NCBI GenBank assembly: GCA_903874975.1
Contig: CAIQUL010000194.1
Coordinates: 1 to 64,000, forward strand
Length of the DNA stretch: 64,000 bases
Source: an uncultured Chthoniobacter sp.
GTDB lineage: Bacteria; Verrucomicrobiota; Verrucomicrobiia; Chthoniobacterales; Chthoniobacteraceae
Reading direction: 5' to 3'
Made by a program: the position numbers and the translations under genes. The notes beneath the pieces are model-generated. The model was not told where the DNA came from. It searched no databases and worked only from the letters and a program-made list of their open reading frames with translations. Positions 1-64,000 of the stretch are shown here, one piece after another. Every line of letters starts with the position of its first letter. Position 1 is the stretch's first letter.

Positions 1-57
1 ATCCTGCGGCTCTACGAGCTGCACGGCGTGGGCGCGGAGCGGTTGCGGGGAGCGTGA
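1..57 (+). CDS. C-terminal end of an unidentified protein (partial)
   Basis: An open frame enters from the left edge and ends at TGA 55-57, giving an 18-residue tail ending VGAERLRGA. The codon choice is GC-rich like the rest of the window. The piece is too short to assign to a family, and it could be chance reading. Confidence 0.3.
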   Translation: MLRLYELHGVGAERLRGA

Positions 58-260
58 GGGGAAATCGCCGCGCGCGCCGGTGCGGAGGCTTTGCGGAGCG
101 CAGTCGAAGGATGACGGCTGGTCGCGCGGATCGACGCCATCCACCTACTGACGACACCCGCCAGACGATCTTCGTGCCGGGCGCGGAGTCGGGATGAAGC
201 GAGAAACTGGAACCGACCCCCTGCTCAACTAACCTCATGGCACCGCCTAGCCGTAGCTTT
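58..260. other. Intergenic stretch with one short repeat-like motif
   Basis: No gene is visible here. Positions 95-114 read GGAGCGCAGTCGAAGGATGA, which resembles the short 'GAGCGnAGTCGAAGG' motif that I recall seeing scattered between genes in many unrelated bacterial genomes. That comparison is from memory and has not been searched. Confidence 0.3.
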
Positions 261-800
261 TCACCGAAACCCCGCCACGAGCTGGCTGGCGAGGTAGAAG
301 AGACCGACGAAGAAACCGAGGACCACCAGCCCGACGCCACCGAGCAGGGCGTAGAGGAAGAGCCAGTCGCCGCGCGAGGCGGGCTGGCCGGTGCCAGCGT
401 GTTTGCGGAGGAGTTCGTGGTTGCGGGTGTTCGAGCGGAAGAAAACCGTGAGCACGTCGCCGACGACGGGCACGGCGTCGAGACCGGCATTGATGAGGAC
501 GTTCGCCGCCATGCGCACCAGCACCACCTGTGGCACGCGGAGGCGCGCACTCATGGCGATCAGCGCCAGCGAGACGGCGGCGGACGCGGCGCCACCGAGT
601 CCCGGCAGCAGGCCGATGATTGGGTCGAGGCCGAAGCGGATATTCGTGCCCGGAATGACGAACACCTCATCCATGAGCCGCGCCACGAGCGCGATGAATG
701 GATCGTCGCCGAGCTTCGCATCCGCGCGGGTTTCGCGCGGCAGGACTTCGACGTCGGCTTCAACTTTGCGGACTTTGGGCATACGCAAATTTTCGCGCAT
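261..800 (-). CDS. DUF4112 domain membrane protein
   Basis: This 179-residue protein carries the DUF4112 signature: an N-terminal charged region, then FGLDPIIGLLPGLGG around residues 57-71, and a glycine/alanine-rich amphipathic segment. A second conserved stretch (residues ~97-125) holds ANVLINAGLDAVPVVGD, and a C-terminal hydrophobic helix (about 146-175) is very likely transmembrane. The family is widespread and has no established function. It ends about 80 bp from the DUF1501 gene on the same strand. Met1 gives the full length, but an internal Met7 is an alternative start, and neither has a clear ribosome binding site. Confidence 0.85.
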   Translation of the reverse strand: MRENLRMPKVRKVEADVEVLPRETRADAKLGDDPFIALVARLMDEVFVIPGTNIRFGLDPIIGLLPGLGGAASAAVSLALIAMSARLRVPQVVLVRMAANVLINAGLDAVPVVGDVLTVFFRSNTRNHELLRKHAGTGQPASRGDWLFLYALLGGVGLVVLGFFVGLFYLASQLVAGFR

Positions 801-882
801 CGACCGCCGTCCGCGAGCAGAATCAGCCCGGGATGCCTCTTCCTTTTCGCGTCTTGCGCGGGCTCCAGCTTCGGCGCCGCGC

Positions 883-2361
883 CTACGCGAAGAGCGCGGT
901 AACCGCCTTCGCTTTCACCAGCTCCCGCGGCTGATTGAGGTGGTTATAGACGATCGTCTCCGGGTCGATGCCGCAAGCGTGGTAGATGAGCGCGAGCAAT
1001 TCGGTGGGATGCACGGGGTCGCTCTTCGGGCTGGAGCCGGTGGCGTCGCTCTCGCCGTGGACGTAGCCGCGCTTGATGCCTGCGCCGGCCACGCACGCGG
1101 TGTAGCAGTAGGGCCAGTGGTCGCGCCCATCGGAGCTGTTCTCATTGCCGCTCGTGCTCACCCCGCGCTCGGGCGTGCGTCCGAATTCGCCAAGCGCGAC
1201 GACGAGCGTTTCGTCCAGCAAGCCGCGCTGATCGAGGTCCTCAATGAAGGTGCTCAGCCCCGCGTCGAGCATCGGGCCGGCCTGGTTCTTGATGCGGGGG
1301 GTGAGATCCTTGTGCGTGTCCCACGAATGTCGGTCGGAGTTCGCGGGCTTCGGCCAGATGACTTCCACCACGCGCGTCCCGGCTTCGACCAGCCGCCGTG
1401 CGAGCAGCAGGCTTTGGCCAAAGGTGTTCAGGCCATAAGCCGCGCGCATTTTTTCCGCCTCGCGGTCGATCGCGAAAGCGTCGCGCGCCCTCCCGCTGGT
1501 GATGAGGTCGAGCGCTTTGCCGTAGTATTCGTCGAGGTGGTAATGCTTCACCGCCTTGTCGATGTCCGGCATGGTCTCCTCGACGGATTTCCGCAGCGAC
1601 GCGCGCCGTTTCAACCGCATCGCGAAAACATCGGGCCGCAGATTCAAGTCATCCACGCGGATGCGATTCATCTTCGTCATGTCCAGGTCGTCACCCGCGG
1701 GATAGAGCGTGTAGGGGTCGAAACCTTTGCCGAGAAAACCCGCGGTGCCGCCTTTGCCGACCACGCCGGATTCCTGCAAAGGCCGCGGCAGCATGACGAA
1801 TGGCAGCATCGGCTCGGTCGGCGGTTTCAGCCGGATGATGTTCGAGCCGAAGTTCGGAAAATCCTTCGCGTCCGGCGGCTCGAGCTGGCCCGACGGCGAG
1901 ACCTTGTCCGTCGTGTAGCCGGTCATGATTTGGTAAATCGCCGCGGTGTGATTGAAGAGCCCGTTCGGCGTGTAGCTCATCGAGCGCACCATCGTCAGCT
2001 TGTCATTGATCTGCGCGAGCTTCGGCAGGATTTCGGTGAAATTGATGCCCGGAATCTTCGTTCTGATGTTCTTAAAAGGGCTGCGGATTTTCTCCGGCAC
2101 GTTCTCCTTCGGATCCCACAGGTCGAGGTGCGACGGCCCGCCTTGGAGATAGACCATGACCACGCTCTTCGCCTTCCCCCACCCCGGCCCGCCCTGCGCG
2201 ACCGCCGCCGCCGGTTCCGCCGCTTGCGCGCGGAGTTTGAAAAGCGAGCCGAGCGTCAGCCCCATGATGGCCGAGCCGCCGACACGGATGACATCGCGGC
2301 GCGAAACGCCGAGGTGAGCGTCGCAAAGATCGCGACCGGGTTGTCCTGAGATGCGGAGCAT
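883..2361 (-). CDS. DUF1501 domain exported protein (Tat signal)
   Basis: The 492-residue protein belongs to the DUF1501 family, which has an alkaline-phosphatase/sulfatase-like fold and is abundant in Planctomycetes and Verrucomicrobia. A twin-arginine signal ([10 protein letters not shown] at residues 20-29, followed by a hydrophobic run) sends it across the membrane folded. The family core [19 protein letters not shown] lies near residues 75-93, and ALGEFGRTP and GRDHWP occur near the C-terminus. The upstream same-strand gene encodes a DUF1549/DUF1553 protein. These two families are almost always paired and are thought to act together at the cell surface, but substrate and reaction are unknown. 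Confidence 0.92.
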
Positions 2362-2394
2362 GGTGGGATTTAGTTTTGGTTAGTTGTCGGGCTG

Positions 2395-2481
2395 TTATTC
2401 GCGAATTCGGCCACGCTGACCGGCGGCAGCGCAAATCTCACGTCCTCGAAGGCCGAGATTTTCATCGAGTTTGAGTTTCAC
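2395..2481 (-). pseudogene. N-terminal fragment of a DUF5615-type PIN-like toxin
   Basis: A GTG-started frame of 28 residues begins VKLKLDENLGLRGREICAAA and stops at TAA. The opening K-L-K-L-D-E-N-L-x-x-R-G is the characteristic N-terminus of DUF5615 (PIN-like ribonuclease toxin) proteins, which normally run to about 110-120 residues. Everything after the first strand-helix unit is missing. It lies between the DUF1549/1553 and DUF1501 genes, so it is probably the scar of a toxin gene once inserted there. The match is by eye, and the fragment is short. Confidence 0.5.
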
Positions 2482-2553
2482 GCCGCGGGCGCGAGCAGGA
2501 TTTCGACGGAGCGCTCGCGAGTCAGCGATTTCATGGCGGGAGGATAGCGAAGC

Positions 2554-5500
2554 TTAGTGGTTGAACAAGAACGCCGGCGTGTTGATCAGCGCCCAAGCGA
2601 GGTCTTGGGCACTGGTGAGGCGGCCGTTGGCGAGCTGGTCTTTGGATTGTTCGGCGTCCTGACGGAGGCGGATGAGTTTGGGGTCGAGGGGGATCGGAAC
2701 CTCGGCGGCGGCGATGACGGCGCGGCGCTCGGCTAGGCCGGGATCGGGGGGGAGCGGGAGCTGGTGCTTCGCGAGGGTGAGGCGGCGCTTGCTGAGTTCG
2801 GGGTCGGAGGCGTTCCAGTAGGCGGCGAGCGCGGCTTTGTCGGCGTCGGTGCGGGCGGCGGGGATTTTCCTGAGGGCGTCGATGACCGGCTGCGGGTAGC
2901 CGAGCTGCACGGGCGCGGCACCGGTGGTGACCCACAGGCGGAAGCGCGCGAGGGCGAAGCCACCGTTGCGCGGCTGGTTCAGCTCGAAGCGCAGGCGCAC
3001 GCCTTTCTCCGCGTCGCCGAGCGGCTGCGCGAGCGTGAGCGCGGCGAAGTGCGGCACGCCGTAGCTCGGGGAAATCGCCCAGCCGTTGTTCTCGTCCCCT
3101 TTCCTGCCGTCGATGGCTTCCTGGATTTCAAAATCCTTTTGGCTGAAGTCGGCGACGGCGCTGGAAAATGTCGCGGCGGTCGGGGTCGCGTCCTGCCCGA
3201 ATTCGCCGACCTTCACGGCCAGTTCGCCGAGGACGAAATTCCCGTCCGCTGCCGTGCGACCGGGGCCGAAGTTTGTCTCCCCGGCGGTGGGCAAGACTTC
3301 GAGGCCGAGGCCGGTGATGCCCGCGAGTTTCGTGTCGGCGATCACCACGTAGTCAGTTTTGGCCGGCCGTTCGCCGCTGGCGAGGATCGAGCCGTCGGGC
3401 AGCTTCGTGAGCGTGATCCCGCCGGTGGCCGTGGCCGTGGAAATGTCGAGCGGCAGCCAGCCGGTGAGCGTGCGCGCGACAGGCGCGGTGTTCTCAAAAA
3501 CGGTCTGCGCCGCGGCGAGATTCTTCGCCTCGTATTCCTGCACCGCGGCCTCGCCGGCGGCGACCGCGGCGACGCGCGCTTTCTCCGCCTCGGCGAGCCG
3601 CGGCGCGATCTCGGCTTCGTAGCGCCCGAGTTCCGCCTTGCCCGCCTCGACCACCGCCGCCCGCTCCGCCTGCGCTTTGGCAAAGATCGGAGCCTGCTCC
3701 TTTTCGGCGGCGTCGAGCTGCACGAGGAGCGCGGCGTGGTCGCGCTCGATCAACTTCCAGCTTGCCAAAACCTTGCCAATCTCCTGCTCGCTCGCGGGGC
3801 GGCTGAGCACGCGGAGAAAAAGCTCGTCCACGAGCTTGCGATCATCGGGCTGCACGGTGGTCAGCTTCGCGATCTCATTGGCCGCGTCGCCGATGGCCTC
3901 CGACACGGCGGGGCCGCTGAGCAGCGCCATGATGCTGCCGAGGCCGAGGCCGCTGCTGCGCTCACATTCGCACGAACTCTCGCGCGCTGGCCGACCGAGA
4001 TTCGCGAGGAAGCCGCTCGGCAAATCCGTCGCCGCATCCGGGAGCTGACCCGCCCGCAGGCCGCCCGGCAGGCGCGGCCCGGAGCCCACCGCTTTCAACA
4101 CGGAGTCGTAGAGCACCTCCGCCGGCAGCCGCCGCGCGAGCGCGTGCGAGTAGTTGGTTTTGTCGTCGGCGTTCCACTGGTTCGTGGCGATGCCGAGCTG
4201 GTAGGTGCGCGACCGGCAGATCAGCCGCAGCACCTGCTTCACATCGAAGCGGTGCGCGATGAATTCCTGCGTCAGGTAGTCGAGCAGTTCGGGATTCGTT
4301 GGCGGGTTGCCCGCGCGGATGTCGTCGAGCGGCTCGATGATCCCCGCGCCGGTGAGGTAGCCCCAGAGCCGGTTCACGTAGCTCGTGGCGAAGTAACGGT
4401 TGTCCGGCGCGGTCATCCACGCGGCGAGCTGCTCGCGGCGCGTGCCTTTCGCCTCGGCCTGTGCGGGAAAGGGAAACTCGGGCGCGGCGACTTTGTTCGT
4501 CCGCAGATGCGTGACCTCGCCGTCGGTTTTGTCGCTGACGATTTCATAAAGCGGGCGCGGCTTCTCCACATCGGTGCCGCCGATCTTGGCGTTGCCGCCT
4601 GCCGGGTCGGCGGCGAGCGCGACCTGCGAGAAAAAGGCCGACGTATGGTAATACTGATCCTGCGTCCAGCGCTCGAAAGGATGATCGTGGCACTTGTTGC
4701 AGTTGAAGCGCGTGGCGAGAAAAAGGTGCGTGGTGTTTTCCATCGCCTCCGCCGGATCGCGCAGGATTTTCCAGTAGCTCGCGGCGGGGTTCGTCTTGTT
4801 CGAGCCGGTCGCGGTGATGATCTTCCGCACGAATTGATCGTAAGGCGTGCCGGCCTCCATCTCCTGGCGAATCCAGTCGCGGAAAAGTCGCGCGCCGTCC
4901 TTGCCGAGGAACTTGGAATTCACCAGCAGCAGGTCCGCCCATTTGTTCGTCGAGTGGTCGATGAACTCCGGCGAGGCGAGCAGCTTTTCGATGACGGCGT
5001 CGCGTTTCTCCCGCACGGGCCGCGGGTCGGCGAGGAAGGCGCGCACTTCATCCGCGGTCGGCGGCAGGCCCGTGAGATCGAGCGCAACGCGGCGCAAAAA
5101 CTCCGCGTCACCGCTCAGCGCGGACGGCGCGATTTTCATCCGCTGCCATTTCGCGGCCACGAGTTCGTCGATGCGTCCCCACGTTTCCGGCGCCTGCCAG
5201 ACGAACCCGCTGCGGTCGCCCATCACGGTCAGCGTGGTCGCGGCGTAACTCCCCTCGTAGCGCGCGAGCAGCGGAGCCTCCCCGCGGCGCAGCGTCTCCA
5301 CGAGCCCGCCTTCCACCTTCGCCACGTCGCCGTTGCCGCTTTCCACAAACGCCTCGGCGGTGACATCGCGCGTCCGGCCATCGCTGAAAGTCGCCACCAC
5401 GCGCACCTGCTGCCGCGCGCCGATTTGCTGCACCACGGGATCGCGCGGCCAGACCTCGATCTTCACCACGCGCGGCACGGCGAGGTCGAGCTTCGCGCCA

Positions 5501-6192
5501 TCGGCGATCCACGCGCGGAGGATTTCGTAATTCTTTTCACCCAGCTTCGTGCGCTGCCCGCCCTCGTGCGGCACGCCCGCCGTCGCCTTGAGGAGCATCA
5601 GCGAATCGTCCGGTGACGCCACATTCAGCCGCCGCCCGGCGAGATCGTCCTTCAGCGAGCGCACGTCGAAGATCGGATCGTAGCCGCGCAGCGAAAGCTT
5701 GAAGCCGAACTTGCCGTCCTTCGCGCCGTGACACGTCCCCGCGTTGCACCCCAGCCGCGTCATCACGGGGTTCACATCGCGGATGAAATCGACGGGCTGA
5801 TTTTTCACCACGCCGGCGACCTCGACCGGGACGACCGTCTTTTGCCCCGCGATCTCGATGGCCAGCGACCCCGCGCCATTCGCCCGCGCGTCGAGCCGGC
5901 CGGTCTGGGAAATCTCCGCGCACTCCCCGGAAAGCCGATACCCCACCAGCCGCGTCACGTCCGCCGTTGCGCCATCCGCGAGCTTCGCCGTGACCACCAA
6001 CTGCGCGCCCTCATACCGCCCCGCCAGCACCACCTTTGCCGGCTGCACCTCCAGTCCCACGACCTGCGCGCCGGCGGGCAGCGCCTCCGGCACCGGGGCC
6101 TTCGCCATCTCCGGCGCTGGCGGGTTGGCCCGTGCCGTCAGCGCCAGAGCCGCGGCGACAGCGGGAAGGAGGAAGCAGGACGGAAAGCGCAT
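2554..6192 (-). CDS. DUF1549/DUF1553 planctomycete-type cytochrome-like exported protein
   Basis: This 1,212-residue exported protein starts at a Met followed directly by a signal peptide (MRFPSCFLLPAVAAALAL); an upstream in-frame Met at 6255 would bury the signal and is less likely. In order it has a bacterial Ig-like segment, a GCNAGTCHG motif, a second Ig-like segment, DUF1549 with a haem-type C-x-x-C-H (CNKCHDHP), and DUF1553 with the family's typical RLWGYLTGAGIIEPLDD. An unusual insertion within the DUF1553 half contains an alanine/glutamate-rich coiled coil and a beta-rich discoidin-like section before the family's C-terminal AWALINTPAFLFNH. It pairs with the downstream DUF1501 gene. 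The function is undescribed; a surface role in polymer handling is often assumed. Confidence 0.9.
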   Translation of the reverse strand: MRFPSCFLLPAVAAALALTARANPPAPEMAKAPVPEALPAGAQVVGLEVQPAKVVLAGRYEGAQLVVTAKLADGATADVTRLVGYRLSGECAEISQTGRLDARANGAGSLAIEIAGQKTVVPVEVAGVVKNQPVDFIRDVNPVMTRLGCNAGTCHGAKDGKFGFKLSLRGYDPIFDVRSLKDDLAGRRLNVASPDDSLMLLKATAGVPHEGGQRTKLGEKNYEILRAWIADGAKLDLAVPRVVKIEVWPRDPVVQQIGARQQVRVVATFSDGRTRDVTAEAFVESGNGDVAKVEGGLVETLRRGEAPLLARYEGSYAATTLTVMGDRSGFVWQAPETWGRIDELVAAKWQRMKIAPSALSGDAEFLRRVALDLTGLPPTADEVRAFLADPRPVREKRDAVIEKLLASPEFIDHSTNKWADLLLVNSKFLGKDGARLFRDWIRQEMEAGTPYDQFVRKIITATGSNKTNPAASYWKILRDPAEAMENTTHLFLATRFNCNKCHDHPFERWTQDQYYHTSAFFSQVALAADPAGGNAKIGGTDVEKPRPLYEIVSDKTDGEVTHLRTNKVAAPEFPFPAQAEAKGTRREQLAAWMTAPDNRYFATSYVNRLWGYLTGAGIIEPLDDIRAGNPPTNPELLDYLTQEFIAHRFDVKQVLRLICRSRTYQLGIATNQWNADDKTNYSHALARRLPAEVLYDSVLKAVGSGPRLPGGLRAGQLPDAATDLPSGFLANLGRPARESSCECERSSGLGLGSIMALLSGPAVSEAIGDAANEIAKLTTVQPDDRKLVDELFLRVLSRPASEQEIGKVLASWKLIERDHAALLVQLDAAEKEQAPIFAKAQAERAAVVEAGKAELGRYEAEIAPRLAEAEKARVAAVAAGEAAVQEYEAKNLAAAQTVFENTAPVARTLTGWLPLDISTATATGGITLTKLPDGSILASGERPAKTDYVVIADTKLAGITGLGLEVLPTAGETNFGPGRTAADGNFVLGELAVKVGEFGQDATPTAATFSSAVADFSQKDFEIQEAIDGRKGDENNGWAISPSYGVPHFAALTLAQPLGDAEKGVRLRFELNQPRNGGFALARFRLWVTTGAAPVQLGYPQPVIDALRKIPAARTDADKAALAAYWNASDPELSKRRLTLAKHQLPLPPDPGLAERRAVIAAAEVPIPLDPKLIRLRQDAEQSKDQLANGRLTSAQDLAWALINTPAFLFNH

Positions 6193-6285
6193 GGGTGGAA
6201 AGAAGGTGCCAGATCGATAACCAAGCGAGTGGAAAATTCCGAGTTGGAGGATCACGCGGGGTGATTGGACCTAATCCGGAATTGG

Positions 6286-6305
6286 GAACCGCAGATTACG
6301 CGGAT
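6286..6305 (+). repeat. Short repeat GAACCGCAGATTACGCGGAT
   Basis: The 20-mer at this position recurs in inverted orientation at 6382-6412 with the same GAACCGCAGATTnCGCGGAT core. The pair encloses about 75 bp, like a bacterial interspersed mosaic element. I recall similar 'CCGCAGATTACGCGGATT' sequences in other genomes, but this was not searched. Confidence 0.6.
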
Positions 6306-6381
6306 GGGCAGGCCCGTGCGGCACACGGGGCACGCCCCGTTGGGTGAGGCTGTCGAACGCGTGAAGCATTCGCAAACTCCT

Positions 6382-6412
6382 GAATCCGCGGAATCCGCGG
6401 AATCTGCGGTTC
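6382..6412 (-). repeat. Inverted copy of the CCGCAGATT repeat with 9-bp tandem units
   Basis: On the plus strand this reads as three 9-bp units: GAATCCGCG, GAATCCGCG, GAATCTGCG, then GTTC. Its reverse complement matches the repeat at 6286-6305 over about 20 bp with a single substitution in the core. The tandem units suggest slippage growth. Confidence 0.6.
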
Positions 6413-6514
6413 TTCCCTCCGGGCCGTGGCGGGTGCCAGTCAAGGCCGGCGGCCCAGCGGTTCGGGCAGCGCGGGCCTTGCCGCGCGGCGTGGGATTCCC
6501 GAGACTCCGCGGCC

Positions 6515-8824
6515 ATGAAGTTCTGGGAGCCGCGTCCGCGTCAGCCATTGGTGGGGCTGGCGGTGTGCGCGGTGGTGGGGATTTTCGCGGCGGATCGCTG
6601 GGCGGTGGAACCGCTGGGGGCGCTCGTGCTGGTGGTCGGCGGTGCGCTGGGGCTTTTGGTCCGCGCCTCGACGGTCGGCGTCTGGCTGTTGGGCGTGCTG
6701 GCGTTTTTCGCGCTGCACACGGTGCGGCACCACGGCCACGCGGCGCGGGAACTGGCGCGGGAATTTGCCGACGGCCCGCGGGTGGTGGGCGTGACGGGGA
6801 TCGTGTGGGACGAGCCGGAAACGCCAGCGGTGTGGACGCGGAATCTCACCGCGCGGTTTCGGCTGCGGCTGGAGTCGCTCACGGTCGCGGGTAGAACGCG
6901 GGCCACGGATGTGCTGGTCAACGTGGCGTGGGCGGGCGCGGTCATCCCGGCCTACGGCGATCGCGTTTCGCTCACCGGGAGCGCGGCGAATCTCGCGGGA
7001 GCGCGGAATCCCGGGCAATTCGACGCGGCGGCCTACGCGCAGCGGCAGGGCGTGTGGTCGGAAATCCGCGCGCGCTTTGCCACGGACTGCCGCATCGAAA
7101 GCCCCGGCCACGGCCATCCGGTGCAGGCTTACGCCTACCACACGGCGCGTGGGATTCAGCGGCAGCTCGCGCTGGATCTCGAGGATGAGCCGGAAATCGC
7201 GGGGCTGATCGCAAGCATGGTGCTGGGGCTGCGCGGGGAGACGCCGCCGGAGATGAAGGCGCTCTTTCAGCGCACCGGCACGCTGCACCTTTTCGCGGTG
7301 AGCGGGCTGAACGTGGCGATGCTCGCGGCGATCGCGATTTTCCTGCTGCGCCGGCTGCGGCTCGGGCGCGTGCCGAGCATCCTGCTGACGATCCCGGTGC
7401 TCGCGGGCTACGCGCTCGTCACGGGGCTCACGGCGAGTTGCGTGCGCGCCACGATCATGTGTTCGCTGGTGCTGGTGGCGCATCTCGTGGATCGCCGCCC
7501 GCTCGTTTTCAACAGCCTCGGCGCGGCGGCGCTCGGCATCCTCGCGTGGGACACGAACCAGCTCTTCGCGCCAGGCTTCCAGTTTTCCTTTGTCCTCGTG
7601 GCGGTCATCGTGTGGCTCTCGGGAAAAATCCAGCGCCGCCTCGAACCGCTCGGCCGGCCCGATGCCTTTCTCCCGCGCCCGCTCTGGCGCTGGCCGCAGC
7701 AGGTGGGCGCGGCGGTGACCGGGAAATGTGCGGCGGCGCTCGGCGTCACGATTTCGGCCTGGCTCGGTTCGCTGCTTTTCACGGTGGGGTATTTTCACCT
7801 GTTTTCGCCGTCGGCGCTGTTCGCGAATCTGCTGGCGGTCCCGCTGGCCTTTGCCGTGCTCGTGCTCGGGATCGCCACGCTGCTCACAGCCCCGCTGTGG
7901 AAGCTCGGCGCGGTGCTGTGCAATAACGCGAACTGGTTTTGCGCGAAGGCGCTGCTCGCGATCTTGAAAGTCTGCGCGCTCGTCCCGGGCGGCTGGTTTT
8001 ACGTCGAAACGCCCCGCCTTTCAGCCCAGCCGGACTGCGAGATCACCGTGCTCGACCTCAGCGACGGCGGGGCCGCGCACCTCCGCACCGGCGGGCGCGA
8101 CTGGTTGCTCGATTGCGGCAACAAGGTCGCCTACGAGCGCCTCGTCCTGCCCTATCTCCGCACCCGCGGAGTGAACCGGCTCGATGGCCTGCTGCTCACC
8201 CATGGCGACGTGCAGCATCTCGGCGGCGCCGCCACGCTGCTCGACGATTTTCGCCCGCGCGTCATTGTCGATTCCGTGCTCCGCGACCGGTCGTCCACGC
8301 GCAAACAACTGCACACCGAACTCGCCCGGCGCGGGCTCGGCAAAGCGCTCGTCCAGCGTGGCGATCTCCTCCGCCTCAATCCCGGGACAACGGCGCGGGT
8401 GCTCTACCCGCCCGCCGGTCTCGCCCGCGCCACCGCCGATGACAAGGCGCTCGTGGTGCAACTCGAAACCGCCGGCGTCCGCGTCCTTTTCCTGTCCGAC
8501 AGCGGCTTTGCCACCGAGCAGTGGCTGCTCGAAAACGAACCCGACCTGCGCAGCGACATCGTCATTAAAGGTCAGCACGCCAGGGACCTTTCGGGCACGC
8601 TCGACTTCCTCGCCCGGGTCCACCCGCGCGCGGTCGTCTGCAGCGCGCGCGGCTATGGCGACGCGCCGGAAGGCCTCGATGCTTGGGAGGGCAGCCTGAC
8701 CGCAGCGGGCGTGGCCGTTTTCCGCCAAGACCGCACCGGGGCCGTGAGTCTACTCATCCGGGACGGCGGCTTCGCCATCGAGGCCCGGGTCGGCGGTCAG
8801 ACCTTGCGCAGCCGCGCGCGGTAA
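6515..8824 (+). CDS. comEC: ComEC/Rec2-family DNA uptake channel protein
   Basis: The 769-residue protein has the ComEC layout: an N-terminal DUF4131 region with two or three membrane helices, a central Competence domain with many helices and the motif HLFAVSGLNVAMLA (about residues 259-272), and a C-terminal metallo-beta-lactamase-like domain. In competent bacteria this protein forms the inner-membrane channel for single-stranded DNA. The metal motif of the lactamase domain reads THGDVQHLGG (about residues 560-570), so the usual second Asp before the His is Gln here; metal binding may be weakened. No other com genes lie nearby. Its 3' end overlaps the convergent trmB by 28 bp. Confidence 0.93.
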   Translation: MKFWEPRPRQPLVGLAVCAVVGIFAADRWAVEPLGALVLVVGGALGLLVRASTVGVWLLGVLAFFALHTVRHHGHAARELAREFADGPRVVGVTGIVWDEPETPAVWTRNLTARFRLRLESLTVAGRTRATDVLVNVAWAGAVIPAYGDRVSLTGSAANLAGARNPGQFDAAAYAQRQGVWSEIRARFATDCRIESPGHGHPVQAYAYHTARGIQRQLALDLEDEPEIAGLIASMVLGLRGETPPEMKALFQRTGTLHLFAVSGLNVAMLAAIAIFLLRRLRLGRVPSILLTIPVLAGYALVTGLTASCVRATIMCSLVLVAHLVDRRPLVFNSLGAAALGILAWDTNQLFAPGFQFSFVLVAVIVWLSGKIQRRLEPLGRPDAFLPRPLWRWPQQVGAAVTGKCAAALGVTISAWLGSLLFTVGYFHLFSPSALFANLLAVPLAFAVLVLGIATLLTAPLWKLGAVLCNNANWFCAKALLAILKVCALVPGGWFYVETPRLSAQPDCEITVLDLSDGGAAHLRTGGRDWLLDCGNKVAYERLVLPYLRTRGVNRLDGLLLTHGDVQHLGGAATLLDDFRPRVIVDSVLRDRSSTRKQLHTELARRGLGKALVQRGDLLRLNPGTTARVLYPPAGLARATADDKALVVQLETAGVRVLFLSDSGFATEQWLLENEPDLRSDIVIKGQHARDLSGTLDFLARVHPRAVVCSARGYGDAPEGLDAWEGSLTAAGVAVFRQDRTGAVSLLIRDGGFAIEARVGGQTLRSRAR

Positions 8825-9426
8825 ATCGGCAGCCCCTGCGCGAGAAAGCGGCGCTCGAAATCGGTGAGCGGATACTCCGGGTCGTCCGGCCAGTCGAGGC
8901 GCTCATAGCCTTTCGCCCGCGCAAGCACCTTTTCGATCCACTGGAAATACGGCTCGTCGTCCGTCTTGATCCGCAGCTCGCCGCCCGCCGCGAGAATGCC
9001 GTGGAGCGCTTCCATAAAGCCGTCCTGAATGAGCCGCCGGGGCTGATGATGCCGCTTCGGCCACGGATCGGGGAAGAGCACATGCGCCACCGCCACGCTT
9101 TCCAGCGGGAGCACGTAACGCAGCGCGTAAGCGGTCTCGATGCGCAGGAGTCGGACGTGCGTCAGTCCTTTGTGGAAGACCCCCCGGCAGACCTTCCGCA
9201 CCCGGCCGAGCAACCGCTCGATGCCCAGAAAATTGTCCTCCGGATGTTTCGCCGCCATGGCCTCCAGAAAGCCACCCTCGCCGCAGCCGATATCCACCTG
9301 CAGCCGCGCCGCGCGCGGGAAGATGTCCTCCATCTTGGCCCGGGCAAAGTAATCCGCCGGGACAAACTCCATCTGCACCGCCGGATCTTCATCGCCGGCT
9401 TCTTTTTCGCGAAATGCTGCTCTCAT
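8797..9426 (-). CDS. trmB: tRNA (guanine-N7-)-methyltransferase
   Basis: TrmB methylates G46 of tRNA using S-adenosylmethionine. The SAM-binding loop VDIGCGEGGFLEAMA, the motif FPDPWPKRHHQPRR and the C-terminal TDFERRFLAQG are all diagnostic. I chose the Met at 9426 (209 residues); an upstream in-frame Met at 9468 adds 14 residues that run up to the IS remnant and look unrelated. A later Met (MEFVPADYF) is a further alternative. The gene converges on comEC with a 28-bp overlap, so the two transcripts share their ends. Confidence 0.93.
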   Translation of the reverse strand: MRAAFREKEAGDEDPAVQMEFVPADYFARAKMEDIFPRAARLQVDIGCGEGGFLEAMAAKHPEDNFLGIERLLGRVRKVCRGVFHKGLTHVRLLRIETAYALRYVLPLESVAVAHVLFPDPWPKRHHQPRRLIQDGFMEALHGILAAGGELRIKTDDEPYFQWIEKVLARAKGYERLDWPDDPEYPLTDFERRFLAQGLPIYRARLRKV

Positions 9427-9464
9427 GCCGCAGCCGATACGCGCCCAAGCAACGCCCCGCAAGA

Positions 9465-9817
9465 TCATTCCCGATCGCTGAGTTGGTAAAGATTCTGAAT
9501 CACAAGGGCTTTGAACATTATCGCGGGCGCAAAGGCAGGTCTTCCACCCAACCCTTTGGGTTCGACCGTGGGCAGGCGCTCGAAAACCGCGGCAAAGAGC
9601 ATCCAGTGGATCACCGCGTCGAGCTTTGCCAGCAGGTCACCCATGGCGTGCCATTCTTCCAGACGCATGGCTTTGTCAAAAAGGCCACTCTCGTTGGGTT
9701 GAAGACACTTGGACATAGTCCCAGCATCCCTTCACCTTGAGACACTATCGGGAAGCAGAAAGGGTTCGCTTTTGCACTAATTACTGGGTTGCAAAATTGG
9801 GGTTTTTAGAGGTGCCC
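9465..9817 (-). mobile_element. IS5-family insertion sequence remnant (5' end only)
   Basis: The minus-strand frame 9465-9716 encodes 83 residues of an IS5-family transposase N-terminus, including GGRPAFAPAIMFKALVIQNLYQLSD, whose family core is 'GRP.YPPLLMFKALLLQ..Y.LSD'. It then stops and nothing of the DDE catalytic domain remains. Upstream, at 9799-9817, lies GGGGTTTTTAGAGGTGCCC, the reverse complement of GGGCACCTCTAAAAACCCC, typical in form for an IS5-type terminal inverted repeat. No matching right end was seen before trmB. The remnant abuts the broken PEP-CTERM gene at about 9820. Confidence 0.8.
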
Positions 9818-9819
9818 TT

Positions 9820-10277
9820 TACCTATTGCCGAGCGAAAACGAGTGGGACTACGCCACCGAAAGCAACGCTGTCCCGGTGGCCGTCAGCGGTGGGACGCTA
9901 GCCAACACGGCAGTTTGCAATCACACCTTGCAGCCTGCAGAAGTGGATCACGCGGGCGGCGTGAGTGCCTATGGCACGATGGCCCAGGCCGGCAACGTGG
10001 GGAGTGGATGGAGAGCGCCTACGATGGTGTGAATTCTCTCGCCAGTGAGGGACGAGCGGTCCGCGGAGGCTATTTCGACGGGAGCTTTGCCGGGTTGCGC
10101 GCGGGAGCGCGCGGGCGGACCAATTTCGGCCCAGCCACGAACGACCTCTGCATCGGCTTCCTTGTGGCCAGCACCATGGCTATCGTCCCCGAGCCAGGAA
10201 CCATGACGTTGCTCATTGCCTCCAGCATGATGCTGATTAGTCGAAGTCGGCGACTGGCGGCCCGCCGGCGGCCTTGA
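9820..10277 (+). pseudogene. Broken FGE-sulfatase/PEP-CTERM protein (truncated and frameshifted)
   Basis: The frame starts mid-domain immediately after the IS end with LPSENEWDYATESN and continues through GGVSAYGTMAQAGNV. At about 10000 one base is missing: the expected W codon of GNVWEW reads as two G's. The next frame picks up exactly with EWMESAYDGVNSL, then AVRGGYFDG. It ends with a PEP-CTERM sorting tail (VPEPGTMTLL, hydrophobic helix, RSRRLAARRR). The intact paralogue is at 18271-19239 (LPSEDEWYKAAYY, GGLSAYGTMAQTGNVFEW, VPEPSALLL). So this was a secreted, exosortase-anchored formylglycine-enzyme-fold protein, now dead by truncation plus a -1 frameshift. Confidence 0.85.
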
Positions 10278-10294
10278 GGAACGCTCTCGACCTG

Positions 10295-10317
10295 CTGCCC
10301 TGCGAGTCTCAGGGCAG
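10295..10317. terminator. Possible bidirectional hairpin
   Basis: CTGCCCTG and CAGGGCAG form a perfect 8-bp stem with a 7-nt loop, placed between the 3' ends of the PEP-CTERM pseudogene and the convergent opcA-like gene. The following T-run is weak (CTTTCCTG), so Rho-independent termination is only possible. Confidence 0.4.
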
Positions 10318-10328
10318 CTTTCCTGCCG

Positions 10329-11378
10329 CTAAAGCAGCGGCGTGATGGCAGCCAGGGCGCGGAGGTAGAGCGTGTGGCGGGCGCCGCGGGTCATCTCCTC
10401 GTCGAGGAGTTCGAGCGCGGTCGTGGGGCCGGCGGGCAGGAGGTGTTGAAAGTGGCGGTCGCCGGGAAGGTGGATGTCCGCGCGGAGGAAATGCTGCGCG
10501 GATTCGCGCCGGAGGGCGAAGGTGGCCGACCCGCAGGTGAGCGCGCATCCTGCGAGCGGTGCGCCGGTGCTTTCGTCGAGTCGAACGGCGACTTCGCGCC
10601 GGTCGGCGGTTTCGAAAGTGAGGGCAGCGGGCGTTTTCAGCGTGAGCCCGAGCTGCGCGGCGAGCCAGCCGACGAGCAGGAGCGCGGTGCTGCGGTGGCC
10701 GGGCGCGTGACCGATGCGGATGGCGCTGAGCTGGGGGAGCTGCGCGAGATGTTCGGGGGTGTCGAAGAATTGCGCGAGCGCCTGGCGGATATTGAGGGAG
10801 CGCGTCCAGTTGAGATCGCGCAGGGTGAGCGTGGCTTTGGCGGTGGCGAGGGATGCCTGAAGCCGGGCAAATTGCTCGCGCGGGCGCGACCACGGGAGGC
10901 TGTCGATGATCAGCCGGTCGATCCACGGCCAGAGCGTGGGGTTGAGATTTTCCGAGACGTCGCCCTGGAGCCAGAAGTAGAGCGGCAGGTCGCTGTCGAG
11001 GTGGGAGAAAACGATGTTCGTCAGGCGGCCCTTGAGCTGGCCCTCGAGGAGGAAGCTGATCTGCTCGCAGCAGATGCTTTTCGCACCGGCCCGGGAGAGG
11101 TGGCAGTGGGCATTGACCCACGAGGAAATGCGCGGCTCGGGGGCGTTGCGGCAGACGCAGATGAGCAGCGCGCGGCAGGCGTGGTTGCGAGTGAACTCCG
11201 CGATCAGTTCGTGATTGGCCGCCAGCTCCGCGGTGCTACGGCAATACACGGCGAAGTTGATCAGCGAGGCCCGCGTCGGCGCATTGCCGCCGGTGTCCCA
11301 GAGTTTTTTTAACTCCCGGTTGATCTGACCGATGGGGACGGCGGTGCCGAGAGCGGAGAGGTCGGGCGTGGCGGACAT
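10329..11378 (-). CDS. opcA: OpcA-type glucose-6-phosphate dehydrogenase assembly protein
   Basis: The 349-residue protein matches the OpcA family: the central segment AHCHLSRAGAKSICCEQISF is the usual core, followed by LPLYFWLQGD (about residues 133-142) and DRLIIDS. OpcA promotes assembly or redox activation of glucose-6-phosphate dehydrogenase, first defined in cyanobacteria. The gene lies 9 bp downstream of zwf on the same strand, the classic arrangement. That context makes the assignment secure although the C-terminal third is poorly conserved. Confidence 0.9.
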   Translation of the reverse strand: MSATPDLSALGTAVPIGQINRELKKLWDTGGNAPTRASLINFAVYCRSTAELAANHELIAEFTRNHACRALLICVCRNAPEPRISSWVNAHCHLSRAGAKSICCEQISFLLEGQLKGRLTNIVFSHLDSDLPLYFWLQGDVSENLNPTLWPWIDRLIIDSLPWSRPREQFARLQASLATAKATLTLRDLNWTRSLNIRQALAQFFDTPEHLAQLPQLSAIRIGHAPGHRSTALLLVGWLAAQLGLTLKTPAALTFETADRREVAVRLDESTGAPLAGCALTCGSATFALRRESAQHFLRADIHLPGDRHFQHLLPAGPTTALELLDEEMTRGARHTLYLRALAAITPLL

Positions 11379-11387
11379 GGCGCGGAG

Positions 11388-12932
11388 CTACATTCGCCGC
11401 CAGTTGCGCCCATCCCGAGCGAGCAGATCGTCGGCTTCCTTCGGCCCCCACGAGCCGGCGGGATATTCGCAGAGCGGCGGCTGCGGACCGGCGGCATGCC
11501 AGGCGTTTTCGATGAGGTCGATGAAATGCCATGCGCCTTCCACTTCGTCGCGGCGCGCGAAGAGCGTGGCGTCGCCGCTCATCGCATCGAGGAGCAGACG
11601 CTCGTAAGCCTCGGGCGAGGCTTTGCCGAAACTCGTGCCGTAATGGAAATCCATCTTCACCGGCTCGATGCGCAGGGCCGCGCCCGGCATTTTGCACTGC
11701 ATGCGGAGCGAGATGCCTTCGTCGGGCTGGATGCGGATGACGAGCACGTTCGCGCCGATGTCCTCCGCGCCTTTGTTGAAAAGGACACTCGGCGCGTTCT
11801 TGAGCTGCACCGCGATTTCGGTCGCACCTTTCGGCAGGCGTTTGCCCACGCGGATGTAAAATGGCACGCCCGCCCAGCGCCAGTTGTCCACATTGGCTTT
11901 GAGCGCCACGTAGGTCTCGGTCATCGAGGTCGGCGAGACCCGATCCTCCGTGCGATAGGCTTTCACCTCCGCCCCGCCGATGGCCCCGGCGGCGTATTGG
12001 CCGCGCACGACATCGCGCGCCACGTCCTCGGGCGTCATGGGGCGGAGCGAGCGGATGACCTTCACCTTTTCATCGCGCACGCTGTCGGCGGCGAGGTCGG
12101 TGGGCGGCTCCATGGCCACGAGGCAGAGGAGCTGGAGCAGATGGTTCTGGACCATGTCGCGCAGCGCGCCGGAGCTTTCGTAATACGGCCCGCGCGCCTC
12201 CACGCCGAGCGGCTCGGCGGCGGTGATCTGCACGTGGTCGATGTAGCGGTGATTCCACAGCGGCTCGAAAATCCCGTTGGCAAACCGCAGCACCATGATG
12301 TTCTGCGCGGTCTCTTTGCCGAGGAAGTGGTCGATGCGGTAGGTGTCGCGCTCGTGAAAAGTTTTGCTGACCACGCCGTTCAGCGCCTGCGCCGTGGCGA
12401 GGTCCGTGCCGAAGGGCTTTTCCACAATGACCCGCGCCCAGCTCCCCTCCGCGGCCTTGTTCAGCCCGGCGGCGGCGAGATGCTGGAGGATGCCCTCAAA
12501 TTCGCTCGGCGCGACGGAGAGATAAAACAGCCGGTTGCCGCAAGTGCCGCGCTCCTCGTCGAGCTCCGCGAGCCGTTCCGCGAGGCGCTGGTAGCCGGCG
12601 GCCTCGCCAAATTCGCTGCGGTGGTAAAAGACGCGCTCGGCGAAACTCGACCACACTTCCTCATTCAGCCCCGAGCGGGAAAACTTCCGCGCCGCCTCGT
12701 GCAACTCCGCCCGAAAGCTGTCGTCCGTCTTTTCCCGCCGCGCGAAGCCGACCACCGACAGCGCCGCCGGCAGATCGCCATCAGCGGCGATGTTGTAGAG
12801 CGCCGGGATGAGTTTGCGGAAAGTCAGGTCGCCCGATGCGCCGAAGATCACGACGCTGCACGGCTGAGGCATGGGCCGGCTGGTGAGTCCCTCGCGCAGA
12901 GGGTTCGCGGTGGGTGTGGTGGTCGCGTTCAA
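11388..12932 (-). CDS. zwf: Glucose-6-phosphate 1-dehydrogenase
   Basis: This 514-residue enzyme catalyses the NADP-dependent first step of the oxidative pentose phosphate pathway. The N-terminal Rossmann motif VIFGASGDLTFRKLIPALYN (about residues 28-47), the substrate and catalytic motif YRIDHFLGKE and the later RVGKRLPKGATEIAVQLK are all present. The start Met fits family length. It is followed at once by the OpcA-type gene and is likely co-transcribed with it. Confidence 0.97.
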   Translation of the reverse strand: MNATTTPTANPLREGLTSRPMPQPCSVVIFGASGDLTFRKLIPALYNIAADGDLPAALSVVGFARREKTDDSFRAELHEAARKFSRSGLNEEVWSSFAERVFYHRSEFGEAAGYQRLAERLAELDEERGTCGNRLFYLSVAPSEFEGILQHLAAAGLNKAAEGSWARVIVEKPFGTDLATAQALNGVVSKTFHERDTYRIDHFLGKETAQNIMVLRFANGIFEPLWNHRYIDHVQITAAEPLGVEARGPYYESSGALRDMVQNHLLQLLCLVAMEPPTDLAADSVRDEKVKVIRSLRPMTPEDVARDVVRGQYAAGAIGGAEVKAYRTEDRVSPTSMTETYVALKANVDNWRWAGVPFYIRVGKRLPKGATEIAVQLKNAPSVLFNKGAEDIGANVLVIRIQPDEGISLRMQCKMPGAALRIEPVKMDFHYGTSFGKASPEAYERLLLDAMSGDATLFARRDEVEGAWHFIDLIENAWHAAGPQPPLCEYPAGSWGPKEADDLLARDGRNWRRM

Positions 12933-13101
12933 AGCGCGGCTGTCTTAGCGGGCCGGGCGGGCGGGGCGAAGGGAAAAGATTTCCGCCATGCTCGCAGTCA
13001 TCGCTGGTCCCTCGCCGCTCTTCTCCGTCGCCGAGCACTTGTCTCATGACGCAGACTGCGTCCACTCCAGCCGTCGTCACCGGCGTTGCGATCATCCACC
13101 C

Positions 13102-13344
13102 ATGAGCCGCCAACAATTGAAGTCCGAAACGTCCCTCCTTTCCGATTTGGAGCGTCGCGAGTTGATCGGCTACCTCCTGGCGCTTGGCCGGGAGCGCGCG
13201 CCTGGCTCCTGGGGAAAACTTGCCGCCAAACTGGAGGATCGGGATTCCGCTCACTGGGTGCCTGAGGAGCAGCTCGACCGCGTGCTCGGGCTGGATCGCC
13301 CCGAGACGTGGATCGCTACCGGCTGCTGGTGGACTGGGAGGTGA
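13102..13344 (+). CDS. Small putative antitoxin
   Basis: The 80-residue protein begins MSRQQLKSETSLLSDLERRE and is rich in charge and helix formers. It looks like the small antitoxins that precede RelE/ParE-type toxins in this phylum (pattern L...ER.EL..YL..L.R, then HWV.EEQL). Its last ~12 residues (from about 13308) overlap the start of the decayed toxin frame and look like frame run-on, so the original stop may have been earlier. I judge it a leftover antitoxin; the family cannot be named with certainty. Confidence 0.5.
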   Translation: MSRQQLKSETSLLSDLERRELIGYLLALGRERAPGSWGKLAAKLEDRDSAHWVPEEQLDRVLGLDRPETWIATGCWWTGR

Positions 13345-13430
13345 TCTAAAAACTCCATCTTCTCCCCTGCTACAACCGGCGCGTGCTTCGCGATGCCCTC
13401 TCGCATGATGTCTTCTTGCTCGCGACCACG
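13308..13430 (+). pseudogene. RelE/ParE-like toxin remnant with early stop
   Basis: From GTG 13308 a frame reads VDRYRLLVDWEVI, then TAA, then KLHLLPCYNRRVLRDAL. The pattern Y-R-L-L-V-D-W-x-V-I-x-x-L-x-x-L-P-x-x-x-R-R-x-L-R-D is typical for the N-terminus of RelE/ParE-superfamily toxins. The stop stands where a Glu codon (GAA to TAA) would be natural. No recognisable C-terminal half follows before the RAYT gene. This toxin is therefore inactive. The identification rests on about 30 residues. Confidence 0.45.
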
Positions 13431-13495
13431 GGTTACTGGCTGGCAGTGGCCGGACCTCGCGCACCGCCCCGCAGGACGTGAGCTGAGCTGCGACA

Positions 13496-14518
13496 CTACC
13501 CCACTGCACGCACGCGCAGGTCGCGGAGCGCGCAGAGCCCGTTTGCCTCCACGCCGCGGAGGGCGCGCGCACCGCTGGTCCGCTTCGGCCCGAAATGCTC
13601 GCGCCGGGCGGTGAAGACTTCGTTCACGAAAGTCTTCGTTCCCAGCGCCAGGCCATCGGCAAAGTAACGCACCCGGCAGCGCAGCATCTGCCAGCGGGCG
13701 AGCCGACCTTTCGCGGCCAGCACCGCGTCCACTTCCTCCGGCTTTAACCCGCGCCGCAGCGCCTGCCCGTCTTCGTCCAATCCCGTCTCCTCGCCCCGGC
13801 CAAAGAGCAGCAGCCGATACTCCGGCAGGATCGCCTTGACCGCCACGGCAGAACCCCGCGCGGCGGTGGCCACGATGCCCAGCCCGGTGCGCGCCGCTTT
13901 CACCCCGGCCACGGCCGCCGCGTAGCCGCACCAGCGGTAGTCCTTCGGATCGCCGACGAGGCCAGCGCGCACCGGGTTCAGGTCGATGTAAGCCGCCATG
14001 GTCGCCAGCGCATTACCCGCGCCTTCCACCAGCACACTCTTGAAGCGCTCCTCCCACAGCGTCCCCTTGCGCCGGTGGGTGCGGTTGAACCATTGGGTAA
14101 AGCGCTGCTTGAGCAGTTTCATAAATGCGCTCACGTCCCACATCCGCGCAAAGAAGCTCTCCCGCAGCGCCTCTGCCTCCGCCTGGGCACCCTCCGCGCG
14201 GAAGTATTCCAGCCGCTGGCGGATGGTTCCCGCGCCGCCGCCCTCGCCATAAACTTCTGTTATCAGGGCGAGCAGAGCAGCGTCACCGGGCAACTCGGTG
14301 GGCCGCTGCGGCACTTCCACGAGGACGTGGAAGTGGTTGCTCATCACGCAATAGGTGACCACCCGCACTCCGCAGAAGCGCTCGTAGAGCCGCATGAACT
14401 CGATGAACTGCTCCTTCTCCTCCGGCCCAAAGACGAACTGCCGGTCCACGACCCGCGAGATGCAGTGGTAGTAGGCGAGCGGATGTTCCGGCGGGGCTTT
14501 GAAACGGGGACGGCGCAT
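13496..14518 (-). mobile_element. REP-associated tyrosine transposase (RAYT, Y1/IS200-like)
   Basis: The gene encodes a 340-residue HUH-superfamily single-strand transposase domesticated to act on REP sequences. The N-terminus YYHCISRVVDRQFVF, the metal-binding MSNHFHVLVE (HFH pair, about residues 80-89), GTLWEERFKSVLVE and YIDLNPVRAGLV are the diagnostic RAYT motifs. A C-terminal extension carries a helical region (LKPEEVDAVLAAKGRLARW). The frame is intact. Just upstream of its start are two tandem copies of GACCTGTCCCTTTATTTT, and two further copies lie within 5 kb, so this enzyme is a good candidate for spreading that motif. Confidence 0.9.
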
Positions 14519-14573
14519 GGCGTGGGATGAAAAAGCAGGACGGCGGGGCGGTCAACAGCTTTCTTTTATAAAT

Positions 14574-14591
14574 GACCTGTCCCTTTATTTT
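14574..14591 (+). repeat. REP-like 18-mer, copy 1
   Basis: GACCTGTCCCTTTATTTT lies 55 bp upstream of the RAYT start. Further copies are at 14595, 17908 and (inverted) 19415. The T-rich 3' half stands out in GC-rich surroundings. Confidence 0.8.
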
Positions 14592-14594
14592 AGC

Positions 14595-14612
14595 GACCTG
14601 TCCCTTTATTTT
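14595..14612 (+). repeat. REP-like 18-mer, copy 2
   Basis: This is a perfect tandem copy of the 18-mer at 14574, separated by 3 bp. The next base begins the surviving part of a truncated response regulator, so the repeat marks the break point. Confidence 0.8.
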
Positions 14613-14882
14613 GCGGTGCAGAGCGCCCTCAGCTACCGGCCGGATCTGATCATCCTCGACTACGTCATGCCGGTGATGGACGGCGGCGACGTGGTGTCCA
14701 AATTGCAGGAGAATTCCTTCCTCCGAACCATCCCGGTGGTGATGGTAACCGCCCTCGTCTCCAATCGTGAGATGGGCTCCCAAGGCAGCGTCCACGCCGG
14801 CGGCCAACTCATGCTCGCCAAACCCATCAGTTTCCCCAATCTCCTGCGCTCCATCGAGGCGCAGTTTGCGGAGGCCAGCTAA
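14613..14882 (+). pseudogene. C-terminal part of a response regulator receiver domain
   Basis: About 89 residues of a CheY-like receiver domain remain: PDLIILDYVMPVMDGGDVVS with the phospho-acceptor Asp, then IPVVMVTALVS (the conserved Thr) and LAKPISFPNLL (the conserved Lys-Pro). The first strand-helix unit with the acidic pocket is gone. The reading begins directly after the repeat at 14595-14612. It cannot be phosphorylated properly and has no start codon of its own. The missing 5' part was presumably lost when the REP/RAYT segment arrived or recombined. Confidence 0.8.
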
Positions 14883-14910
14883 AGCGGGGGCGGGGTGGCT
14901 TCCGGGGAGC

Positions 14911-14960
14911 GCGCTCATCCTGAGCGCTGGTCGCGGCATTCTGCCGCGACGGACTTTCCT
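14911..14960 (+). repeat. REP element, copy A of an inverted pair
   Basis: The element starts GCGCTCATCCTGAGCGCTGG and contains the hairpin CGCGGCATTCTGCCGCG. A matching element lies inverted at 15000-15053. The two differ in their hairpin stems by paired changes that keep the stem. Confidence 0.7.
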
Positions 14961-14999
14961 GCCGCGCCGCATCCGGGACCAGCCGTCCATGCCGGGAAA

Positions 15000-15053
15000 G
15001 GTCATGGAAGTGCGTTTCGGCGGAACGCTGAAACAAGCGCCCAGGATGAGCGC
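15000..15053 (-). repeat. REP element, copy B (inverted)
   Basis: Read on the minus strand it starts GCGCTCATCCTGGGCGCTTG and contains TTTCAGCGTTCCGCCGAAA, a hairpin of different sequence from copy A but at the same place. It ends 5 bp from the stop of the GT39 gene, so it may also act as a transcript end. Confidence 0.7.
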
Positions 15054-15057
15054 GTCC

Positions 15058-16539
15058 CTATTTCCTCGCGGCTTCAGCGGCGCGGTAGTTTTCCACGACT
15101 CGGGTGAAATACGGACGCACCTTCCGTCCTCCGCGTTCCACCCAATGCTCTTCAATTTCGCCGACCCGGCCGGCCCGCTCGCGGATGCGGCGCCGGTCCA
15201 GATCGCTGCGGGTAAAGCTGACCAGCAGGAGAGTCGCGCCCTCCAGGTCGCGCGGCGGGAACCAGAACTCATACATCAGCGCGCGCCCGCCGAAGAGATG
15301 CGCCCCGGTGGTTTCGCGGACGGCCTGGCGCGGCCGCGAGTGGTAAAACGCGGCTTCGCTGGCGATGAAGTTTTTGTCCAGAGCCACGAGCAAGACGCGG
15401 TCGTCCGCCGGCGGAGGAATGGCGGCCCGGCGCGCCTCGATCGCCCGGCCCATCTCGGACCAGCCGACGGGCAATAGCTCCATGTTTGGCGCGTAGCCGA
15501 GGCCGGGCAGACCGAAAGTGAGATAAGTCAAAAACGTCGCGTGAACGACCACCAGCAGCGCAATCGTGGCGACCCACGCGCGACGGAGCCCGCCCGCGGG
15601 CTGATCGGCGAGGGCGACTAGGCTGGCGGCCACGGCGGGAATCACGGCCAGCCAGAGCGGGCCGGTCCAGTTCAGCTTCACGCGGTGCGTGAGGCTAAAA
15701 AGCAGGAAGACGGCAAGCGGGGCGAGGGTGTAGATGCGCGCGAACCAGCGGCGGCGCAGGTCATCGGACGGCGCCCCGCGCAGCGCGCGCCAGACCAGCA
15801 GCATGAGGACCGGCGTGAGCAGGACGAGGATCGAGGCGAGCAACTCATGCGTGGAAAAGCGCCGCGCCACGGCGACGCGATCGGCACTCTGAAAGGCAAA
15901 GGAAGCCCACTGGTGCCGCGCATTCCAAATGATGACCGGCGAGAAAATGACGATGGCCAAAAGGACCGCCCCATACGGCGCGGGATGCCGCCACCAGCGG
16001 CGCGCGCGGGCGTCCACCGTGATGAAGATCAGCGTCGCGGGACCGAGCAGGGCGATGGTGTATTTCGAGAGCATCCCGAGGCCGAGACAAACGCCCAGAC
16101 CCAGCCAGGCGCCGGCCTTTTCCTGCAGCAGGGCGCGCGCGAGAAAATAGAGCGCCCCGGCCCAGCACGCGGTGAGCGGGGCGTCGGGCGTGATCATGAA
16201 ACCGGTGAGAAAAAAGAACGGCAGCAACTGCACGAGCAGGACGGCCATCCAGCCGGCGCGGGCATCGAAGAGCAGCGTGGTGAGGCGAAAGGTGAAGAAC
16301 GCGGTGACCAGCGAGCAGAGCACCACGCCGAGGCGCACGCCGAATTCGCTGTCGCCGAAAAGCGCGGTGCCCGCATGGATCAGCCAGGCGACCATCGGCG
16401 GGTGATCGAGATAGCCGGTGTCGAGATGCGCGGCGTAGTTCCAGTAGTAGGCTTCCTCCGGAAAAAGGTCAGGCTGGCCGAGGAAGGCGACGCGCAGCAG
16501 AAACAGCGCGACGGTCAGGACGAGAACGCCGCGCTTCAA
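15058..16539 (-). CDS. GT39-family membrane glycosyltransferase (ArnT/PMT-like)
   Basis: This 493-residue polytopic protein has the GT-C fold layout: the first loop carries the catalytic acidic motif FPEEAYYWNYAAHLDTGYLD (residues ~26-45) followed by HPP, then about ten hydrophobic helices and a soluble C-terminal domain. Such enzymes move a sugar from a polyprenyl-phosphate donor to lipid or protein on the periplasmic side. Its start overlaps the stop of the upstream GT9 gene by 4 nt (ATGA), so the two are translationally coupled. The ArnC-like GT2 at 60771 could in principle supply a polyprenyl-linked donor, but that link is inference. Confidence 0.88.
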   Translation of the reverse strand: MKRGVLVLTVALFLLRVAFLGQPDLFPEEAYYWNYAAHLDTGYLDHPPMVAWLIHAGTALFGDSEFGVRLGVVLCSLVTAFFTFRLTTLLFDARAGWMAVLLVQLLPFFFLTGFMITPDAPLTACWAGALYFLARALLQEKAGAWLGLGVCLGLGMLSKYTIALLGPATLIFITVDARARRWWRHPAPYGAVLLAIVIFSPVIIWNARHQWASFAFQSADRVAVARRFSTHELLASILVLLTPVLMLLVWRALRGAPSDDLRRRWFARIYTLAPLAVFLLFSLTHRVKLNWTGPLWLAVIPAVAASLVALADQPAGGLRRAWVATIALLVVVHATFLTYLTFGLPGLGYAPNMELLPVGWSEMGRAIEARRAAIPPPADDRVLLVALDKNFIASEAAFYHSRPRQAVRETTGAHLFGGRALMYEFWFPPRDLEGATLLLVSFTRSDLDRRRIRERAGRVGEIEEHWVERGGRKVRPYFTRVVENYRAAEAARK

Positions 16540-17768
16540 GCGGCCTGGACTCCCGATTGGCGACCGAGGTAGCTCTTGCAGACTGCCGCGAAAGTCTGGT
16601 CCGGCGTGATGCGCTGCATGCAGACGTTATCCCGGCAGACGGACTGCCGGTTGTTCAGCGCGCTGACACATGGGCTGCACGCGAGCCCGGCCCACAGCGC
16701 CGTATTGCGGGGCGTGAGCGCCGCGAAGAGCAGCGGCGTCTCCGGTCCGAAAAGCGTCACCGTGTGGATCGGCGTGAGCGCCGCGAAATGCGCGGGTCCG
16801 CTGTCATTCGTCACCAGCACCTCGGCCAGGCCGTAGAGCACGAGGAGCTGACGCAGCGTCGTCTCCCCCGCGAGCGAGAAGCAGCGCGGCGAGTTCACGC
16901 GGGCGACCATTTCCCGGGCTTTCGCGGCTTCATTTTTGGCGCCCGTAAAGGCGATGAACACCTCCGGAAAACGCACCAGCAAACGCTGCGCGACCTCGAG
17001 GTAACTCTCCAGACTCCAGCGCCGCAGCGGGATCAGGTCGCTCGCATTCGCATTGAGCAGGATGAGCGGCGGCGTGAGGGGCTGCCCGGTGAAACGCGCG
17101 AGCTGCTCCCGCACTTCGCGAATCTCCGCCGGTGCCGCGGAGAAAATCGGGAGCGGGTCCGGCGCGCTGTCCGGCGTCAGGTCGAAACGCGGGAGGCTCT
17201 CGGGATTCGCCTCCAGCGCGCTGACCAGCGACGCGAAGGTTTGCATGGTATGAAGGTGCGGATTGTAACGCACCCGGTGCGTCATCAGGTTGCCGCGATA
17301 CGGCCCTTCGCCGAACCACGCGTGAAAACCCACACGCCGCGCCGCGCCGCTCGCCCAAGTCAGCAGCGCCGAGGAGCGCGCGAAAAATTCCAGATCAATC
17401 GCCGCATCCAGCCGCAGCCGGCGCAGCCGCGAGAGCACCACGGGCACCGCCCGCAGCAGACTGAAGAGGCTGTCGTGGGGCAAGGTGATGACATTCTCCG
17501 CCGGGATGACGCCCAGCGCATCGACGATGAACCGGTTGTCCTCAAAGACCGCCATGAAAACCCGTTCGCGCCCCACCCGCCGCACCGCATCCTGGAGCGC
17601 GCGATGGGCGAGCACCGTCGAGCCTTGCTCCGCGAGCTTCACAAAAAGGATCGAGCGCACCGGACCGGCGGGTGGGCGTCGCGGAAACAGCGCGCGCACC
17701 GCGGTCACGGCGAAGCACAGCGGGACGCCCAGCCAGCGGTCGAGCTGCATCATTTTCTGCACGTTCAT
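16536..17768 (-). CDS. GT9-family glycosyltransferase (heptosyltransferase-like)
   Basis: The 410-residue protein has the two-domain GT-B fold of ADP-heptose:LPS heptosyltransferases. Visible signatures are SILFVKLAEQGSTVLAHRAL near the N-terminus (the family's usual 'R.D.IGD' is replaced), VTNDSGPAHFAALTPIHTV with LFGPETPLLFA in the C-terminal domain, and a Cys-rich tail CSPCVSALNNRQSVCRDNVC typical of a GT9 subgroup. It probably adds a heptose or related sugar to a core oligosaccharide. It is coupled with the downstream GT39 gene. Confidence 0.88.
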   Translation of the reverse strand: MNVQKMMQLDRWLGVPLCFAVTAVRALFPRRPPAGPVRSILFVKLAEQGSTVLAHRALQDAVRRVGRERVFMAVFEDNRFIVDALGVIPAENVITLPHDSLFSLLRAVPVVLSRLRRLRLDAAIDLEFFARSSALLTWASGAARRVGFHAWFGEGPYRGNLMTHRVRYNPHLHTMQTFASLVSALEANPESLPRFDLTPDSAPDPLPIFSAAPAEIREVREQLARFTGQPLTPPLILLNANASDLIPLRRWSLESYLEVAQRLLVRFPEVFIAFTGAKNEAAKAREMVARVNSPRCFSLAGETTLRQLLVLYGLAEVLVTNDSGPAHFAALTPIHTVTLFGPETPLLFAALTPRNTALWAGLACSPCVSALNNRQSVCRDNVCMQRITPDQTFAAVCKSYLGRQSGVQAA

Positions 17769-17907
17769 CGGAGGAAGTGGGTAGAGATCAAAGTTTTGGA
17801 AAGAGGGGTCAGGGGTCAGCGTTTGCGCGGAGCACCCATCGTTAAAGGGGTTTCGAGATTAGAGGTGGTGGTTGGCGGTGGCGACGAATTTTCCTGCGTC
17901 GATAATG

Positions 17908-17925
17908 GACCTGTCCCTTTATTTT
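17908..17925 (+). repeat. REP-like 18-mer, copy 3
   Basis: This is a perfect copy of GACCTGTCCCTTTATTTT. As at copy 2, a headless coding remnant starts on the next base. Confidence 0.8.
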
Positions 17926-18036
17926 GTCACCGTGCGCTCGGTGAAGTTCATCCGCTGGTTGCGGGTGCAACTCTATCTCCAGCCTCACCACGAGCCTGCC
18001 ATCGCCGCCCTGCGCCAGTTATATGCGGTTTTGTAA
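17926..18036 (+). pseudogene. C-terminal fragment of an unidentified protein
   Basis: An open frame without a plausible start reads VTVRSVKFIRWLRVQLYLQP and on to AIAALRQLYAVL, then stops. The amphipathic ending resembles the tail of a helical-repeat protein, but this is weak. Its importance is its position: it begins exactly where repeat copy 3 ends, like the response regulator fragment at 14613. Confidence 0.4.
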
Positions 18037-18058
18037 GGGGGATTTTGGACACCGTTGT

Positions 18059-18208
18059 TTACAAAACTCCAAATTTCTGTCGGTATTTAGGCAAACTCGC
18101 ACAGCCTCCGATCATTCGCCCGCATTCCTCCAGCCCTTTCGCGCTGAAGAGGAACTGGCGGTTGCTGATCAGGTTCCTGTCCATGCACAGCCGCACAAGC
18201 CAGCGCAT
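18059..18208 (-). pseudogene. C-terminal fragment of a four-helix-bundle (S23/Avd-like) protein
   Basis: The 49-residue frame reads MRWLVRLCMDRNLISNRQFL and then LEECGRMIGG. The pattern R-L-x-x-D-x-x-x-I-S-x-x-Q-F/Y-x-x-x-x-x-x-L-E/D-E-x-G-R-M-I/L-G-G matches the last two helices of the four-helix-bundle family that includes Avd of diversity-generating retroelements and the 23S intervening-sequence protein. The first two helices are missing, though the frame stays open upstream without homology. It lies about 60 bp downstream of the FGE/PEP-CTERM gene on the same strand. No reverse transcriptase is visible. Confidence 0.5.
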
Positions 18209-18270
18209 TATTTTGATCTTGCGATTTTGAAAAGGAAAAGAGCAAAGAGCTAAAGGATTAAGGGAAGAAA

Positions 18271-19239
18271 TCAGCGTCTTCTTTTGGTTACCACGCCTAA
18301 TGCGCCGATGAGAGTCAACAGTAGTGCGGACGGCTCAGGAACAGCAACCACAGGAACAGCTGCGACGCGGAACCCCACAGTGGAGTACTCTGTCGTCGGG
18401 CTGGCGCCTTGGCGGAGATCCGCGGAGTGGGCGCCGGAAGTGCCCCAGGCGCCGCCGCGGAGTACCCGGTTCTCGCCAGCCGATTCGTTCGGAGCCATAA
18501 AACTGGATTCAGCCCATTCAAATACGTTCCCAGTCTGCGCCATCGTGCCGTAAGCACTCAGCCCGCCCGCGTTGGTGATTTCCGCCGGGCCGGCCTGTCC
18601 AGCATAAACCGCCGTGCCGCTCGCTGTCCACCCGCTCCCCATGGCCACCGCGACTGGGAACGTATCGCTGCCGGTCGCAAAGTCCCAGTAACCTCCTTGG
18701 AAGCCAGAGGCATTTGCACTACCGCTCTTGGTCGGATCGTAGTACGCCGCCTTATACCACTCGTCCTCGCTTGGCAGAACGTAATGGGCATTAGAATTGC
18801 GGAACGGATTCGCCGCGTTGTAGCCAGCATCTCCTGGCTCCCAGAGCGCGATGTTTTCGTTGAAGCCCGCAGTGTCAAATTGGTAAGCCGCGCTGAAACC
18901 CTTGCTCGTATTCAGCCAGTTCACAAAACGCGCCGCTTCGTTCCAACTGATGCTCGTGGCAGGGCTGTACACCGTGTGGATTTCAAAAGACATATCATTC
19001 ATCGTCAGTGTCGGACCACCACTCAGCGTATTGTAGGCATTGATCATTTCTCGGCTCACCTCGTGCACACCCATGCGGTAGGTGTAGCCCACGGAGCCAT
19101 AGGTGGTGTTATCCGCCGCGTTCCCGGCTGCACCGATCTCAATGAAGTCCATGGTGAAGGTGCTCGCCCCACTGCCGAAGGTATCGGCATGGGCGGCGGC
19201 GAGCGGAAGAAATAGGATGGAGAGGATGCGTAATTTCAT
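18271..19239 (-). CDS. FGE-sulfatase (SUMF1) domain protein with PEP-CTERM anchor
   Basis: The 322-residue secreted protein has a signal peptide (ILSILFLPLAAAHA), a formylglycine-generating-enzyme fold domain and a C-terminal PEP-CTERM signal (VPEPSALLLTLIGALGVVTK then RRR). The domain shows YRMGVHEVSREM, WNEAARFVNWLN, YVLPSEDEWYKAAYYDP, AYGTMAQTGNVFEW and RVLRGGAWG in family order. The paired catalytic cysteines of true formylglycine generators are not evident, so a binding role is more likely than catalysis. The PEP-CTERM tail implies processing by an exosortase encoded elsewhere. A broken paralogue lies at 9820-10277. Confidence 0.9.
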   Translation of the reverse strand: MKLRILSILFLPLAAAHADTFGSGASTFTMDFIEIGAAGNAADNTTYGSVGYTYRMGVHEVSREMINAYNTLSGGPTLTMNDMSFEIHTVYSPATSISWNEAARFVNWLNTSKGFSAAYQFDTAGFNENIALWEPGDAGYNAANPFRNSNAHYVLPSEDEWYKAAYYDPTKSGSANASGFQGGYWDFATGSDTFPVAVAMGSGWTASGTAVYAGQAGPAEITNAGGLSAYGTMAQTGNVFEWAESSFMAPNESAGENRVLRGGAWGTSGAHSADLRQGASPTTEYSTVGFRVAAVPVVAVPEPSALLLTLIGALGVVTKRRR

Positions 19240-19414
19240 TTGTTAACAAAAGAGCAATTCACAATCCGGATGGCAAGGGATTTATCGTGTATCTGGGGTC
19301 AGGTGCAGGGCGGTAGCCCAGAAATCTTATCGGATCGGTATTCATTGGATTTTTGAGAAATTGCTAAACAATGGCCTCAGTTTTGGCAGTTTTAGTCTGC
19401 CATGGAAACTTAAG
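19240..19414. other. AT-rich intergenic spacer
   Basis: This 175-bp region upstream of the FGE/PEP-CTERM gene is clearly AT-richer than the surroundings and presumably holds its promoter. No further feature was recognised before repeat copy 4. Confidence 0.5.
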
Positions 19415-19432
19415 AAAATAAAGGGACAGGTT
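19415..19432 (-). repeat. REP-like 18-mer, copy 4 (inverted)
   Basis: The plus strand reads AAAATAAAGGGACAGGTT, the reverse complement of the repeat with one changed end base (AACCTGTCCCTTTATTTT). It lies 2 bp beyond the stop codon that truncates the spermidine-synthase-like fragment. Confidence 0.8.
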
Positions 19433-19434
19433 CT

Positions 19435-19689
19435 TTATCGCCCTACTTGTTGCAGCACCTGCTTTAGAGTGAAGCCAAGACCGAGCCCGCCAATGAGAAT
19501 GCGTGGTGCCCGATGGCCTTTGAGGTGCTGACAGCCCAGATCCGCGAGCAGGAACTCGGAACTGGTGGCCGTCGTGCTCATGAGTTGGCGGCCGTTGTGT
19601 TTGAGGAAAAATTCTCCATCATGCTCCTGCAGACTCAGGATGGATCCATCCGGGCTGCGAACCTGCCCTAAAGTAATGTTGGGTTTCAC
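19435..19689 (-). pseudogene. N-terminal fragment of a spermidine-synthase-like methyltransferase-fold protein
   Basis: The 84-residue frame has the N-terminal strands of the spermine/spermidine synthase family (GQVRSPDGSILSLQEHDGEF, LLADLGC) and the first cofactor loop RILIGGLGLGFTLKQVL. It stops with GR just past the GxGxG loop, where a full-length protein would continue for some 130-200 residues. The stop codon is created at the junction with REP-like copy 4. The fragment cannot be catalytic. Confidence 0.75.
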
Positions 19690-19698
19690 AGGGCAAAT

Positions 19699-20145
19699 CT
19701 ATTTTTGACGCATTTGGGAAATGGGAACCCCTTCTTCGCCATTGACCACCATCAGGATCTTGCAGGGTTCGGTGCCGGAATTTTTGCCATTGTGCCAGGT
19801 ATCGAAGACTTCGGCGTAGGCCTGGCCGGCTTGGATGGTGGTGGATTTCCCATTCTCAAGTTCCACGGTCACCGCTCCTGAAACCACATAGGCATAACAA
19901 TGGCTGGGATGTTTGTGCCAGCCGGTCTCTGTTCCCGGGGGGATTTCCACCATTAACATGCGCACTTCGGGACGGTCGGTCTTTGGGTATTGAATGGGTT
20001 GGCCGGAAGCGGTGGTGGTGGCTTGGAGCAAGGGTTTCACCCTCACTGCAGCGGCATATTCCGCCGCTTTGGGCGAAGGTTCTGCTTGGCAGAATACACT
20101 TACAAGAGCGATGGCTGTCAGGGCAATGCAGGCGGATTTGAGCAT
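19699..20145 (-). CDS. Secreted cupin-domain protein
   Basis: The 148-residue protein has an N-terminal signal peptide (CIALTAIALVSVFCQA) and a single small cupin barrel. The first cupin motif is visible as PPGTETGWHKHPSHCYAYVV with the metal-ligand His residues, and the second as GQAYAEVFDTWHNGKN. Metal-binding cupins of this kind are diverse, so no substrate can be given. The frame is intact, and the start Met gives a proper signal. It stands between gene fragments. Confidence 0.85.
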   Translation of the reverse strand: MLKSACIALTAIALVSVFCQAEPSPKAAEYAAAVRVKPLLQATTTASGQPIQYPKTDRPEVRMLMVEIPPGTETGWHKHPSHCYAYVVSGAVTVELENGKSTTIQAGQAYAEVFDTWHNGKNSGTEPCKILMVVNGEEGVPISQMRQK

Positions 20146-20210
20146 GGTGAAGGTTCATAAACTGCGCACGAGCATCCGGAAAGCGCCAACCGCAAACTTA
20201 GCCGTAACTA

Positions 20211-20293
20211 TTTCTGCTAGGAATTTGCTTTCACGCCCGCCGCACCGGGGACGGTCAGAAAGGGGAGTGGGCGTCGGGGAGTGAGGGGGTCTG
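20211..20293 (+). repeat. 83-bp direct repeat, copy 1
   Basis: The segment starting TTTCTGCTAGGAATTTGCTT and ending GAGGGGGTCTG is repeated in the same orientation at 21500-21582 with only about three mismatches. TTTCTG near its start and CAGAAA further in are inverted, suggesting a hairpin element. A truncated methyltransferase fragment starts exactly at its right end. Confidence 0.85.
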
Positions 20294-20563
20294 CCGACTT
20301 TCTCTCGCGGTAACAACGGCAGCCGCTGGCAGGTGGAGCAGCATTTCGAAGACCTGCTCTGCGCCGCGCTGGAGGTGGCGATGCCGAAGTGCGCCATTCT
20401 CCTGTCCACCAATTGCGCAAAGTTTGACCAAGTGGCGCTGGAGCACATGGCGCGCGTGTGCGCCAAAGGCAAACGCCGCACCGCAGACTATGCGCGCACC
20501 GGGCCGATGGTTGATTTCCCCGCTGGGGCCGGTGCCAGCACGCTGTGGATGATGGTGCGCTGA
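20294..20563 (+). pseudogene. C-terminal fragment of an RlmI-like class I methyltransferase
   Basis: The frame begins PTFSRGNNGSRW, which resembles the catalytic-motif region (D-P-P-x-F-S) of RlmI/SAM-dependent rRNA methyltransferases with the leading D-P lost. It continues with VEQHFEDLLCAALEVAMPKC, ILLSTNC and ends GAGASTLWMMVR. The SAM-binding domain is missing. The fragment begins directly where the 83-bp repeat ends. Confidence 0.65.
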
Positions 20564-20597
20564 AGGTTTCCGAAAATCGCGCTGATCTACGAAGCAT

Positions 20598-20939
20598 CTA
20601 CACGGCTACCTTCTTCACGAAGCACGCTTTCAAACCAATCGCGAGCCCATCCATCTTGCAGGAGATCTCGTGATCGCCTTCCACGAGGCGGATGGGTTTG
20701 GACTTCGTACCGATCTTGAGGACCTGGGATGAGCCCTTCAATTGCAGGTCCTTAATCATCGCCACGATGTCACCATCGGCGAGCACGGCACCGTAGGCAT
20801 CCTTCACCACACGCGCGGCATCGGGTGCATCCGGCGCTGTTTCCTTTGGCCACTCGTGGCCGCAGGTCATGCATTCAAAGCGGTCGGTGTGATCTAAAAT
20901 GTCGTTCATCTCACACATCGGGCAGGCTGCGGTGCTCAT
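20598..20939 (-). CDS. yjdM: PhnA/YjdM-family zinc-ribbon protein
   Basis: The 113-residue protein has an N-terminal zinc ribbon (CPMCEMNDILDHTDRFECMTCGHEW, four Cys at residues 6, 9, 23 and 26, split here only for description) and a C-terminal SH3-like barrel with VKDAYGAVLADGDIVAMIKD and KPIRLVEGDHEISCKMDG. This is the PhnA/YjdM family, named for its link to phosphonate operons, though its actual role is unclear. I chose the Met at 20939 because the upstream open frame is antisense to the LURP-like fragment. It looks intact. Confidence 0.9.
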   Translation of the reverse strand: MSTAACPMCEMNDILDHTDRFECMTCGHEWPKETAPDAPDAARVVKDAYGAVLADGDIVAMIKDLQLKGSSQVLKIGTKSKPIRLVEGDHEISCKMDGLAIGLKACFVKKVAV

Positions 20940-20984
20940 AGTCCGGGGAGAAACACCAGACTGCGTCCGCGCACAAGCATTCAC

Positions 20985-21437
20985 TTGGATTCCGTCACAC
21001 GATTGGGAGAAATCCGCGCGGATCGTGTGATCGACTGGTCGGCGCGCTACGCTTTCTCCGATGTTGCGGGGGTCCCGATCGGCACGCTTGGACGCAAAGG
21101 CTGGCGCTCCATCTGGCGCGCGTGCTATGAGGTGTCCAATCCCGGCGACCAGGTTCCCGACTTCAATGTGACCGAGGAGAATCCCTTTGCGAAGGTGATG
21201 GACGGTCTCTTCGGCCAGATTCCGCTGCTGGGCCTGGCCACCGTGTGGCTCTTCCACCCGCGCTACGCCGCCATGTCTGCGACTGCGGGCACGCCGGCCA
21301 TGCGGCTGACAAAGCTGCCCGCCTTTCTCGAAGGACGTTTCAAACTCGACCTGCGCGTCGATCTGCCCATCCGCCACCAGATGAATCTCATCCTGTCGTT
21401 CTTCATGCTGTCACTGCTGGAGCGTCGTCGCGGGTAG
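20985..21437 (+). pseudogene. Truncated LURP1/scramblase-like (Tubby-fold) protein
   Basis: The frame from about 21009 reads IRADRVIDWSARYAFSDVAG, then GTLGRKGWRSIWRACYEV and FHPRYAAMSATAGTPAMRLT. This is the C-terminal two-thirds of the LURP1-related / phospholipid-scramblase-like family common in this phylum. The N-terminal strands that would precede IRADRVIDW are missing and the first nine codons look unrelated. The last residues LSFFMLSLLERRRG are a natural C-terminus. It is probably not functional. Confidence 0.6.
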
Positions 21438-21499
21438 CGCGGCACCACGTTCGTCCGGCCTGCGTCAGATCGCGAAACACGATGATTGACGGGTTTCCC

Positions 21500-21582
21500 T
21501 TTCTGCTAGGAATTTGCTTTCACGCCCGCCGCACCGGGGACGGTCAGAAAGGGGGATGGGCGTCGAGGAGTGAGGGGGTCTG
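21500..21582 (+). repeat. 83-bp direct repeat, copy 2
   Basis: This copy has the same length and orientation as copy 1 at 20211, about 1.29 kb apart. The bracketed segment contains the two gene fragments and the PhnA-like gene. Confidence 0.85.
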
Positions 21583-21683
21583 GGGAAGAGAGGGGCGGAG
21601 AAAGGATGATATCCGAAGGAAGAAGGATGATTGGACAGTTCCCTGTGTCTTATGCTGCCTCATTGGAGTAGCATAACTTTATT

Positions 21684-23213
21684 TCAGAAACCCACCATCA
21701 CAGAAGCCATGACGCCGAGCGACAAGTCAGAGGTATAAGCCTGCTGACGAAGTGTTGTATTCACCACGAAGGCAGCGTTAGACGTAATCCGGAATTGCGC
21801 ACCAACAGAACCCACGCCGCGCGTGCGATTGGCTTTGCGGGTTGGGCTGCTGAGGGAGAAATTATTGAAATCCGTGATGCTGCTGGTGCCTGTCATCGCG
21901 TCCTGGCTGGTCTGCACGTCATATTCCATGCCTGCTGAAGCCAGAAGACGGATGCCGTGATCAATGCGCATCGTGCCACGGATGCCCATAGTGGCAGTTG
22001 TCAATTCACGATCCATATGCCGATAGCTCAGCGGAAATTCGACACTATCCCAAGATTCTTCAGTATAGCCTTGCCGGCGCGCTGTACTGCGCCGAATGCC
22101 AGCATAGGGCAAAAGCAACACATCCTCATTCACGTTGAACCCATAGGAAATATCGGCTCCATAACCCCAGCTATGCAGCCCTGTCTTGCCCGAACCCGCC
22201 TCAGTGTTACTCAAGGAAGCTTCCCGCGTGATCCGGACATTACCATTGTGGCGCGCTGCAGAAAGGCGAACGCGGAAGCCGGATTGATCAGGATTTTCCT
22301 GCCAAACCAGGAAGCCGCCAAAAGTCGGGTCCATGCCGGTGCTGCGGATTGAAGTGCCGTAATCCATGGGGGCGGACTGATCCACAAAGGCACCCACATA
22401 AAATTCAGGCAGGAAGCGATAGGCCACGGTCAGAACCCCCGCACCATCATTAACGCTATTGCCCGAATTGCCGTAGCGACCACCCCAGGATACGCAGATG
22501 TCGTTGGCATCAAAGATGGAGCAATCGTAACTCAGCGACTCGGCAATCACCATGGTCCGATGCGTCAGGGCTGCATTCACATCAAAAGCATTCCGGTAGA
22601 CCATGGTTTGAGTATTATTTGCATCGGGACCCGGCCAGAACACGAATATGAATGCCAGATCGCGATCTGAACCCCCAGGCGGAAATTCCCAACCAGACTC
22701 AAGACTATCAGTGTAATTGATGAGAAAGTTTCCTGCAGGGTAACGATCACCGGTCACTCGCCCTAGCCTGTATAGTCCGCCTGCTTGGTTACCTGTAGTC
22801 ACTGTCCTCAGGATCGCAATGTACTGTGCGTTTGATACAAGCCTGACCTTGTTCATATCTACATTGATTGAGGTGTAATCTGTCGAAGTGGAAGTCGCCC
22901 GGGCCGCCGATTGCCACACGGCATCCCCAACTATGCTAGATCCTTTCCAGCGATACAGCAGCACATTATATGAAAGTGCGGATCCACTTAGATATTGCGA
23001 GTAGAAAGTTGCTGTTTTAAGGTACGGGAGCGCCGTTGACGATGTAGTGAAAGTTTGTCCAACGCTGGGGTAAGAACTACCCCACCCTGTAGCACCACCA
23101 TCACCGGGCCAAAAAATTGTAGTGTCTATTGTCTGCCCGACTACTGGAGAGCACGGCACAAAACACAACACTGATAGGATCAGTGTTCTAGTAGATATTA
23201 ATCTCAATTTCAT
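21684..23213 (-). CDS. Outer-membrane autotransporter-type beta-barrel protein
   Basis: The 509-residue protein begins with a signal peptide (MKLRLISTRTLILSVLCFVP) at Met 23213, preceded by AAGGA eight bases upstream, one of the few clear ribosome sites here; an upstream in-frame Met at 23324 is rejected. The N-terminal half is a beta-rich domain (SYPSVGQTFTTSSTALPYLK) like anchored surface proteins. The C-terminal ~270 residues show alternating beta strands ending in the aromatic VMASVMVGF, as expected for an autotransporter barrel inserted by the BAM machinery. GC content is near half, lower than its neighbours, suggesting later acquisition. A perfect 9-bp inverted repeat lies in its early codons. 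Confidence 0.75.
   Translation of the reverse strand: MKLRLISTRTLILSVLCFVPCSPVVGQTIDTTIFWPGDGGATGWGSSYPSVGQTFTTSSTALPYLKTATFYSQYLSGSALSYNVLLYRWKGSSIVGDAVWQSAARATSTSTDYTSINVDMNKVRLVSNAQYIAILRTVTTGNQAGGLYRLGRVTGDRYPAGNFLINYTDSLESGWEFPPGGSDRDLAFIFVFWPGPDANNTQTMVYRNAFDVNAALTHRTMVIAESLSYDCSIFDANDICVSWGGRYGNSGNSVNDGAGVLTVAYRFLPEFYVGAFVDQSAPMDYGTSIRSTGMDPTFGGFLVWQENPDQSGFRVRLSAARHNGNVRITREASLSNTEAGSGKTGLHSWGYGADISYGFNVNEDVLLLPYAGIRRSTARRQGYTEESWDSVEFPLSYRHMDRELTTATMGIRGTMRIDHGIRLLASAGMEYDVQTSQDAMTGTSSITDFNNFSLSSPTRKANRTRGVGSVGAQFRITSNAAFVVNTTLRQQAYTSDLSLGVMASVMVGF
23167..23187. other. Perfect inverted repeat in the signal-peptide codons of the barrel gene
   Basis: AACACTGAT and ATCAGTGTT face each other across a 3-nt loop. 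In the mRNA this makes a 9-bp stem about 25 nt after the start codon. It may slow translation or be coincidence. Confidence 0.5.
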
Positions 23214-23280
23214 TACCAAATTCCTTAGATACAGTAAAATATGAACTTGCCCGGTTTTGACGTCTCCCTTGGCCGATCGA

Positions 23281-23394
23281 CTATGCGGCCTTTCTTTCTT
23301 CCTCGCCAAGCCCCTTTTTTTCATTTGCCTTTGCCTTCTCGAAGTTCATTGGGCTGAGATAGCCCAGCGTCGAGTGAAGGCGGCGATGGTTGCG
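23281..23394 (-). mobile_element. C-terminal scrap of an IS3-family transposase
   Basis: Thirty-seven residues remain: RNHRRLHSTLGYLSPMNFEK and a charged tail ending in a stop. R-x-H-S-T-L-G-Y-x-S-P is the hallmark of the end of the IS3-family integrase domain (OrfB). The sequence before it (repeated GGGGTCCGAAAAGGGGTC) does not continue the transposase. It is a dead remnant. Confidence 0.8.
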
Positions 23395-23830
23395 AAAAGG
23401 GGTCCGAAAAGGGGTCAGTCCGTGCATGTGTGCAGAATTCTCACCAGCTTCGGTCGGGAACGGATGCGACAAGGCGCAACTCCGTTTCGGTGGAAGGCGG
23501 GTGATTGCGAGTACCGGGGGAGCGTCGCGGTGCGGGAGCGCAAGGGGGTTGACCGAGTGGGGTCCTGAGAACGGGCGACATTTGTTCGGGAGAAACTGCA
23601 TGGGAGCGGAGAAAGGCAGAGGGCGATTGTCAACGGAAAGGTTTTTCGGCGGTGGCCGAATTTGAAGATGCCGTCGTGCTGACGGGATCATCCGCTTTGG
23701 AAGGCGGAATGAGGCATCACTGGCTGAAAACGCGGGCGGAGGCGGCGGGGAGGGATGGGCACGACAGCACACGCGCGCCGTCCGCGCTTTCCTGCTTCCC
23801 TCCCCTGCCCGCGGGCGGCAGATTCCCGGC
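23395..23830. other. Gene-free region upstream of dnaX
   Basis: About 435 bp with short open frames on both strands but no recognisable product. Many bacteria carry the signal recognition particle RNA gene here. I looked for its conserved GGAAGCAG apical motif and did not find it. Confidence 0.5.
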
Positions 23831-25606
23831 GTGAGCTACACGGTTTTCGCCCGCAAATATCGTCCGCAGACCTTCGATGAAGTCGTCGGCCAGGACCACA
23901 TCGTCCGCACGCTGAAGAACGCCATCGCGCAGAACCGGCTGGCGCAGGCGTATCTTTTTGTCGGCCCGCGCGGGACGGGCAAGACCAGCTCGGCGCGCAT
24001 TTTTGCCAAGGCGCTGAACTGCATCAACGGCCCGACCGCGGACCCGTGCGGGGTTTGCCCGATGTGCCAGGAAATCGCCGAGGGGACTTCGCTGAACGTG
24101 ATGGAATTCGACGCCGCGTCGAACACGCAGGTGGACAAAATCCGCGAGATCATCATCGACAACGTGAAGTACATGCCGACCGGCGGCGCGAAGTACAAGC
24201 TCTACATCGTGGACGAGGTCCACATGCTCTCGAACTCGTCGTTCAACGCGCTCCTCAAGACGCTCGAAGAGCCGCCGGCGCACGTGAAGTTTGTCTTCGC
24301 CACGACCGACGTGCAGAAGGTGCCGACGACGATCATCTCGCGCTGCCAGCGCTTCGACCTGCGGCGCATCCCCGCACCGGAAATCGCGAAACATTTGCTC
24401 TACATCGCGGGGAAGGAAAACCTCGCGCTCGCCCCGGCGGCGGCCGAGACGATCGCCCGCGGCGCGGAGGGCGGCCTGCGCGACGCGGAGTCGATGCTCG
24501 ATCAGCTCGTGGCGTTTTGCGGCACGGAGATCGGCGAGGAAAACGTGCTCGAGGTTTTCGGTTTCACCGGCCAGCAGACGGTCGCGGGGTTGTGCGAGCA
24601 CTTGATCGCGGCGGAGTCGGCGAAAGCGCTCGCGGTCATCCACGCGCAGGCGGAGGCGGGCAAGGATCTGAGCCGGTTGATGGCGGACCTCATCGGCCAC
24701 CTGCGCAATCTGCTCGTGGTGCAGCACGATCCGCAGGGCGTGCAGGACGAACTCAGCGCCGAAGCCGCCGCCGCGCTCGCCGCGCAAAGCGGGCGCATCG
24801 GCACGGACAAGCTGCTGGAGCTGATCGAGCAATTTGCGCAGGCCGAGAGCCGGATGAAATGGGCCGCGAACAAGAAGATGCACTTCGAGATCGCCGCGAT
24901 CCGCGCGATCCAGACGCTGGGCCAGGCGACGCTGACCGAGGTGCTGGACACGCTGAGCGCCATCCGCGGCGGCGGAGAAGTGCCGGCGCAGAGCGGGGCG
25001 CGGAAAGCGGAAAGCGGCGCACCGCGGCCAACGCCACTCGTGAAAGCAGCTGCGTCCGCACCCGCACCGCGCGTGTCGCTCAGCGCCTCCGTCGCCGCTT
25101 CGCTCGGCGATAAACAGCCGGTGCCCGCGCCCGTCCCATCGGTCCCATCGGTCCCCTCAGTCCCACCGGTCCCATCCACCCCGGCCGTCCGCGAGGAGCC
25201 CGCCGCGAAACCGCCCGCACCCGCGGTTTCCGCAGCGGAGCTGTGGCCGCAGTTTGCCGCCCGCGTGCGGAAAGACCGGCCGCTCATCTCCGGCTGGATC
25301 GAAGCCGGCCAGCTCGTGGACGTGACCAACGGCGTGGCCCTTTTCGCGTTTCCGCCCGACGCCGGCCTCTCGCTCGAGTCTTGTGAGCGCGCGAACAACC
25401 GGCAGTTTATCGAGGCGATGCTGAGCGAACTCGCCGGCCAAAGCCTCATCCTCAAGTGCGAAAAGCGTGCCGGGCTGACCGTCGAAAAACTCGCCCCGAC
25501 CGAGGCCAAAGCTGAGCCGCCCGCCGATCCCATGGCCGCCTTCAAGGATGACCCTCTCATCCGCAAGGCGCTCGAAATTTTCCAAGCCGAAATCATTGCC
25601 ACCTAA
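23831..25606 (+). CDS. dnaX: DNA polymerase III subunits gamma and tau
   Basis: The 591-residue clamp-loader ATPase starts at GTG (MSYTVFARKYRPQTFDEVVG). It shows the P-loop GPRGTGKTSSARIF (residues ~45-58), four zinc-ligand Cys (64, 73, 76, 79), the DEVH box (128-131) and the sensor region FATTDVQKVPTTIISRCQRF. A proline-rich linker with tandem P-S-V repeats (about residues 433-455) leads to a tau-like C-terminal domain that should contact the polymerase and helicase. The short DNA repeat GTCCCATCG in this linker could vary in number. It is followed by ybaB 15 bp downstream. Confidence 0.96.
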   Translation: MSYTVFARKYRPQTFDEVVGQDHIVRTLKNAIAQNRLAQAYLFVGPRGTGKTSSARIFAKALNCINGPTADPCGVCPMCQEIAEGTSLNVMEFDAASNTQVDKIREIIIDNVKYMPTGGAKYKLYIVDEVHMLSNSSFNALLKTLEEPPAHVKFVFATTDVQKVPTTIISRCQRFDLRRIPAPEIAKHLLYIAGKENLALAPAAAETIARGAEGGLRDAESMLDQLVAFCGTEIGEENVLEVFGFTGQQTVAGLCEHLIAAESAKALAVIHAQAEAGKDLSRLMADLIGHLRNLLVVQHDPQGVQDELSAEAAAALAAQSGRIGTDKLLELIEQFAQAESRMKWAANKKMHFEIAAIRAIQTLGQATLTEVLDTLSAIRGGGEVPAQSGARKAESGAPRPTPLVKAAASAPAPRVSLSASVAASLGDKQPVPAPVPSVPSVPSVPPVPSTPAVREEPAAKPPAPAVSAAELWPQFAARVRKDRPLISGWIEAGQLVDVTNGVALFAFPPDAGLSLESCERANNRQFIEAMLSELAGQSLILKCEKRAGLTVEKLAPTEAKAEPPADPMAAFKDDPLIRKALEIFQAEIIAT

Positions 25607-25621
25607 AACCAACTTACACCT

Positions 25622-25936
25622 ATGAACCTGAAAAAAATGATGCAGCAGGCCGCGAAGATGCAGGAGCAAATGCAGAGCGCGCAGGCCGATCTCGCCGACA
25701 AATCCGTCACCGCCACCGCCGGCGGCGGCAAAGTGACCGTGACCGCGAACGGCGCGGGCGAAGTCACCGCGATCAAGATCGACAAGACCGTGGTCGATCC
25801 CGAGGACGTCGAAATGCTCGAAGACCTCATCCTCACCGGCGTGCAAAAAGCCATCGCCGAAGCGAAAGCGCTCGCCGAGTCCGAGATGGGCAAAGTCACC
25901 GCCGGGCTGGGCTTGCCTCCGGGCTTGGGTTTTTAA
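25622..25936 (+). CDS. ybaB: YbaB/EbfC-family nucleoid-associated protein
   Basis: The 104-residue protein begins MNLKKMMQQAAKMQEQMQSA and has VTVTANGAGEVTAIKIDKTV in its beta core, followed by DPEDVEMLEDLIL and GLGLPPGLGF. These match the small dimeric YbaB/EbfC DNA-binding family. It follows dnaX with 15 bp spacing, the conserved dnaX-ybaB-recR order, but recR is not found next. Confidence 0.95.
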   Translation: MNLKKMMQQAAKMQEQMQSAQADLADKSVTATAGGGKVTVTANGAGEVTAIKIDKTVVDPEDVEMLEDLILTGVQKAIAEAKALAESEMGKVTAGLGLPPGLGF

Positions 25937-26053
25937 GCCGCGCTCCGGCGCAGCCGAAGCGCCGACCTCCGGGGCGGAGGGCAAGGTGGCGCGGCGGCGG
26001 CGTCTCGTCTCCACGGCCCGGGCGGCACGCCGTTTACACGATGCAGGATTCCC

Positions 26054-26291
26054 GTGAAACTGCCGCCCGTGAAACTCACCATCCTCGCGTGGCTCTACTA
26101 CTGGATCGCGCTCCTCCCGCAGGTCGTGGCCGCAGAGTGGAAAACGCAGCGTTTTGACGGACGCGACTACGTCCCCCTTGAGGACGTCGCCGCCTTTTAC
26201 GGCTTCCCGAAACCCGCGCCGCTCGTCCCGTCCCCGCACCCTCGCCGACTACCGCGCCGCCGCGCGGCGCGGGCTGGAAGACGAAGACTGA
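26054..26291 (+). pseudogene. N-terminal fragment of a probable N-acetylmuramoyl-L-alanine amidase
   Basis: The frame has a signal-like hydrophobic segment, then EWKTQRFDGRDYVPLEDVAA and FYGF, which resembles the N-terminal region of exported amidases in this phylum (DGRDYV-L-x-x-V-A-x-F-Y-G-F). After PKPAP the reading turns into low-complexity arginine/proline sequence. A different frame then gives TLADYRAAARRGLEDED and a stop at 26289-26291, looking like a genuine C-terminus. An internal deletion that removed the catalytic domain and changed frame explains both. Confidence 0.5.
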
Positions 26292-26375
26292 GCGGGCTCC
26301 GCACTCGTCCGCCTGGGAACCGACAACCAATCACCCCATCAATCCACGCCCGACACCGCACACCCAAGTCCCGCC

Positions 26376-26774
26376 ATGCACTCACCATCCACCTTCTCCG
26401 CCCGCCGCGCCGCCCGCCTCGCGCAGCTCCGCCTGAGCCTCGCGGACTTTGAGGAAAAATTCGCGCGCAGCTCGGGACCCGGCGGCCAGCATGTGAACAA
26501 GGTCTCGACCGCCGTCACCCTCCGCCATGCGCCGACCGGTGTGGCCGTGACCGTGCAGGATACCCGTTCGCAGTCCATGAACCGCCAACTCGCGTGGGAC
26601 CGCCTGCTCGACGCCATCGAAGAGGCCCGCCGGGCCGCGCGAGCCGCCGAGCGGGCCGAGGTCGCGAAAAAACGCCGCCAAAACTCCAAGCGCCCGCGCG
26701 GCGTGAAGGAGCGCATTTTGCAGAACAAGAAAAAGCGCTCGCAGGTGAAGAAACTCCGGAGCAAAGACTGGTGA
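26376..26774 (+). CDS. Release-factor-like peptidyl-tRNA hydrolase (ArfB/RF-1 domain)
   Basis: This 132-residue protein has the class I release factor catalytic domain with the [18 protein letters not shown] motif (GGQ at residues 36-38) and [17 protein letters not shown]. It lacks codon-recognition domains. The C-terminus is a lysine/arginine-rich tail ([20 protein letters not shown]), as in stalled-ribosome rescue factors that enter an empty mRNA channel. It likely frees ribosomes stuck on truncated mRNA. The exact subfamily (ArfB or RF-H-like) is unsure. Confidence 0.85.
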
Positions 26775-26807
26775 AATCCCCGTCCGCGAAACCGCGCAAC
26801 ATCGCGC

Positions 26808-28256
26808 TCACCAGGTGTAACTCACCTTGTAAGTCACCGTCTTCTCCTCGTCCGGCTTGAGCGCGACTTTGAACTCGATGGTCTGCGCGTCGGTCTTGGT
26901 GAACTCCTGCGACTTCTCTTTGATCGTCCAGTTACTCCAGCGGTAGAGGTGCTCGACCACGCGGATCTCGGCGGGCTTTTTCTTCCGGTTGCGGAGCTTG
27001 ATCTCGAAGGTCTCGCTGGCCCGGTGGTTGCCTTCATTGACTTGGAAATCCACGCGCTTGCGCTCACCCACGAGGTCGAAGCTGTCGCCCACGTAGAGCC
27101 GCACGAGCTTATCCTTGGACGTGTGGTCGATGTTATTCTCACCCACAAACTCCAACTGCCGGTCCTCGTCCTGCGCGTAAAAGCGCACGCGGCCTTTCGG
27201 CAGCGGGATGCCGAGTTTGTTGGCCTCGCTGTTCTTAAACTCGCGATAGACCTGCACCTTTTTGCTGCTCGTCGCGCCGTAGCCTTCGTCGCCGCCGACG
27301 TTGTGGCCGAGCTGCCAGCCGCGGTCCTTCATGATCGGGTCGTAGATGAAAAGGCGCGCGGCTTTGACCCCGGTGGCGCGGGTGAACTCGACCTGTTTGG
27401 TCTCTTTGTCTCGCAGCGTGGCCGGGCGCGCGAGGGTGTAGAGGTGAAATTCGTCGAAGGCTTTTTCGGTGACGACTGGTGCGTCTGCGACGTCGGCCAT
27501 CGCCACGACCATCTCCGCTCTGGGTGCCCCGGGCTGTGGGGGTTGAACCTTGTTCACGTCGCCCGCCATGAGTTTGATCTTCGCGCCGGCAAAGGTCGCG
27601 CCGCTGGTGTTTTTCATGGTGATCCAACCGACGAGGTCGATCACGTCCTCGGCCTCGGGCGCGACAATGTTGTAGCTCGCTTCCCACGTCAGCCCGCCGG
27701 TGATGTAGGCCAGCTCGGCGTCGAGCTTCGCGGCGGCGGGCGCGTGCAGTTTCCAGGAAAGCGCGGGCTTGAGCTGGGTGTCGGCGCCGAGCGTGGGAAA
27801 GCGCGGCTCGCCGGGCAGCGAGAACTGCAGCTTGCCCTCCACCTCGATGATCGGCTGCACAGCTTCTCCTCCGGGCACATAGCCGCCGCGAACGATTTTG
27901 CCCGGGATCACGCGATCCGGTTTCTGCGTCTCCTGCGCCACGAAATTGATCGTCTGCCCCTCGAAGAGCGAGAGCAGCAGCTCCTGCGAGACGGGGTCAT
28001 TGCGATAGTTCTGTTCGAGGATTTGCAGCGTCACCTTGCCTGCCGGGTCGCGCAGGATCACGGAGTCCGCCTCGACCTGCGCGGTCACGCCGGCGAAGCA
28101 CACGTCATTGACGCCGGCCTTTAGCTCCAGCGGCACGGTCTCGCGCAGCACGGCGAAGCCTTGGTTGTAGATGGTGAGCGCCGGGTCGGCGGCGCGCGCC
28201 GGGAAGGTGAGGGCGGAGATGAGGGCGAGGGTTGCGAGTCGGGTGGGTAGGCTCAT
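26808..28256 (-). CDS. DUF4139 domain exported protein
   Basis: The 482-residue protein has a signal peptide (LATLALISALTFPARA) when started at Met 28256; an upstream in-frame Met at 28292 adds 12 residues before the signal. Family features include TIYNQGFAVLRETVPLELKA at the mature N-terminus, LTWEASYNIVAPEAEDVIDL in the middle and VEHLYRWSNWTIKEKSQEF near the end, all standard for DUF4139 (related to MuiA). The fold is beta-rich and the function undescribed; it is probably periplasmic. Confidence 0.88.
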   Translation of the reverse strand: MSLPTRLATLALISALTFPARAADPALTIYNQGFAVLRETVPLELKAGVNDVCFAGVTAQVEADSVILRDPAGKVTLQILEQNYRNDPVSQELLLSLFEGQTINFVAQETQKPDRVIPGKIVRGGYVPGGEAVQPIIEVEGKLQFSLPGEPRFPTLGADTQLKPALSWKLHAPAAAKLDAELAYITGGLTWEASYNIVAPEAEDVIDLVGWITMKNTSGATFAGAKIKLMAGDVNKVQPPQPGAPRAEMVVAMADVADAPVVTEKAFDEFHLYTLARPATLRDKETKQVEFTRATGVKAARLFIYDPIMKDRGWQLGHNVGGDEGYGATSSKKVQVYREFKNSEANKLGIPLPKGRVRFYAQDEDRQLEFVGENNIDHTSKDKLVRLYVGDSFDLVGERKRVDFQVNEGNHRASETFEIKLRNRKKKPAEIRVVEHLYRWSNWTIKEKSQEFTKTDAQTIEFKVALKPDEEKTVTYKVSYTW

Positions 28257-28371
28257 GGATGCATGGTGGGTTGGTGATAGGAAGGAATTCAACGGTCATT
28301 CTGCGCGGAGTGCCATGCGGGCCGGGGAACCTCCCCATTGGCAAAGACGTTCGGCAGCGCGGGACGGTCAG

Positions 28372-28397
28372 GGAGCGGCGACCTTCCTGTCGCCGAT
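28372..28397 (+). repeat. REP-like hairpin element, copy 1
   Basis: GGAGCGGCGACCTTCCTGTC followed by GCCGAT forms a stem CGGCGAC/GTCGCCG with loop CTTCCT. A second copy is inverted at 28517-28542 with 23 of 26 positions identical. Confidence 0.75.
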
Positions 28398-28420
28398 GGT
28401 GGCGCGCGCAGCCGTCAAGG

Positions 28421-28439
28421 CCCTGAGCCTGTCGAAGGG
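28421..28439. repeat. CCCTGAGCCTGTCGAAGGG motif
   Basis: This 19-mer lies between the two hairpin elements. I recall it as a short sequence repeated between genes in many bacterial phyla; this is memory, not a search. Confidence 0.5.
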
Positions 28440-28516
28440 CGCCCAATCAAAAAAACGGCGAGCGCGCCAACTCACTCCCCCCGGGCCAAAGAATGGGCTG
28501 CTCCGCAGCGGGTGAG

Positions 28517-28542
28517 GTCGGCGCCAGGAATGTCGCCGCTCC
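28517..28542 (-). repeat. REP-like hairpin element, copy 2 (inverted)
   Basis: On the minus strand it reads GGAGCGGCGACATTCCTGGC and GCCGAC, matching copy 1 with three differences. The head-to-head pair is a typical BIME layout. Confidence 0.75.
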
Positions 28543-28664
28543 TTGACGCCTTCCGGCTCATCCCGCCCCCAAAGCCCCGCCCGCGTACTCGGGCCCTCAA
28601 GGATGACAGGGGTGGCGGAGCGCCGGCCTTGCGGGCGCGGGGGAGTTGCCTTATCACCGTCGCC

Positions 28665-28988
28665 ATGCTCGACATCACCAAAATCTATCTCTTCATCTTC
28701 GGAGCCCTCACCATCGCCGGCGGCGTCATGGGTTTTCTCAAAGCGGGCAGCAATGCCTCGCTCATCGCCGGCGGAGTATCCGGCGCGCTGATTCTCGGAG
28801 CCGGGTATCTCGTGGCCACCGGCAAAGTCCAACCGGGCCTCATCCTCGGTCTGGTGGCCTCGCTGGCCCTCGCGGGGCGGTTTGTGCCGGCGTTTCTCGG
28901 CACACACAAATTCATGCCCGCCGGCATGATCGCCCTATTGAGTGTCGTCGGCATCGTCCTGACCGCGCTCAGTTTGGTGAAAAAATAG
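28665..28988 (+). CDS. TMEM14-like small membrane protein
   Basis: The 107-residue protein begins MLDITKIYLFIFGALTIAGG and has four hydrophobic segments with glycine-rich helices (residues ~5-25, 32-50, 56-76, 87-105) and FMPAGMIALLSVVGIVLTAL at the end. That layout, and the G-F-x-K-A-G-S-x-x-S-L-I-A-G motif, match the TMEM14/UPF0136 family found in bacteria and eukaryotes. Its role in bacteria is not known. Confidence 0.8.
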   Translation: MLDITKIYLFIFGALTIAGGVMGFLKAGSNASLIAGGVSGALILGAGYLVATGKVQPGLILGLVASLALAGRFVPAFLGTHKFMPAGMIALLSVVGIVLTALSLVKK

Positions 28989-29008
28989 CGCCCCGCTTTT
29001 CGGCCACG

Positions 29009-30376
29009 ATGTCGCCCCGCCTCGCTCTCGCCGGCTTCGCGCTGCTCGTCCTCACCGGCTGCCCGCGTCCTCCGGCCCCGCCGCCCGGCGCCCCGGCGAC
29101 GCCGACTCCCGTGCCGGCCACACCGGCGCCGACTCCCGCGCCACCCACTCCGCCGCCCGCGCCATACGTGCCCAACAAGCGCCTCGAAGTCGGCAAGATT
29201 TTCAACGGCATGAAATACGAGGTGACGCTCGAAACCGAGCACGGCACCACCGCCACGCGCGACCGCGAGGACCCCGGCAGCTACACCGCCGAGTTGACGG
29301 TGAGAGTGAAAGTGCCCAAGCCGTATCGGGAATTGGAGGAACTCAAGAGGATCAACAGCGCCCTGCCGGAGGTCCTGCCCGCGCTGCCCGTCCTGCTCGA
29401 AACGGCCAAGGTTTCCCCGATTTTCGACGAACTCTACCGGCGCAAAGTCGTGACCCTGCGCTCCAACCTGATGCGGCTCGACACCCTGCTCACGCGCCAC
29501 AATTTCTACGACTGCGAAACCCTCCTCGAACTCCAGCACCCCGAGACGAAACGCCGCGCGCTCTTCATCCAGTCCGACATGGACAGCGACACCGACGGCT
29601 CCGACAGCGACCGCGTGGCCGATGTCGAGGGCGCGTCCTCGACCTTCCAACCGGCCACCAGCTACCGCTGGGCAAAGAAGACCGACAAACCGAGCAACCT
29701 CATCCCACCGCGCGAGGCGAAGATCAAAGCGTGGGAGCAGGAACTGAAAACCAACGGCCTCGCCGCCGCGCGCCGGGAAGACCTGCGCGACGCCATCGCA
29801 CGGACCCGGAGCGAGATCGCCGATTTGAAAACCTTCAGCTTCCTCCTCGCGTTCGCCGATCCCTACATCGTCGTGCCGGGCGCGATGGCCTTGCGCGGCC
29901 AAACCGGTCCGTTCAAGCCCGCGGTCGGCGACTACTGCGTCGTGATCTACGGGAAGACGATCTATCCCGCGATCGTCGGCGACGTGGGGCCCATGAGCCT
30001 GATCGGCGAGGCCTCCCTGCGCCTCGGCAGGCAGATCAATCCCAACACCAACGGCAGCACCCGGGCGACGAACGATCTCAAAGTCACCTACCTCATCTTC
30101 CCCGGCACCGCGGAGAAAATGGACGTGCCCGATCTCGCGAAATGGCGCGAGCGCTGCGAAAAACTCCTCGGCGAAATCGGCGGCTACGGCGGTGAGTTGT
30201 TTACCTGGGAGGATCTCACCAAACCCAAAGCCCCACCCGCGACGCCGGTGCCGGCGACCCCGAAGCCAGCCACCCCAGCCCCGGCCGCCCCGGAGCCCTC
30301 CACACCCGCGCCGCCTTCGCCACCCGCGCCACCTTCGCCGCCAGCGCCGCCAGCGACTCCGCCGAAGCCAAACTGA
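29009..30376 (+). CDS. GH75 chitosanase-like lipoprotein
   Basis: The 455-residue protein starts at 29009 with a lipoprotein signal (LAGFALLVLTGC, lipobox Cys about residue 18) and a proline/threonine linker. The core contains LFIQSDMDSDTDGSDSDRVA, TFQPATSYRW and NLIPPREAKI, the hallmark of the fungal-chitosanase-like GH75 family seen in Verrucomicrobia. The later AVGDYCVVIYGKTIYPAIVG holds the second conserved block. A long C-terminal Ala/Pro/Thr tail (about 55 residues) may act as a spacer. The predicted role is hydrolysis of chitosan or a related polymer outside the inner membrane; activity is inferred. Confidence 0.85.
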   Translation: MSPRLALAGFALLVLTGCPRPPAPPPGAPATPTPVPATPAPTPAPPTPPPAPYVPNKRLEVGKIFNGMKYEVTLETEHGTTATRDREDPGSYTAELTVRVKVPKPYRELEELKRINSALPEVLPALPVLLETAKVSPIFDELYRRKVVTLRSNLMRLDTLLTRHNFYDCETLLELQHPETKRRALFIQSDMDSDTDGSDSDRVADVEGASSTFQPATSYRWAKKTDKPSNLIPPREAKIKAWEQELKTNGLAAARREDLRDAIARTRSEIADLKTFSFLLAFADPYIVVPGAMALRGQTGPFKPAVGDYCVVIYGKTIYPAIVGDVGPMSLIGEASLRLGRQINPNTNGSTRATNDLKVTYLIFPGTAEKMDVPDLAKWRERCEKLLGEIGGYGGELFTWEDLTKPKAPPATPVPATPKPATPAPAAPEPSTPAPPSPPAPPSPPAPPATPPKPN

Positions 30377-30408
30377 CGCCGGGCCGGACTCCGCCGGTTG
30401 CGGTCAGG

Positions 30409-31139
<731 letters not shown>

Positions 31140-31143
<4 letters not shown>

Positions 31144-31931
31144 GTTTCAAACCGCGCCCGCTTTTCCAGCGACTGCGTCCAGAGCGAAATCGGCAGCGTG
31201 AGCAGGAGGTAGCCCAGCGCCACGGGCAGGTAGCTCTCGAAGTAGCTGTAGGTCTGCGAACTCACCGTGCCCGCGGCCAGCGCGAACTCCTCGATGCCGA
31301 GCACGGAGAGCAGCGACGAGTTCTTGATGATCGACGCAAACTCGCCCGCGAACGGCGGGAGGATCCGCCGGAGGGCCTGCGGGAAGATGACGTAGCGATA
31401 AGTCTGCGCGCGGGTGAAGCCGATGGCGCGCGCGCTTTCGAGCTGCGACCGGCCGACGCCGTCGATCCCGGCGCGGATGATTTCGCTGAGATACGCGCCG
31501 CTGAAGAGCGAGAGAATCACCGCGCCGGCGAGGAACCGGGAATCGCGCGGGAGCTGCTGGCCGAAGATGTACCAGTAGAAGTAAATCTGCACGAGCAGCG
31601 GCGTGCCGCGGGTGATCTCGACATAGATCCGCGCCACGTAGCGCAGTGGCAAAAAGGAACTCCGGCGCAGCAGCGCAAACGCCAGCCCGAGCAGGCAACT
31701 CAGCGGCAGGGCCAGCGCCGCGATACCGATGGTCGTCAGCCAGCCATTCCAAAAGAGCCGCCGAAAATCCCACACCGGTCCCCACGACCAGTGATAGCTC
31801 AGCGCCGCCAGCGCGCCGCTGCACACCAGGCTGAGCAGACCGAGCGCGAGCGCAAAACTGGCCGCGCGCGCCAGCGGGGAGGCGGGCGCGCGGTCATCGG
31901 CGAAAAATGCGGAGCGGAGTGCGGAGATCAA
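31140..31931 (-). CDS. Polar amino-acid ABC transporter permease
   Basis: The 263-residue membrane protein has the HisM/GlnP layout: WNGWLTTIGIAALALPLSCL at the start of the permease core, IYVEITRGTPLLVQIYFYWY, and the EAA loop ESARAIGFTRAQTYRYVIFP with QALRRILPPFAGEF. About five to six membrane helices are evident. It is coupled to the ATP-binding gene downstream. Confidence 0.93.
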
Positions 31932-32041
31932 AGCGGGCGGCGGCAGCCGGTGACGATGAAAGGGAAAGCGCCGCCCGGTGCCAAGCGCCGCCGCGCCCTA
32001 GAGCGGCCAGCGAAACGCGCACCTTGTGAGCAGGCGGCGCT
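31932..32041. other. Divergent promoter region
   Basis: These 110 bp separate the ABC permease from the VWA gene. The region should contain both promoters. No clear operator or hairpin was seen. Confidence 0.4.
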
Positions 32042-35000
32042 TTGGCGCAAACTCCGCGCGCTTTGCCCACGGCTCTCACACGCATCTTCCAGCAATTCTT
32101 TCCCCCGCCGCGCCAGCCGCTCGCGTGGCGCGCGGTGTGGCCGCTGGCGCTGGTGCTGGCGTTGTTCCTCGGCGGGTGCGCGGTTGTGGAAATGCGCGGC
32201 CTGCTGCGCTTCGCCTATCGCCCCGCGTTCTGGCTGACGCTGGCGCTGCCGTGGATTTGGTGGCTGCACGTCGCGGGGTTTTCGGGGTTGGCGAAATGGC
32301 GGGCGCTAGCGGCGCTGCTCGTGCGGCTGGTGATTGCGTGCACGTTCATCATGCTGCTGGCGGAGCCGCGGGCGGTGCGACAGTCAGATGTACTGTCGGT
32401 GGTCTACGCGCTCGATGTCTCGGATTCGATGGGCGAGAAAGTGAGCGATCAGGCGCTGTCGTGGGTCATGCAGACGGTCGCGCAGAAGCCGCCGAAGGAT
32501 GAAGCGGGGTTGGTGGTTTTCGGGCGCGATGCGGCGGTGGAGCTGCCGCCGCGGGCGACGTTTCCTTTCGAGGCGATGAACTCGCGCGTGGCGAAGGACG
32601 GCACGAACGTCGCGAAGTCGCTCAGCCTCGCGGCGGCGATGCTGCCGGAGCAGAATCAGGGGCGCGTCGTGCTCATCACCGACGGCAACGAAACCGAAGG
32701 CAACGTCAACGCGCAGCTCGACGAGTTGAAAGCGCGCGGCATCGCCGTGGACGTGCTGCCCATCGCCTTTGCCTACGACAAAGAAGTGTGGCTCGAACGC
32801 CTCGATCTGCCGCGTGTGGTCAAGGCCGGCGAGACCTACGAGGCCAGCGTGCTCCTTTCCGCGCTGCAAGCGGGCAAAGGCAAGCTGACGCTCGCGGAAA
32901 ACGGGAAGACCATCTTTGAAAAGGAGGTCGAGTTTGAACCGGGCAAGAACCGCTTTTCGCTCCCGCTCTATCTGCGCGAGCCGGGCTACTACGAATACGC
33001 GGCGACGGTTTCCGTGCCGAAAGGCGAGGACGGCTGGGCGGAAAATAACGTGGCCATCGGCGATCTGTTTTTGCGCGGCGAGGGCAAGGTGCTCGTCGTC
33101 ACCGATGCGCGCTCCGACGCCCGCGATTGGGAGCCGCTGGTGCAGGCGATGAAGGAGAGCGAGCGCATCGTGCAGGTGCGCATGGCCTACGAGTTCCCGC
33201 GCGACGCGCTCTCGCTGCTGCCCTACGACCTCATCGTTTTTGCCAACGCGCCGGCCGATGCCTTCGATCCCGTGCAGATGCAGGCGCTGCGCGATTCCGT
33301 CTATAACCACGGCACCGGCTTCCTCATGCTCGGCGGGCCGAACAGCTACGGGCCGGGCGGCTTTCACCGCAGCGCGATCGAGGAGGCGCTGCCCGTGGAG
33401 ATGGACGTGAAGCAAAAGAAGGTGCTCCCGAAAGGCGCGCTCGCGATCGTCCTGCACACCTGCGAATTCGCCGAAGGAAACACCTGGGCGAAGCGCATGG
33501 CCAAGGAGGCGATGCGCGTGCTCGGCGCGCAGGATGAAATCGGGCTGATCGCCTACACTTTCGGCAACGGTAACATCAACGGTTACAGTTGGATTTTCCC
33601 GCTCACGCCCGCCGCCGAATACGAACGGCTCGTCCAGCTCATCAACAAAGCCGAACCGGGCGACATGCCGGATTTCAACACGCCGATGCAGATGGGCCTC
33701 GCCGGTTTGCAGAAAAGCGACGCCGCCGCGAAGCACCTCATCGTCATCAGCGACGGCGATCCCTCGCCGCCCACGCCCGCGCTCGTGCAGCAGTTTGTGG
33801 ATGCCAAAATCAGCGTCTCGATGATCGCGATCAACCCGCACGGCGGGCAGGACATTTCGATCATGCAGTCGATCGCGCAGACCACCGGCGGGCGCTACTA
33901 TTTCCCGCAAAACCCCAACGAGCTGCCGGGCATTTTCATCAAGGAAGCAAAGACCCTGAAGCGCTCGATGCTGCAAAACAAAGTCTTCACGCCCGAGGTC
34001 GAATTTCCTTCGCCCGTGCTCAAAGGCATCGACGGGCTGCCCGCGCTGCGCGGTTACGTCCTGACCACGATCAAGCCGCGCGCCGTCACGCTGCTCCGCG
34101 TGCCGCCGACGAAGGAGGAGCCGGGCGAAAGCGATCCGCTGCTCGCGACGTGGCGCTTCGGCCTCGGCACGAGCGCCGCGTGGATGAGCGACCTCGGCCC
34201 GTCGTGGGCGCAGGATTGGCTGGAGTGGGACAAATTCCGCGCGTTCGTGCGGCAGCTCGTCACCGAGATTTCGCGCGTGGAGCAAAAGACCGACCTGCGC
34301 CTGCGCGCGTTTCCGGCGGGGAGCAGCGGCGTGATTTCCGTGGAGGATTTCGCGGGTGCCGAGCGCTTCCTCGAAATGGGCGCGCGCGTCTCCGGCCCGC
34401 GCGGCGAGAGCGTGAGCGTGCCGCTGCGGCAGATTGGACCGCGGCGGTATCAGGGGCAGTTTCCGCTCTGGGGCAAAGGCCGCTACCAGGTCATCGCCGC
34501 CGCTGCGAGCGCGGGTGCCGAGACGCGACCCGAGCAGGCCGTCGGCGGATTCGCCGTGCCGTATTCGCCCGAGTATCTCCGCTTCCGCAGCGATCCGATT
34601 CTCCTCAAACAAATCGCCGAACGCACCGGCGGACGCGTCCTCAAAGCCGGCGACCTTGATCTTTACCACCCCGCCCGCACCTCCCGCGAAAGCTCCCGCC
34701 CCGTCGCCGACCTCTTCCTCATCCTCCTCGCCTGCCTCATCCCGCTCGATGTCGGCATCCGCCGCATCCAGCTCGACTGGACGGTCATCCGCGATTTTCT
34801 CTTTCGCCGCAAAACCGCGACCAGCGGCGAAACCATGGGCGCGCTCCTCCAGCGCAAGCAGCAAGTCCAGACCACCCTCCAGACCGAGCGCGCCGAACGC
34901 CCTGCGCCGGTCATTCTTCCGCCCCGCCCCGCGCAACCCCCCACCCCACAATCCGCCCCCGCACAGCCCGTCGAGCCGACTTCGCCCGCCGACCCGCAAT

Positions 35001-35056
35001 CCACCACCGAGCGCCTCCTCGCCCGCAAGCGCAAGCGGCAGGACGACGGAAAGTAG
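32042..35056 (+). CDS. Large membrane protein with two VWA domains and a glutamine-amidotransferase-like domain
   Basis: The 1,004-residue protein has three N-terminal membrane segments (about residues 31-50, 60-80, 88-108). A first von Willebrand A domain follows with an intact metal site VVYALDVSDSMG (DVSDS at 125-129). Then comes a beta-rich section, a class I glutamine-amidotransferase-like fold (GTGFLMLGGPNSYGPGGFHR) and a second VWA domain. In the second domain the metal motif is degenerate (IVLHTCEFAEGN), so it probably does not bind metal. A final membrane helix lies near residue 900, followed by a proline-rich cytoplasmic tail. Proteins of this kind usually work with MoxR ATPases and DUF58 proteins, which are absent here. 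Confidence 0.88.
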   Translation: MAQTPRALPTALTRIFQQFFPPPRQPLAWRAVWPLALVLALFLGGCAVVEMRGLLRFAYRPAFWLTLALPWIWWLHVAGFSGLAKWRALAALLVRLVIACTFIMLLAEPRAVRQSDVLSVVYALDVSDSMGEKVSDQALSWVMQTVAQKPPKDEAGLVVFGRDAAVELPPRATFPFEAMNSRVAKDGTNVAKSLSLAAAMLPEQNQGRVVLITDGNETEGNVNAQLDELKARGIAVDVLPIAFAYDKEVWLERLDLPRVVKAGETYEASVLLSALQAGKGKLTLAENGKTIFEKEVEFEPGKNRFSLPLYLREPGYYEYAATVSVPKGEDGWAENNVAIGDLFLRGEGKVLVVTDARSDARDWEPLVQAMKESERIVQVRMAYEFPRDALSLLPYDLIVFANAPADAFDPVQMQALRDSVYNHGTGFLMLGGPNSYGPGGFHRSAIEEALPVEMDVKQKKVLPKGALAIVLHTCEFAEGNTWAKRMAKEAMRVLGAQDEIGLIAYTFGNGNINGYSWIFPLTPAAEYERLVQLINKAEPGDMPDFNTPMQMGLAGLQKSDAAAKHLIVISDGDPSPPTPALVQQFVDAKISVSMIAINPHGGQDISIMQSIAQTTGGRYYFPQNPNELPGIFIKEAKTLKRSMLQNKVFTPEVEFPSPVLKGIDGLPALRGYVLTTIKPRAVTLLRVPPTKEEPGESDPLLATWRFGLGTSAAWMSDLGPSWAQDWLEWDKFRAFVRQLVTEISRVEQKTDLRLRAFPAGSSGVISVEDFAGAERFLEMGARVSGPRGESVSVPLRQIGPRRYQGQFPLWGKGRYQVIAAAASAGAETRPEQAVGGFAVPYSPEYLRFRSDPILLKQIAERTGGRVLKAGDLDLYHPARTSRESSRPVADLFLILLACLIPLDVGIRRIQLDWTVIRDFLFRRKTATSGETMGALLQRKQQVQTTLQTERAERPAPVILPPRPAQPPTPQSAPAQPVEPTSPADPQSTTERLLARKRKRQDDGK

Positions 35057-35108
35057 CTTGGACTTCAGTCCAAAGTTGCGCGGGCGTTTGGACTGAAGTC
35101 CAAGCTAC
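35053..35108. terminator. Bidirectional terminator: 22-bp perfect palindrome
   Basis: The two 22-bp arms (35053-35074 and 35087-35108) are perfect reverse complements across a 12-nt loop; each contains TTGGACTTCAGTCCAA. Both flanking genes end in it: the TAG of the VWA gene lies in the left arm and the TAG of the convergent PNPOx gene in the right arm. The pattern suggests an inserted repeat or hairpin that ends both transcripts. Confidence 0.8.
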
Positions 35109-35563
35109 TTTTCGAGCGGCACCTCGTGGTATTCCAGCGCCCACTCGCGCATGAAGCGCACGCGCTCGGGGCGGATGCGGTAGATGATGAGCGCGGGATT
35201 TTCCGGCGTGACGAGGTAGCGGCGCAGCAGGGCGTTGCTGTCCCAAATCTCCCGCAGCAGGGCGGGGTCGGTGAGCACTTCAGCGACGCCGGTGATGCGC
35301 ACCTGATCGTGCTGCTCGTCGAGGTAGCACAGTTCCACTTTCGGGTTCGCGGCGATCTCGTGGGTCTTGCCGTAGCTCCGCAGGTTCGCGACGTAGATCG
35401 TGAACCCGTCCACCCGCACCGGCGAGACCGGGCGCACGCGGGGTTGGTCGCCGTCGAGGGTGGCCAGTTGCGGAAATTTCGCGTGCGCGATGACGGCCTG
35501 CGCCAGCGCGGGCAGTTCGGCGGGATCGACGGAAGCAGGACCAGGCATGCCTTTCAGCGCCAC
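35105..35563 (-). CDS. Pyridoxamine 5'-phosphate oxidase-family flavin-binding protein
   Basis: The 152-residue protein has the split-barrel fold: FPQLATLDGDQPRVRPVSPV, DGFTIYVANLRSYGKTHEI and NPKVELCYLDEQHDQVRITG are the family's first strands and flavin-contact region. These small proteins bind FMN, F420 or haem and reduce or oxidise diverse substrates. It ends inside the palindrome shared with the VWA gene. Confidence 0.87.
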   Translation of the reverse strand: MALKGMPGPASVDPAELPALAQAVIAHAKFPQLATLDGDQPRVRPVSPVRVDGFTIYVANLRSYGKTHEIAANPKVELCYLDEQHDQVRITGVAEVLTDPALLREIWDSNALLRRYLVTPENPALIIYRIRPERVRFMREWALEYHEVPLEK

Positions 35564-35579
35564 TACGCGACCCGACTGC

Positions 35580-37622
35580 CTACGCCGGAGCGCCGCTCAG
35601 ACCAGGCAGGTCGGGTGCGATCGCCGGGCCTTCCTCGCGCGTGAGCGGCGGCGGTTCGGTCGCACGCGGGCGCTTGCGGGCGACCGGGGGGGGCGGCGAC
35701 TGCATCCGACCGGTCTCGATGATGTCCTTGATCTGTTTGCCATCGAGGGTTTCGAACTCGAGCAGCGCCTTGGCGATGATTTCGAGCTTGTCGCGGTTGT
35801 CGGTGATCAGTTTGAGCGCCCGGGCGTAAGCGTCATCGCACAAGCGGCGCACCTCGGCGTCGATCTGCTGCGCGGTGGCCTCACTGTATTCGCGGCCCTG
35901 GCCGAGGTTGCTGCCGAGGAAGACGGAGTCGTCGTTTTTCCCGTACTCGACCATGCCCATCTTCTCGCTCATGCCCCATTCGCAGACCATTTTCCGCGAA
36001 AGGCGCGTCATCTGTTTGATGTCCATGCCGGCACCCGTGGAAAGATCGTGCGTGTAGAGTTCCTCCGCGATCCGTCCGGCGGAAATCATCGCCAGCACGT
36101 CGAGCGCCTGTTTGCGGCCCATCGAGAGTTGATCGCCTTCGGGCAGCGACATCGTCACCCCGAGCGCGTTGCCGCGGGGGATGATCGTCACCTTGTGCAG
36201 TGGGTCGGTGTGCTCCAGCAGCACGCTGACCAGCGCGTGCCCGGACTCGTGCCAGGCGGTGGAGACTTTCTCCTTCTCGCTCATCGCCATGCTGCGGCGC
36301 TCGCGGCCCCAGCGGACCTTGTCGCGGGCTTCTTCAAACTCGGCGTTGGTGATCGCCTTCATCCCGCGTCGTGCGGCGATCAGCGCCGCCTCGTTGATCA
36401 CGTTCGCGAGTTCCGCGCCGGAGAATCCGGGCGTGCCGCGCGCGACGACGGAGAGGTCCACGCCATCCGCGAGCTTCACCTTTTTCGCATGCACGCGGAG
36501 AATTTCCTCGCGGCCTTTCACGTCGGGCAGCGGCACCGTGACCTGGCGGTCAAAACGGCCCGGACGCAGCAGCGCGGGGTCGAGCACGTCCGCGCGGTTC
36601 GTCGCGGCGATGATGATCACGCCTTCCTGCGTGTCAAAGCCGTCCATCTCGACGAGCAGCGCATTGAGCGTCTGCTCGCGCTCGTCGTGCCCGCCGCCCA
36701 TGCCGTGTCCGCGATGGCGGCCCACGGCGTCGATTTCATCAATGAAAATGAGGCACGGCGCGGCTTTTTTCCCCTGCTCAAACATGTCGCGCACGCGGCT
36801 CGCGCCCACGCCCACGAACATCTCCACGAAGTCCGAGCCGCTAATCGAAAAGAACGGCACATCCGCCTCGCCGGCGATGGCGCGGGCGAGCAGCGTCTTG
36901 CCCGTGCCCGGCAACCCGACCATGAGCACGCCCTTCGGGATGCGACCGCCGAGTTTCTGAAATTTTTTCGGATCGCTCAGGAACTCGACAATCTCCTGCA
37001 CCTCGTCCTTCGCCTCCTCGACGCCCGCCACGTCCTTAAAGGTGATCTTGTTCTTATCCCGCGCCATCATCCGCGCCTTGGATTTGCCGAAACTCATCGC
37101 GCCCTTCCCGGCCATGCGGATCTGCTGGCGGAAGAAAAAATAGAGGATCACCACGAAGAGCAGCAGCGGCATGAAGATGTTCAGCAGCGCCGAAAACATC
37201 GGGGAGTTGCTGGTCTTCGGTGTGACCTTGATGCCCTTTTCCTTGAGCGTCCACTTCAGGTCGGGATCAAACTGGAGGTTGATCTGCGTCTTGAATTTCT
37301 CGGCGACTGGCTTTGGTCCCGTGCTGTCGGTCTTCAGGAATCCTTCGAGATAATCCGTGGGATTGCCCGGTTCGGAAATGAGGTCGATGCCCTTGTCCTT
37401 GTCGATGCGATCGCTGTCGAGCAGTTCGAGGAATTGCGGATACGGCACATCCTTCGTGCCGCCGACCAGCGGGCCGCCTTTATTGAAAACGTAGGCGCCC
37501 CCGATCATCACGATGGCGATGCCAAAGAGCATCAGCCCGCGCCAGTTGAAATTGGGATCGCCGCCGCCATTGCCATTCGGCGGGCGGCTTTGCTTCGGTG
37601 AACGAGGTTCAGGCTGGGACAT
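35580..37622 (-). CDS. ftsH: ATP-dependent zinc metalloprotease FtsH
   Basis: The 680-residue membrane protease has a first membrane helix (residues ~29-47), a periplasmic domain, a second helix (~144-165), then the AAA+ module with GLPGTGKT (236-243), LIFIDEID (291-298) and the second region of homology [19 protein letters not shown]. The zinc site HESGH is at 458-462, with [11 protein letters not shown] behind it. FtsH degrades damaged membrane proteins and regulatory proteins. The N-terminal tail (about 28 residues, Pro/Gly/Asn-rich) and C-terminal proline tail are longer than in E. coli. It is a single gene with about 220 bp of divergent space upstream. Confidence 0.97.
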
Positions 37623-37840
37623 AGTGGTTTCGGGCTGCTGGAAGAAAGCGGGCCGCGCAAGAGGATCGTCTCAACCTGCACAACGGATGCTTCCTACCGG
37701 CCGGGAAGCTAGGGGCTTGCCAAGTTTGGTCAACCCGGATTCAGAACCCCACAAATGCTCGCCAGAACCCTGTCGGGAGCGATTCGGAGGGTGCTTTTTA
37801 TGGCTCGCTCTCATCGCTGCGAACTTTCTACTTTTGCCCC

Positions 37841-38746
37841 ATGAAAACCCCCGCCGCCCTAGCTCTGGCACTCCTCTTCAGCCTGCCGGCGCTGCCCGCG
37901 GCCGAGCCCAAGGGCGTGGTCATCGCCAGCTATAACGTCGAAAACTATGTCGGGATCAGCCCGGTCACAGAAGGCGGACGGACGCCGGCGAAGCCCAAGA
38001 CGGAAGCGGCCATCGCAGCGCTCATCCGCGTGATCAAGGAGGTCAACCCCGACATTCTCGGCGTCTGCGAGATGGGTTCGCCGGAGCGGTTCGAGGACTT
38101 CAAAAAGCGGCTCGCCGCCGCCGGGCTCGGCTACGTGGATGCCGAATACCTTCAGGCCGCGGACCCCGACCGCCATCTCGCGCTCGTCAGCCGCTTCCCC
38201 ATCGTGGCGCGAAATTCGCAAGCCGACGTGCCCTTTGAACTCAACGGCCAACCGGAAAAGGTGCGCCGCGGCTTCCTCGACGTGACCATCCAGGTCGCGC
38301 CCGACTACCAGCTCCGCATGGTCGGCGCGCATCTCAAATCGAAGCTGGCTGTGGCCCAAGGCGAGGCCGTCATCCGGCGGCATGAAGCGCAGCAGTTGCG
38401 CCGGCATCTGGAGAAAATCCTCGTCCCAAACCCGGGGACGAATCTCGTCTGTTACGGCGATTTCAACGACACCAAGGACACTCCGATGTTCGCCGAGATC
38501 AGCGGCATCCGCGGCACCCCCACCTACCTCGACGACATCCCGGCGAAAGACGACTTCGGCGACCGCTGGACGCACTGCTGGAAAGCCGCCGACCTCTACT
38601 CGCGCATCGACTACCTGTTCGCCAGCCCGGCACTCGTGCGCGAAGTCGTGGCCGGCTCGGGGCGCGTTGATCGTTCGAATGTCTGGAGCGCCGCGAGCGA
38701 CCACCGCGCGGTCTCGGCCACGATCATTCCCGTAAACAAAAAATGA
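37841..38746 (+). CDS. Secreted endonuclease/exonuclease/phosphatase-fold protein
   Basis: The 301-residue protein begins with a signal peptide (LALALLFSLPALPAAEP). The EEP-fold motifs are VVIASYNVENYVG (first Asn-metal block), NPDILGVCEMG (metal-binding Glu), RRGFLDVTIQV, VGAHLKSKL (catalytic His), LVCYGDFNDTKDTP (Asp/Asn) and SAASDHRAVSATI (final Asp-His). All catalytic residues are present, so it should be an active phosphodiesterase or nuclease outside the cytoplasm. It overlaps the next gene's start by 4 nt. Confidence 0.9.
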   Translation: MKTPAALALALLFSLPALPAAEPKGVVIASYNVENYVGISPVTEGGRTPAKPKTEAAIAALIRVIKEVNPDILGVCEMGSPERFEDFKKRLAAAGLGYVDAEYLQAADPDRHLALVSRFPIVARNSQADVPFELNGQPEKVRRGFLDVTIQVAPDYQLRMVGAHLKSKLAVAQGEAVIRRHEAQQLRRHLEKILVPNPGTNLVCYGDFNDTKDTPMFAEISGIRGTPTYLDDIPAKDDFGDRWTHCWKAADLYSRIDYLFASPALVREVVAGSGRVDRSNVWSAASDHRAVSATIIPVNKK

Positions 38747-39807
38747 ACCTGACCACCCCACTCCGCCGGCTCCGCCCGCTGCTGGCGATCGCCGCCGCTT
38801 TTGCCCTGCACTCGGCAGCCGCGTGCGCTGGCGATGCCGGGCCGGATTGGAAAGCGATCACGGACCTGGATGCCGGGCCGCGGGAAAAACCGCCGACCGA
38901 GGAAGGCGCGCGGCTGATGATTCACGCCCACTTGGTTCGCCAGGAAAAGGCACTCCGGGCCTTCCTCGGTGCGCATCCCGAGGACGCGCGGATCTTTGAA
39001 GCGCGGCTCCGGCTGGCGCGCGCGCTGCAAATTCGCGGCGACTTCGAGAATTCCGACAAGGTGCGCGCCGAGGGCCACCGCCTGCTCGACGATTTGGAGA
39101 AAAGCGCCACGCCCGCGCAGCGCGTGGAACTCGACTTCGCCAAAGTCACGCGCCTCATGCGTAACCTCCGCGAGGTCACGCCCGCCCGGCGCGAGGAGGT
39201 GCGCGCCGCCGCCCGCAAATTCCAGGAGGCCCATCCTGCCGACCGCCGGTTGGCCGCGCTGCTCGCGGAAGTCGCCACGCTTTTCGACGCCCAGCCGAAG
39301 GTCAAAGAGGCGCTCCTCGCGGATGCCCAGCCGCTGGCCCAGGACGCCGAACTCAAGGCCCGCATCGCCGACGATCTGAAGCGCGTGCGCCTGCTCGGCG
39401 AAGTGGTGCCGCTGAGTTTCACCTCCTTGCAGGGCCGCGACATCAATCTCGCCGACCTGCGCGGCCGACCCGTGCTGATCGTGTTTTTTGCGGGCGCATC
39501 GCAGCCGTCGGTGGGCGCGATCGCGAATGTGCAGTACACGCTCACGGAGTTGCCGCCGAGCAGCGTCCACGTGCTCGGGGTGAGTCTCGATGACAAGCGC
39601 GAGGCGCTCGATGCGGTGCTCAAAACGCGGGCGCTCACGTGGCCCGTCGCCTTCGATGGCAAGAGCTGGGAAAGCCCGCTCGTCCGCGCGCTCGGCATCA
39701 ACGCCGTCCCGACCGTCTGGCTCCTCGACGCCCGCGGCCGCCTGCGCTCGCTGAACGCCCTCGACGGCACCACCAGCCAGGTGCGTCTGCTCCTCCGCGA
39801 ACGCTGA
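38743..39807 (+). CDS. Exported thioredoxin-fold (redoxin) protein lacking active-site cysteines
   Basis: The 354-residue protein has a signal peptide, an alpha-helical middle (residues ~50-210) and a C-terminal TlpA/AhpC-TSA-like thioredoxin fold: INLADLRGRPVLIVFFAGAS and LGVSLDDKREALDAVL. At the position of the usual W-C-x-x-C it reads FAGASQPSVGAI, with no cysteine. It cannot do disulfide chemistry and probably serves a binding or scaffolding role. GINAVPTVWLLDARG keeps the cis-Pro loop. It is coupled with the upstream EEP-fold gene. Confidence 0.88.
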   Translation: MNLTTPLRRLRPLLAIAAAFALHSAAACAGDAGPDWKAITDLDAGPREKPPTEEGARLMIHAHLVRQEKALRAFLGAHPEDARIFEARLRLARALQIRGDFENSDKVRAEGHRLLDDLEKSATPAQRVELDFAKVTRLMRNLREVTPARREEVRAAARKFQEAHPADRRLAALLAEVATLFDAQPKVKEALLADAQPLAQDAELKARIADDLKRVRLLGEVVPLSFTSLQGRDINLADLRGRPVLIVFFAGASQPSVGAIANVQYTLTELPPSSVHVLGVSLDDKREALDAVLKTRALTWPVAFDGKSWESPLVRALGINAVPTVWLLDARGRLRSLNALDGTTSQVRLLLRER

Positions 39808-39826
39808 TCCGCTCAGCGTTGCCCGA

Positions 39827-40963
39827 TCACCCGCGCCATTTCGCGGGTTCCAGATATTTGCGATAGATCGCCTCCACCGCGCGCGTCATCGCTTCGGCGG
39901 AAAACCGGGCGCGCACCTTCGTCAGCGCCGCCGCCGCGTAACGCTGTGCCAGCGCCGGTTGCGCGATGAACTCGCCGACGCGCGCGGCGAATCCGGCACG
40001 GTCGTCCGGCGACACCAGCGCGCAGTCTTCGCCGTCGGCCAGCACTTCCTCCACGCCGTCCAGCCGCGAGGCCACGATGGGCAAACTCACGGCCATCGCT
40101 TCGAGGATGGTGATCGGCAGGCCCTCGTAGCGCGAAGTCAGCAGCAGCAGATCGAGCGCGGGATACAGCGCGCTCATCTCGGCGACATAGCCGAGGAAGC
40201 GCACCCGCGCGCCGAGCCCGAGCACCGCCGCCTGCGCCCGCAGCGCCGCGTCATCCTCGCCCGTGCCGACGATCACGAAACACGCCTGCGGATGCCGCGC
40301 CACCACGTCCGCCGCGACCTCGAGAAAGAGCGCAAAATTTTTCTGATAAGTCAGCCGCCCGATCCCGCCCACCACGAACGCATCCTCCGGGAGCGCCCAC
40401 TGCTTTCGCGCCGCCGCGCGCTGCTCCGGACGCGGCTGGAAAACGGCGAGGTCGATCCCGTTGTGCAGCGTCGTCGTGCGGGCCTCGGCCACACCTTCGT
40501 GCGCCACGAGAAAGCGGCGCGTCGATTCCGAGACCGCGCAGACGTGGGTGGAAAAACGGTTCGTCCAGGCATCGGCCGCCGGCACCCAGCGGCGCGGATC
40601 GGCGAGCTTGTCGTTGCAGTGGTCGTGATTGATCCGCACCGGCACGCCGAGCAGCGCAGCCAGCGGTTTAGCGATCAGGTTCGCGCCGAGCAGATGGCAA
40701 TGCACGACGGCGTAGCGCCGCCGCAGGAGCAGCGCGGCCAGCGCCGGCACGTAGAGCGGTAGCAGCCGGTGCGGCGAAAGCGCATGCACCGGCACGCCCG
40801 TCGCCACCAGCCGCTCCCAGAAAACGCCGCGACCGTGCAGGCACGCGGCTTCCACCTCGAAGCGCGTGCGGTCCGCGTGCGCGAGTAGATTCCACAGCAC
40901 CACCTGCGCGCCTCCGAGGTCGAGGCTGTCGATGACGTGCAGGATGCGGGGACGCGCGGGCAT
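39827..40963 (-). CDS. GT4-family glycosyltransferase
   Basis: The 378-residue GT-B enzyme begins PRILHVIDSLDLGGAQVVLW (acceptor-side GGAQ loop). It has VGGIGRLTYQKNFALFLEVA and the donor-binding E-x7-E stretch SRYEGLPITILEAMAVSLPI. It transfers a sugar from a nucleotide donor onto the growing glycan. It is the last gene of the surface-glycan operon in the transcription direction and overlaps its upstream neighbour by 1 nt. Confidence 0.92.
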   Translation of the reverse strand: MPARPRILHVIDSLDLGGAQVVLWNLLAHADRTRFEVEAACLHGRGVFWERLVATGVPVHALSPHRLLPLYVPALAALLLRRRYAVVHCHLLGANLIAKPLAALLGVPVRINHDHCNDKLADPRRWVPAADAWTNRFSTHVCAVSESTRRFLVAHEGVAEARTTTLHNGIDLAVFQPRPEQRAAARKQWALPEDAFVVGGIGRLTYQKNFALFLEVAADVVARHPQACFVIVGTGEDDAALRAQAAVLGLGARVRFLGYVAEMSALYPALDLLLLTSRYEGLPITILEAMAVSLPIVASRLDGVEEVLADGEDCALVSPDDRAGFAARVGEFIAQPALAQRYAAAALTKVRARFSAEAMTRAVEAIYRKYLEPAKWRG

Positions 40964-42048
40964 CACGGTTTCAAGGCATCGAGGAACGCATCCACATTGG
41001 CCGCCGTGCCGTGCCGCGCGGCCACGTACTCCGCGCAGCGCGCCTGCATCCCGGCGAGCGCCGCGGCCTCGTCGAGCATCCGCCCGGCGGCCGCGTAAAA
41101 CACCGCCGGCTCGCCCTGCGCGCACACGCCCGCGCCTTCCCGCGCGATCATCCCGTCGGGGTCCACGCGCAGCGAGAGCAGCGCCGCCCGGCCGAGGCCG
41201 GCCTGGAGAAACGTGTTTGGAAAACCCTCGTAGTCGGACGTGTTCACAAAGACCCGGGCGCGGTGGAAAAACATCTGCACCGTGTGATACGGCACCAGTG
41301 GGTGAAACTCCACATTGGGCAGCGCCGCCGCCCGCGCGCGGGTTCTCTCCCAAAATGCGCGGTCCTGTTTCAGCGGGCAGATCATGACGAAACGGCGCTC
41401 CGGCAGCTGCGCCGCGAGATCGAGAAAAAGGCCGGGCTGCTTGAGCGGCTGCGCGCTGGCGACCCACAGGAAATCCACGTCCTTCGGACTTTCACCGCCG
41501 GCTGCATCGAGCAGCAGATTCCGGTAAAAGCCCGGGCGCAGCCCGCGTTTCGTGAAACCGGCGCGCTGATATTCCGACATCGCGATCACCCGATCCACCC
41601 GCCGCAGCGCCAGCTCGTAGAGCCAGCCGCGCGCGGGAAACATCCGCCGGTAACCGCCGTCCACATCCACGTCGCTCGCCGCGATGAATGCGAGCGCGCC
41701 GCCGAAGCGCAGCTTGAGCAGCCACAGCAACCACACCCAGGTGCCCGCGCCCATGATGACCACCCACTCCGGCCGCTCCGCGCTGAACACGCGCGCCACG
41801 CGCACCAGCGCCCGCAGCGTATCGCCCAGCCCGCCGGTGTCGAAGCGCCCGCCCGTCCGCGTGCGCACGCCGTCGAGCACCCGCCCGTCCGGCTGTCCCT
41901 CATCCGCGCCGAGCAGCGCCACGTCGTGCCCGCGCTGCGCCAGCGCCCGCGCGAGCAGTCCCATCTGGAGTTCCGCCCCACCCGAAACGCGGGTCGGATC
42001 ACGATCCAAAACGAGATGCGCGAAGCTGGAGAAAAGCAGGAATTTCAT
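40963..42048 (-). CDS. GT4-family glycosyltransferase
   Basis: The 361-residue enzyme starts MKFLLFSSFAHLVLDRDPTR with the acceptor loop SGGAELQMG and has FLWVASAQPLKQPGLFLDLA in the donor domain and NTSDYEGFPNTFLQAGLGRA as the nucleotide-sugar E-x7-E region. It is a retaining GT-B transferase of unknown linkage. The start I chose overlaps the stop of a 25-codon remnant (42045-42122). A longer frame upstream, to 42327, lies inside the GT2 gene and is rejected. Confidence 0.9.
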   Translation of the reverse strand: MKFLLFSSFAHLVLDRDPTRVSGGAELQMGLLARALAQRGHDVALLGADEGQPDGRVLDGVRTRTGGRFDTGGLGDTLRALVRVARVFSAERPEWVVIMGAGTWVWLLWLLKLRFGGALAFIAASDVDVDGGYRRMFPARGWLYELALRRVDRVIAMSEYQRAGFTKRGLRPGFYRNLLLDAAGGESPKDVDFLWVASAQPLKQPGLFLDLAAQLPERRFVMICPLKQDRAFWERTRARAAALPNVEFHPLVPYHTVQMFFHRARVFVNTSDYEGFPNTFLQAGLGRAALLSLRVDPDGMIAREGAGVCAQGEPAVFYAAAGRMLDEAAALAGMQARCAEYVAARHGTAANVDAFLDALKP

Positions 42049-42122
42049 CGCGTGAAACTTCGCGGCCCAAGGCGGTGGTCGGGGCTGTCGATGACGTGCA
42101 GGACGCGAGAAGGTCGGTTCAT
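42045..42122 (-). pseudogene. 25-codon remnant of a GT4 glycosyltransferase start
   Basis: The mini-frame reads MNRPSRVLHVIDSPDHRLGP and ends SFTR. Its R-x-L-H-V-I-D-S matches the opening of the GT4 gene at 39827-40963 (RILHVIDSLDLGG), including a shared stretch of DNA around GTCGATGACGTGCAGGA. It overlaps both neighbours by 4 nt (ATGA junctions), so ribosomes can pass through it. It is best explained as the scar of a deleted third GT4 gene, retained because it keeps coupling intact. Confidence 0.7.
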
Positions 42123-43027
42123 GGGCGGTGCAGAGCGGAAGCCGCGCGGGCGATGAGCGAAGTGCCGCAGCAGGCATCGACCGGTGCCAGGAGCAGCGCG
42201 CCGAGGCGCTGGGGTTTGGCGAGTGGCGCGGCGGTGAATGATTTCCAAACGTAACGGCAACCGAGCCGAAAATCCCGCGTGCCAAAGGCGTTGGCCGCCA
42301 CCGCGGCGAAGTGTTCGCTGCGGACATGCTGCCGGTGCTCGTGGCCGAGGCGCGCGAACTCCCCGTCGTGTTTGGCGAGGAATCTTTCCGCGCCGGCGGC
42401 GAAGGCGCGCGCGGAGCGGAGCGGGGAAACGTGCACCCGGGCGAGCGGTTCGCGCGCGATCTCGAGGCGGTGGCGGAGCGTCATCCGCAGCACCCAATCC
42501 CAGTCCTCGTACGTCCGCAATTCCTCGTCGAGCAGGCCCACCTCCCCGACCACGTCGCGCCGGACGACCAGCGTTGTGCCATTGCCGAGGCGGCACTGGA
42601 GATGCAGCCACTCGCGCCACGACGGCGGCTCCGGCAGCGTCACGCGCGTCTCCTTTTCGCCTTCGCAGAGCCAGTATTCGCAGCCGCACAGGTCGCCGCC
42701 ATTTTCCAGCAACCCGAGCTGGACCTCGAGTTTCCGCGGCAGCCATTCGTCGTCGGAATCAATCAACGCCACGAATTCCCCGCGGGCCGCGCGCAGGGCG
42801 GTGTTCCGCGCGGCGCTCGGTCCGCCATTGCGCTCATGCCGGAGGATGCGGATGCGCGGATCGGCGAATCTTTCCAACGCCACCACGGAGTCGTCGCTCG
42901 ACGCATCATCCACCGCGATCAGTTCCCAGTCCGCGAACGTCTGCGCGCGCACACTTTCCACGCACCGCGCAAGCGTGGCCGCGCGATTATAGACTGGGAG
43001 AATGACGCTGACGGCCGGCGCGCTCAT
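42119..43027 (-). CDS. GT2-family glycosyltransferase
   Basis: The 302-residue GT-A enzyme starts MSAPAVSVILPVYNRAATLA and has IAVDDASSDDSVVAL and FVALIDSDDEWLPRKLEVQL (the metal-binding D-x-D region as DSDDEW), then TYEDWDWVLRM. It is an inverting nucleotide-sugar transferase. The start at 43027 overlaps the upstream gene by 4 nt. Confidence 0.92.
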   Translation of the reverse strand: MSAPAVSVILPVYNRAATLARCVESVRAQTFADWELIAVDDASSDDSVVALERFADPRIRILRHERNGGPSAARNTALRAARGEFVALIDSDDEWLPRKLEVQLGLLENGGDLCGCEYWLCEGEKETRVTLPEPPSWREWLHLQCRLGNGTTLVVRRDVVGEVGLLDEELRTYEDWDWVLRMTLRHRLEIAREPLARVHVSPLRSARAFAAGAERFLAKHDGEFARLGHEHRQHVRSEHFAAVAANAFGTRDFRLGCRYVWKSFTAAPLAKPQRLGALLLAPVDACCGTSLIARAASALHRP

Positions 43028-43932
43028 CCGCGAATTCTTTGCAAAAGATCGCCGCCGAGATGCCGCGCGAACATGACCGGCCAGAGCGCATTCGCGCGGA
43101 GCCCGCGCGCGGCGTAGTCCTGAAAGCGCGCCCATTCGCCGGCTCGCATCGCCCTCAGCGCCGCCTGCGCGCTCTCGCGTTCATGCCAGCGGCGGCAGCA
43201 GCGGCGAGCCTCGGGCGGCAGCTCGGACTTCGCGAGATACTCCTCGGCGATCGCGAGGCACTCCTCACGCACCTTGTTCTCCGCTGCCGGATCGGCGTGG
43301 AAAGTGAGAGAGCCGGAGTGCATGCGGTAAAGGTACACGACCCGGTCGAGCAGGGCCGCCCGCGGTTCGCTGAGGGCGACGCGCATGAGGAAATCGCGGT
43401 CGGACGCGATGCGGTAGCGCAGGTCGAGGTAGCCCACGCGGTCGTACACGCGCCGGCGAAAGAAGCGCGCGTTCGTGATGGGACTGCCATAGGTGACATT
43501 GGCGAGGGAAAGCTCCGCCGCGGTCCTGCCGGTAAAGCTGTGCCGGGTCTGGCGCTCCCCCGACTGGTCGTCCTCGAAGATTTCCGCGCCGCCATAGACC
43601 GCGTCGATCTGCGGATCGGCGAAGGCTTTCGCGACCTCGGCGAAAGTGCCCGGTGGGTAAAGATCGTCGCTGTTCAGATGCCCAATGATGTCGCCCGTGG
43701 CTGCGCGCAGACCCTTGTTGAGGGCGTCGTAAAGACTCCGGTCCGGCTCGCGAATCACGCGCAGATGCGAGTGGCGCACGAGGAGTTCCACGGTGCCATC
43801 CGTGGACATGCCGTCCACGATGATGTGCTCCACGCCATCGTGGTTTTGCGCCAGCACGCTCCCAATCGCCTCGCCCAGAAAATGGGCGCGGTTCAGGCAG
43901 GGCGTGACGATGGAGATCTGCGGCGCGGTCAC
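43024..43932 (-). CDS. GT2-family glycosyltransferase
   Basis: The 302-residue protein has ISIVTPCLNRAHFLGEAIGS, IIVDGMSTDGTVELL and IIGHLNSDDLYPPGTFAEVA with the DD metal motif, and RVGYLDLRYRIASDRDFLMR. The start is GTG at 43932, chosen because it overlaps the upstream stop (GTGA) and aligns with the family N-terminus. The GT-A subfamily resembles enzymes putting a second sugar on glycan repeats. The acceptor is unknown. Confidence 0.9.
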   Translation of the reverse strand: MTAPQISIVTPCLNRAHFLGEAIGSVLAQNHDGVEHIIVDGMSTDGTVELLVRHSHLRVIREPDRSLYDALNKGLRAATGDIIGHLNSDDLYPPGTFAEVAKAFADPQIDAVYGGAEIFEDDQSGERQTRHSFTGRTAAELSLANVTYGSPITNARFFRRRVYDRVGYLDLRYRIASDRDFLMRVALSEPRAALLDRVVYLYRMHSGSLTFHADPAAENKVREECLAIAEEYLAKSELPPEARRCCRRWHERESAQAALRAMRAGEWARFQDYAARGLRANALWPVMFARHLGGDLLQRIRG

Positions 43933-45125
43933 GGCGTTTCGGAAAAACCGGGCGCACCGGCGATGCGGAGGAACTGACGCCCAAAGGCCGTGATCGCCTG
44001 CCCGGCGTCGCCGCTCGCGCGCGCTTCCGCAGCGGGATCGGGTCCCGGTGCGAGCGTGGCCCACCAGTCGCCCAGCGCATCGGCGAGACTCTCGGTGGAC
44101 TCGCTGGCGAAGAACCGGCAGCCCGGCGGATGCTGTTCGCGATGCACCGCGATGTCGGATGCGAGCACGCGCTTGCCGAGCAGCCGCGCGTCTTCCACCA
44201 CGGTGCTCCAGCCCTCAAAGAGCGACGGCTGCACGATCGCGAGCGATCGGCGCATGAGCTGGATCTGATCGCCGCGGGGAATCACGCCGAGCAGCGTGAC
44301 CTGCGCCTCGCAGCCGCCCGTCCGCAGCAGGTCGAGCAGCGAGCTGTAGAAATCCGCCGCGCGATAATCCGCCGGGCTCCCCGTGCAGACGACTTGCGGG
44401 CGCACTCCGCGCGCGGCGAGGAGGCCGAGGGCGAGAAAGAGCGTGCGGTGATTTTTGTGCTGCCAGAACTGATTGCTCACCACGAAAAAGCGGTCGGGCA
44501 GGTGATAGCGATTCTGCACCGCGGCCGGATCGCCCTGAAACCAATCCGCCGCCGGAGACGTGGCGAAGCGCAGCACGCTGGCCTGCGCCTTTGCGTCGGG
44601 CCAGAAATGGCGGAAATCAGCCGCCGCAGTTTCGCTGCTGAAGACGACCGTCTCCGCCAGCCGCGCGAGCTGGACGGTGCCGCGCTCGCGGGCCGCGAGT
44701 TCCGCTTCGGTGAAAAACGCAGGCAGGTGCTTGTGCTGAAAATCGGGAATCCATCCGGCCCAGCGGTGCGGCGCGAAAGCGGCACCGAGCGGAAAGGCGA
44801 TGCCGATATTGAACCGGTTTTCGTAGCTCAGCGGGTAAAAGAAATCGATCTCCCGCCGCTGCAATTCCCGCGCGAAAAAGAGGTTGCCGAGACCCAGCAT
44901 CCGCTCCGGCAGGGAGCGCCGCAGCGGGAGCCGCACGAGTTCCCCGATGGCGCGGTACGCCTTCTCCCACTCCTCGCTGAGCGCGCATCCGGTGAAGATC
45001 GTCACCCGCACCTTTCCCCCGGAAGCCGCGAGGATCGCGAGGCCCAGATTGCGGATGTATTCCATCCCGCCGATCCAGTCGCCGGTGCCCTGGACGATGA
45101 GGCCGGTGTGAAAACTCTTCGTCAT
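43929..45125 (-). CDS. GT4-type glycosyltransferase
   Basis: The 398-residue protein starts MTKSFHTGLIVQGTGDWIGG with the G-G-x-E-Y loop, and has FFVVSNQFWQHKNHRTLFLA and QPSLFEGWSTVVEDARLLGK (E-x7-E-type donor site). The region around FFYPLSYENRFNIGIAFPLG is divergent. It is a GT-B enzyme of the same operon. It overlaps its downstream neighbour and the epimerase by 4 nt each. Confidence 0.9.
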   Translation of the reverse strand: MTKSFHTGLIVQGTGDWIGGMEYIRNLGLAILAASGGKVRVTIFTGCALSEEWEKAYRAIGELVRLPLRRSLPERMLGLGNLFFARELQRREIDFFYPLSYENRFNIGIAFPLGAAFAPHRWAGWIPDFQHKHLPAFFTEAELAARERGTVQLARLAETVVFSSETAAADFRHFWPDAKAQASVLRFATSPAADWFQGDPAAVQNRYHLPDRFFVVSNQFWQHKNHRTLFLALGLLAARGVRPQVVCTGSPADYRAADFYSSLLDLLRTGGCEAQVTLLGVIPRGDQIQLMRRSLAIVQPSLFEGWSTVVEDARLLGKRVLASDIAVHREQHPPGCRFFASESTESLADALGDWWATLAPGPDPAAEARASGDAGQAITAFGRQFLRIAGAPGFSETP

Positions 45126-46042
45126 CGGGAAAGCTCCGCCGCGCACCACTGCGCCGTGGCCGCGATGCCGCGCTCGCGGCTGATCTGCGGCTGAAAGCCG
45201 AGGGCTTGCAGGCGCGAAATGTCGGCCCGCCAGAGCAGCGGATCGCCAGGCCGGCGCTGTCCGTCAAACTCCGGCGTGACCTTTGAGCCGAGCGCGCCGA
45301 GCAGCAGCGTCGCCAGCTCGCGGATCGTCGTTTCGGTCCCGCTGGCGAGATTGTAAATCTCCCCCTCCGCCGCCGCCCGCTCCGCGAGCACGCGCAGCCC
45401 CGCAGCCACATCGCCGGCATGAATAAAGTCGCGGCTTTCCTCCCCCGTGCCGCCGAGCGACAGGTGGCCAGTCATCAGCGCGCGACTGCAAATATCCCAC
45501 AGCACCTGCCGGCGCAGGCCGGGGCCGTAGGCGGAAAAAATGCGCACCACCGCCGTCGGCAAACCGTAGATCCGGCTGAACTCCTCGCACAGCAGCTCGG
45601 CCTGCCGCTTGTGATAACCGTACGGCGAGAGCGGAGCCACCCGCTGGTCTTCCGTCACCGGCAGCGCCGCCGGGTCGCCATAGACCGCGGCGCTTGAGAG
45701 AAAGAGCATGCGGCAGCGCGGTGCGTGCAGGCGCAGCGCGTCGAGCAGCTCAAAAGTCAGCACGGCATTCGCCTCGAAATCCGGCTTCGGCTCGGCCATG
45801 GACAGCGGCACCGAGGCCCGGCCGGCGCAGTGGACGCACGCGTGAAAAGTTTCCGATCGCAGCAGCGCGCCGAGTTCCGGCGACGGCAGCTTCATCCGAT
45901 GGTAGGTCGCGGCCACGCCCAGTTGCGCGTTCTCCGCGGGCACGTCGTCGATGCCCACCACGCGCCAGCCTTCCACCGCAAAGCACCGCGCGGCATAGCG
46001 ACCGAGGAATCCGGCGACGCCGGTGACGAGAACGGTTTTCAT
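45122..46042 (-). CDS. NAD-dependent sugar epimerase/dehydratase
   Basis: The 306-residue extended short-chain dehydrogenase has the cofactor loop VTGVAGFLGRYAARCF (G-x-x-G-x-x-G), the catalytic Tyr-Lys pair in SPYGYHKRQAELL and VRIFSAYGPGLRRQVLWDI. It likely changes a nucleotide sugar used in the same glycan. It is the only nucleotide-sugar-modifying gene seen in this operon, so most donors must come from elsewhere. Substrate specificity is not readable. Confidence 0.9.
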   Translation of the reverse strand: MKTVLVTGVAGFLGRYAARCFAVEGWRVVGIDDVPAENAQLGVAATYHRMKLPSPELGALLRSETFHACVHCAGRASVPLSMAEPKPDFEANAVLTFELLDALRLHAPRCRMLFLSSAAVYGDPAALPVTEDQRVAPLSPYGYHKRQAELLCEEFSRIYGLPTAVVRIFSAYGPGLRRQVLWDICSRALMTGHLSLGGTGEESRDFIHAGDVAAGLRVLAERAAAEGEIYNLASGTETTIRELATLLLGALGSKVTPEFDGQRRPGDPLLWRADISRLQALGFQPQISRERGIAATAQWCAAELSR

Positions 46043-46887
46043 GGCTTCAAAAGGAGGAAGGAAAAGATGCGGCCGGGCGTCCGGTCACGGCGCGTGAACC
46101 GCCGGAGCGATGCCGCGGCGAAACCCGGCGTGTCCGGCAGAAAACGGCCCAGCCCGAGAAAGCGCCGTGCGCATACCGCGCGCGCGCGCGCCTGACGTGC
46201 GGTTTCCGTTCCGGGGAAAAAATTCAGGATCGATTCGATCGGTCCCCACACCTCGTCGGCGATGAAGCCCGCGGCCTTTGCAGCGCCGAGGTAGCTTTCC
46301 AAAGGATGCGCATTCTCGCCGCCGTACAAATGATGAAGCGGATGCTGCGCGCGGAAGAGCGCGAGTTCGCGGGCATCGGACGCCACATGATCGCGAATCG
46401 CCAGCGCGCGAGCGCCGGGGCGCAAGATGCGAAACAGCTCCCGCATCGTCTGGCCGAGGTCCGGGACGTGATGCAAAACCTGGCGCGCGAAGACGGCGTC
46501 GAAAGACGCGTCGGCGAATGGAAGCCGCGGGCCGAGTTCGGTGAAGATCTCGACGGAAAGGCGGCCCGCCGCCTTGAGCGCCTCGATTGCGCACGCGCCG
46601 ACTTCAGCGCTCGGGTCGGGTTCAAAGGCGGCCACGCGCCAGCCGTTTCGCGCGAGCGCATAGCTCGCGATGCCATTGCCCGCGCCGAGATCCAGGACGC
46701 GCCGGCCGTGGCCCGGGCCGAGCAGCCGCAGGATTTCCGCGAACTCCTCGCCCGCCGCATAGCGCTCCGCGGCGTCACTCACGGGGAGATCGAAATAGTT
46801 GTCGCGGATCGCCGCGTCATTGCCCGGCTGGGCACGGTACCAGCGCACGGCCTCTTCCCAGGAAATGCTCTGCGGTGTGGCGCTCAC
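46039..46887 (-). CDS. Class I SAM-dependent methyltransferase
   Basis: The 282-residue protein has the SAM loop RRVLDLGAGNGIASYALARN, motif II LPFADASFDAVFARQVLHHV and the family continuation MRELFRILRPGARALAIRDH. It starts at GTG 46887, overlapping the previous stop as GTGA. The C-terminal half is lineage-specific. It probably methylates a sugar or a glycan intermediate in this operon. Confidence 0.85.
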   Translation of the reverse strand: MSATPQSISWEEAVRWYRAQPGNDAAIRDNYFDLPVSDAAERYAAGEEFAEILRLLGPGHGRRVLDLGAGNGIASYALARNGWRVAAFEPDPSAEVGACAIEALKAAGRLSVEIFTELGPRLPFADASFDAVFARQVLHHVPDLGQTMRELFRILRPGARALAIRDHVASDARELALFRAQHPLHHLYGGENAHPLESYLGAAKAAGFIADEVWGPIESILNFFPGTETARQARARAVCARRFLGLGRFLPDTPGFAAASLRRFTRRDRTPGRIFSFLLLKP

Positions 46888-47660
46888 TGGCGTTCGCAAA
46901 CGAAAAAGTAGCCCGCTCCGGCGTCCGGCTCCGTCCGCCACGACAGCGCGGCCAGCCGCCGCCGCCAGCCGAAGCGGCACCACCACGACGAGCGGAATTG
47001 TTTCACCAACCCGCTGGAATGTTTGCCGAAAAAATGCCCCGAGAACTCGCTGTCGAGTAGCGCCAGAACGCGCGACGCCTCCTCATCGAAATACCCGCGC
47101 ACCTCGCTGACGGAGAACCCCGCCGCCGCCAGTCGGCGCGTCCATTCCGCGAGATCGAACGCGTGGAAAAACGGCTGCCATTCCCGGTACGCCGCCGCGT
47201 CCGGCGCTTCGCTCGGCCACCATTCGAAATAGCGGTGATTCAAAACATTGAACGCGAACCGCCCGCCGCGCCGGGTCACCCGCGCCACTTCGGCGAGCGC
47301 GCGGTCGAGATCAGGGATGTGCTCCAGCGCGCTGTTGTTGAAGACGAGATCGAAGCTCGCGTCGTCGTAGGGCAGGCGCTTTGCGGCGTCGCACACGTCG
47401 AGCCGTCCGTGCCGCGCGAGCTTGCGCGCTTCCGCGATCGAGGGCGCGTCGAGATCGCATCCGGCGGTGAATTTGTCCCCCGGCCAGCCGAGCGACGCGA
47501 AGATGGCGTCGCCGCAGCAGTGGTCGAGCGTCGCGCCGCGCAACTCAAGCTGGGAGGCGTATTCCAACTCCGGCACGCGGCAGAGCAGGATGCTGGGGAC
47601 ATTGGCGTAGCGTTTCCGAAGCGGGCGGAAGAAGCGGCTTTCGCCGGCGAGGTCTTTCAT
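46884..47660 (-). CDS. Class I SAM-dependent methyltransferase
   Basis: This 258-residue protein has [20 protein letters not shown] in place of the canonical SAM loop (the D-x-x-C-G-D-G form), [40 protein letters not shown] and [20 protein letters not shown]. It is related to sugar-modifying methyltransferases. It overlaps the acyltransferase by 4 nt. Confidence 0.83.
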
Positions 47661-48283
47661 GAAGGAAGGGTGTGAATCACGCGTGCGGGATTGCCGGCGA
47701 CGATGGTGAAAGGCGCGACGTCGCGTGTCACCACCGCACCGGCGGCGACGATGGCCCCGCGCCCGACGCGGACTCCCTTGAGGATGGTCGCTTTACAGCC
47801 GATCCAGACATCGTCCTCGATGACGACCGGTGCGCCGGCAACTTCTCCGCGCCGGTCGCCGGCGTGTCCTCCGAGGACCGCTTCGATGTCGCCCCGGCGT
47901 GCGGTGCGATCCAGCGGGTGGCTGTCCGTGTCGTGGATGTCCACGAGGTGAGAGATGAGCACGTAGTCACCGATCTGCACGGAATGGCGCGACCAAATCC
48001 TGGTGTCGTGACCGACGTAGCTCCAGCGCCCGATCTCGATCTTTCCCCCGTCCCAGAAAAGGAGCAACTGGCCGCGGACATGGGAGTGCGCCCCGACGCG
48101 GATGCTCTCCCGCCGATGGCACAGATTGCTCACCTCGGCCTCCGGGTGCAGCCGGGCTGCGGGATCAAGCGAGGCGCAGGCCTCGCGGCTTTGCGCTCGC
48201 TCACGCGCGAGGTCGATGCGCCTCGCAAAGCGCATGAGGACTGCGTCAATCAGCCCGTGGATTTTGTCTGTGATTGCGGTCAT
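47657..48283 (-). CDS. Hexapeptide-repeat acyltransferase
   Basis: The 208-residue protein begins [20 protein letters not shown] and carries left-handed beta-helix hexapeptides such as [37 protein letters not shown] and [20 protein letters not shown]. The active-site His for acetyl transfer would be in the HDTDSHPLD loop. It is similar to LacA/maltose O-acetyltransferases. It would O-acetylate a sugar of the glycan. Met 48283 was chosen because it overlaps the upstream stop. Confidence 0.88.
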
Positions 48284-49197
48284 CGGTTTCGCGCGGAAGC
48301 GCCGCTGAATCTTGCCCAGCACTGGCGAATGCGGGAGCGGAGCGGCGGCTTCAGAAAACGCCGCACGGCCTCTCTCGCCGCTTCCGATTCGCGTGGCACC
48401 GAGCGGGTCACGCGGATTTCCGCAGCGTCTGCGGAGCTGGCAAAGCGCCCGTCCTGATCCTGGCAATGCACGCCGCTGCCATCGAAACCGAAGTTTTCCA
48501 CCAGGCTCCGGCGTGGAAAAAGACCGAGGCCGTCTTTCAGCAGCAGCGTGGCATACCATTGGACCGCCCAAGTGCGCAGGCGGCCCGCGGCATTGGCTTC
48601 GAGCTGTGCGGCAAAATCGTAGGCGCCTTCGAGATTGAAGGCATCCAGCAGATCCCGCTGCCTGAGTTGCGCCAGCAATTTGCCCGCATCGGGCTCAAAC
48701 TGATCGAACGCCCGCCGCCACGTCGCCCAGCCCCACGAACTCGTCAGCCGGAGGAAAAACGTCTCGGGCAGCTCCGCGGCGACGGGAAACATGTAGCCGG
48801 AGACGTGCATGACTTCCGGGTCGTTTTCGTAGCAGCGCAGCGCGGAGTTCATATAGCTCAGGAATGTGGACGCGAGGCGCAGATCATCCTCCAGGACGAT
48901 CACGCAGCCAGAACGCGCGAGCACTTCGCGCACGCCGTGGATGATCGAGTCTGCGAGGCCGCGGTTCGTTTCCGATTCAATAATGGTGACGCTTCCGCAC
49001 CACTCCTCCTCGCGGATTACGCCGCGGACCTGCCGCACCCTTTCGTGCTCCTCCGCGGTGGCGTCGGGCTTCGCGGCGTCGGCATAGATGGAGAGTTCCG
49101 TCTCCCGCGCCTCCGCATTCGCCGCGAGACTTTCGAGCGTGCGCCGGGTGTGGGCCGGGCGGTTGTAAACAAACAGCGCGACGGGTGCGAAAGTCAT
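48280..49197 (-). CDS. GT-A-fold glycosyltransferase (GNT-I-like)
   Basis: The 305-residue protein begins [20 protein letters not shown] and has [32 protein letters not shown] (E-D-D metal motif) and [17 protein letters not shown]. This pattern is seen in bacterial glycosyltransferases grouped with family 2 or the GNT-I superfamily. The sugar and acceptor are unknown. It lies immediately before the asparagine-synthase-type gene with a 4-nt overlap. Confidence 0.85.
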
Positions 49198-51011
49198 GTG
49201 GCGGCCGCGGCCATCCCTCGCCCCCAGAGTTCGAGGACGAGCGCTTTGAACGAAAGCGGTGACACCACATCGCGAGGGAAGGGGCCCTCTGCCAGCGCGG
49301 CAGCGCCCGCCGGGCTCAGGATTTCCGCCTGCACCAGACAGCCATCGCGCAGGAGCGCGCCGTGCGCTGCGAACAGCGCCCGATGCCACTCGCCCACCGG
49401 CGGAGAAAAGCCACGCTTCGGGCGGTCCAGCACCTCGGGAGGGAGCAGATCGCGCAACGCACTTTTGAACCACGCCTTTGGCGGCTCGCGCAGATCCGAG
49501 CGGTGTTTGCGCAAGCCGATCACCGTCTCAACCAGACGGTAATCGAGCAGCGGGAGGCGCAGTTCGATCGAGGAAGCCATGCTCAGCCGGTCGCCCTGGG
49601 TTACTCCGTTTTCGCGCAGATACGTGTCGAAGATCAGACGCGTCACACCGATCCGCTCCTGACCCGGCGTCTGCGGCGCATCGAAAATCCGGCTCGGCCG
49701 CGACTGCGCGGCCTCCTCGCGCATCCGCCTGCCGTAGAAGCGCCGGGCACCCCTGCGCGCGGCCCGGTAGTCGCCCGAGAGATCGTAAAAGCGCGTGTTC
49801 CGACCCCGCGGCGAGAGACGGCGCAACGAGGCGATCGCACCTCTTCCCGAGAAACGCCGCTCGGCATCGAGCGCTGCATCTTTCACCCACGGGTAGCCCC
49901 AGAAAAGCTCGTCACCTCCCTGACCCTGCAGGACCACTGGCACGCCGGCTTCACGTGCCCGCCTCATGACCGCGTAATAGCCGAAGCCCGAAATGTCCGC
50001 GATCGGATCGTCGCGCCACCACACCAGGTCCGGGAAGATGCGCGTCATCTCGCCGGTCTCCAGCTCCACGTCGTGAAACGGCACGCCGAGCCGGTCGGCG
50101 AAACTGCGCGCCAGCCCGCGCTCATCATTTGCCGGACGCCCGGGATACCCCACGCTGAACGCCTCCAGCACGCCGGGATAATGCTTCGCCGCCAGCGCCG
50201 CGATCGCGCTGGAGTCGAGCCCGCCGCTCAGCGCGACACCCACCGGCACGTCGGAGCGAATCGTCAGCTTTCCCACCGTCTCCAGTTCCGCCCGGATCGT
50301 CTCCGCCGGATCGCCCTCCAGCGGGGGCGCATCTTCCATCCGCCAATACGTCTTTTCAGTGACCCGCCAGGGCTCCGTCTCGATCACCAGCAGATGCCCC
50401 GCGTCGAGCTTGCGCACCGTTTTGAGCGGAGTGCGCGGCTCGGGCACGTACTGGAAATGGAAATACTGATCCACAGCCTCGGCATCCCACTCCAAGCCGG
50501 GCATACCCGACGCGAGCAGGGCCTTCATCTCCGAGGCAAAAACCACCCGCCCCTCGCTCTCGTGGAGGTAAAGCGGCTTCTCGCCCAGCCGGTCGCGCGC
50601 GAGCAGGAGGCGGCCGCGCTTTTCGTCCCAGAGCGCAAAGGCAAACATGCCGCGCAGGTGATGCACGCAGTCTGCGCCGTGCTCCTCGTAAAGGTGAACG
50701 ATGGTCTCGCAATCGCTGCCCGTGGCGAAACGATGCCCGCGCGCTTCGAGCTGCGCGCGCAGTTCCACGAAATTGTAGATCTCCCCATTGGCCACCAGCG
50801 CGATGCTCTTGTCCTCATTGAAGAGCGGCTGCCAGCCGCCGTGGACGTCGATAATGCTCAGCCGGCGCATGGCCAGCATCACCTGCGCGCTGGCAAAGCT
50901 GCCTTCGCCATTCGGCCCGCGATGATGCATGGCTTCATTCATCGCCGAGACCCGCCGTTTCCACTCTTGATCGAGGGGATCACGGGCAATGACTCCGGCT
51001 ATTCCGCACAT
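49194..51011 (-). CDS. asnB: Asparagine synthase-type amidotransferase
   Basis: The 605-residue protein has the N-terminal glutaminase domain with the catalytic Cys at position 2 (MCGIAGVIARD), HHRGPNGEG, and the synthetase domain with the pyrophosphate loop GVALSGGLDSSAIAALAAKH (about residues 258-278). In a polysaccharide operon such enzymes usually amidate a uronic acid or a glycan amino acid (as WbpS does), rather than make free asparagine. It overlaps its downstream neighbour by 4 nt. Whether it is a real AsnB cannot be separated by sequence alone. Confidence 0.9.
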   Translation of the reverse strand: MCGIAGVIARDPLDQEWKRRVSAMNEAMHHRGPNGEGSFASAQVMLAMRRLSIIDVHGGWQPLFNEDKSIALVANGEIYNFVELRAQLEARGHRFATGSDCETIVHLYEEHGADCVHHLRGMFAFALWDEKRGRLLLARDRLGEKPLYLHESEGRVVFASEMKALLASGMPGLEWDAEAVDQYFHFQYVPEPRTPLKTVRKLDAGHLLVIETEPWRVTEKTYWRMEDAPPLEGDPAETIRAELETVGKLTIRSDVPVGVALSGGLDSSAIAALAAKHYPGVLEAFSVGYPGRPANDERGLARSFADRLGVPFHDVELETGEMTRIFPDLVWWRDDPIADISGFGYYAVMRRAREAGVPVVLQGQGGDELFWGYPWVKDAALDAERRFSGRGAIASLRRLSPRGRNTRFYDLSGDYRAARRGARRFYGRRMREEAAQSRPSRIFDAPQTPGQERIGVTRLIFDTYLRENGVTQGDRLSMASSIELRLPLLDYRLVETVIGLRKHRSDLREPPKAWFKSALRDLLPPEVLDRPKRGFSPPVGEWHRALFAAHGALLRDGCLVQAEILSPAGAAALAEGPFPRDVVSPLSFKALVLELWGRGMAAAAT

Positions 51012-51023
51012 GCGGCCAAATCT

Positions 51024-52451
51024 TTAAGGTTTGCAGGCATCCACGATGAGGGACGTGTAGTGAAGTTCGCCCCGCTGAAACGCTTTCTGCGTGTCGAACC
51101 GAACCGACCGCAGCACCATTCCATCTTCCGGACTCCACTCCGAACGCTGGAAAGTTTCGCCTTCATCGAAGTGCTCCAAAGCCTGCGCGCGAAATCCGGC
51201 CGCTTCGAGGAGCGCGCTCAGGCTTTGCTTTGTCAGAAGCTGCTGGTGGCCATCCTTGGGAGGGGACACCTCGGCCACGTAAGCCGGATCGCGCCGAAAG
51301 CCATCCGGCACCGCGATCCGCAGCCGCCCCCCCGATTTCAAAAACCGGAAACACTCCGCGAAGGCGATGCGGCACTGCGCCTCGGTGAGGTGCTCGAAAA
51401 CATGCTCGGCGAGCAGGCGGTCGATCGAACCCGCCGCAAAGAGTCGGCTCCAGTCGCGCGGTGAAGTGAGATCCAGAATCTCCCTGTCGGTGCCGATCCA
51501 TCCCGGATAACTCGTGCCGCCGGCCCCCAAGACCACGCGGAGCGGCCGGGCCTTGCGCACCGCTTGCCGCAGGAGGCGGACCCGGAGGGCCGTGGACAGC
51601 TTGGCTCGGAGGGCATGCAGCGGCCGGAACGGTGCCGGGTACAGAACCGGCAGACGGCGCCACCGTCTCAGCAGAGATTCGCGGGATAGGATACGCCTTA
51701 CCCGGCCATTCTCCGTTCGATGGGTCGCGTCGGTCAGATCGAAGATGTGCTTGTAGCCACCCGCTAGGCGAATGTTCTCGTCGCCCTCCGGCCCTTCCCA
51801 TGCGTTCCCTGTTCGCTTCGGCACGTGCCTGTAGTCGTGATTCTGATGCACAGCCATGATGCTCTTCGTGGCATCGATCACCGGCCAGCGAAGCTTGCGT
51901 GCGTTGTAAAGGAACCAGCAATCCCAGCCTGGACGTCCCACCGCGAACGGCGGCAGTTTTTCAATAACCCCGTCCGGCGGGAACACGAAGTAATCAATGG
52001 CCGATGGAGGTTGTAACTCCCCGCTTTTCTCAACCTCGGAACGCAAGGTGCGATCCCATGCCGGGTCGTCGAAATTCAGCGGAGCCGTAAGATCGAAATT
52101 CCAGCGCCTTCCCACCATGAGGAAGCGACTCCGTTTGATTGACGCGAGCGTTTCCACGAAGTCCTTCATCAGAATGATGTCGGCGTTGACATAGCAGAGC
52201 AACGGATGGGACGCGGCCTCCGTGACCTTGGCAAAGGCCGAGTTCAGGAGCGGTGTGCCAAACTCGTTTTTCTCAATCGCCGCGAGGTGCCTGACGCCCA
52301 GTTCCGCCGCCGCCTCGGCGAGGCCTGATTCCTCGCCGCAAAGGATGACCTCGATTTGCGGATGCAGACGCGTCCAACTCCGAATCGCGTTCCTCTGGAT
52401 CAGTCCGCTGTGGCCGGTGAATGGCTTTGGAATGGAAAAGAGCGTCAGCAT
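51024..52451 (-). CDS. Glycosyltransferase-methyltransferase fusion
   Basis: The 475-residue protein joins two enzymes. Residues ~1-270 are a GT-A-like domain (FSIPKPFTGHSGLIQRNAIR, LCYVNADIILMKDFVETL with N-A-D as metal motif, and FAVGRPGWDCWFLYNARK). Residues ~300-475 are a SAM methyltransferase (VVLGAGGTSYPGWIGTDRE, LAEHVFEHLTEAQCRIAFAE, FRFLKSGGRLRIAVPDGFRR). The methyltransferase half resembles the neighbouring gene at 53692-54543. A fused pair suggests that the sugar is added and methylated in one step. Confidence 0.85.
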   Translation of the reverse strand: MLTLFSIPKPFTGHSGLIQRNAIRSWTRLHPQIEVILCGEESGLAEAAAELGVRHLAAIEKNEFGTPLLNSAFAKVTEAASHPLLCYVNADIILMKDFVETLASIKRSRFLMVGRRWNFDLTAPLNFDDPAWDRTLRSEVEKSGELQPPSAIDYFVFPPDGVIEKLPPFAVGRPGWDCWFLYNARKLRWPVIDATKSIMAVHQNHDYRHVPKRTGNAWEGPEGDENIRLAGGYKHIFDLTDATHRTENGRVRRILSRESLLRRWRRLPVLYPAPFRPLHALRAKLSTALRVRLLRQAVRKARPLRVVLGAGGTSYPGWIGTDREILDLTSPRDWSRLFAAGSIDRLLAEHVFEHLTEAQCRIAFAECFRFLKSGGRLRIAVPDGFRRDPAYVAEVSPPKDGHQQLLTKQSLSALLEAAGFRAQALEHFDEGETFQRSEWSPEDGMVLRSVRFDTQKAFQRGELHYTSLIVDACKP

Positions 52452-53692
52452 TTTACAACGTCGGTAGCTCCGGATTTCAGGATCGAGCGATAGAGGTCAA
52501 TGTAGCGCCGCGCCTGCAGGTCCGCGGAGTATTCCTCGAGGGCGATCGCCCGGCAGTTGACACCCATTCGTGAGCGCAAAACATCGTCATCTAGCAGTTG
52601 CACAATTCCGCGGGATAAGTCTCCGCTGTCTCCGGGACGGGCGAGATAGCCGGTCGTCCCTGGCCGCACAAGTTCGGAGACGCCGCCGATGTCGAATGAA
52701 ACCATCGGCGTTCCACAGGCCATGCTCTCCTGAAGCACGACGGGCAGGTTGTCCGCCCGCGTAGGGAAGATGAAGAGGTCCGCGGCGGAGAAGACAATGG
52801 ATTTCAAGATGTCGCCGCCGACGTAACCCAGGTTCAAGGTTTCAACCCCGGTGCTTTTCGCGATGGATTCATTCGTTCCGTCACCTATCACAATGAGGAT
52901 GGTTTCCCGCTTCAAGGAAGCCGGCAGGGCGGCTAGCGCATCGAGCAGGAGATCGAAGCCCTTCCGGCGATCCGTAGTAGTCTCGGCGGCGAAAAGTAGA
53001 GCCTTTTTACCCTTCGGGATCTGCAGAACCTCGCGGCACTTTTCGGGATCCAGTGGACGGCAGATTTCTGTGTCCAGGCCGTTCGGAATGTGATGGACGG
53101 CAAATCGGTTCAGCAAACTCTGACGAGCCTGCTCGGCTAGCCATCGGCTAGGGGTCACGATTGTGAGATTGCTATTCCCGAAGATGGCTTTCTTGAGCTT
53201 CCACTCGAACCGCGTGCTGTCCCTCCGGATTGCCGGATAGGCATCCGGGTGGGGACAGGATCCGCAACCGCTTTTCCACCGCTCGCAATCGTAGCTGTAA
53301 GCACAGTGCCCCGTGAAGGCCCACATGTCGTGCAGCGTATAGACGGCCGGCCTTCCCATTGTGAGGAGGGGAAGCACCAGGTAATTGAAGTAGCCACTGT
53401 GCAGGTTATGCAGGTTTAAGATGTCCGCCTTGGTGCAGAACTCATGCGTTGGAATCCGGAACGTGCTGTACCGGTAAAGGTAGTTGAGACCGAAAAATTC
53501 TGTCACACCGCGCAGCCAGACGTCGCTCGCGCGGGCACCAGGCACATGGGTAACGCGGGGAGTCAGCGCCCGGATCGCCCCCGCCATGATGTAGGAATCG
53601 ATCCCAAGTTTGAGCATCGCATCATGCAGACGCAGTCCGGCGATCGCTGCGCCGCCAGTGGCTTCGGATTGATTGATGTGCAGAACCCTCAT
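52445..53692 (-). CDS. GT4-family glycosyltransferase
   Basis: The 415-residue enzyme begins MRVLHINQSEATGGAAIAGL, contains LNLHNLHSGYFNYL and YTLHDMWAFTGHCAYSYDCE with a short Cys-rich loop (C-x-x-x-C-x-x-C) typical for a subgroup with this N-domain, and FPTRADNLPVVLQESMACGT in the donor site. It is a retaining GT-B transferase. It overlaps its neighbours by 1 and 7 nt. Confidence 0.92.
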   Translation of the reverse strand: MRVLHINQSEATGGAAIAGLRLHDAMLKLGIDSYIMAGAIRALTPRVTHVPGARASDVWLRGVTEFFGLNYLYRYSTFRIPTHEFCTKADILNLHNLHSGYFNYLVLPLLTMGRPAVYTLHDMWAFTGHCAYSYDCERWKSGCGSCPHPDAYPAIRRDSTRFEWKLKKAIFGNSNLTIVTPSRWLAEQARQSLLNRFAVHHIPNGLDTEICRPLDPEKCREVLQIPKGKKALLFAAETTTDRRKGFDLLLDALAALPASLKRETILIVIGDGTNESIAKSTGVETLNLGYVGGDILKSIVFSAADLFIFPTRADNLPVVLQESMACGTPMVSFDIGGVSELVRPGTTGYLARPGDSGDLSRGIVQLLDDDVLRSRMGVNCRAIALEEYSADLQARRYIDLYRSILKSGATDVVKC

Positions 53693-54543
53693 CAGACCGG
53701 CTTGCGCGCCTCTATGAACAGAGAGTCGGCTTTGTAGATGCTGCCGTCGGCATTGGTATCCAGATTGAACGTCCGCCAGTTGGCCACATAGCTTTCGTCC
53801 GCGGCACGTTGGGTGATTTCAGAAAGGCCGGCCTTCTCCAGCAGGCGGGTGAGAGAATAGCGGTCATACATCCATTGATGCACTTCTCCGAGCGCGCGAA
53901 ACCGGCCCACCTCCAGCTTCCGGTATTCACTCCCGAGGAGGAGGCGGATGAAAAACTCCCGCAACGCCCTGAAGGCCTTGGAGATCGACGCAAATCGTCT
54001 TATTTTGGTGAGCAACGAAGGGCGCTGCGGGTTGTTCTTCATACGCCGGACATGTGTCAGGACGGATTTGCGCGCTTCGTGCCCCACTCTTTCGATGACG
54101 AAGGCTTCGTTTTGGATTGTTTCGTCGCCCAGGTATTTCCCCATCTCTCCGCCGGATGTCTCCCGAACCGTTTGATCGAACAGTTCCAGCATCATCCATT
54201 CGTAGTTCTGCTCCCACAATGGGTCGCCGGATCGTGCGCGTTCCCGGGCGTCCACATACAGCCGTACGATTTGTTCGAGGTCCGGGACGACGACCCGCAG
54301 GATGCCGCCCGGCCTCAGGACTCGGACGCATTCCGCCATGAAGCGCCGGGCGTTGGCTTTCGGAAAATGTTCGAGCACATGCGAGTGGTAAACCACGTCG
54401 AACGACGAGTCGGGGAAGGGGGCGCCGAGATTCAAATCGTGCGCGATGACCCCGCCTCCGCTTGAGTAAAAGTCCACGTTCGTCCACGCCGGGTGAAACC
54501 GACCGCCGCAACCCAGGTTGAGCATCTTAACGGTTGCCGGCAT
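53692..54543 (-). CDS. Class I SAM-dependent methyltransferase
   Basis: The 283-residue protein begins with the SAM site MLNLGCGGRFHPAWTNVDFY, then PFPDSSFDVVYHSHVLEHFP, FMAECVRVLRPGGILRVVVP and QWMYDRYSLTRLLEKAGLSE. The start is placed at Met 54543, with GGAAGGA upstream; a later Met at 54525 is possible but has no ribosome site. It overlaps the pyruvyl transferase by 17 nt. Its C-terminal methyltransferase half is similar to that fused in 51024-52451. Confidence 0.87.
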   Translation of the reverse strand: MPATVKMLNLGCGGRFHPAWTNVDFYSSGGGVIAHDLNLGAPFPDSSFDVVYHSHVLEHFPKANARRFMAECVRVLRPGGILRVVVPDLEQIVRLYVDARERARSGDPLWEQNYEWMMLELFDQTVRETSGGEMGKYLGDETIQNEAFVIERVGHEARKSVLTHVRRMKNNPQRPSLLTKIRRFASISKAFRALREFFIRLLLGSEYRKLEVGRFRALGEVHQWMYDRYSLTRLLEKAGLSEITQRAADESYVANWRTFNLDTNADGSIYKADSLFIEARKPV

Positions 54544-55501
54544 TTCGAAACTGTTCCTTCCATTGCGCAATCGCCTTGCCATCAAGTGAAATCCGGGTCT
54601 CCGTCGGACCCACGATCCATCTTCTGATCGCTTCAAAATCCGCGCGTGCCGCCGTCGGCAGGCCAATGTCACCGGCCATTTCCTTGGCCCGATTATCAAT
54701 CTCGATGATGAGGGAGCGCTTGCCGGAAAGCAGGCACTGAATCCCTCCGTGCAATCGCGTTCCCACGTAGTCAATGTCGGCTCCGGAGTCGAGAAACTCC
54801 CGGAATGAAGCCATTGAATGGTTCAACAGGCGCACCGGCAGTCCCAGGTCAGCAAGATATGCGGCGTCTGTCCGCCCTTGAGGCCACGCCCAGACATTCT
54901 CGTAACTGCCAATCAAGGTATTCAATAACTCGGAATCGAGATCGGGAGCTTTCGAGTAATCGGTGAGGCAGACAAGGACATCCCGGGCCTTGGACTTTGG
55001 AATCCTGTCCGGTGGCAGATCGGCAAGTGGCCATGTGGTCGGGCAGCCCGTGTTGATCACATTTGCGAATCCCGCACCCAGAAGCTTTGTCCGCGTGTAT
55101 TCATCGCGGACTGAGTGCCGCCACTTCCCTGACATGGCGGCTTTCAGCATCAGCCTCGTGTAGAGATTTGGATCCACCTGGTACTGCCACCATCCGACGC
55201 CGAGCAGGATGGTATTCCGCAAACGCAGAGCTTGGAGGGGGGAGATCTTCCACTGCCTGTATTTGTTCATCCTGGACGTGAGGAGATTGGTGCCGCCAAT
55301 GAAGATGAAATCTGAATCCCGTGCCGCCCTGATATGCGCCGGCGTGGGAAAGCTCTGAGTGGTAACACGATGGATGTCGCATCGCCCGAAAACCGAGTTC
55401 AGTTCCCTGTTCACGGCCTCCTGTATAATCAGGTCGCCGAGATTGGAACTCGGCGTGCCTACATGATCCTCAATGCCGGGGTCGAAGAGAAAGATGCTCA
55501 C
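54527..55501 (-). CDS. Polysaccharide pyruvyl transferase-family protein
   Basis: The 324-residue protein belongs to the CsaB/WcaK-type pyruvyl transferase family: SSNLGDLIIQEAVNRELNSV at the start, DSDFIFIGGTNLL, NTILLGVGWW and IDYVGTRLHGGIQCLLSGKR near the end are the signatures. It would ketalise a glycan sugar with phosphoenolpyruvate. It overlaps the next gene by 4 nt. Confidence 0.87.
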   Translation of the reverse strand: MSIFLFDPGIEDHVGTPSSNLGDLIIQEAVNRELNSVFGRCDIHRVTTQSFPTPAHIRAARDSDFIFIGGTNLLTSRMNKYRQWKISPLQALRLRNTILLGVGWWQYQVDPNLYTRLMLKAAMSGKWRHSVRDEYTRTKLLGAGFANVINTGCPTTWPLADLPPDRIPKSKARDVLVCLTDYSKAPDLDSELLNTLIGSYENVWAWPQGRTDAAYLADLGLPVRLLNHSMASFREFLDSGADIDYVGTRLHGGIQCLLSGKRSLIIEIDNRAKEMAGDIGLPTAARADFEAIRRWIVGPTETRISLDGKAIAQWKEQFRNAGNR

Positions 55502-56040
55502 TGCGCCTTTCGGTCAAAGACCATGACCGTGTTCTGATTCGCGTCTTCGATGGCGGTCAGGTTGTATCGACGAGTGAATGCGGAGAGGAGGAGATAGATC
55601 GACTCATTGTTGACCCAGTTCAGTGATTTCCTCATTCGCAGGTCGGGGATATTTTCCAAAGTGCAGTAGGAAAGAATGACCTTTTTAAGGTTCGAGTCCT
55701 GCAGGTATTCCAAGAACCCGGGCAGGTCTGTGATGTACTCAAGCACGCCACTCAGGAAGCCGACGCTCGCCGAGAGAGGGGGCAGGGGACGCTTATTGAG
55801 ATCCGCCACCAGGGTGCGTTCGTCGCGTTTGATGTAGTCGATCGGCAAGTAGGTGTTCCCATCTTTCAGAAGGGGTTCTAGCCACATCATCCCGCAGCCC
55901 AGATCGGCGACCGCGCCGGGGATGTCTATGTAAGAGGCCATCACCTCGATGCGCTTCTTCCAGCGAGTATCGAATTCCTCCTTTCGCGACCAAAGGAGCG
56001 GGGTGTTTTTTGCGGATGGTGTCCAGAGTTTATTGAACAT
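55498..56040 (-). CDS. Short SAM-methyltransferase-like protein
   Basis: The 180-residue protein has GAVADLGCGMMWLEPLLKDG, PIDYIKRDERTLVADLNKRP, GFLSGVLEYITDLPGFLEYL and ILSYCTLENIPDLRMRK. This is the core of a class I methyltransferase, shorter than usual, like small hypermodification enzymes near glycan clusters. It is located one base after the TylF gene. Confidence 0.78.
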   Translation of the reverse strand: MFNKLWTPSAKNTPLLWSRKEEFDTRWKKRIEVMASYIDIPGAVADLGCGMMWLEPLLKDGNTYLPIDYIKRDERTLVADLNKRPLPPLSASVGFLSGVLEYITDLPGFLEYLQDSNLKKVILSYCTLENIPDLRMRKSLNWVNNESIYLLLSAFTRRYNLTAIEDANQNTVMVFDRKAQ

Positions 56041-56041
56041 C

Positions 56042-56722
56042 TTAGCGGTTTGATTGCTTGTCTTTGTACCAGAAGAGCTGGTCGGTGGAAACCCTCTCCA
56101 CGAGCGGCTTTATGTCATGGCGGTTGCAATAGTCGTAAAACGCCTCCCGGCAGCCTTCCCAGTAACCGAAGTCGTCCAGGATGATGATGCCCCCTACGGA
56201 AACATGGGGGTAAAAGGTTTCGAGTACGAGCATTACGGATTCATACCAATCCGCATCGCAGTGGAGCAGGGCCACTTCTTCCGCGAGCGGTTGCTTGAAG
56301 GTGTCGTGAAACAATCCTCGCCGGATAATCAGCCTGTTTTCCGGTGTGCCGGAAGATTCTACCAGTTGCCTTACTTCCTCGACGTTTGCTTTGCCTTCGC
56401 CGACGAATTTCCGCGCTTCTGCCCCGTCTTTATCGGAGCTTTCCGGCATTCCCTCGAAGCTGTCGTATAGCCAGAGCTTCCTATTTTCCGGCAATCGCCG
56501 GGAGAGGATCGCCGCAGAGCCACCCCTGCAGGTTCCGCATTCCACAAAATCGCCTGGGACATGATGCCAGTTGAGGTAATCGCAGCGGGCTATGAGGCTG
56601 CGGAGTTTCTCCCGGCTGCAGAATGTGTAAGGGGAGACACGGTCGATTTCCTTTTCGATGCCGCGTCGGGAAGCCACGGCATTGAGCTGTGAGCGGAGTT
56701 TGGAGAGAGTGCTGCGTATCAT
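56042..56722 (-). CDS. TylF/MycF-family O-methyltransferase
   Basis: The 226-residue protein has the macrocin O-methyltransferase signature VPGDFVECGTCRGGSAAILS, LWLYDSFEGMPESSDKDGAE, ALLHCDADWYESVMLVLETF and VGGIIILDDFGYWEGCREAF, with the paired Asp that binds Mg. The family methylates sugar hydroxyls, as in macrolide and O-antigen synthesis. It overlaps the next acyltransferase by 4 nt. Confidence 0.9.
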   Translation of the reverse strand: MIRSTLSKLRSQLNAVASRRGIEKEIDRVSPYTFCSREKLRSLIARCDYLNWHHVPGDFVECGTCRGGSAAILSRRLPENRKLWLYDSFEGMPESSDKDGAEARKFVGEGKANVEEVRQLVESSGTPENRLIIRRGLFHDTFKQPLAEEVALLHCDADWYESVMLVLETFYPHVSVGGIIILDDFGYWEGCREAFYDYCNRHDIKPLVERVSTDQLFWYKDKQSNR

Positions 56723-57276
56723 GGCCGGAGGGGAGAACCGGGCGCGACCCAGGTCCAGAGTTGCTGGTCTGTTGTGCGATCGAGTCTTTTGACGGGTTTC
56801 GCGGGAATGCCGACAGCGATTGAATTGGGCGGGATGTCAGAGCAAACGACAGCACCGACACCGATGACCACGTCATCGCCGATCGTTACGCCGGCCATGA
56901 TAGTGACGTTGATCCCACACCACACACGGTTTCCGATGACGACAGGACGGGGCTTCGGAGCCAAGGTCACGGGGTCATGATCGCCGGTCTCGATGTGCAG
57001 GCCCGCCGAGCCGATAAAATCGTCACCGATAGTCACTGGCACATGATTGATGATTTTGACGTAGTCGCCGATGGCGCAGCGGTCGCCTATCGTCAGGTTA
57101 CGGGGACATAGAAGCCGGAAGGCCCTTCCAATGAACAAGGGGTCCCCGTGCTTCACCTCGAAAACTCTCAGGTAAAGCCGTCGCAAGGTAAGGCGGTCGT
57201 TCGGCATCGAAACCAATGCCTCAAGTTCCGACGCTAGGTAGAGGGCCGTTTGCAGGATCCGGCGAATCATTCCCAT
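56719..57276 (-). CDS. Hexapeptide-repeat acyltransferase
   Basis: The 185-residue protein has LTIGDRCAIGDYVKI, VTIGDDFIGSAGLHIETGDH and INVTIMAGVTIGDDVVIGVG with GIPAKPVKRLD at the end, the typical left-handed beta-helix O-acyltransferase. Its His is in the HIETGDHDP loop. It overlaps the Wzt-type gene by 10 nt. Confidence 0.9.
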   Translation of the reverse strand: MGMIRRILQTALYLASELEALVSMPNDRLTLRRLYLRVFEVKHGDPLFIGRAFRLLCPRNLTIGDRCAIGDYVKIINHVPVTIGDDFIGSAGLHIETGDHDPVTLAPKPRPVVIGNRVWCGINVTIMAGVTIGDDVVIGVGAVVCSDIPPNSIAVGIPAKPVKRLDRTTDQQLWTWVAPGSPLRP

Positions 57277-58496
57277 AACAACAATCCCGGCCCGCAGGCG
57301 CCTTTCCAGTCCGCGGCATGCGTGCGTGCCGCCATCGCGCCATCGAATGCGATTTCGAAGCTCAGCGCATTGACAAGGTGCTCGTACGCTTCCTCGTTCC
57401 GTTTTGCTAGGAGAGCGTCCAGATGGTACTTGCCAGGCCCCAGCGCGTGCGGCGGGATGATACAGCGGCTCACGGTCGCGAGGGGATCTTTGGCGGCGGC
57501 AAATTCGTCACTGGAATGCTGGACCCAGACTCCTTGCGAGTTTCGGATGACCAATCCTACGGTCAGATCCTTCTTGCCGCATGGGTTGGTTTCGAAGGTA
57601 ACGACCAACGGTTGCCCGATGCTGAATGTCCCCTGGGCTGCCGGTTCCTGGGTGGCGGTGATTCTTTCGAAGTGCGGGGAAGCTGGACGCTCTTTCGCCT
57701 CATAACTGGAGGCGGAGGCGAAATTGTCGCCAATGTAGGCAGTGATAGTTTCATCAATGGATCCATCCATCACCACCCGTCCTTCCCGCAGCAGGATGCC
57801 GCGACTGCAGAGAGCGCGGATGGCGCCCATGTTGTGGCTGACGAAGAGAATCGTTCGACCTTCTCCTGCAATGCTTTCCATTTTCCCGAGGCATTTCTCC
57901 TGAAAGCGGGCATCGCCGACTGCCAGGACTTCGTCAATGATCAGAATTTCAGGGCTAAGATGTGCGGCGACGGCAAAAGCCAGGCGCACATACATTCCGC
58001 TGCTGTAACGCTTGACCGGTGTGTCGATGAACTGCTCCACCTCCGCGAAATCGACGATTTGATCGAACTTCCGTCTGATCTCCGACTGCCGCATTCCGAG
58101 GATGGTGCCATTCAGGAAGATGTTCTCGTGTCCGGTAAGTTCCGGATGAAATCCGGTGCCCACCTCGAGCAGGCTGGCAACCGAACCTTTAAGGCAAACC
58201 CTGCCTTTGGTAGGTGAGGTAATCCGCGAGAGGATCTTTAGCAGGGTCGATTTCCCGGCTCCATTGCCGCCGATCAGTCCGATCACTTCTCCTGCGCGAA
58301 TTTCGAAGTTAATGCCATCGAGAGCCCAAAAGTTCTCGCCATTCCCGCGCAGCTTCTCGCCGACTTTGCTGTGCGGATCTTCCTGTCCCCGCCAGCGTGC
58401 CCAGCGGCTTTGCAGATCCTGGTAGAGCATCCGCCGGTTGATCACGCCCAACCGGTAGCGCTTGCTCACGTTCTCGACTCGGATGGCGGCGGACAT
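57267..58496 (-). CDS. Wzt-type ABC transporter ATP-binding protein with C-terminal domain
   Basis: The 409-residue protein starts at Met 58496 (MSAAIRVENVSKRYRLGVIN). The ATPase has GGNGAGKSTLLKILSRITSP, the signature YSSGMYVRLAFAVAAHLSPE and LIIDEVLAVGDARFQEKCLG. After residue ~270 comes a beta-sandwich domain (GQPLVVTFETNPCGKKDLTV, GLVIRNSQGVWVQHSSDEF) like the Wzt C-terminal domain that recognises the modified nonreducing end of an O-antigen. The export motor of this operon is therefore probably substrate-selective. The membrane partner is immediately upstream. Confidence 0.94.
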   Translation of the reverse strand: MSAAIRVENVSKRYRLGVINRRMLYQDLQSRWARWRGQEDPHSKVGEKLRGNGENFWALDGINFEIRAGEVIGLIGGNGAGKSTLLKILSRITSPTKGRVCLKGSVASLLEVGTGFHPELTGHENIFLNGTILGMRQSEIRRKFDQIVDFAEVEQFIDTPVKRYSSGMYVRLAFAVAAHLSPEILIIDEVLAVGDARFQEKCLGKMESIAGEGRTILFVSHNMGAIRALCSRGILLREGRVVMDGSIDETITAYIGDNFASASSYEAKERPASPHFERITATQEPAAQGTFSIGQPLVVTFETNPCGKKDLTVGLVIRNSQGVWVQHSSDEFAAAKDPLATVSRCIIPPHALGPGKYHLDALLAKRNEEAYEHLVNALSFEIAFDGAMAARTHAADWKGACGPGLLLWE

Positions 58497-58501
58497 GCGG
58501 G

Positions 58502-59377
58502 CTAGATGGTGTCGGAGAAGGTCTTCTCCACGTGATTGAACGTGATGATGCCACCGAGCAGAACGAGCACACAGACACCCGCTCCCATGGCCAGTTGCCA
58601 GATTTCCACCACGCCGGAGCCGAGGAAGGCGAAGCGGAAGGCCTCGATGATGGGCACCATGGGGTTCAGCACGAGCAGCCAGCGCCATTCCGGGGCGATT
58701 TCCGACAGCGGATAAACGACGGTGCTGCCATACATCCACAACTGTACCCCGAATCCCACGGCGACCGAAAGATCCCGGTAGCGCGTGGTGAGCGCCGAGA
58801 CGAGGCAGCCGACGCCGAGGCCCAGCGCGGCCATCATCACGAGCAGCAGCGGGAGGATGGCCATGCGGAAGTTTGGAAAGACCGGCGCGCCTTGGAGCTT
58901 GAAGAAAACGAGAACGCCAAGGAACAGGCTGAATTGAATGGCGAAGGTGATGAGGTTCGTGATGACGGTGGAAATCGGAAGCACCAGGCGGGGGAAATAG
59001 ACCTTTCCGAAGATGTCCGCGTTTGCGGTGAAAGTGGTGGACGTTTTTTGCAGGCAGTCGGCGAAATACTGCCACATCACCACGCCGGAGAGGTAGAAGA
59101 GCGGCGGCGGGACGGAGTCGGTGGAAATCTTGGCGATCCGCCCGAAGACGATCGTGAAGACGATGGTCGTGAAGAGCGGTTGGAGGAAAAACCACAGCGG
59201 GCCGAGCACGGTCTGCTTGTAGGTGCCCACGAAGTCCCGGCGCACGAACATGTAAATCAGGTCGCGGTACTGCCAGAGATCCCGCCAGCGGACATCGAGC
59301 CAGCCGCGTTGCGGCGTGATGACTTTCGACCACTGGCTCAGGTCTTCAGGAGCGTCCGGTGTGGCGGTGTCGTTCAT
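58502..59377 (-). CDS. Wzm-type polysaccharide ABC transporter permease
   Basis: The 291-residue protein is an ABC-2 permease of the polysaccharide/teichoic acid exporter family (YRDLIYMFVRRDFVGTYKQT, LGPLWFFLQPLFTTIVFTIV, YPLSEIAPEWRWLLVLNPMV, PIIEAFRFAFLGSG). About six membrane helices are evident. With 57267-58496 it makes the exporter that carries the finished glycan across the inner membrane. Confidence 0.94.
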   Translation of the reverse strand: MNDTATPDAPEDLSQWSKVITPQRGWLDVRWRDLWQYRDLIYMFVRRDFVGTYKQTVLGPLWFFLQPLFTTIVFTIVFGRIAKISTDSVPPPLFYLSGVVMWQYFADCLQKTSTTFTANADIFGKVYFPRLVLPISTVITNLITFAIQFSLFLGVLVFFKLQGAPVFPNFRMAILPLLLVMMAALGLGVGCLVSALTTRYRDLSVAVGFGVQLWMYGSTVVYPLSEIAPEWRWLLVLNPMVPIIEAFRFAFLGSGVVEIWQLAMGAGVCVLVLLGGIITFNHVEKTFSDTI

Positions 59378-59396
59378 GCTGCGGGGAAAAATCCGG

Positions 59397-59409
59397 GCAA
59401 GCTGCCGCC
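59397..59409 (-). promoter_or_regulatory. ops-like element (weak candidate)
   Basis: In the leader ahead of the exporter genes the minus strand reads GGCGGCAGCTTGC, which agrees at 11 of 13 positions with the enterobacterial RfaH recruitment site GGCGGTAGCGTGC. The NusG paralogue just upstream makes such a site plausible, but similarity this short can be chance in GC-rich DNA. Confidence 0.25.
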
Positions 59410-59518
59410 CTTGGTCGTTGGCCCGGCGGAGCCGGCCAGACCTGTGATGCGCCGAATGGGACGCGCGTTAGTCATGGATTTACGGGCCGCTTTTTTCCGG
59501 CAGCGGCCGGCCGGTGGA

Positions 59519-60079
59519 TCAGGACGCGGGGGTGCGGGCCTGACGGAAGACGGCGGTGAGGCTGACCTCGATTTCGCGGGTCTGGCCGAGGAATTCGAGA
59601 AGGATGCGCACGCGCTCCTTGGCGGAGTGGAGGCCCGTGACAACGCCGTGCTGTCCGCGCAGCGGACCGGCGACGATTTCCACGTCGTCGCCCATGGTGA
59701 GTTGATAGGCCATGGTCCGCACTTCGTCGGGGCCGATGAATTCCACCAGATCGGCGATGGCGGTGTCGGACACTGTGGCAAAGCGATCGCCAAATCGGAC
59801 CAGGCCGCTGATGCCGGGGCTGTAGCGCACCTGGGCATGGTGCGCGCGCAGCGGGAAGCGGGCGAAGAGGTAGTTCGGAAAGAGGGATTCGACGAACCAC
59901 TTCAGCCCGGTCCGGGTGTTTTTCTGGATGCGCACGCGGGGGCAGAAAACCTCGATGCCCATGCTCCGGCGCAACTGCGCGGCGGCGATGTGTTCGTGCT
60001 TCGGTTGGGAACGGAGGCAGTACCACTGGGGGACATCGGGGTCCGTCATTTCGTCGGTGGGAGCGGACATGGCGATCAT
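59519..60079 (-). CDS. NusG-family specialised transcription antiterminator
   Basis: The 186-residue protein has the NusG N-terminal domain (WYCLRSQPKHEHIAAAQLRR, FPNYLFARFPLRAHHAQVRY, GISGLVRFGDRFATVSDTAI) followed by a KOW domain (MGDDVEIVAGPLRGQHGVVT). This is the RfaH/UpxY/LoaP type, not the house-keeping NusG, which sits beside rpl genes. Located at the head of the long glycan operon, it likely keeps RNA polymerase moving through the 20-kb unit. Confidence 0.88.
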   Translation of the reverse strand: MIAMSAPTDEMTDPDVPQWYCLRSQPKHEHIAAAQLRRSMGIEVFCPRVRIQKNTRTGLKWFVESLFPNYLFARFPLRAHHAQVRYSPGISGLVRFGDRFATVSDTAIADLVEFIGPDEVRTMAYQLTMGDDVEIVAGPLRGQHGVVTGLHSAKERVRILLEFLGQTREIEVSLTAVFRQARTPAS

Positions 60080-60080
60080 T

Positions 60081-60611
60081 CTAAGCGCCGAGGAACTTTA
60101 AAAGCCACGGCAACATCGCTTCGCCCTTTTCTTTCCAGTGCCGGAGTTTCGCAAGGCGGGCGCTGGCGGCGTCGCGTTCGGCTTTTGGGAGCTTCGTAAG
60201 GTGCTGCTCCATCCGGGCGATGCGCGCCGCGCCGCTGTCGAGATGGGGCTGCACCTCCTCTTTGATGAACGCGCTGGCAAACTTGCTCAGCTCGAAATCG
60301 GCCACGTAGTGATCGCGCCGGTCGCCGGGCACATAGACCGTGCGCACCGCGCCAAACGAGCGGAGCACTTTCAACCCCTGGCTCGCCGCGCCTTTGCTCA
60401 TGTGCAGACGATCCATGAGCGCATCCAGCGCGAGTGGTTCCGGTGAGGCGAAAAGCAGCCCGTAAATTTCGCCCACCGACTTCGGCATCCCGAGCAGCCG
60501 GACGAAGCTGATGAAGAAATCGATGGCCTCCACCTCCAGCGGCGACATTCCGCCGGACGGCCGCCGGGCGGCGGCTTTGCGCGTGGCGAGGTTGGGGAGT
60601 TTGGCCGGCAT
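60081..60611 (-). CDS. GbsR-family (MarR-like) transcriptional regulator
   Basis: The 176-residue protein has a winged helix domain (MPKSVGEIYGLLFASPEPLA, LDALMDRLHMSKGAASQGLK, VLRSFGAVRTVYVPGDRRDH) and a C-terminal coiled coil (EVQPHLDSGAARIARMEQHL). The S-K-G-A-A-S-Q-G-L-K-x-L recognition helix is the GbsR hallmark. It sits one base before the NusG-like gene and may control the glycan operon. A palindromic site just upstream of it is a candidate for its operator. Confidence 0.88.
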   Translation of the reverse strand: MPAKLPNLATRKAAARRPSGGMSPLEVEAIDFFISFVRLLGMPKSVGEIYGLLFASPEPLALDALMDRLHMSKGAASQGLKVLRSFGAVRTVYVPGDRRDHYVADFELSKFASAFIKEEVQPHLDSGAARIARMEQHLTKLPKAERDAASARLAKLRHWKEKGEAMLPWLLKFLGA

Positions 60612-60640
60612 CGGGAGGCTTTTTAGGACACCAGTCCGTT

Positions 60641-60662
60641 GTGTTCAAATAAAAATGAACAC
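60641..60662. promoter_or_regulatory. Palindromic operator candidate
   Basis: GTGTTCA and TGAACAC face each other across AATAAAAA in the divergent region between the GbsR-type gene and the GT2 gene, 30 bp from the regulator's start. Extended arms (CGTTGTGTTCA and TGAACACGATG) agree at 9 of 11 positions. The AT-rich spacer is where a promoter -10 could lie. A bound dimer would fit; autoregulation is inferred. Confidence 0.55.
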
Positions 60663-60770
60663 GATGGACGAAAAGTTTTCCCGCCGACATCCGCCCGTGC
60701 CGCGCCCACACGGCGATCCCTCTTGCTGCTGCCCGCTGCCATCGCCTTTAATGCCCAACCCAGCGCCTGC

Positions 60771-61766
60771 ATGATCTCGATCACCGTCCCAGTTTTCAAT
60801 GAAGCGGAGTCTCTCCCCGCCCTCCACGGGTCCATCCGGGAGGTCATGGTCGGGCTCTGCCGCCCGTGGGAGCTGATCTTCGTCAACGACGGCAGCACCG
60901 ATGGCAGCACGGCGATCCTCGACCGCCTCGCCGCGGAGAACGCCGAAGTGAAAGTCGTCCACTTTCGCCGCAATTACGGCCAAACCGCCGCGATGATGGC
61001 CGGCTTCGACTTCGCCGGCGGCGACGTCATCATCCCCCTCGACGGCGATCTCCAGAACGACCCCGCCGACATCCCAAAATTGCTCGCAAAACTCGACGAG
61101 GGTTTCGACGTCTGCTCCGGTTGGCGCAAGGACCGTCAGGACGACGCCCTCCAGCGCAACTTCCCCAGCATCCTCGCCAACCAGCTCATTTCCTGGGTCT
61201 CTGGCGTGCGACTCCACGACTTCGGCTGCTCGCTGAAAGCCTACCGCAGCGAGGTCATCAAGGGCGTGCGGCTTTATGGCGAAATGCACCGCTTTCTCCC
61301 GATCTACGCGGGCTGGCACGGGGCAAAAATCACCGAGGTCGCCGTCAATCACTTCGCGCGGACCACCGGCAAGTCTAAATACGGCCTCGAGCGAGTGGCG
61401 AAAGTGCTGTGCGACCTCGTGGTCGTGAAGTTCCTCGACAGCTACGCCGAGAAGCCCATGTACGTCTTCGGCGGGGTTGGTGCGGTTTCGCTGCTGGTCA
61501 GCTTTCTCGCGGGCTGTTCGGCGGTTTACCTGAAATGCTTTGCGGGCAAATCCTTCATCGATACGCCGCTCCCGCTGCTCTTCGTGATGACCGCGATCAC
61601 GGGGGTCATGTGCGTGCTCATGGGGCTCCTCGCAGAAATGATCATGCGCACCTTTTACGAAAGTCAGGACAAGCGCGTCTACCTCGTCCGCATGACGCGC
61701 AACCTCCCCGAGGAGGCGGGAGCAGACGCTACTTCGTCGGGACCATCAGCACCTCGCCGGGCTTGA
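60771..61766 (+). CDS. Polyprenyl-phosphate glycosyltransferase (ArnC/GtrB-like GT2)
   Basis: The 331-residue enzyme begins MISITVPVFNEAESLPALHG, has VNDGSTDGSTAILDRLA, FRRNYGQTAAMMAGFDFAGG, LDGDLQNDPADIPKLLAKLD (D-x-D region DGDLQNDP) and SWVSGVRLHDFGCSLKAYRS. Two C-terminal membrane helices follow (about residues 232-255, 271-295). It should attach a sugar to undecaprenyl phosphate for use by a GT-C enzyme such as the GT39 protein at 15058. The Met at 60771 was chosen; the open frame goes back to 60639. Its 3' end overlaps the LysM gene by 38 nt. Confidence 0.92.
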   Translation: MISITVPVFNEAESLPALHGSIREVMVGLCRPWELIFVNDGSTDGSTAILDRLAAENAEVKVVHFRRNYGQTAAMMAGFDFAGGDVIIPLDGDLQNDPADIPKLLAKLDEGFDVCSGWRKDRQDDALQRNFPSILANQLISWVSGVRLHDFGCSLKAYRSEVIKGVRLYGEMHRFLPIYAGWHGAKITEVAVNHFARTTGKSKYGLERVAKVLCDLVVVKFLDSYAEKPMYVFGGVGAVSLLVSFLAGCSAVYLKCFAGKSFIDTPLPLLFVMTAITGVMCVLMGLLAEMIMRTFYESQDKRVYLVRMTRNLPEEAGADATSSGPSAPRRA

Positions 61767-62424
61767 TCGTCGGCGTCTTGGTTGCCGCGGGATAATTGAG
61801 TTTCTGGATGGTCGTCGCCCGGCCCGGCGTCTTGAAAAGTGCGCGGGAGATCTTCGCAAAAGTATCTCCCTTCCTGACCGTGTAAGTGCGCGAACCAGGC
61901 AGGATCGGTGCCTTTTCCAACCGGTCTTTCCCGGTCGTGGCGGTTGCCTTTTGCGCGCGCGCCTCGGCAATCGTGCGGAGCAGTTCGGCATTCCTATCGG
62001 CCAGGCGCTTGTTCTCATCGCGCAAGCGGTTCGCGTCGGACTGCGTGGCTGGCGCGCCTTTGGTCAGCGTCGAGAGCAGACCGTTCTGGTCCTGCTTCTT
62101 GAGGGCCTTGGCGTCTTTCGCTCGCGGGCCAGTCGGGGCGAGTTCGACATAGCGGTCGAGATGGTGGATCGCGTCGAGCGGCTGCTTGAGCTTGTCCGAA
62201 TAAATCAGCGCGATTTTGTAATGGGTGTCGGCGGATTTCGCCGTGCCGTCGAGAGTCGCTTCGTAGAGCGAGACCGCCGCGGCAAAGTCGCCCGTCGCGA
62301 CCTTCTTCTCCGCCTTCTCGATCTTGTCCTTGGTCCCATCGTCGAAAAGCCGCGTGCAACCCGCAACGGCAAGACCCGCGCAGGCCAGGACCACGATCGT
62401 TCCGGAACGAAGGAAGCGCACCAT
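61729..62424 (-). CDS. LysM/TPR lipoprotein
   Basis: The 231-residue protein has a lipoprotein signal (TIVVLACAGLAVAGC, lipid-modified Cys about residue 23), a helical TPR-like pair (GDFAAAVSLYEATLDG and HYKIALIYSDKLKQPLDAIH), a coiled coil and a C-terminal LysM domain (RTYTVRKGDTFAKISRALFK, LNYPAATKTPTIKPGEVLMV). LysM binds peptidoglycan, so this protein links the outer membrane or periplasm to the wall. Its start overlaps the stop of the PPK2 gene by 1 nt. Confidence 0.9.
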   Translation of the reverse strand: MVRFLRSGTIVVLACAGLAVAGCTRLFDDGTKDKIEKAEKKVATGDFAAAVSLYEATLDGTAKSADTHYKIALIYSDKLKQPLDAIHHLDRYVELAPTGPRAKDAKALKKQDQNGLLSTLTKGAPATQSDANRLRDENKRLADRNAELLRTIAEARAQKATATTGKDRLEKAPILPGSRTYTVRKGDTFAKISRALFKTPGRATTIQKLNYPAATKTPTIKPGEVLMVPTK

Positions 62425-63182
62425 CAGTCAGAGCGTTTCAGGCCCGCGCGTTCGAGCGCCTCGACCACAGTTTTGACGACTTTCACGCGCGCGTACCACT
62501 TGTAGTTGGCCGGCACCACGGTCCAGGGAGCGATGTCCGTGCTCGTCCGCTCGAAGGCATCCTCCGCCGCCTTGTTGTGCTCTTCCCACTTGCGGCGGTT
62601 GCGCCAGTCCTCGTCGTTGATTTTCCAGTGCTTGTAGGGATCCGCTTCGCGGCGCTTGAACCGCGCGAGCTGCTCATCCTTGGAAATGTGCAGGTAAATC
62701 TTCACGAAAATCGCCCCATCGTCCGTGAGCAGTTGCTCGAAGGAATTGATCTCGTCGTAGGCCCGCTTCCACTCCTTGTCGGTGGCGAAACCTTCCACCC
62801 GCTCCACGAGCACGCGTCCATACCATGAGCGGTCGAAAATGATGCTCTGCCCGTCGGGCGGGAGCTTGTTCCAAAACCGCCAGAGGTAGTGCCGCTGATC
62901 TTCCTCCACCGTTGGTTTCACCACCGAATGGACTCGCAGCAACCGCGGATCGAGCCGTTCGACGACGCGCTTGATCGCGCCGCCTTTGCCTGCGGCGTCG
63001 GGCCCCTCGAAAACCACGGTCAGCGTGCGCTGCGTCTCGCTTAAGGTGCGCGTGAGTTCCAGCAGCTTGAGCTGCTGTTCCTTGAGCCGCGGCTTGTAGT
63101 CCGCTTCATCGAGCGACTTGTGCTCTAAATCATCAAGACCGCGGCCCTTCTTCAGACCGTTTGGTTCACGCAGGTTTGGCAT
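62424..63182 (-). CDS. PPK2-family polyphosphate kinase
   Basis: The 252-residue protein has the PPK2 P-loop FEGPDAAGKGGAIKRVVERL, IIFDRSWYGRVLVERVEGFA and FVKIYLHISKDEQLARFKRR, followed by the lid with ADPYKHWKINDEDW. It moves phosphate between polyphosphate and nucleotides; ADP or AMP class cannot be separated safely from sequence. The start at Met 63182 (PNLREPNGLKKG) is chosen over an upstream in-frame Met at 63224. Confidence 0.93.
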   Translation of the reverse strand: MPNLREPNGLKKGRGLDDLEHKSLDEADYKPRLKEQQLKLLELTRTLSETQRTLTVVFEGPDAAGKGGAIKRVVERLDPRLLRVHSVVKPTVEEDQRHYLWRFWNKLPPDGQSIIFDRSWYGRVLVERVEGFATDKEWKRAYDEINSFEQLLTDDGAIFVKIYLHISKDEQLARFKRREADPYKHWKINDEDWRNRRKWEEHNKAAEDAFERTSTDIAPWTVVPANYKWYARVKVVKTVVEALERAGLKRSD

Positions 63183-63345
63183 GTGCCGCGTTATAGCGGA
63201 CGCACTTTTTTCCGCAAGCGGCACGTTCGCGACGCCCTTCTTTCGGTTGCGAATACAAGTTCACAGCCGAACCGAACTCGAAAAACCCGGTGGCTGGTCA
63301 GCTTATCTCACGACCGAATTAGCGAGTTACTTCCACAGGCCGGTC

Positions 63346-63486
63346 TCACTCGGGACTTCCAGTCCCAGCCGTGGAGTCCTGCCCCTTGCATTCCTCATTC
63401 GCCAAGTCTCTGGCGAGGACCACCCCTTTCAAGACCAGCAGCGAAATCATCAAACCGAATATGAAAATGGCGAAAACGTATTCCAT
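63346..63486 (-). CDS. Very small membrane protein
   Basis: The 46-residue frame begins MEYVFAIFIFGLMISLLVLK with one strong hydrophobic helix, then a charged tail ending GTGSPE. Its start is three bases after the stop of the next small membrane gene, so they are likely translated together. I recognise no family. Confidence 0.6.
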   Translation of the reverse strand: MEYVFAIFIFGLMISLLVLKGVVLARDLANEECKGQDSTAGTGSPE

Positions 63487-63489
63487 GGG

Positions 63490-63684
63490 TCACCGCCCTT
63501 TCTTTGTGGAAACTCCGCCGGCAAGAAGGACGACACGCACACCGACCCACAGCGAGAGGATGCTGGGCACCCAGATTCCGACATAGAGTCCGTATTCGTG
63601 ACTAACTAGAAACCAAAGCGAAACACTCGCCACGAAGCTCAGGAATGCTCCAATGATGAATGGGTAATCAATTTTGTGAAACAT
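63490..63684 (-). CDS. Small two-helix membrane protein
   Basis: The 64-residue protein has two hydrophobic stretches (YPFIIGAFLSFVASVSLWFL and YVGIWVPSILSLWVGVRVVL) and a basic C-terminus. The short loop HEYGL separates the helices. It precedes the 46-residue protein and probably functions with it. No family was recognised. Confidence 0.6.
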   Translation of the reverse strand: MFHKIDYPFIIGAFLSFVASVSLWFLVSHEYGLYVGIWVPSILSLWVGVRVVLLAGGVSTKKGR

Positions 63685-63703
63685 GGATATTTCCGGAATG
63701 GAG

Positions 63704-63740
63704 GAAAAAAAGGGGCTGGCGCAGTCGCTGCGCCAGCCCC
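63704..63740 (-). terminator. Rho-independent terminator
   Basis: GGGGCTGGCGCAG and CTGCGCCAGCCCC form a perfect 13-bp stem with loop TCG. On the minus strand it is followed by a run of eight T's (63704-63711 as A's on plus). It ends the fasciclin-domain transcript. Confidence 0.9.
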
Positions 63741-63755
63741 GTAGTTTGTTATCTG

Positions 63756-64000
63756 TTACGGAAGCAGGACCGTGTCGATGACGTGAATGACACCGTTACT
63801 CGCGGCGACATCTGTCTTGACGACATTGGCGGCTCCGATTGTGACTTTACCCCCATCCACCTTGATCGCGGCTTCCTTTCCGTTCACGGTCTTGGCGCTC
63901 ATGGTCTTGACATCCGCAGCCATTACTTTGCCGGCGACGACGTGGTAGGTGAGGATGCTGGCGAGCTTTTCCTTGTTCTCGGGTTTGAGAAGGCTCTCGA
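63756..64000 (-). CDS. Fasciclin-domain protein (partial, C-terminal part)
   Basis: The 81 visible codons include [20 protein letters not shown] and the conserved ending [12 protein letters not shown], the H2 region of the fasciclin (FAS1) fold. The first half lies beyond the right edge. FAS1 proteins are usually secreted adhesion or surface proteins. It stops at TAA 63756-63758 just before the terminator. Confidence 0.92.

Follow-up and report, generated by a model that had tools for sequence, protein, structure and literature searches.

The 18-nucleotide motif that recurs around a RAYT gene in the analysed window (the whole stretch of 64,000 nucleotides from an uncultured Chthoniobacter sp.) probably represents, at roughly three chances in four as judged from sequence comparison, the recognition sequence at the left terminus of a mobile element that encodes a RAYT; this element would consist of the left end, a leader of about 50 bp and a reading frame extending to the 3' end. 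The fixed spacing between motif and start codon, in combination with a homology between paralogs that is bounded by motif and stop codon, points to the motif as the left terminus of an autonomous element.

The motif and its RAYT gene

The window RAYT (Table 1) is a Y1/HUH transposase displaying the HuH and Y...NP signatures that characterize RAYT (TnpAREP) proteins, and the catalytic histidines and the tyrosine are invariant in an alignment of 16 members. The NCBIfam profile REP_Tyr_transpos is matched with its C-terminal half only and with 60.4 bits, below the cut-off of 80 bits. The long insertion between HuH and tyrosine may split the domain.

On the plus strand, the exact 18-mer is found at 14574–14591 (copy 1), 14595–14612 (copy 2) and 17908–17925 (copy 3). 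Copy 4 is inverted (19415–19432) and has A instead of G at position 1, resulting in a 17/18 match. The sequence-only reading of this DNA, which had listed four copies of the 18-mer within 5 kb, was therefore correct in the positions but not in the exactness of the last copy. Similarly, a distance of 55 bp to the RAYT start had been given for copies 1 and 2. It holds for copy 1, measured from the ATG at 14518, whereas copy 2, stacked 21 bp apart from copy 1, lies at 76 bp. In the orientation of the RAYT gene, the motif reads AAAATAAAGGGACAGGTC. Copies 3 and 4 constitute an inverted 26-nt pair and are alike, together with a copy on contig C185 of the same genome, over about 26 nt ([C/T]GATAA...ACCTGTCCCTT[T/G]ATTTT), while the outer flanks are unrelated. 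Situated between copies 3 and 4 on the minus strand (18271–19239) is a gene for an FGE-sulfatase-domain protein with a PEP-CTERM sorting signal.

Allowing up to three mismatches, 0.02 copies of the 18-mer are expected by chance per 64 kb (shuffles). Elsewhere in the 3.86-Mb genome only two weaker copies exist, on C185 (1 mismatch) and C293 (2 mismatches), and the reversed pattern, used as a control, gave no match in the rest of the genome. The motif is thus concentrated around one RAYT gene. Of the three closest solo copies in the genome, two are found less than 5 kb from it, similar to the local build-up of REPs near rayt genes described by Nunvar 2010 (PMC2817692).

Table 1. Coordinates of the element, its left-end units and the adjoining gene remnants in the window
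Feature	Position	Strand	Evidence
Right end of element	13482..13501	-	homology with the C169 copy of the same genome stops within ~15 bp of the stop codon
RAYT (Y1/HUH transposase) gene, 340 aa, HFH at residues 62-64, YIDLNP from residue 177	13496..14518	-	Pfam Y1_Tnp, 9.7e-13
55-bp leader, left-end motif to RAYT start codon	14519..14573	-	motif-ATG spacing conserved in relatives
Left end of RAYT element (copy 1), AAAATAAAGGGACAGGTCATTTAT, weak hairpin ATAAA...TTTAT	14568..14591	-	5' homology boundary between copies; DNA fold -0.9 kcal/mol
Second left-end piece (copy 2), stacked, 21 nt, abuts host gene	14592..14612	-	
Headless response-regulator remnant, host side of left-end stack	14613..14882	+	PF00072 positions 36-110 of 111
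Solo left-end unit (copy 3), ~26 nt	17900..17925	-	similarity to copy 4 and the C185 copy extends past the 18-mer
Last 36 codons of a multi-copy transposase plus terminal sequence GGACACCGTTG	17926..18060	+	Pfam DDE_Tnp_1
Solo left-end unit (copy 4), opposite orientation to copy 3, with hairpin ATAAAG...CTTTAT	19415..19440	+	
Tail-less spermidine-synthase-like remnant, 84 aa	19435..19689	-	N-terminal third of homologs

RAYT homologs were collected from the order (within Verrucomicrobiota), the best ones sharing 39–63% identity. Within 130 nt upstream of the RAYT start, an exact GGGACAG is present in 27 of 39 cases, with 0.4 expected from mononucleotide shuffles, and in 23 of these 27 genes it is located 51–65 nt from the ATG. 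In some relatives the upstream motif reads GGGGACAG. RAYT paralogs of the same genome can be aligned from the motif as far as the region of the stop codon, where they diverge, with an extension of up to about 80 bp past the stop in genome G022. In G076, four element copies share 1.1 kb, and the homology is confined to the span from motif to stop between independent flanks. The stop codons of these copies (TGA, TAA, TAG and TAA) are located directly at the element junction. The reading frame of the element thus seems to extend right up to the 3' terminus, and target DNA may supply the stop. The anatomy of the mobile unit is accordingly a motif at the 5' terminus, a leader of about 50 bp and a RAYT reading frame of 340 aa. 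That no partner motif was identified at the right end counts against this reading, as do the weak left-end hairpin and the missing empty site. All genomes are fragmented assemblies in which full elements are multi-copy, and some flank pairs could therefore be mis-joined. The earlier description of the motif as REP-like and tied to the RAYT gene is confirmed.

Solo and stacked left ends in relatives

Most of the RAYT-carrying relatives tested contain 5–44 left-end copies, often arranged in head-to-tail stacks. Searches with a degenerate pattern yielded 44 copies in G022, 42 in G007, 26 in G010 and 13 each in G009 and G076, all of which are RAYT-rich, and only 0–2 in G023, G036 and G041; the reversed-pattern control gave 0–4. 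Dispersed left-end copies track RAYT carriage, with the exception of G031, which has none matching the degenerate pattern and whose RAYTs carry other motif variants. Since an order-wide search with a 17-mer returned few near copies, the exact motif is regarded as lineage-specific, with the GGGACAG core shared across the order. Exact 18-mers outside Verrucomicrobiota are mostly chance matches inside coding genes.

The left-end pieces are characterized by a fixed 5' end and a variable 3' end. In the head-to-tail arrays of G007, units of 18 to 195 nt keep their 5' end, and several arrays finish in a full RAYT leader and start. Among Verrucomicrobiota MAGs with the exact 18-mer, pieces stop after about 35 nt (L022), 45 nt (L018) or 150 nt (L011), and in L008, L020, L023 and L025 the 18-mer continues into a RAYT.

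Several individual loci display unusual arrangements. Two clusters in G007, L187 (C5:91825–92560) and L188 (on C7), comprise nine head-to-tail left ends each, and in L187 the final one is followed by the start of a RAYT gene. In L190 (G022, C24:34103–34413), eight direct left-end motifs are mostly exactly 36 bp apart, a multiple of 3, which looks as if the left end had turned into a translatable tandem repeat. In L049, the RAYT gene is followed at a distance of about 40 bp (after position 2499) by an inverted and doubled left-end motif, a TIRtron-like arrangement that is absent in the window. On C185 of the window's own genome (G000, locus L088, 782–1405), a TacA1-like antitoxin gene (Pfam TacA1 1–75 of 80) runs at its 3' end into a stacked solo left end, within which its stop codon falls. 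Beyond this left end lies a PEP-CTERM gene, and no toxin gene was recognised there.

Broken genes and the origin of short left ends

At all three window sites the flanks are non-contiguous. As the sequence-only reading had stated, copy 2 ends one base before a headless response-regulator fragment, a receiver domain without the first 35 profile positions. No response regulator was found near the homologs of the PMT_2 gene (15058–16539) in relatives. Copy 3 also ends one base before a headless fragment. This fragment had been called unknown and can now be assigned to the C-terminus of a DDE_Tnp_1 transposase, with a coding part of 17926–18036. The location of copy 4, 2 bp past a tail-less spermidine-synthase-like fragment, was likewise recovered. 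This remnant, which matches only the N-terminal third of its homologs, is 65–73% identical to the better matches, and its stop codon is supplied by the copy-4 left-end unit. Such proteins occur in 27 of 40 genomes of the family; the missing half is absent from the window and, paralogs apart, from the whole genome.

Among 22 elements with examined flanks, a gene remnant is found at or near the left end in five: the window, L044 (sulfatase, Pfam up to 262 of 301), L045 (dehydrogenase, Pfam 2–41 of 129), L074 (IS30-like N-terminal helix-turn-helix) and L048 (transposase C-terminus close to the left end). The other gene half was not found on the far side of the element in the window, L044, L045 and L074, the flanking reading frames having been read in L045 and L074. 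Because the genes do not continue on the far side, more than a simple insertion into a gene is indicated, and an adjacent deletion is allowed. At least five clearly intergenic solo left ends of relatives (L168, L169, L178, L179 and L180) lie between intact-looking genes; at solo sites genes were called without homology, and several pattern matches inside long reading frames may be due to chance.

These observations bear on the earlier proposal that the adjoining gene halves are lost through RAYT activity or through recombination at the motif. As a hotspot of deletion or recombination, the motif would break genes directly, flanking DNA being removed by RAYT nicking or by recombination among dispersed left ends, which would agree with the non-contiguous flanks at the three window sites, with the missing halves of the L044 sulfatase, the L045 dehydrogenase and the L074 IS30 gene, and with the inverted arrangement of copies 3 and 4. 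Several points render such a hotspot doubtful: the intergenic solos beside intact-looking genes, the truncation of the same DDE transposase near the same region without any RAYT motif (C-terminal pieces on other contigs, L134 and L129), and the failure to find a before/after pair among relatives. No empty-site relative was found, including the genus g17 (G060–G063), in which two species carry the element at the same place and the other two differ downstream. The sequence-only reading thus stands in part: remnants accompany 5 of the 22 elements, but solo motifs also occur away from gene breaks, and one gene is truncated in the motif's absence. A deletion is only partly supported, insertion into genes followed by loss of the unselected half represents the simplest account, and the motif is not a proven gene-cutting signal.

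Alternatively, the short left ends could be decay products of full insertions from which random deletions took away the RAYT body along with adjacent DNA. In line with this origin are elements truncated at intermediate lengths (about 150 nt in L011, as well as L018 and L022) and, in the window's own genome, two further copies, a partial one with which contig C169 ends and a degenerate one on C2. It is nevertheless rather improbable, since random deletion hardly generates many same-orientation pieces stacked upstream of intact RAYTs or solos of a near-constant length of about 26 nt. That the pattern merely reflects chance 18-mers or contigs mis-joined at repeats is hardly credible: at least 7 of the 19 exact 18-mers in the genome collection do look like chance matches inside genes, but the expectation for the window is far below the number of copies present, and repeats of 26 nt are shorter than the longer assembly k-mers in common use.

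How REP-like repeats originate and spread from RAYT elements is poorly understood. Here, full elements coexist with truncations at many points, stacks and solos, and every form begins at one sharp 5' boundary. From this, one-sided copying that starts with a nick at the left end is predicted. As Y1/HUH nucleases, RAYTs act on single strands, and the enzyme would nick the left end on single-stranded DNA, with the cut expected just 5' of AAAATAAAGGG. Copying would begin at this nick and halt at varying points, generating fixed 5' and variable 3' ends, and a new piece made at the same nick would be placed 5' of the older one, as in the observed stacks. Existing ends and their vicinity might be the preferred sites for copying or inserting left-end pieces, as is thought for REPs under the action of their RAYTs. 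Three genes of the window would have received, within or beside them, a full element and two pieces of about 26 nt. Once broken, these genes would have lost selection, and their other halves would later have been deleted or rearranged away, possibly with the help of recombination between copies. With little confidence, it is suggested that such one-sided, 5'-anchored copying allows the long RAYTs of Verrucomicrobiota to amplify their own left end, leaving stacks, solos, joined non-adjacent DNA and halved neighbour genes. For genome annotation, the motif's identity as a left end would explain its occurrence at pseudogene edges. A nick beside the REP has been proposed to prime synthesis into the rayt gene, and REPs accumulate near rayt genes in some species (Nunvar 2010, PMC2817692).

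Comparison with known repeat systems

Judged by its motif, the element is closest to the TIRYT/TIRtron group, in which the consensus GGGGWSAS is located upstream of a RAYT-like gene (Di Nocera 2013, PMC3733652). Both systems combine a RAYT-like Y1 transposase with an upstream motif at a roughly fixed distance, and copies are single, dimeric or grouped. Moreover, the consensus resembles [AG]GGGACAG, the window copy AGGGACAG being one base off. In contrast to TIRtrons, the window RAYT gene has no inverted copy downstream, though L049 has one, and the AAAATAAA prefix and the 5'-anchored stacks are undescribed for TIRtrons in the available part of that source.

By its protein features, the element is closest to TnpAY1 subclass 2.3 (Quentin 2018, PMC6006769). 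The length of 340 aa compares with a median of 325, the HuH-to-Y spacing of about 113 aa with a median of 110, and common features include the YxDLNP motif, a TS motif in the tail (KRTSGAR in the window RAYT, the serine not being kept in all homologs) and several divergent copies per genome. Differences to subclass 2.3 are NHFH in place of NHYH, the occurrence of the present element in Verrucomicrobiota, and its left-end repeat, no REP-like sequences being reported for subclass 2.3 (PMC6006769). With the IS200/IS605 family, the element shares the Y1/HUH enzyme and the organization as an autonomous unit with defined ends; however, its RAYT-type protein is longer and carries the Y...NP signature, and no tnpB was seen.

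In the RAYT/REP system, short palindromic repeats follow their cognate RAYT and sometimes accumulate near it (Nunvar 2010, PMC2817692), and here, too, a short repeat stands beside a RAYT gene and is dispersed in the same genome. However, the window units lack a GTAG tag at their ends, in silico folding gives the left end only a weak hairpin (0 to -1.9 kcal/mol; z-scores of about +0.5 to -3.6), and copies are few and mainly arranged in direct stacks. Lacking the tag and a stable palindrome, the element is not filed as a classical REP. In conclusion, the motif and its RAYT gene work like a REP/TIR system and can be seen as a local variation on the known RAYT/REP theme.
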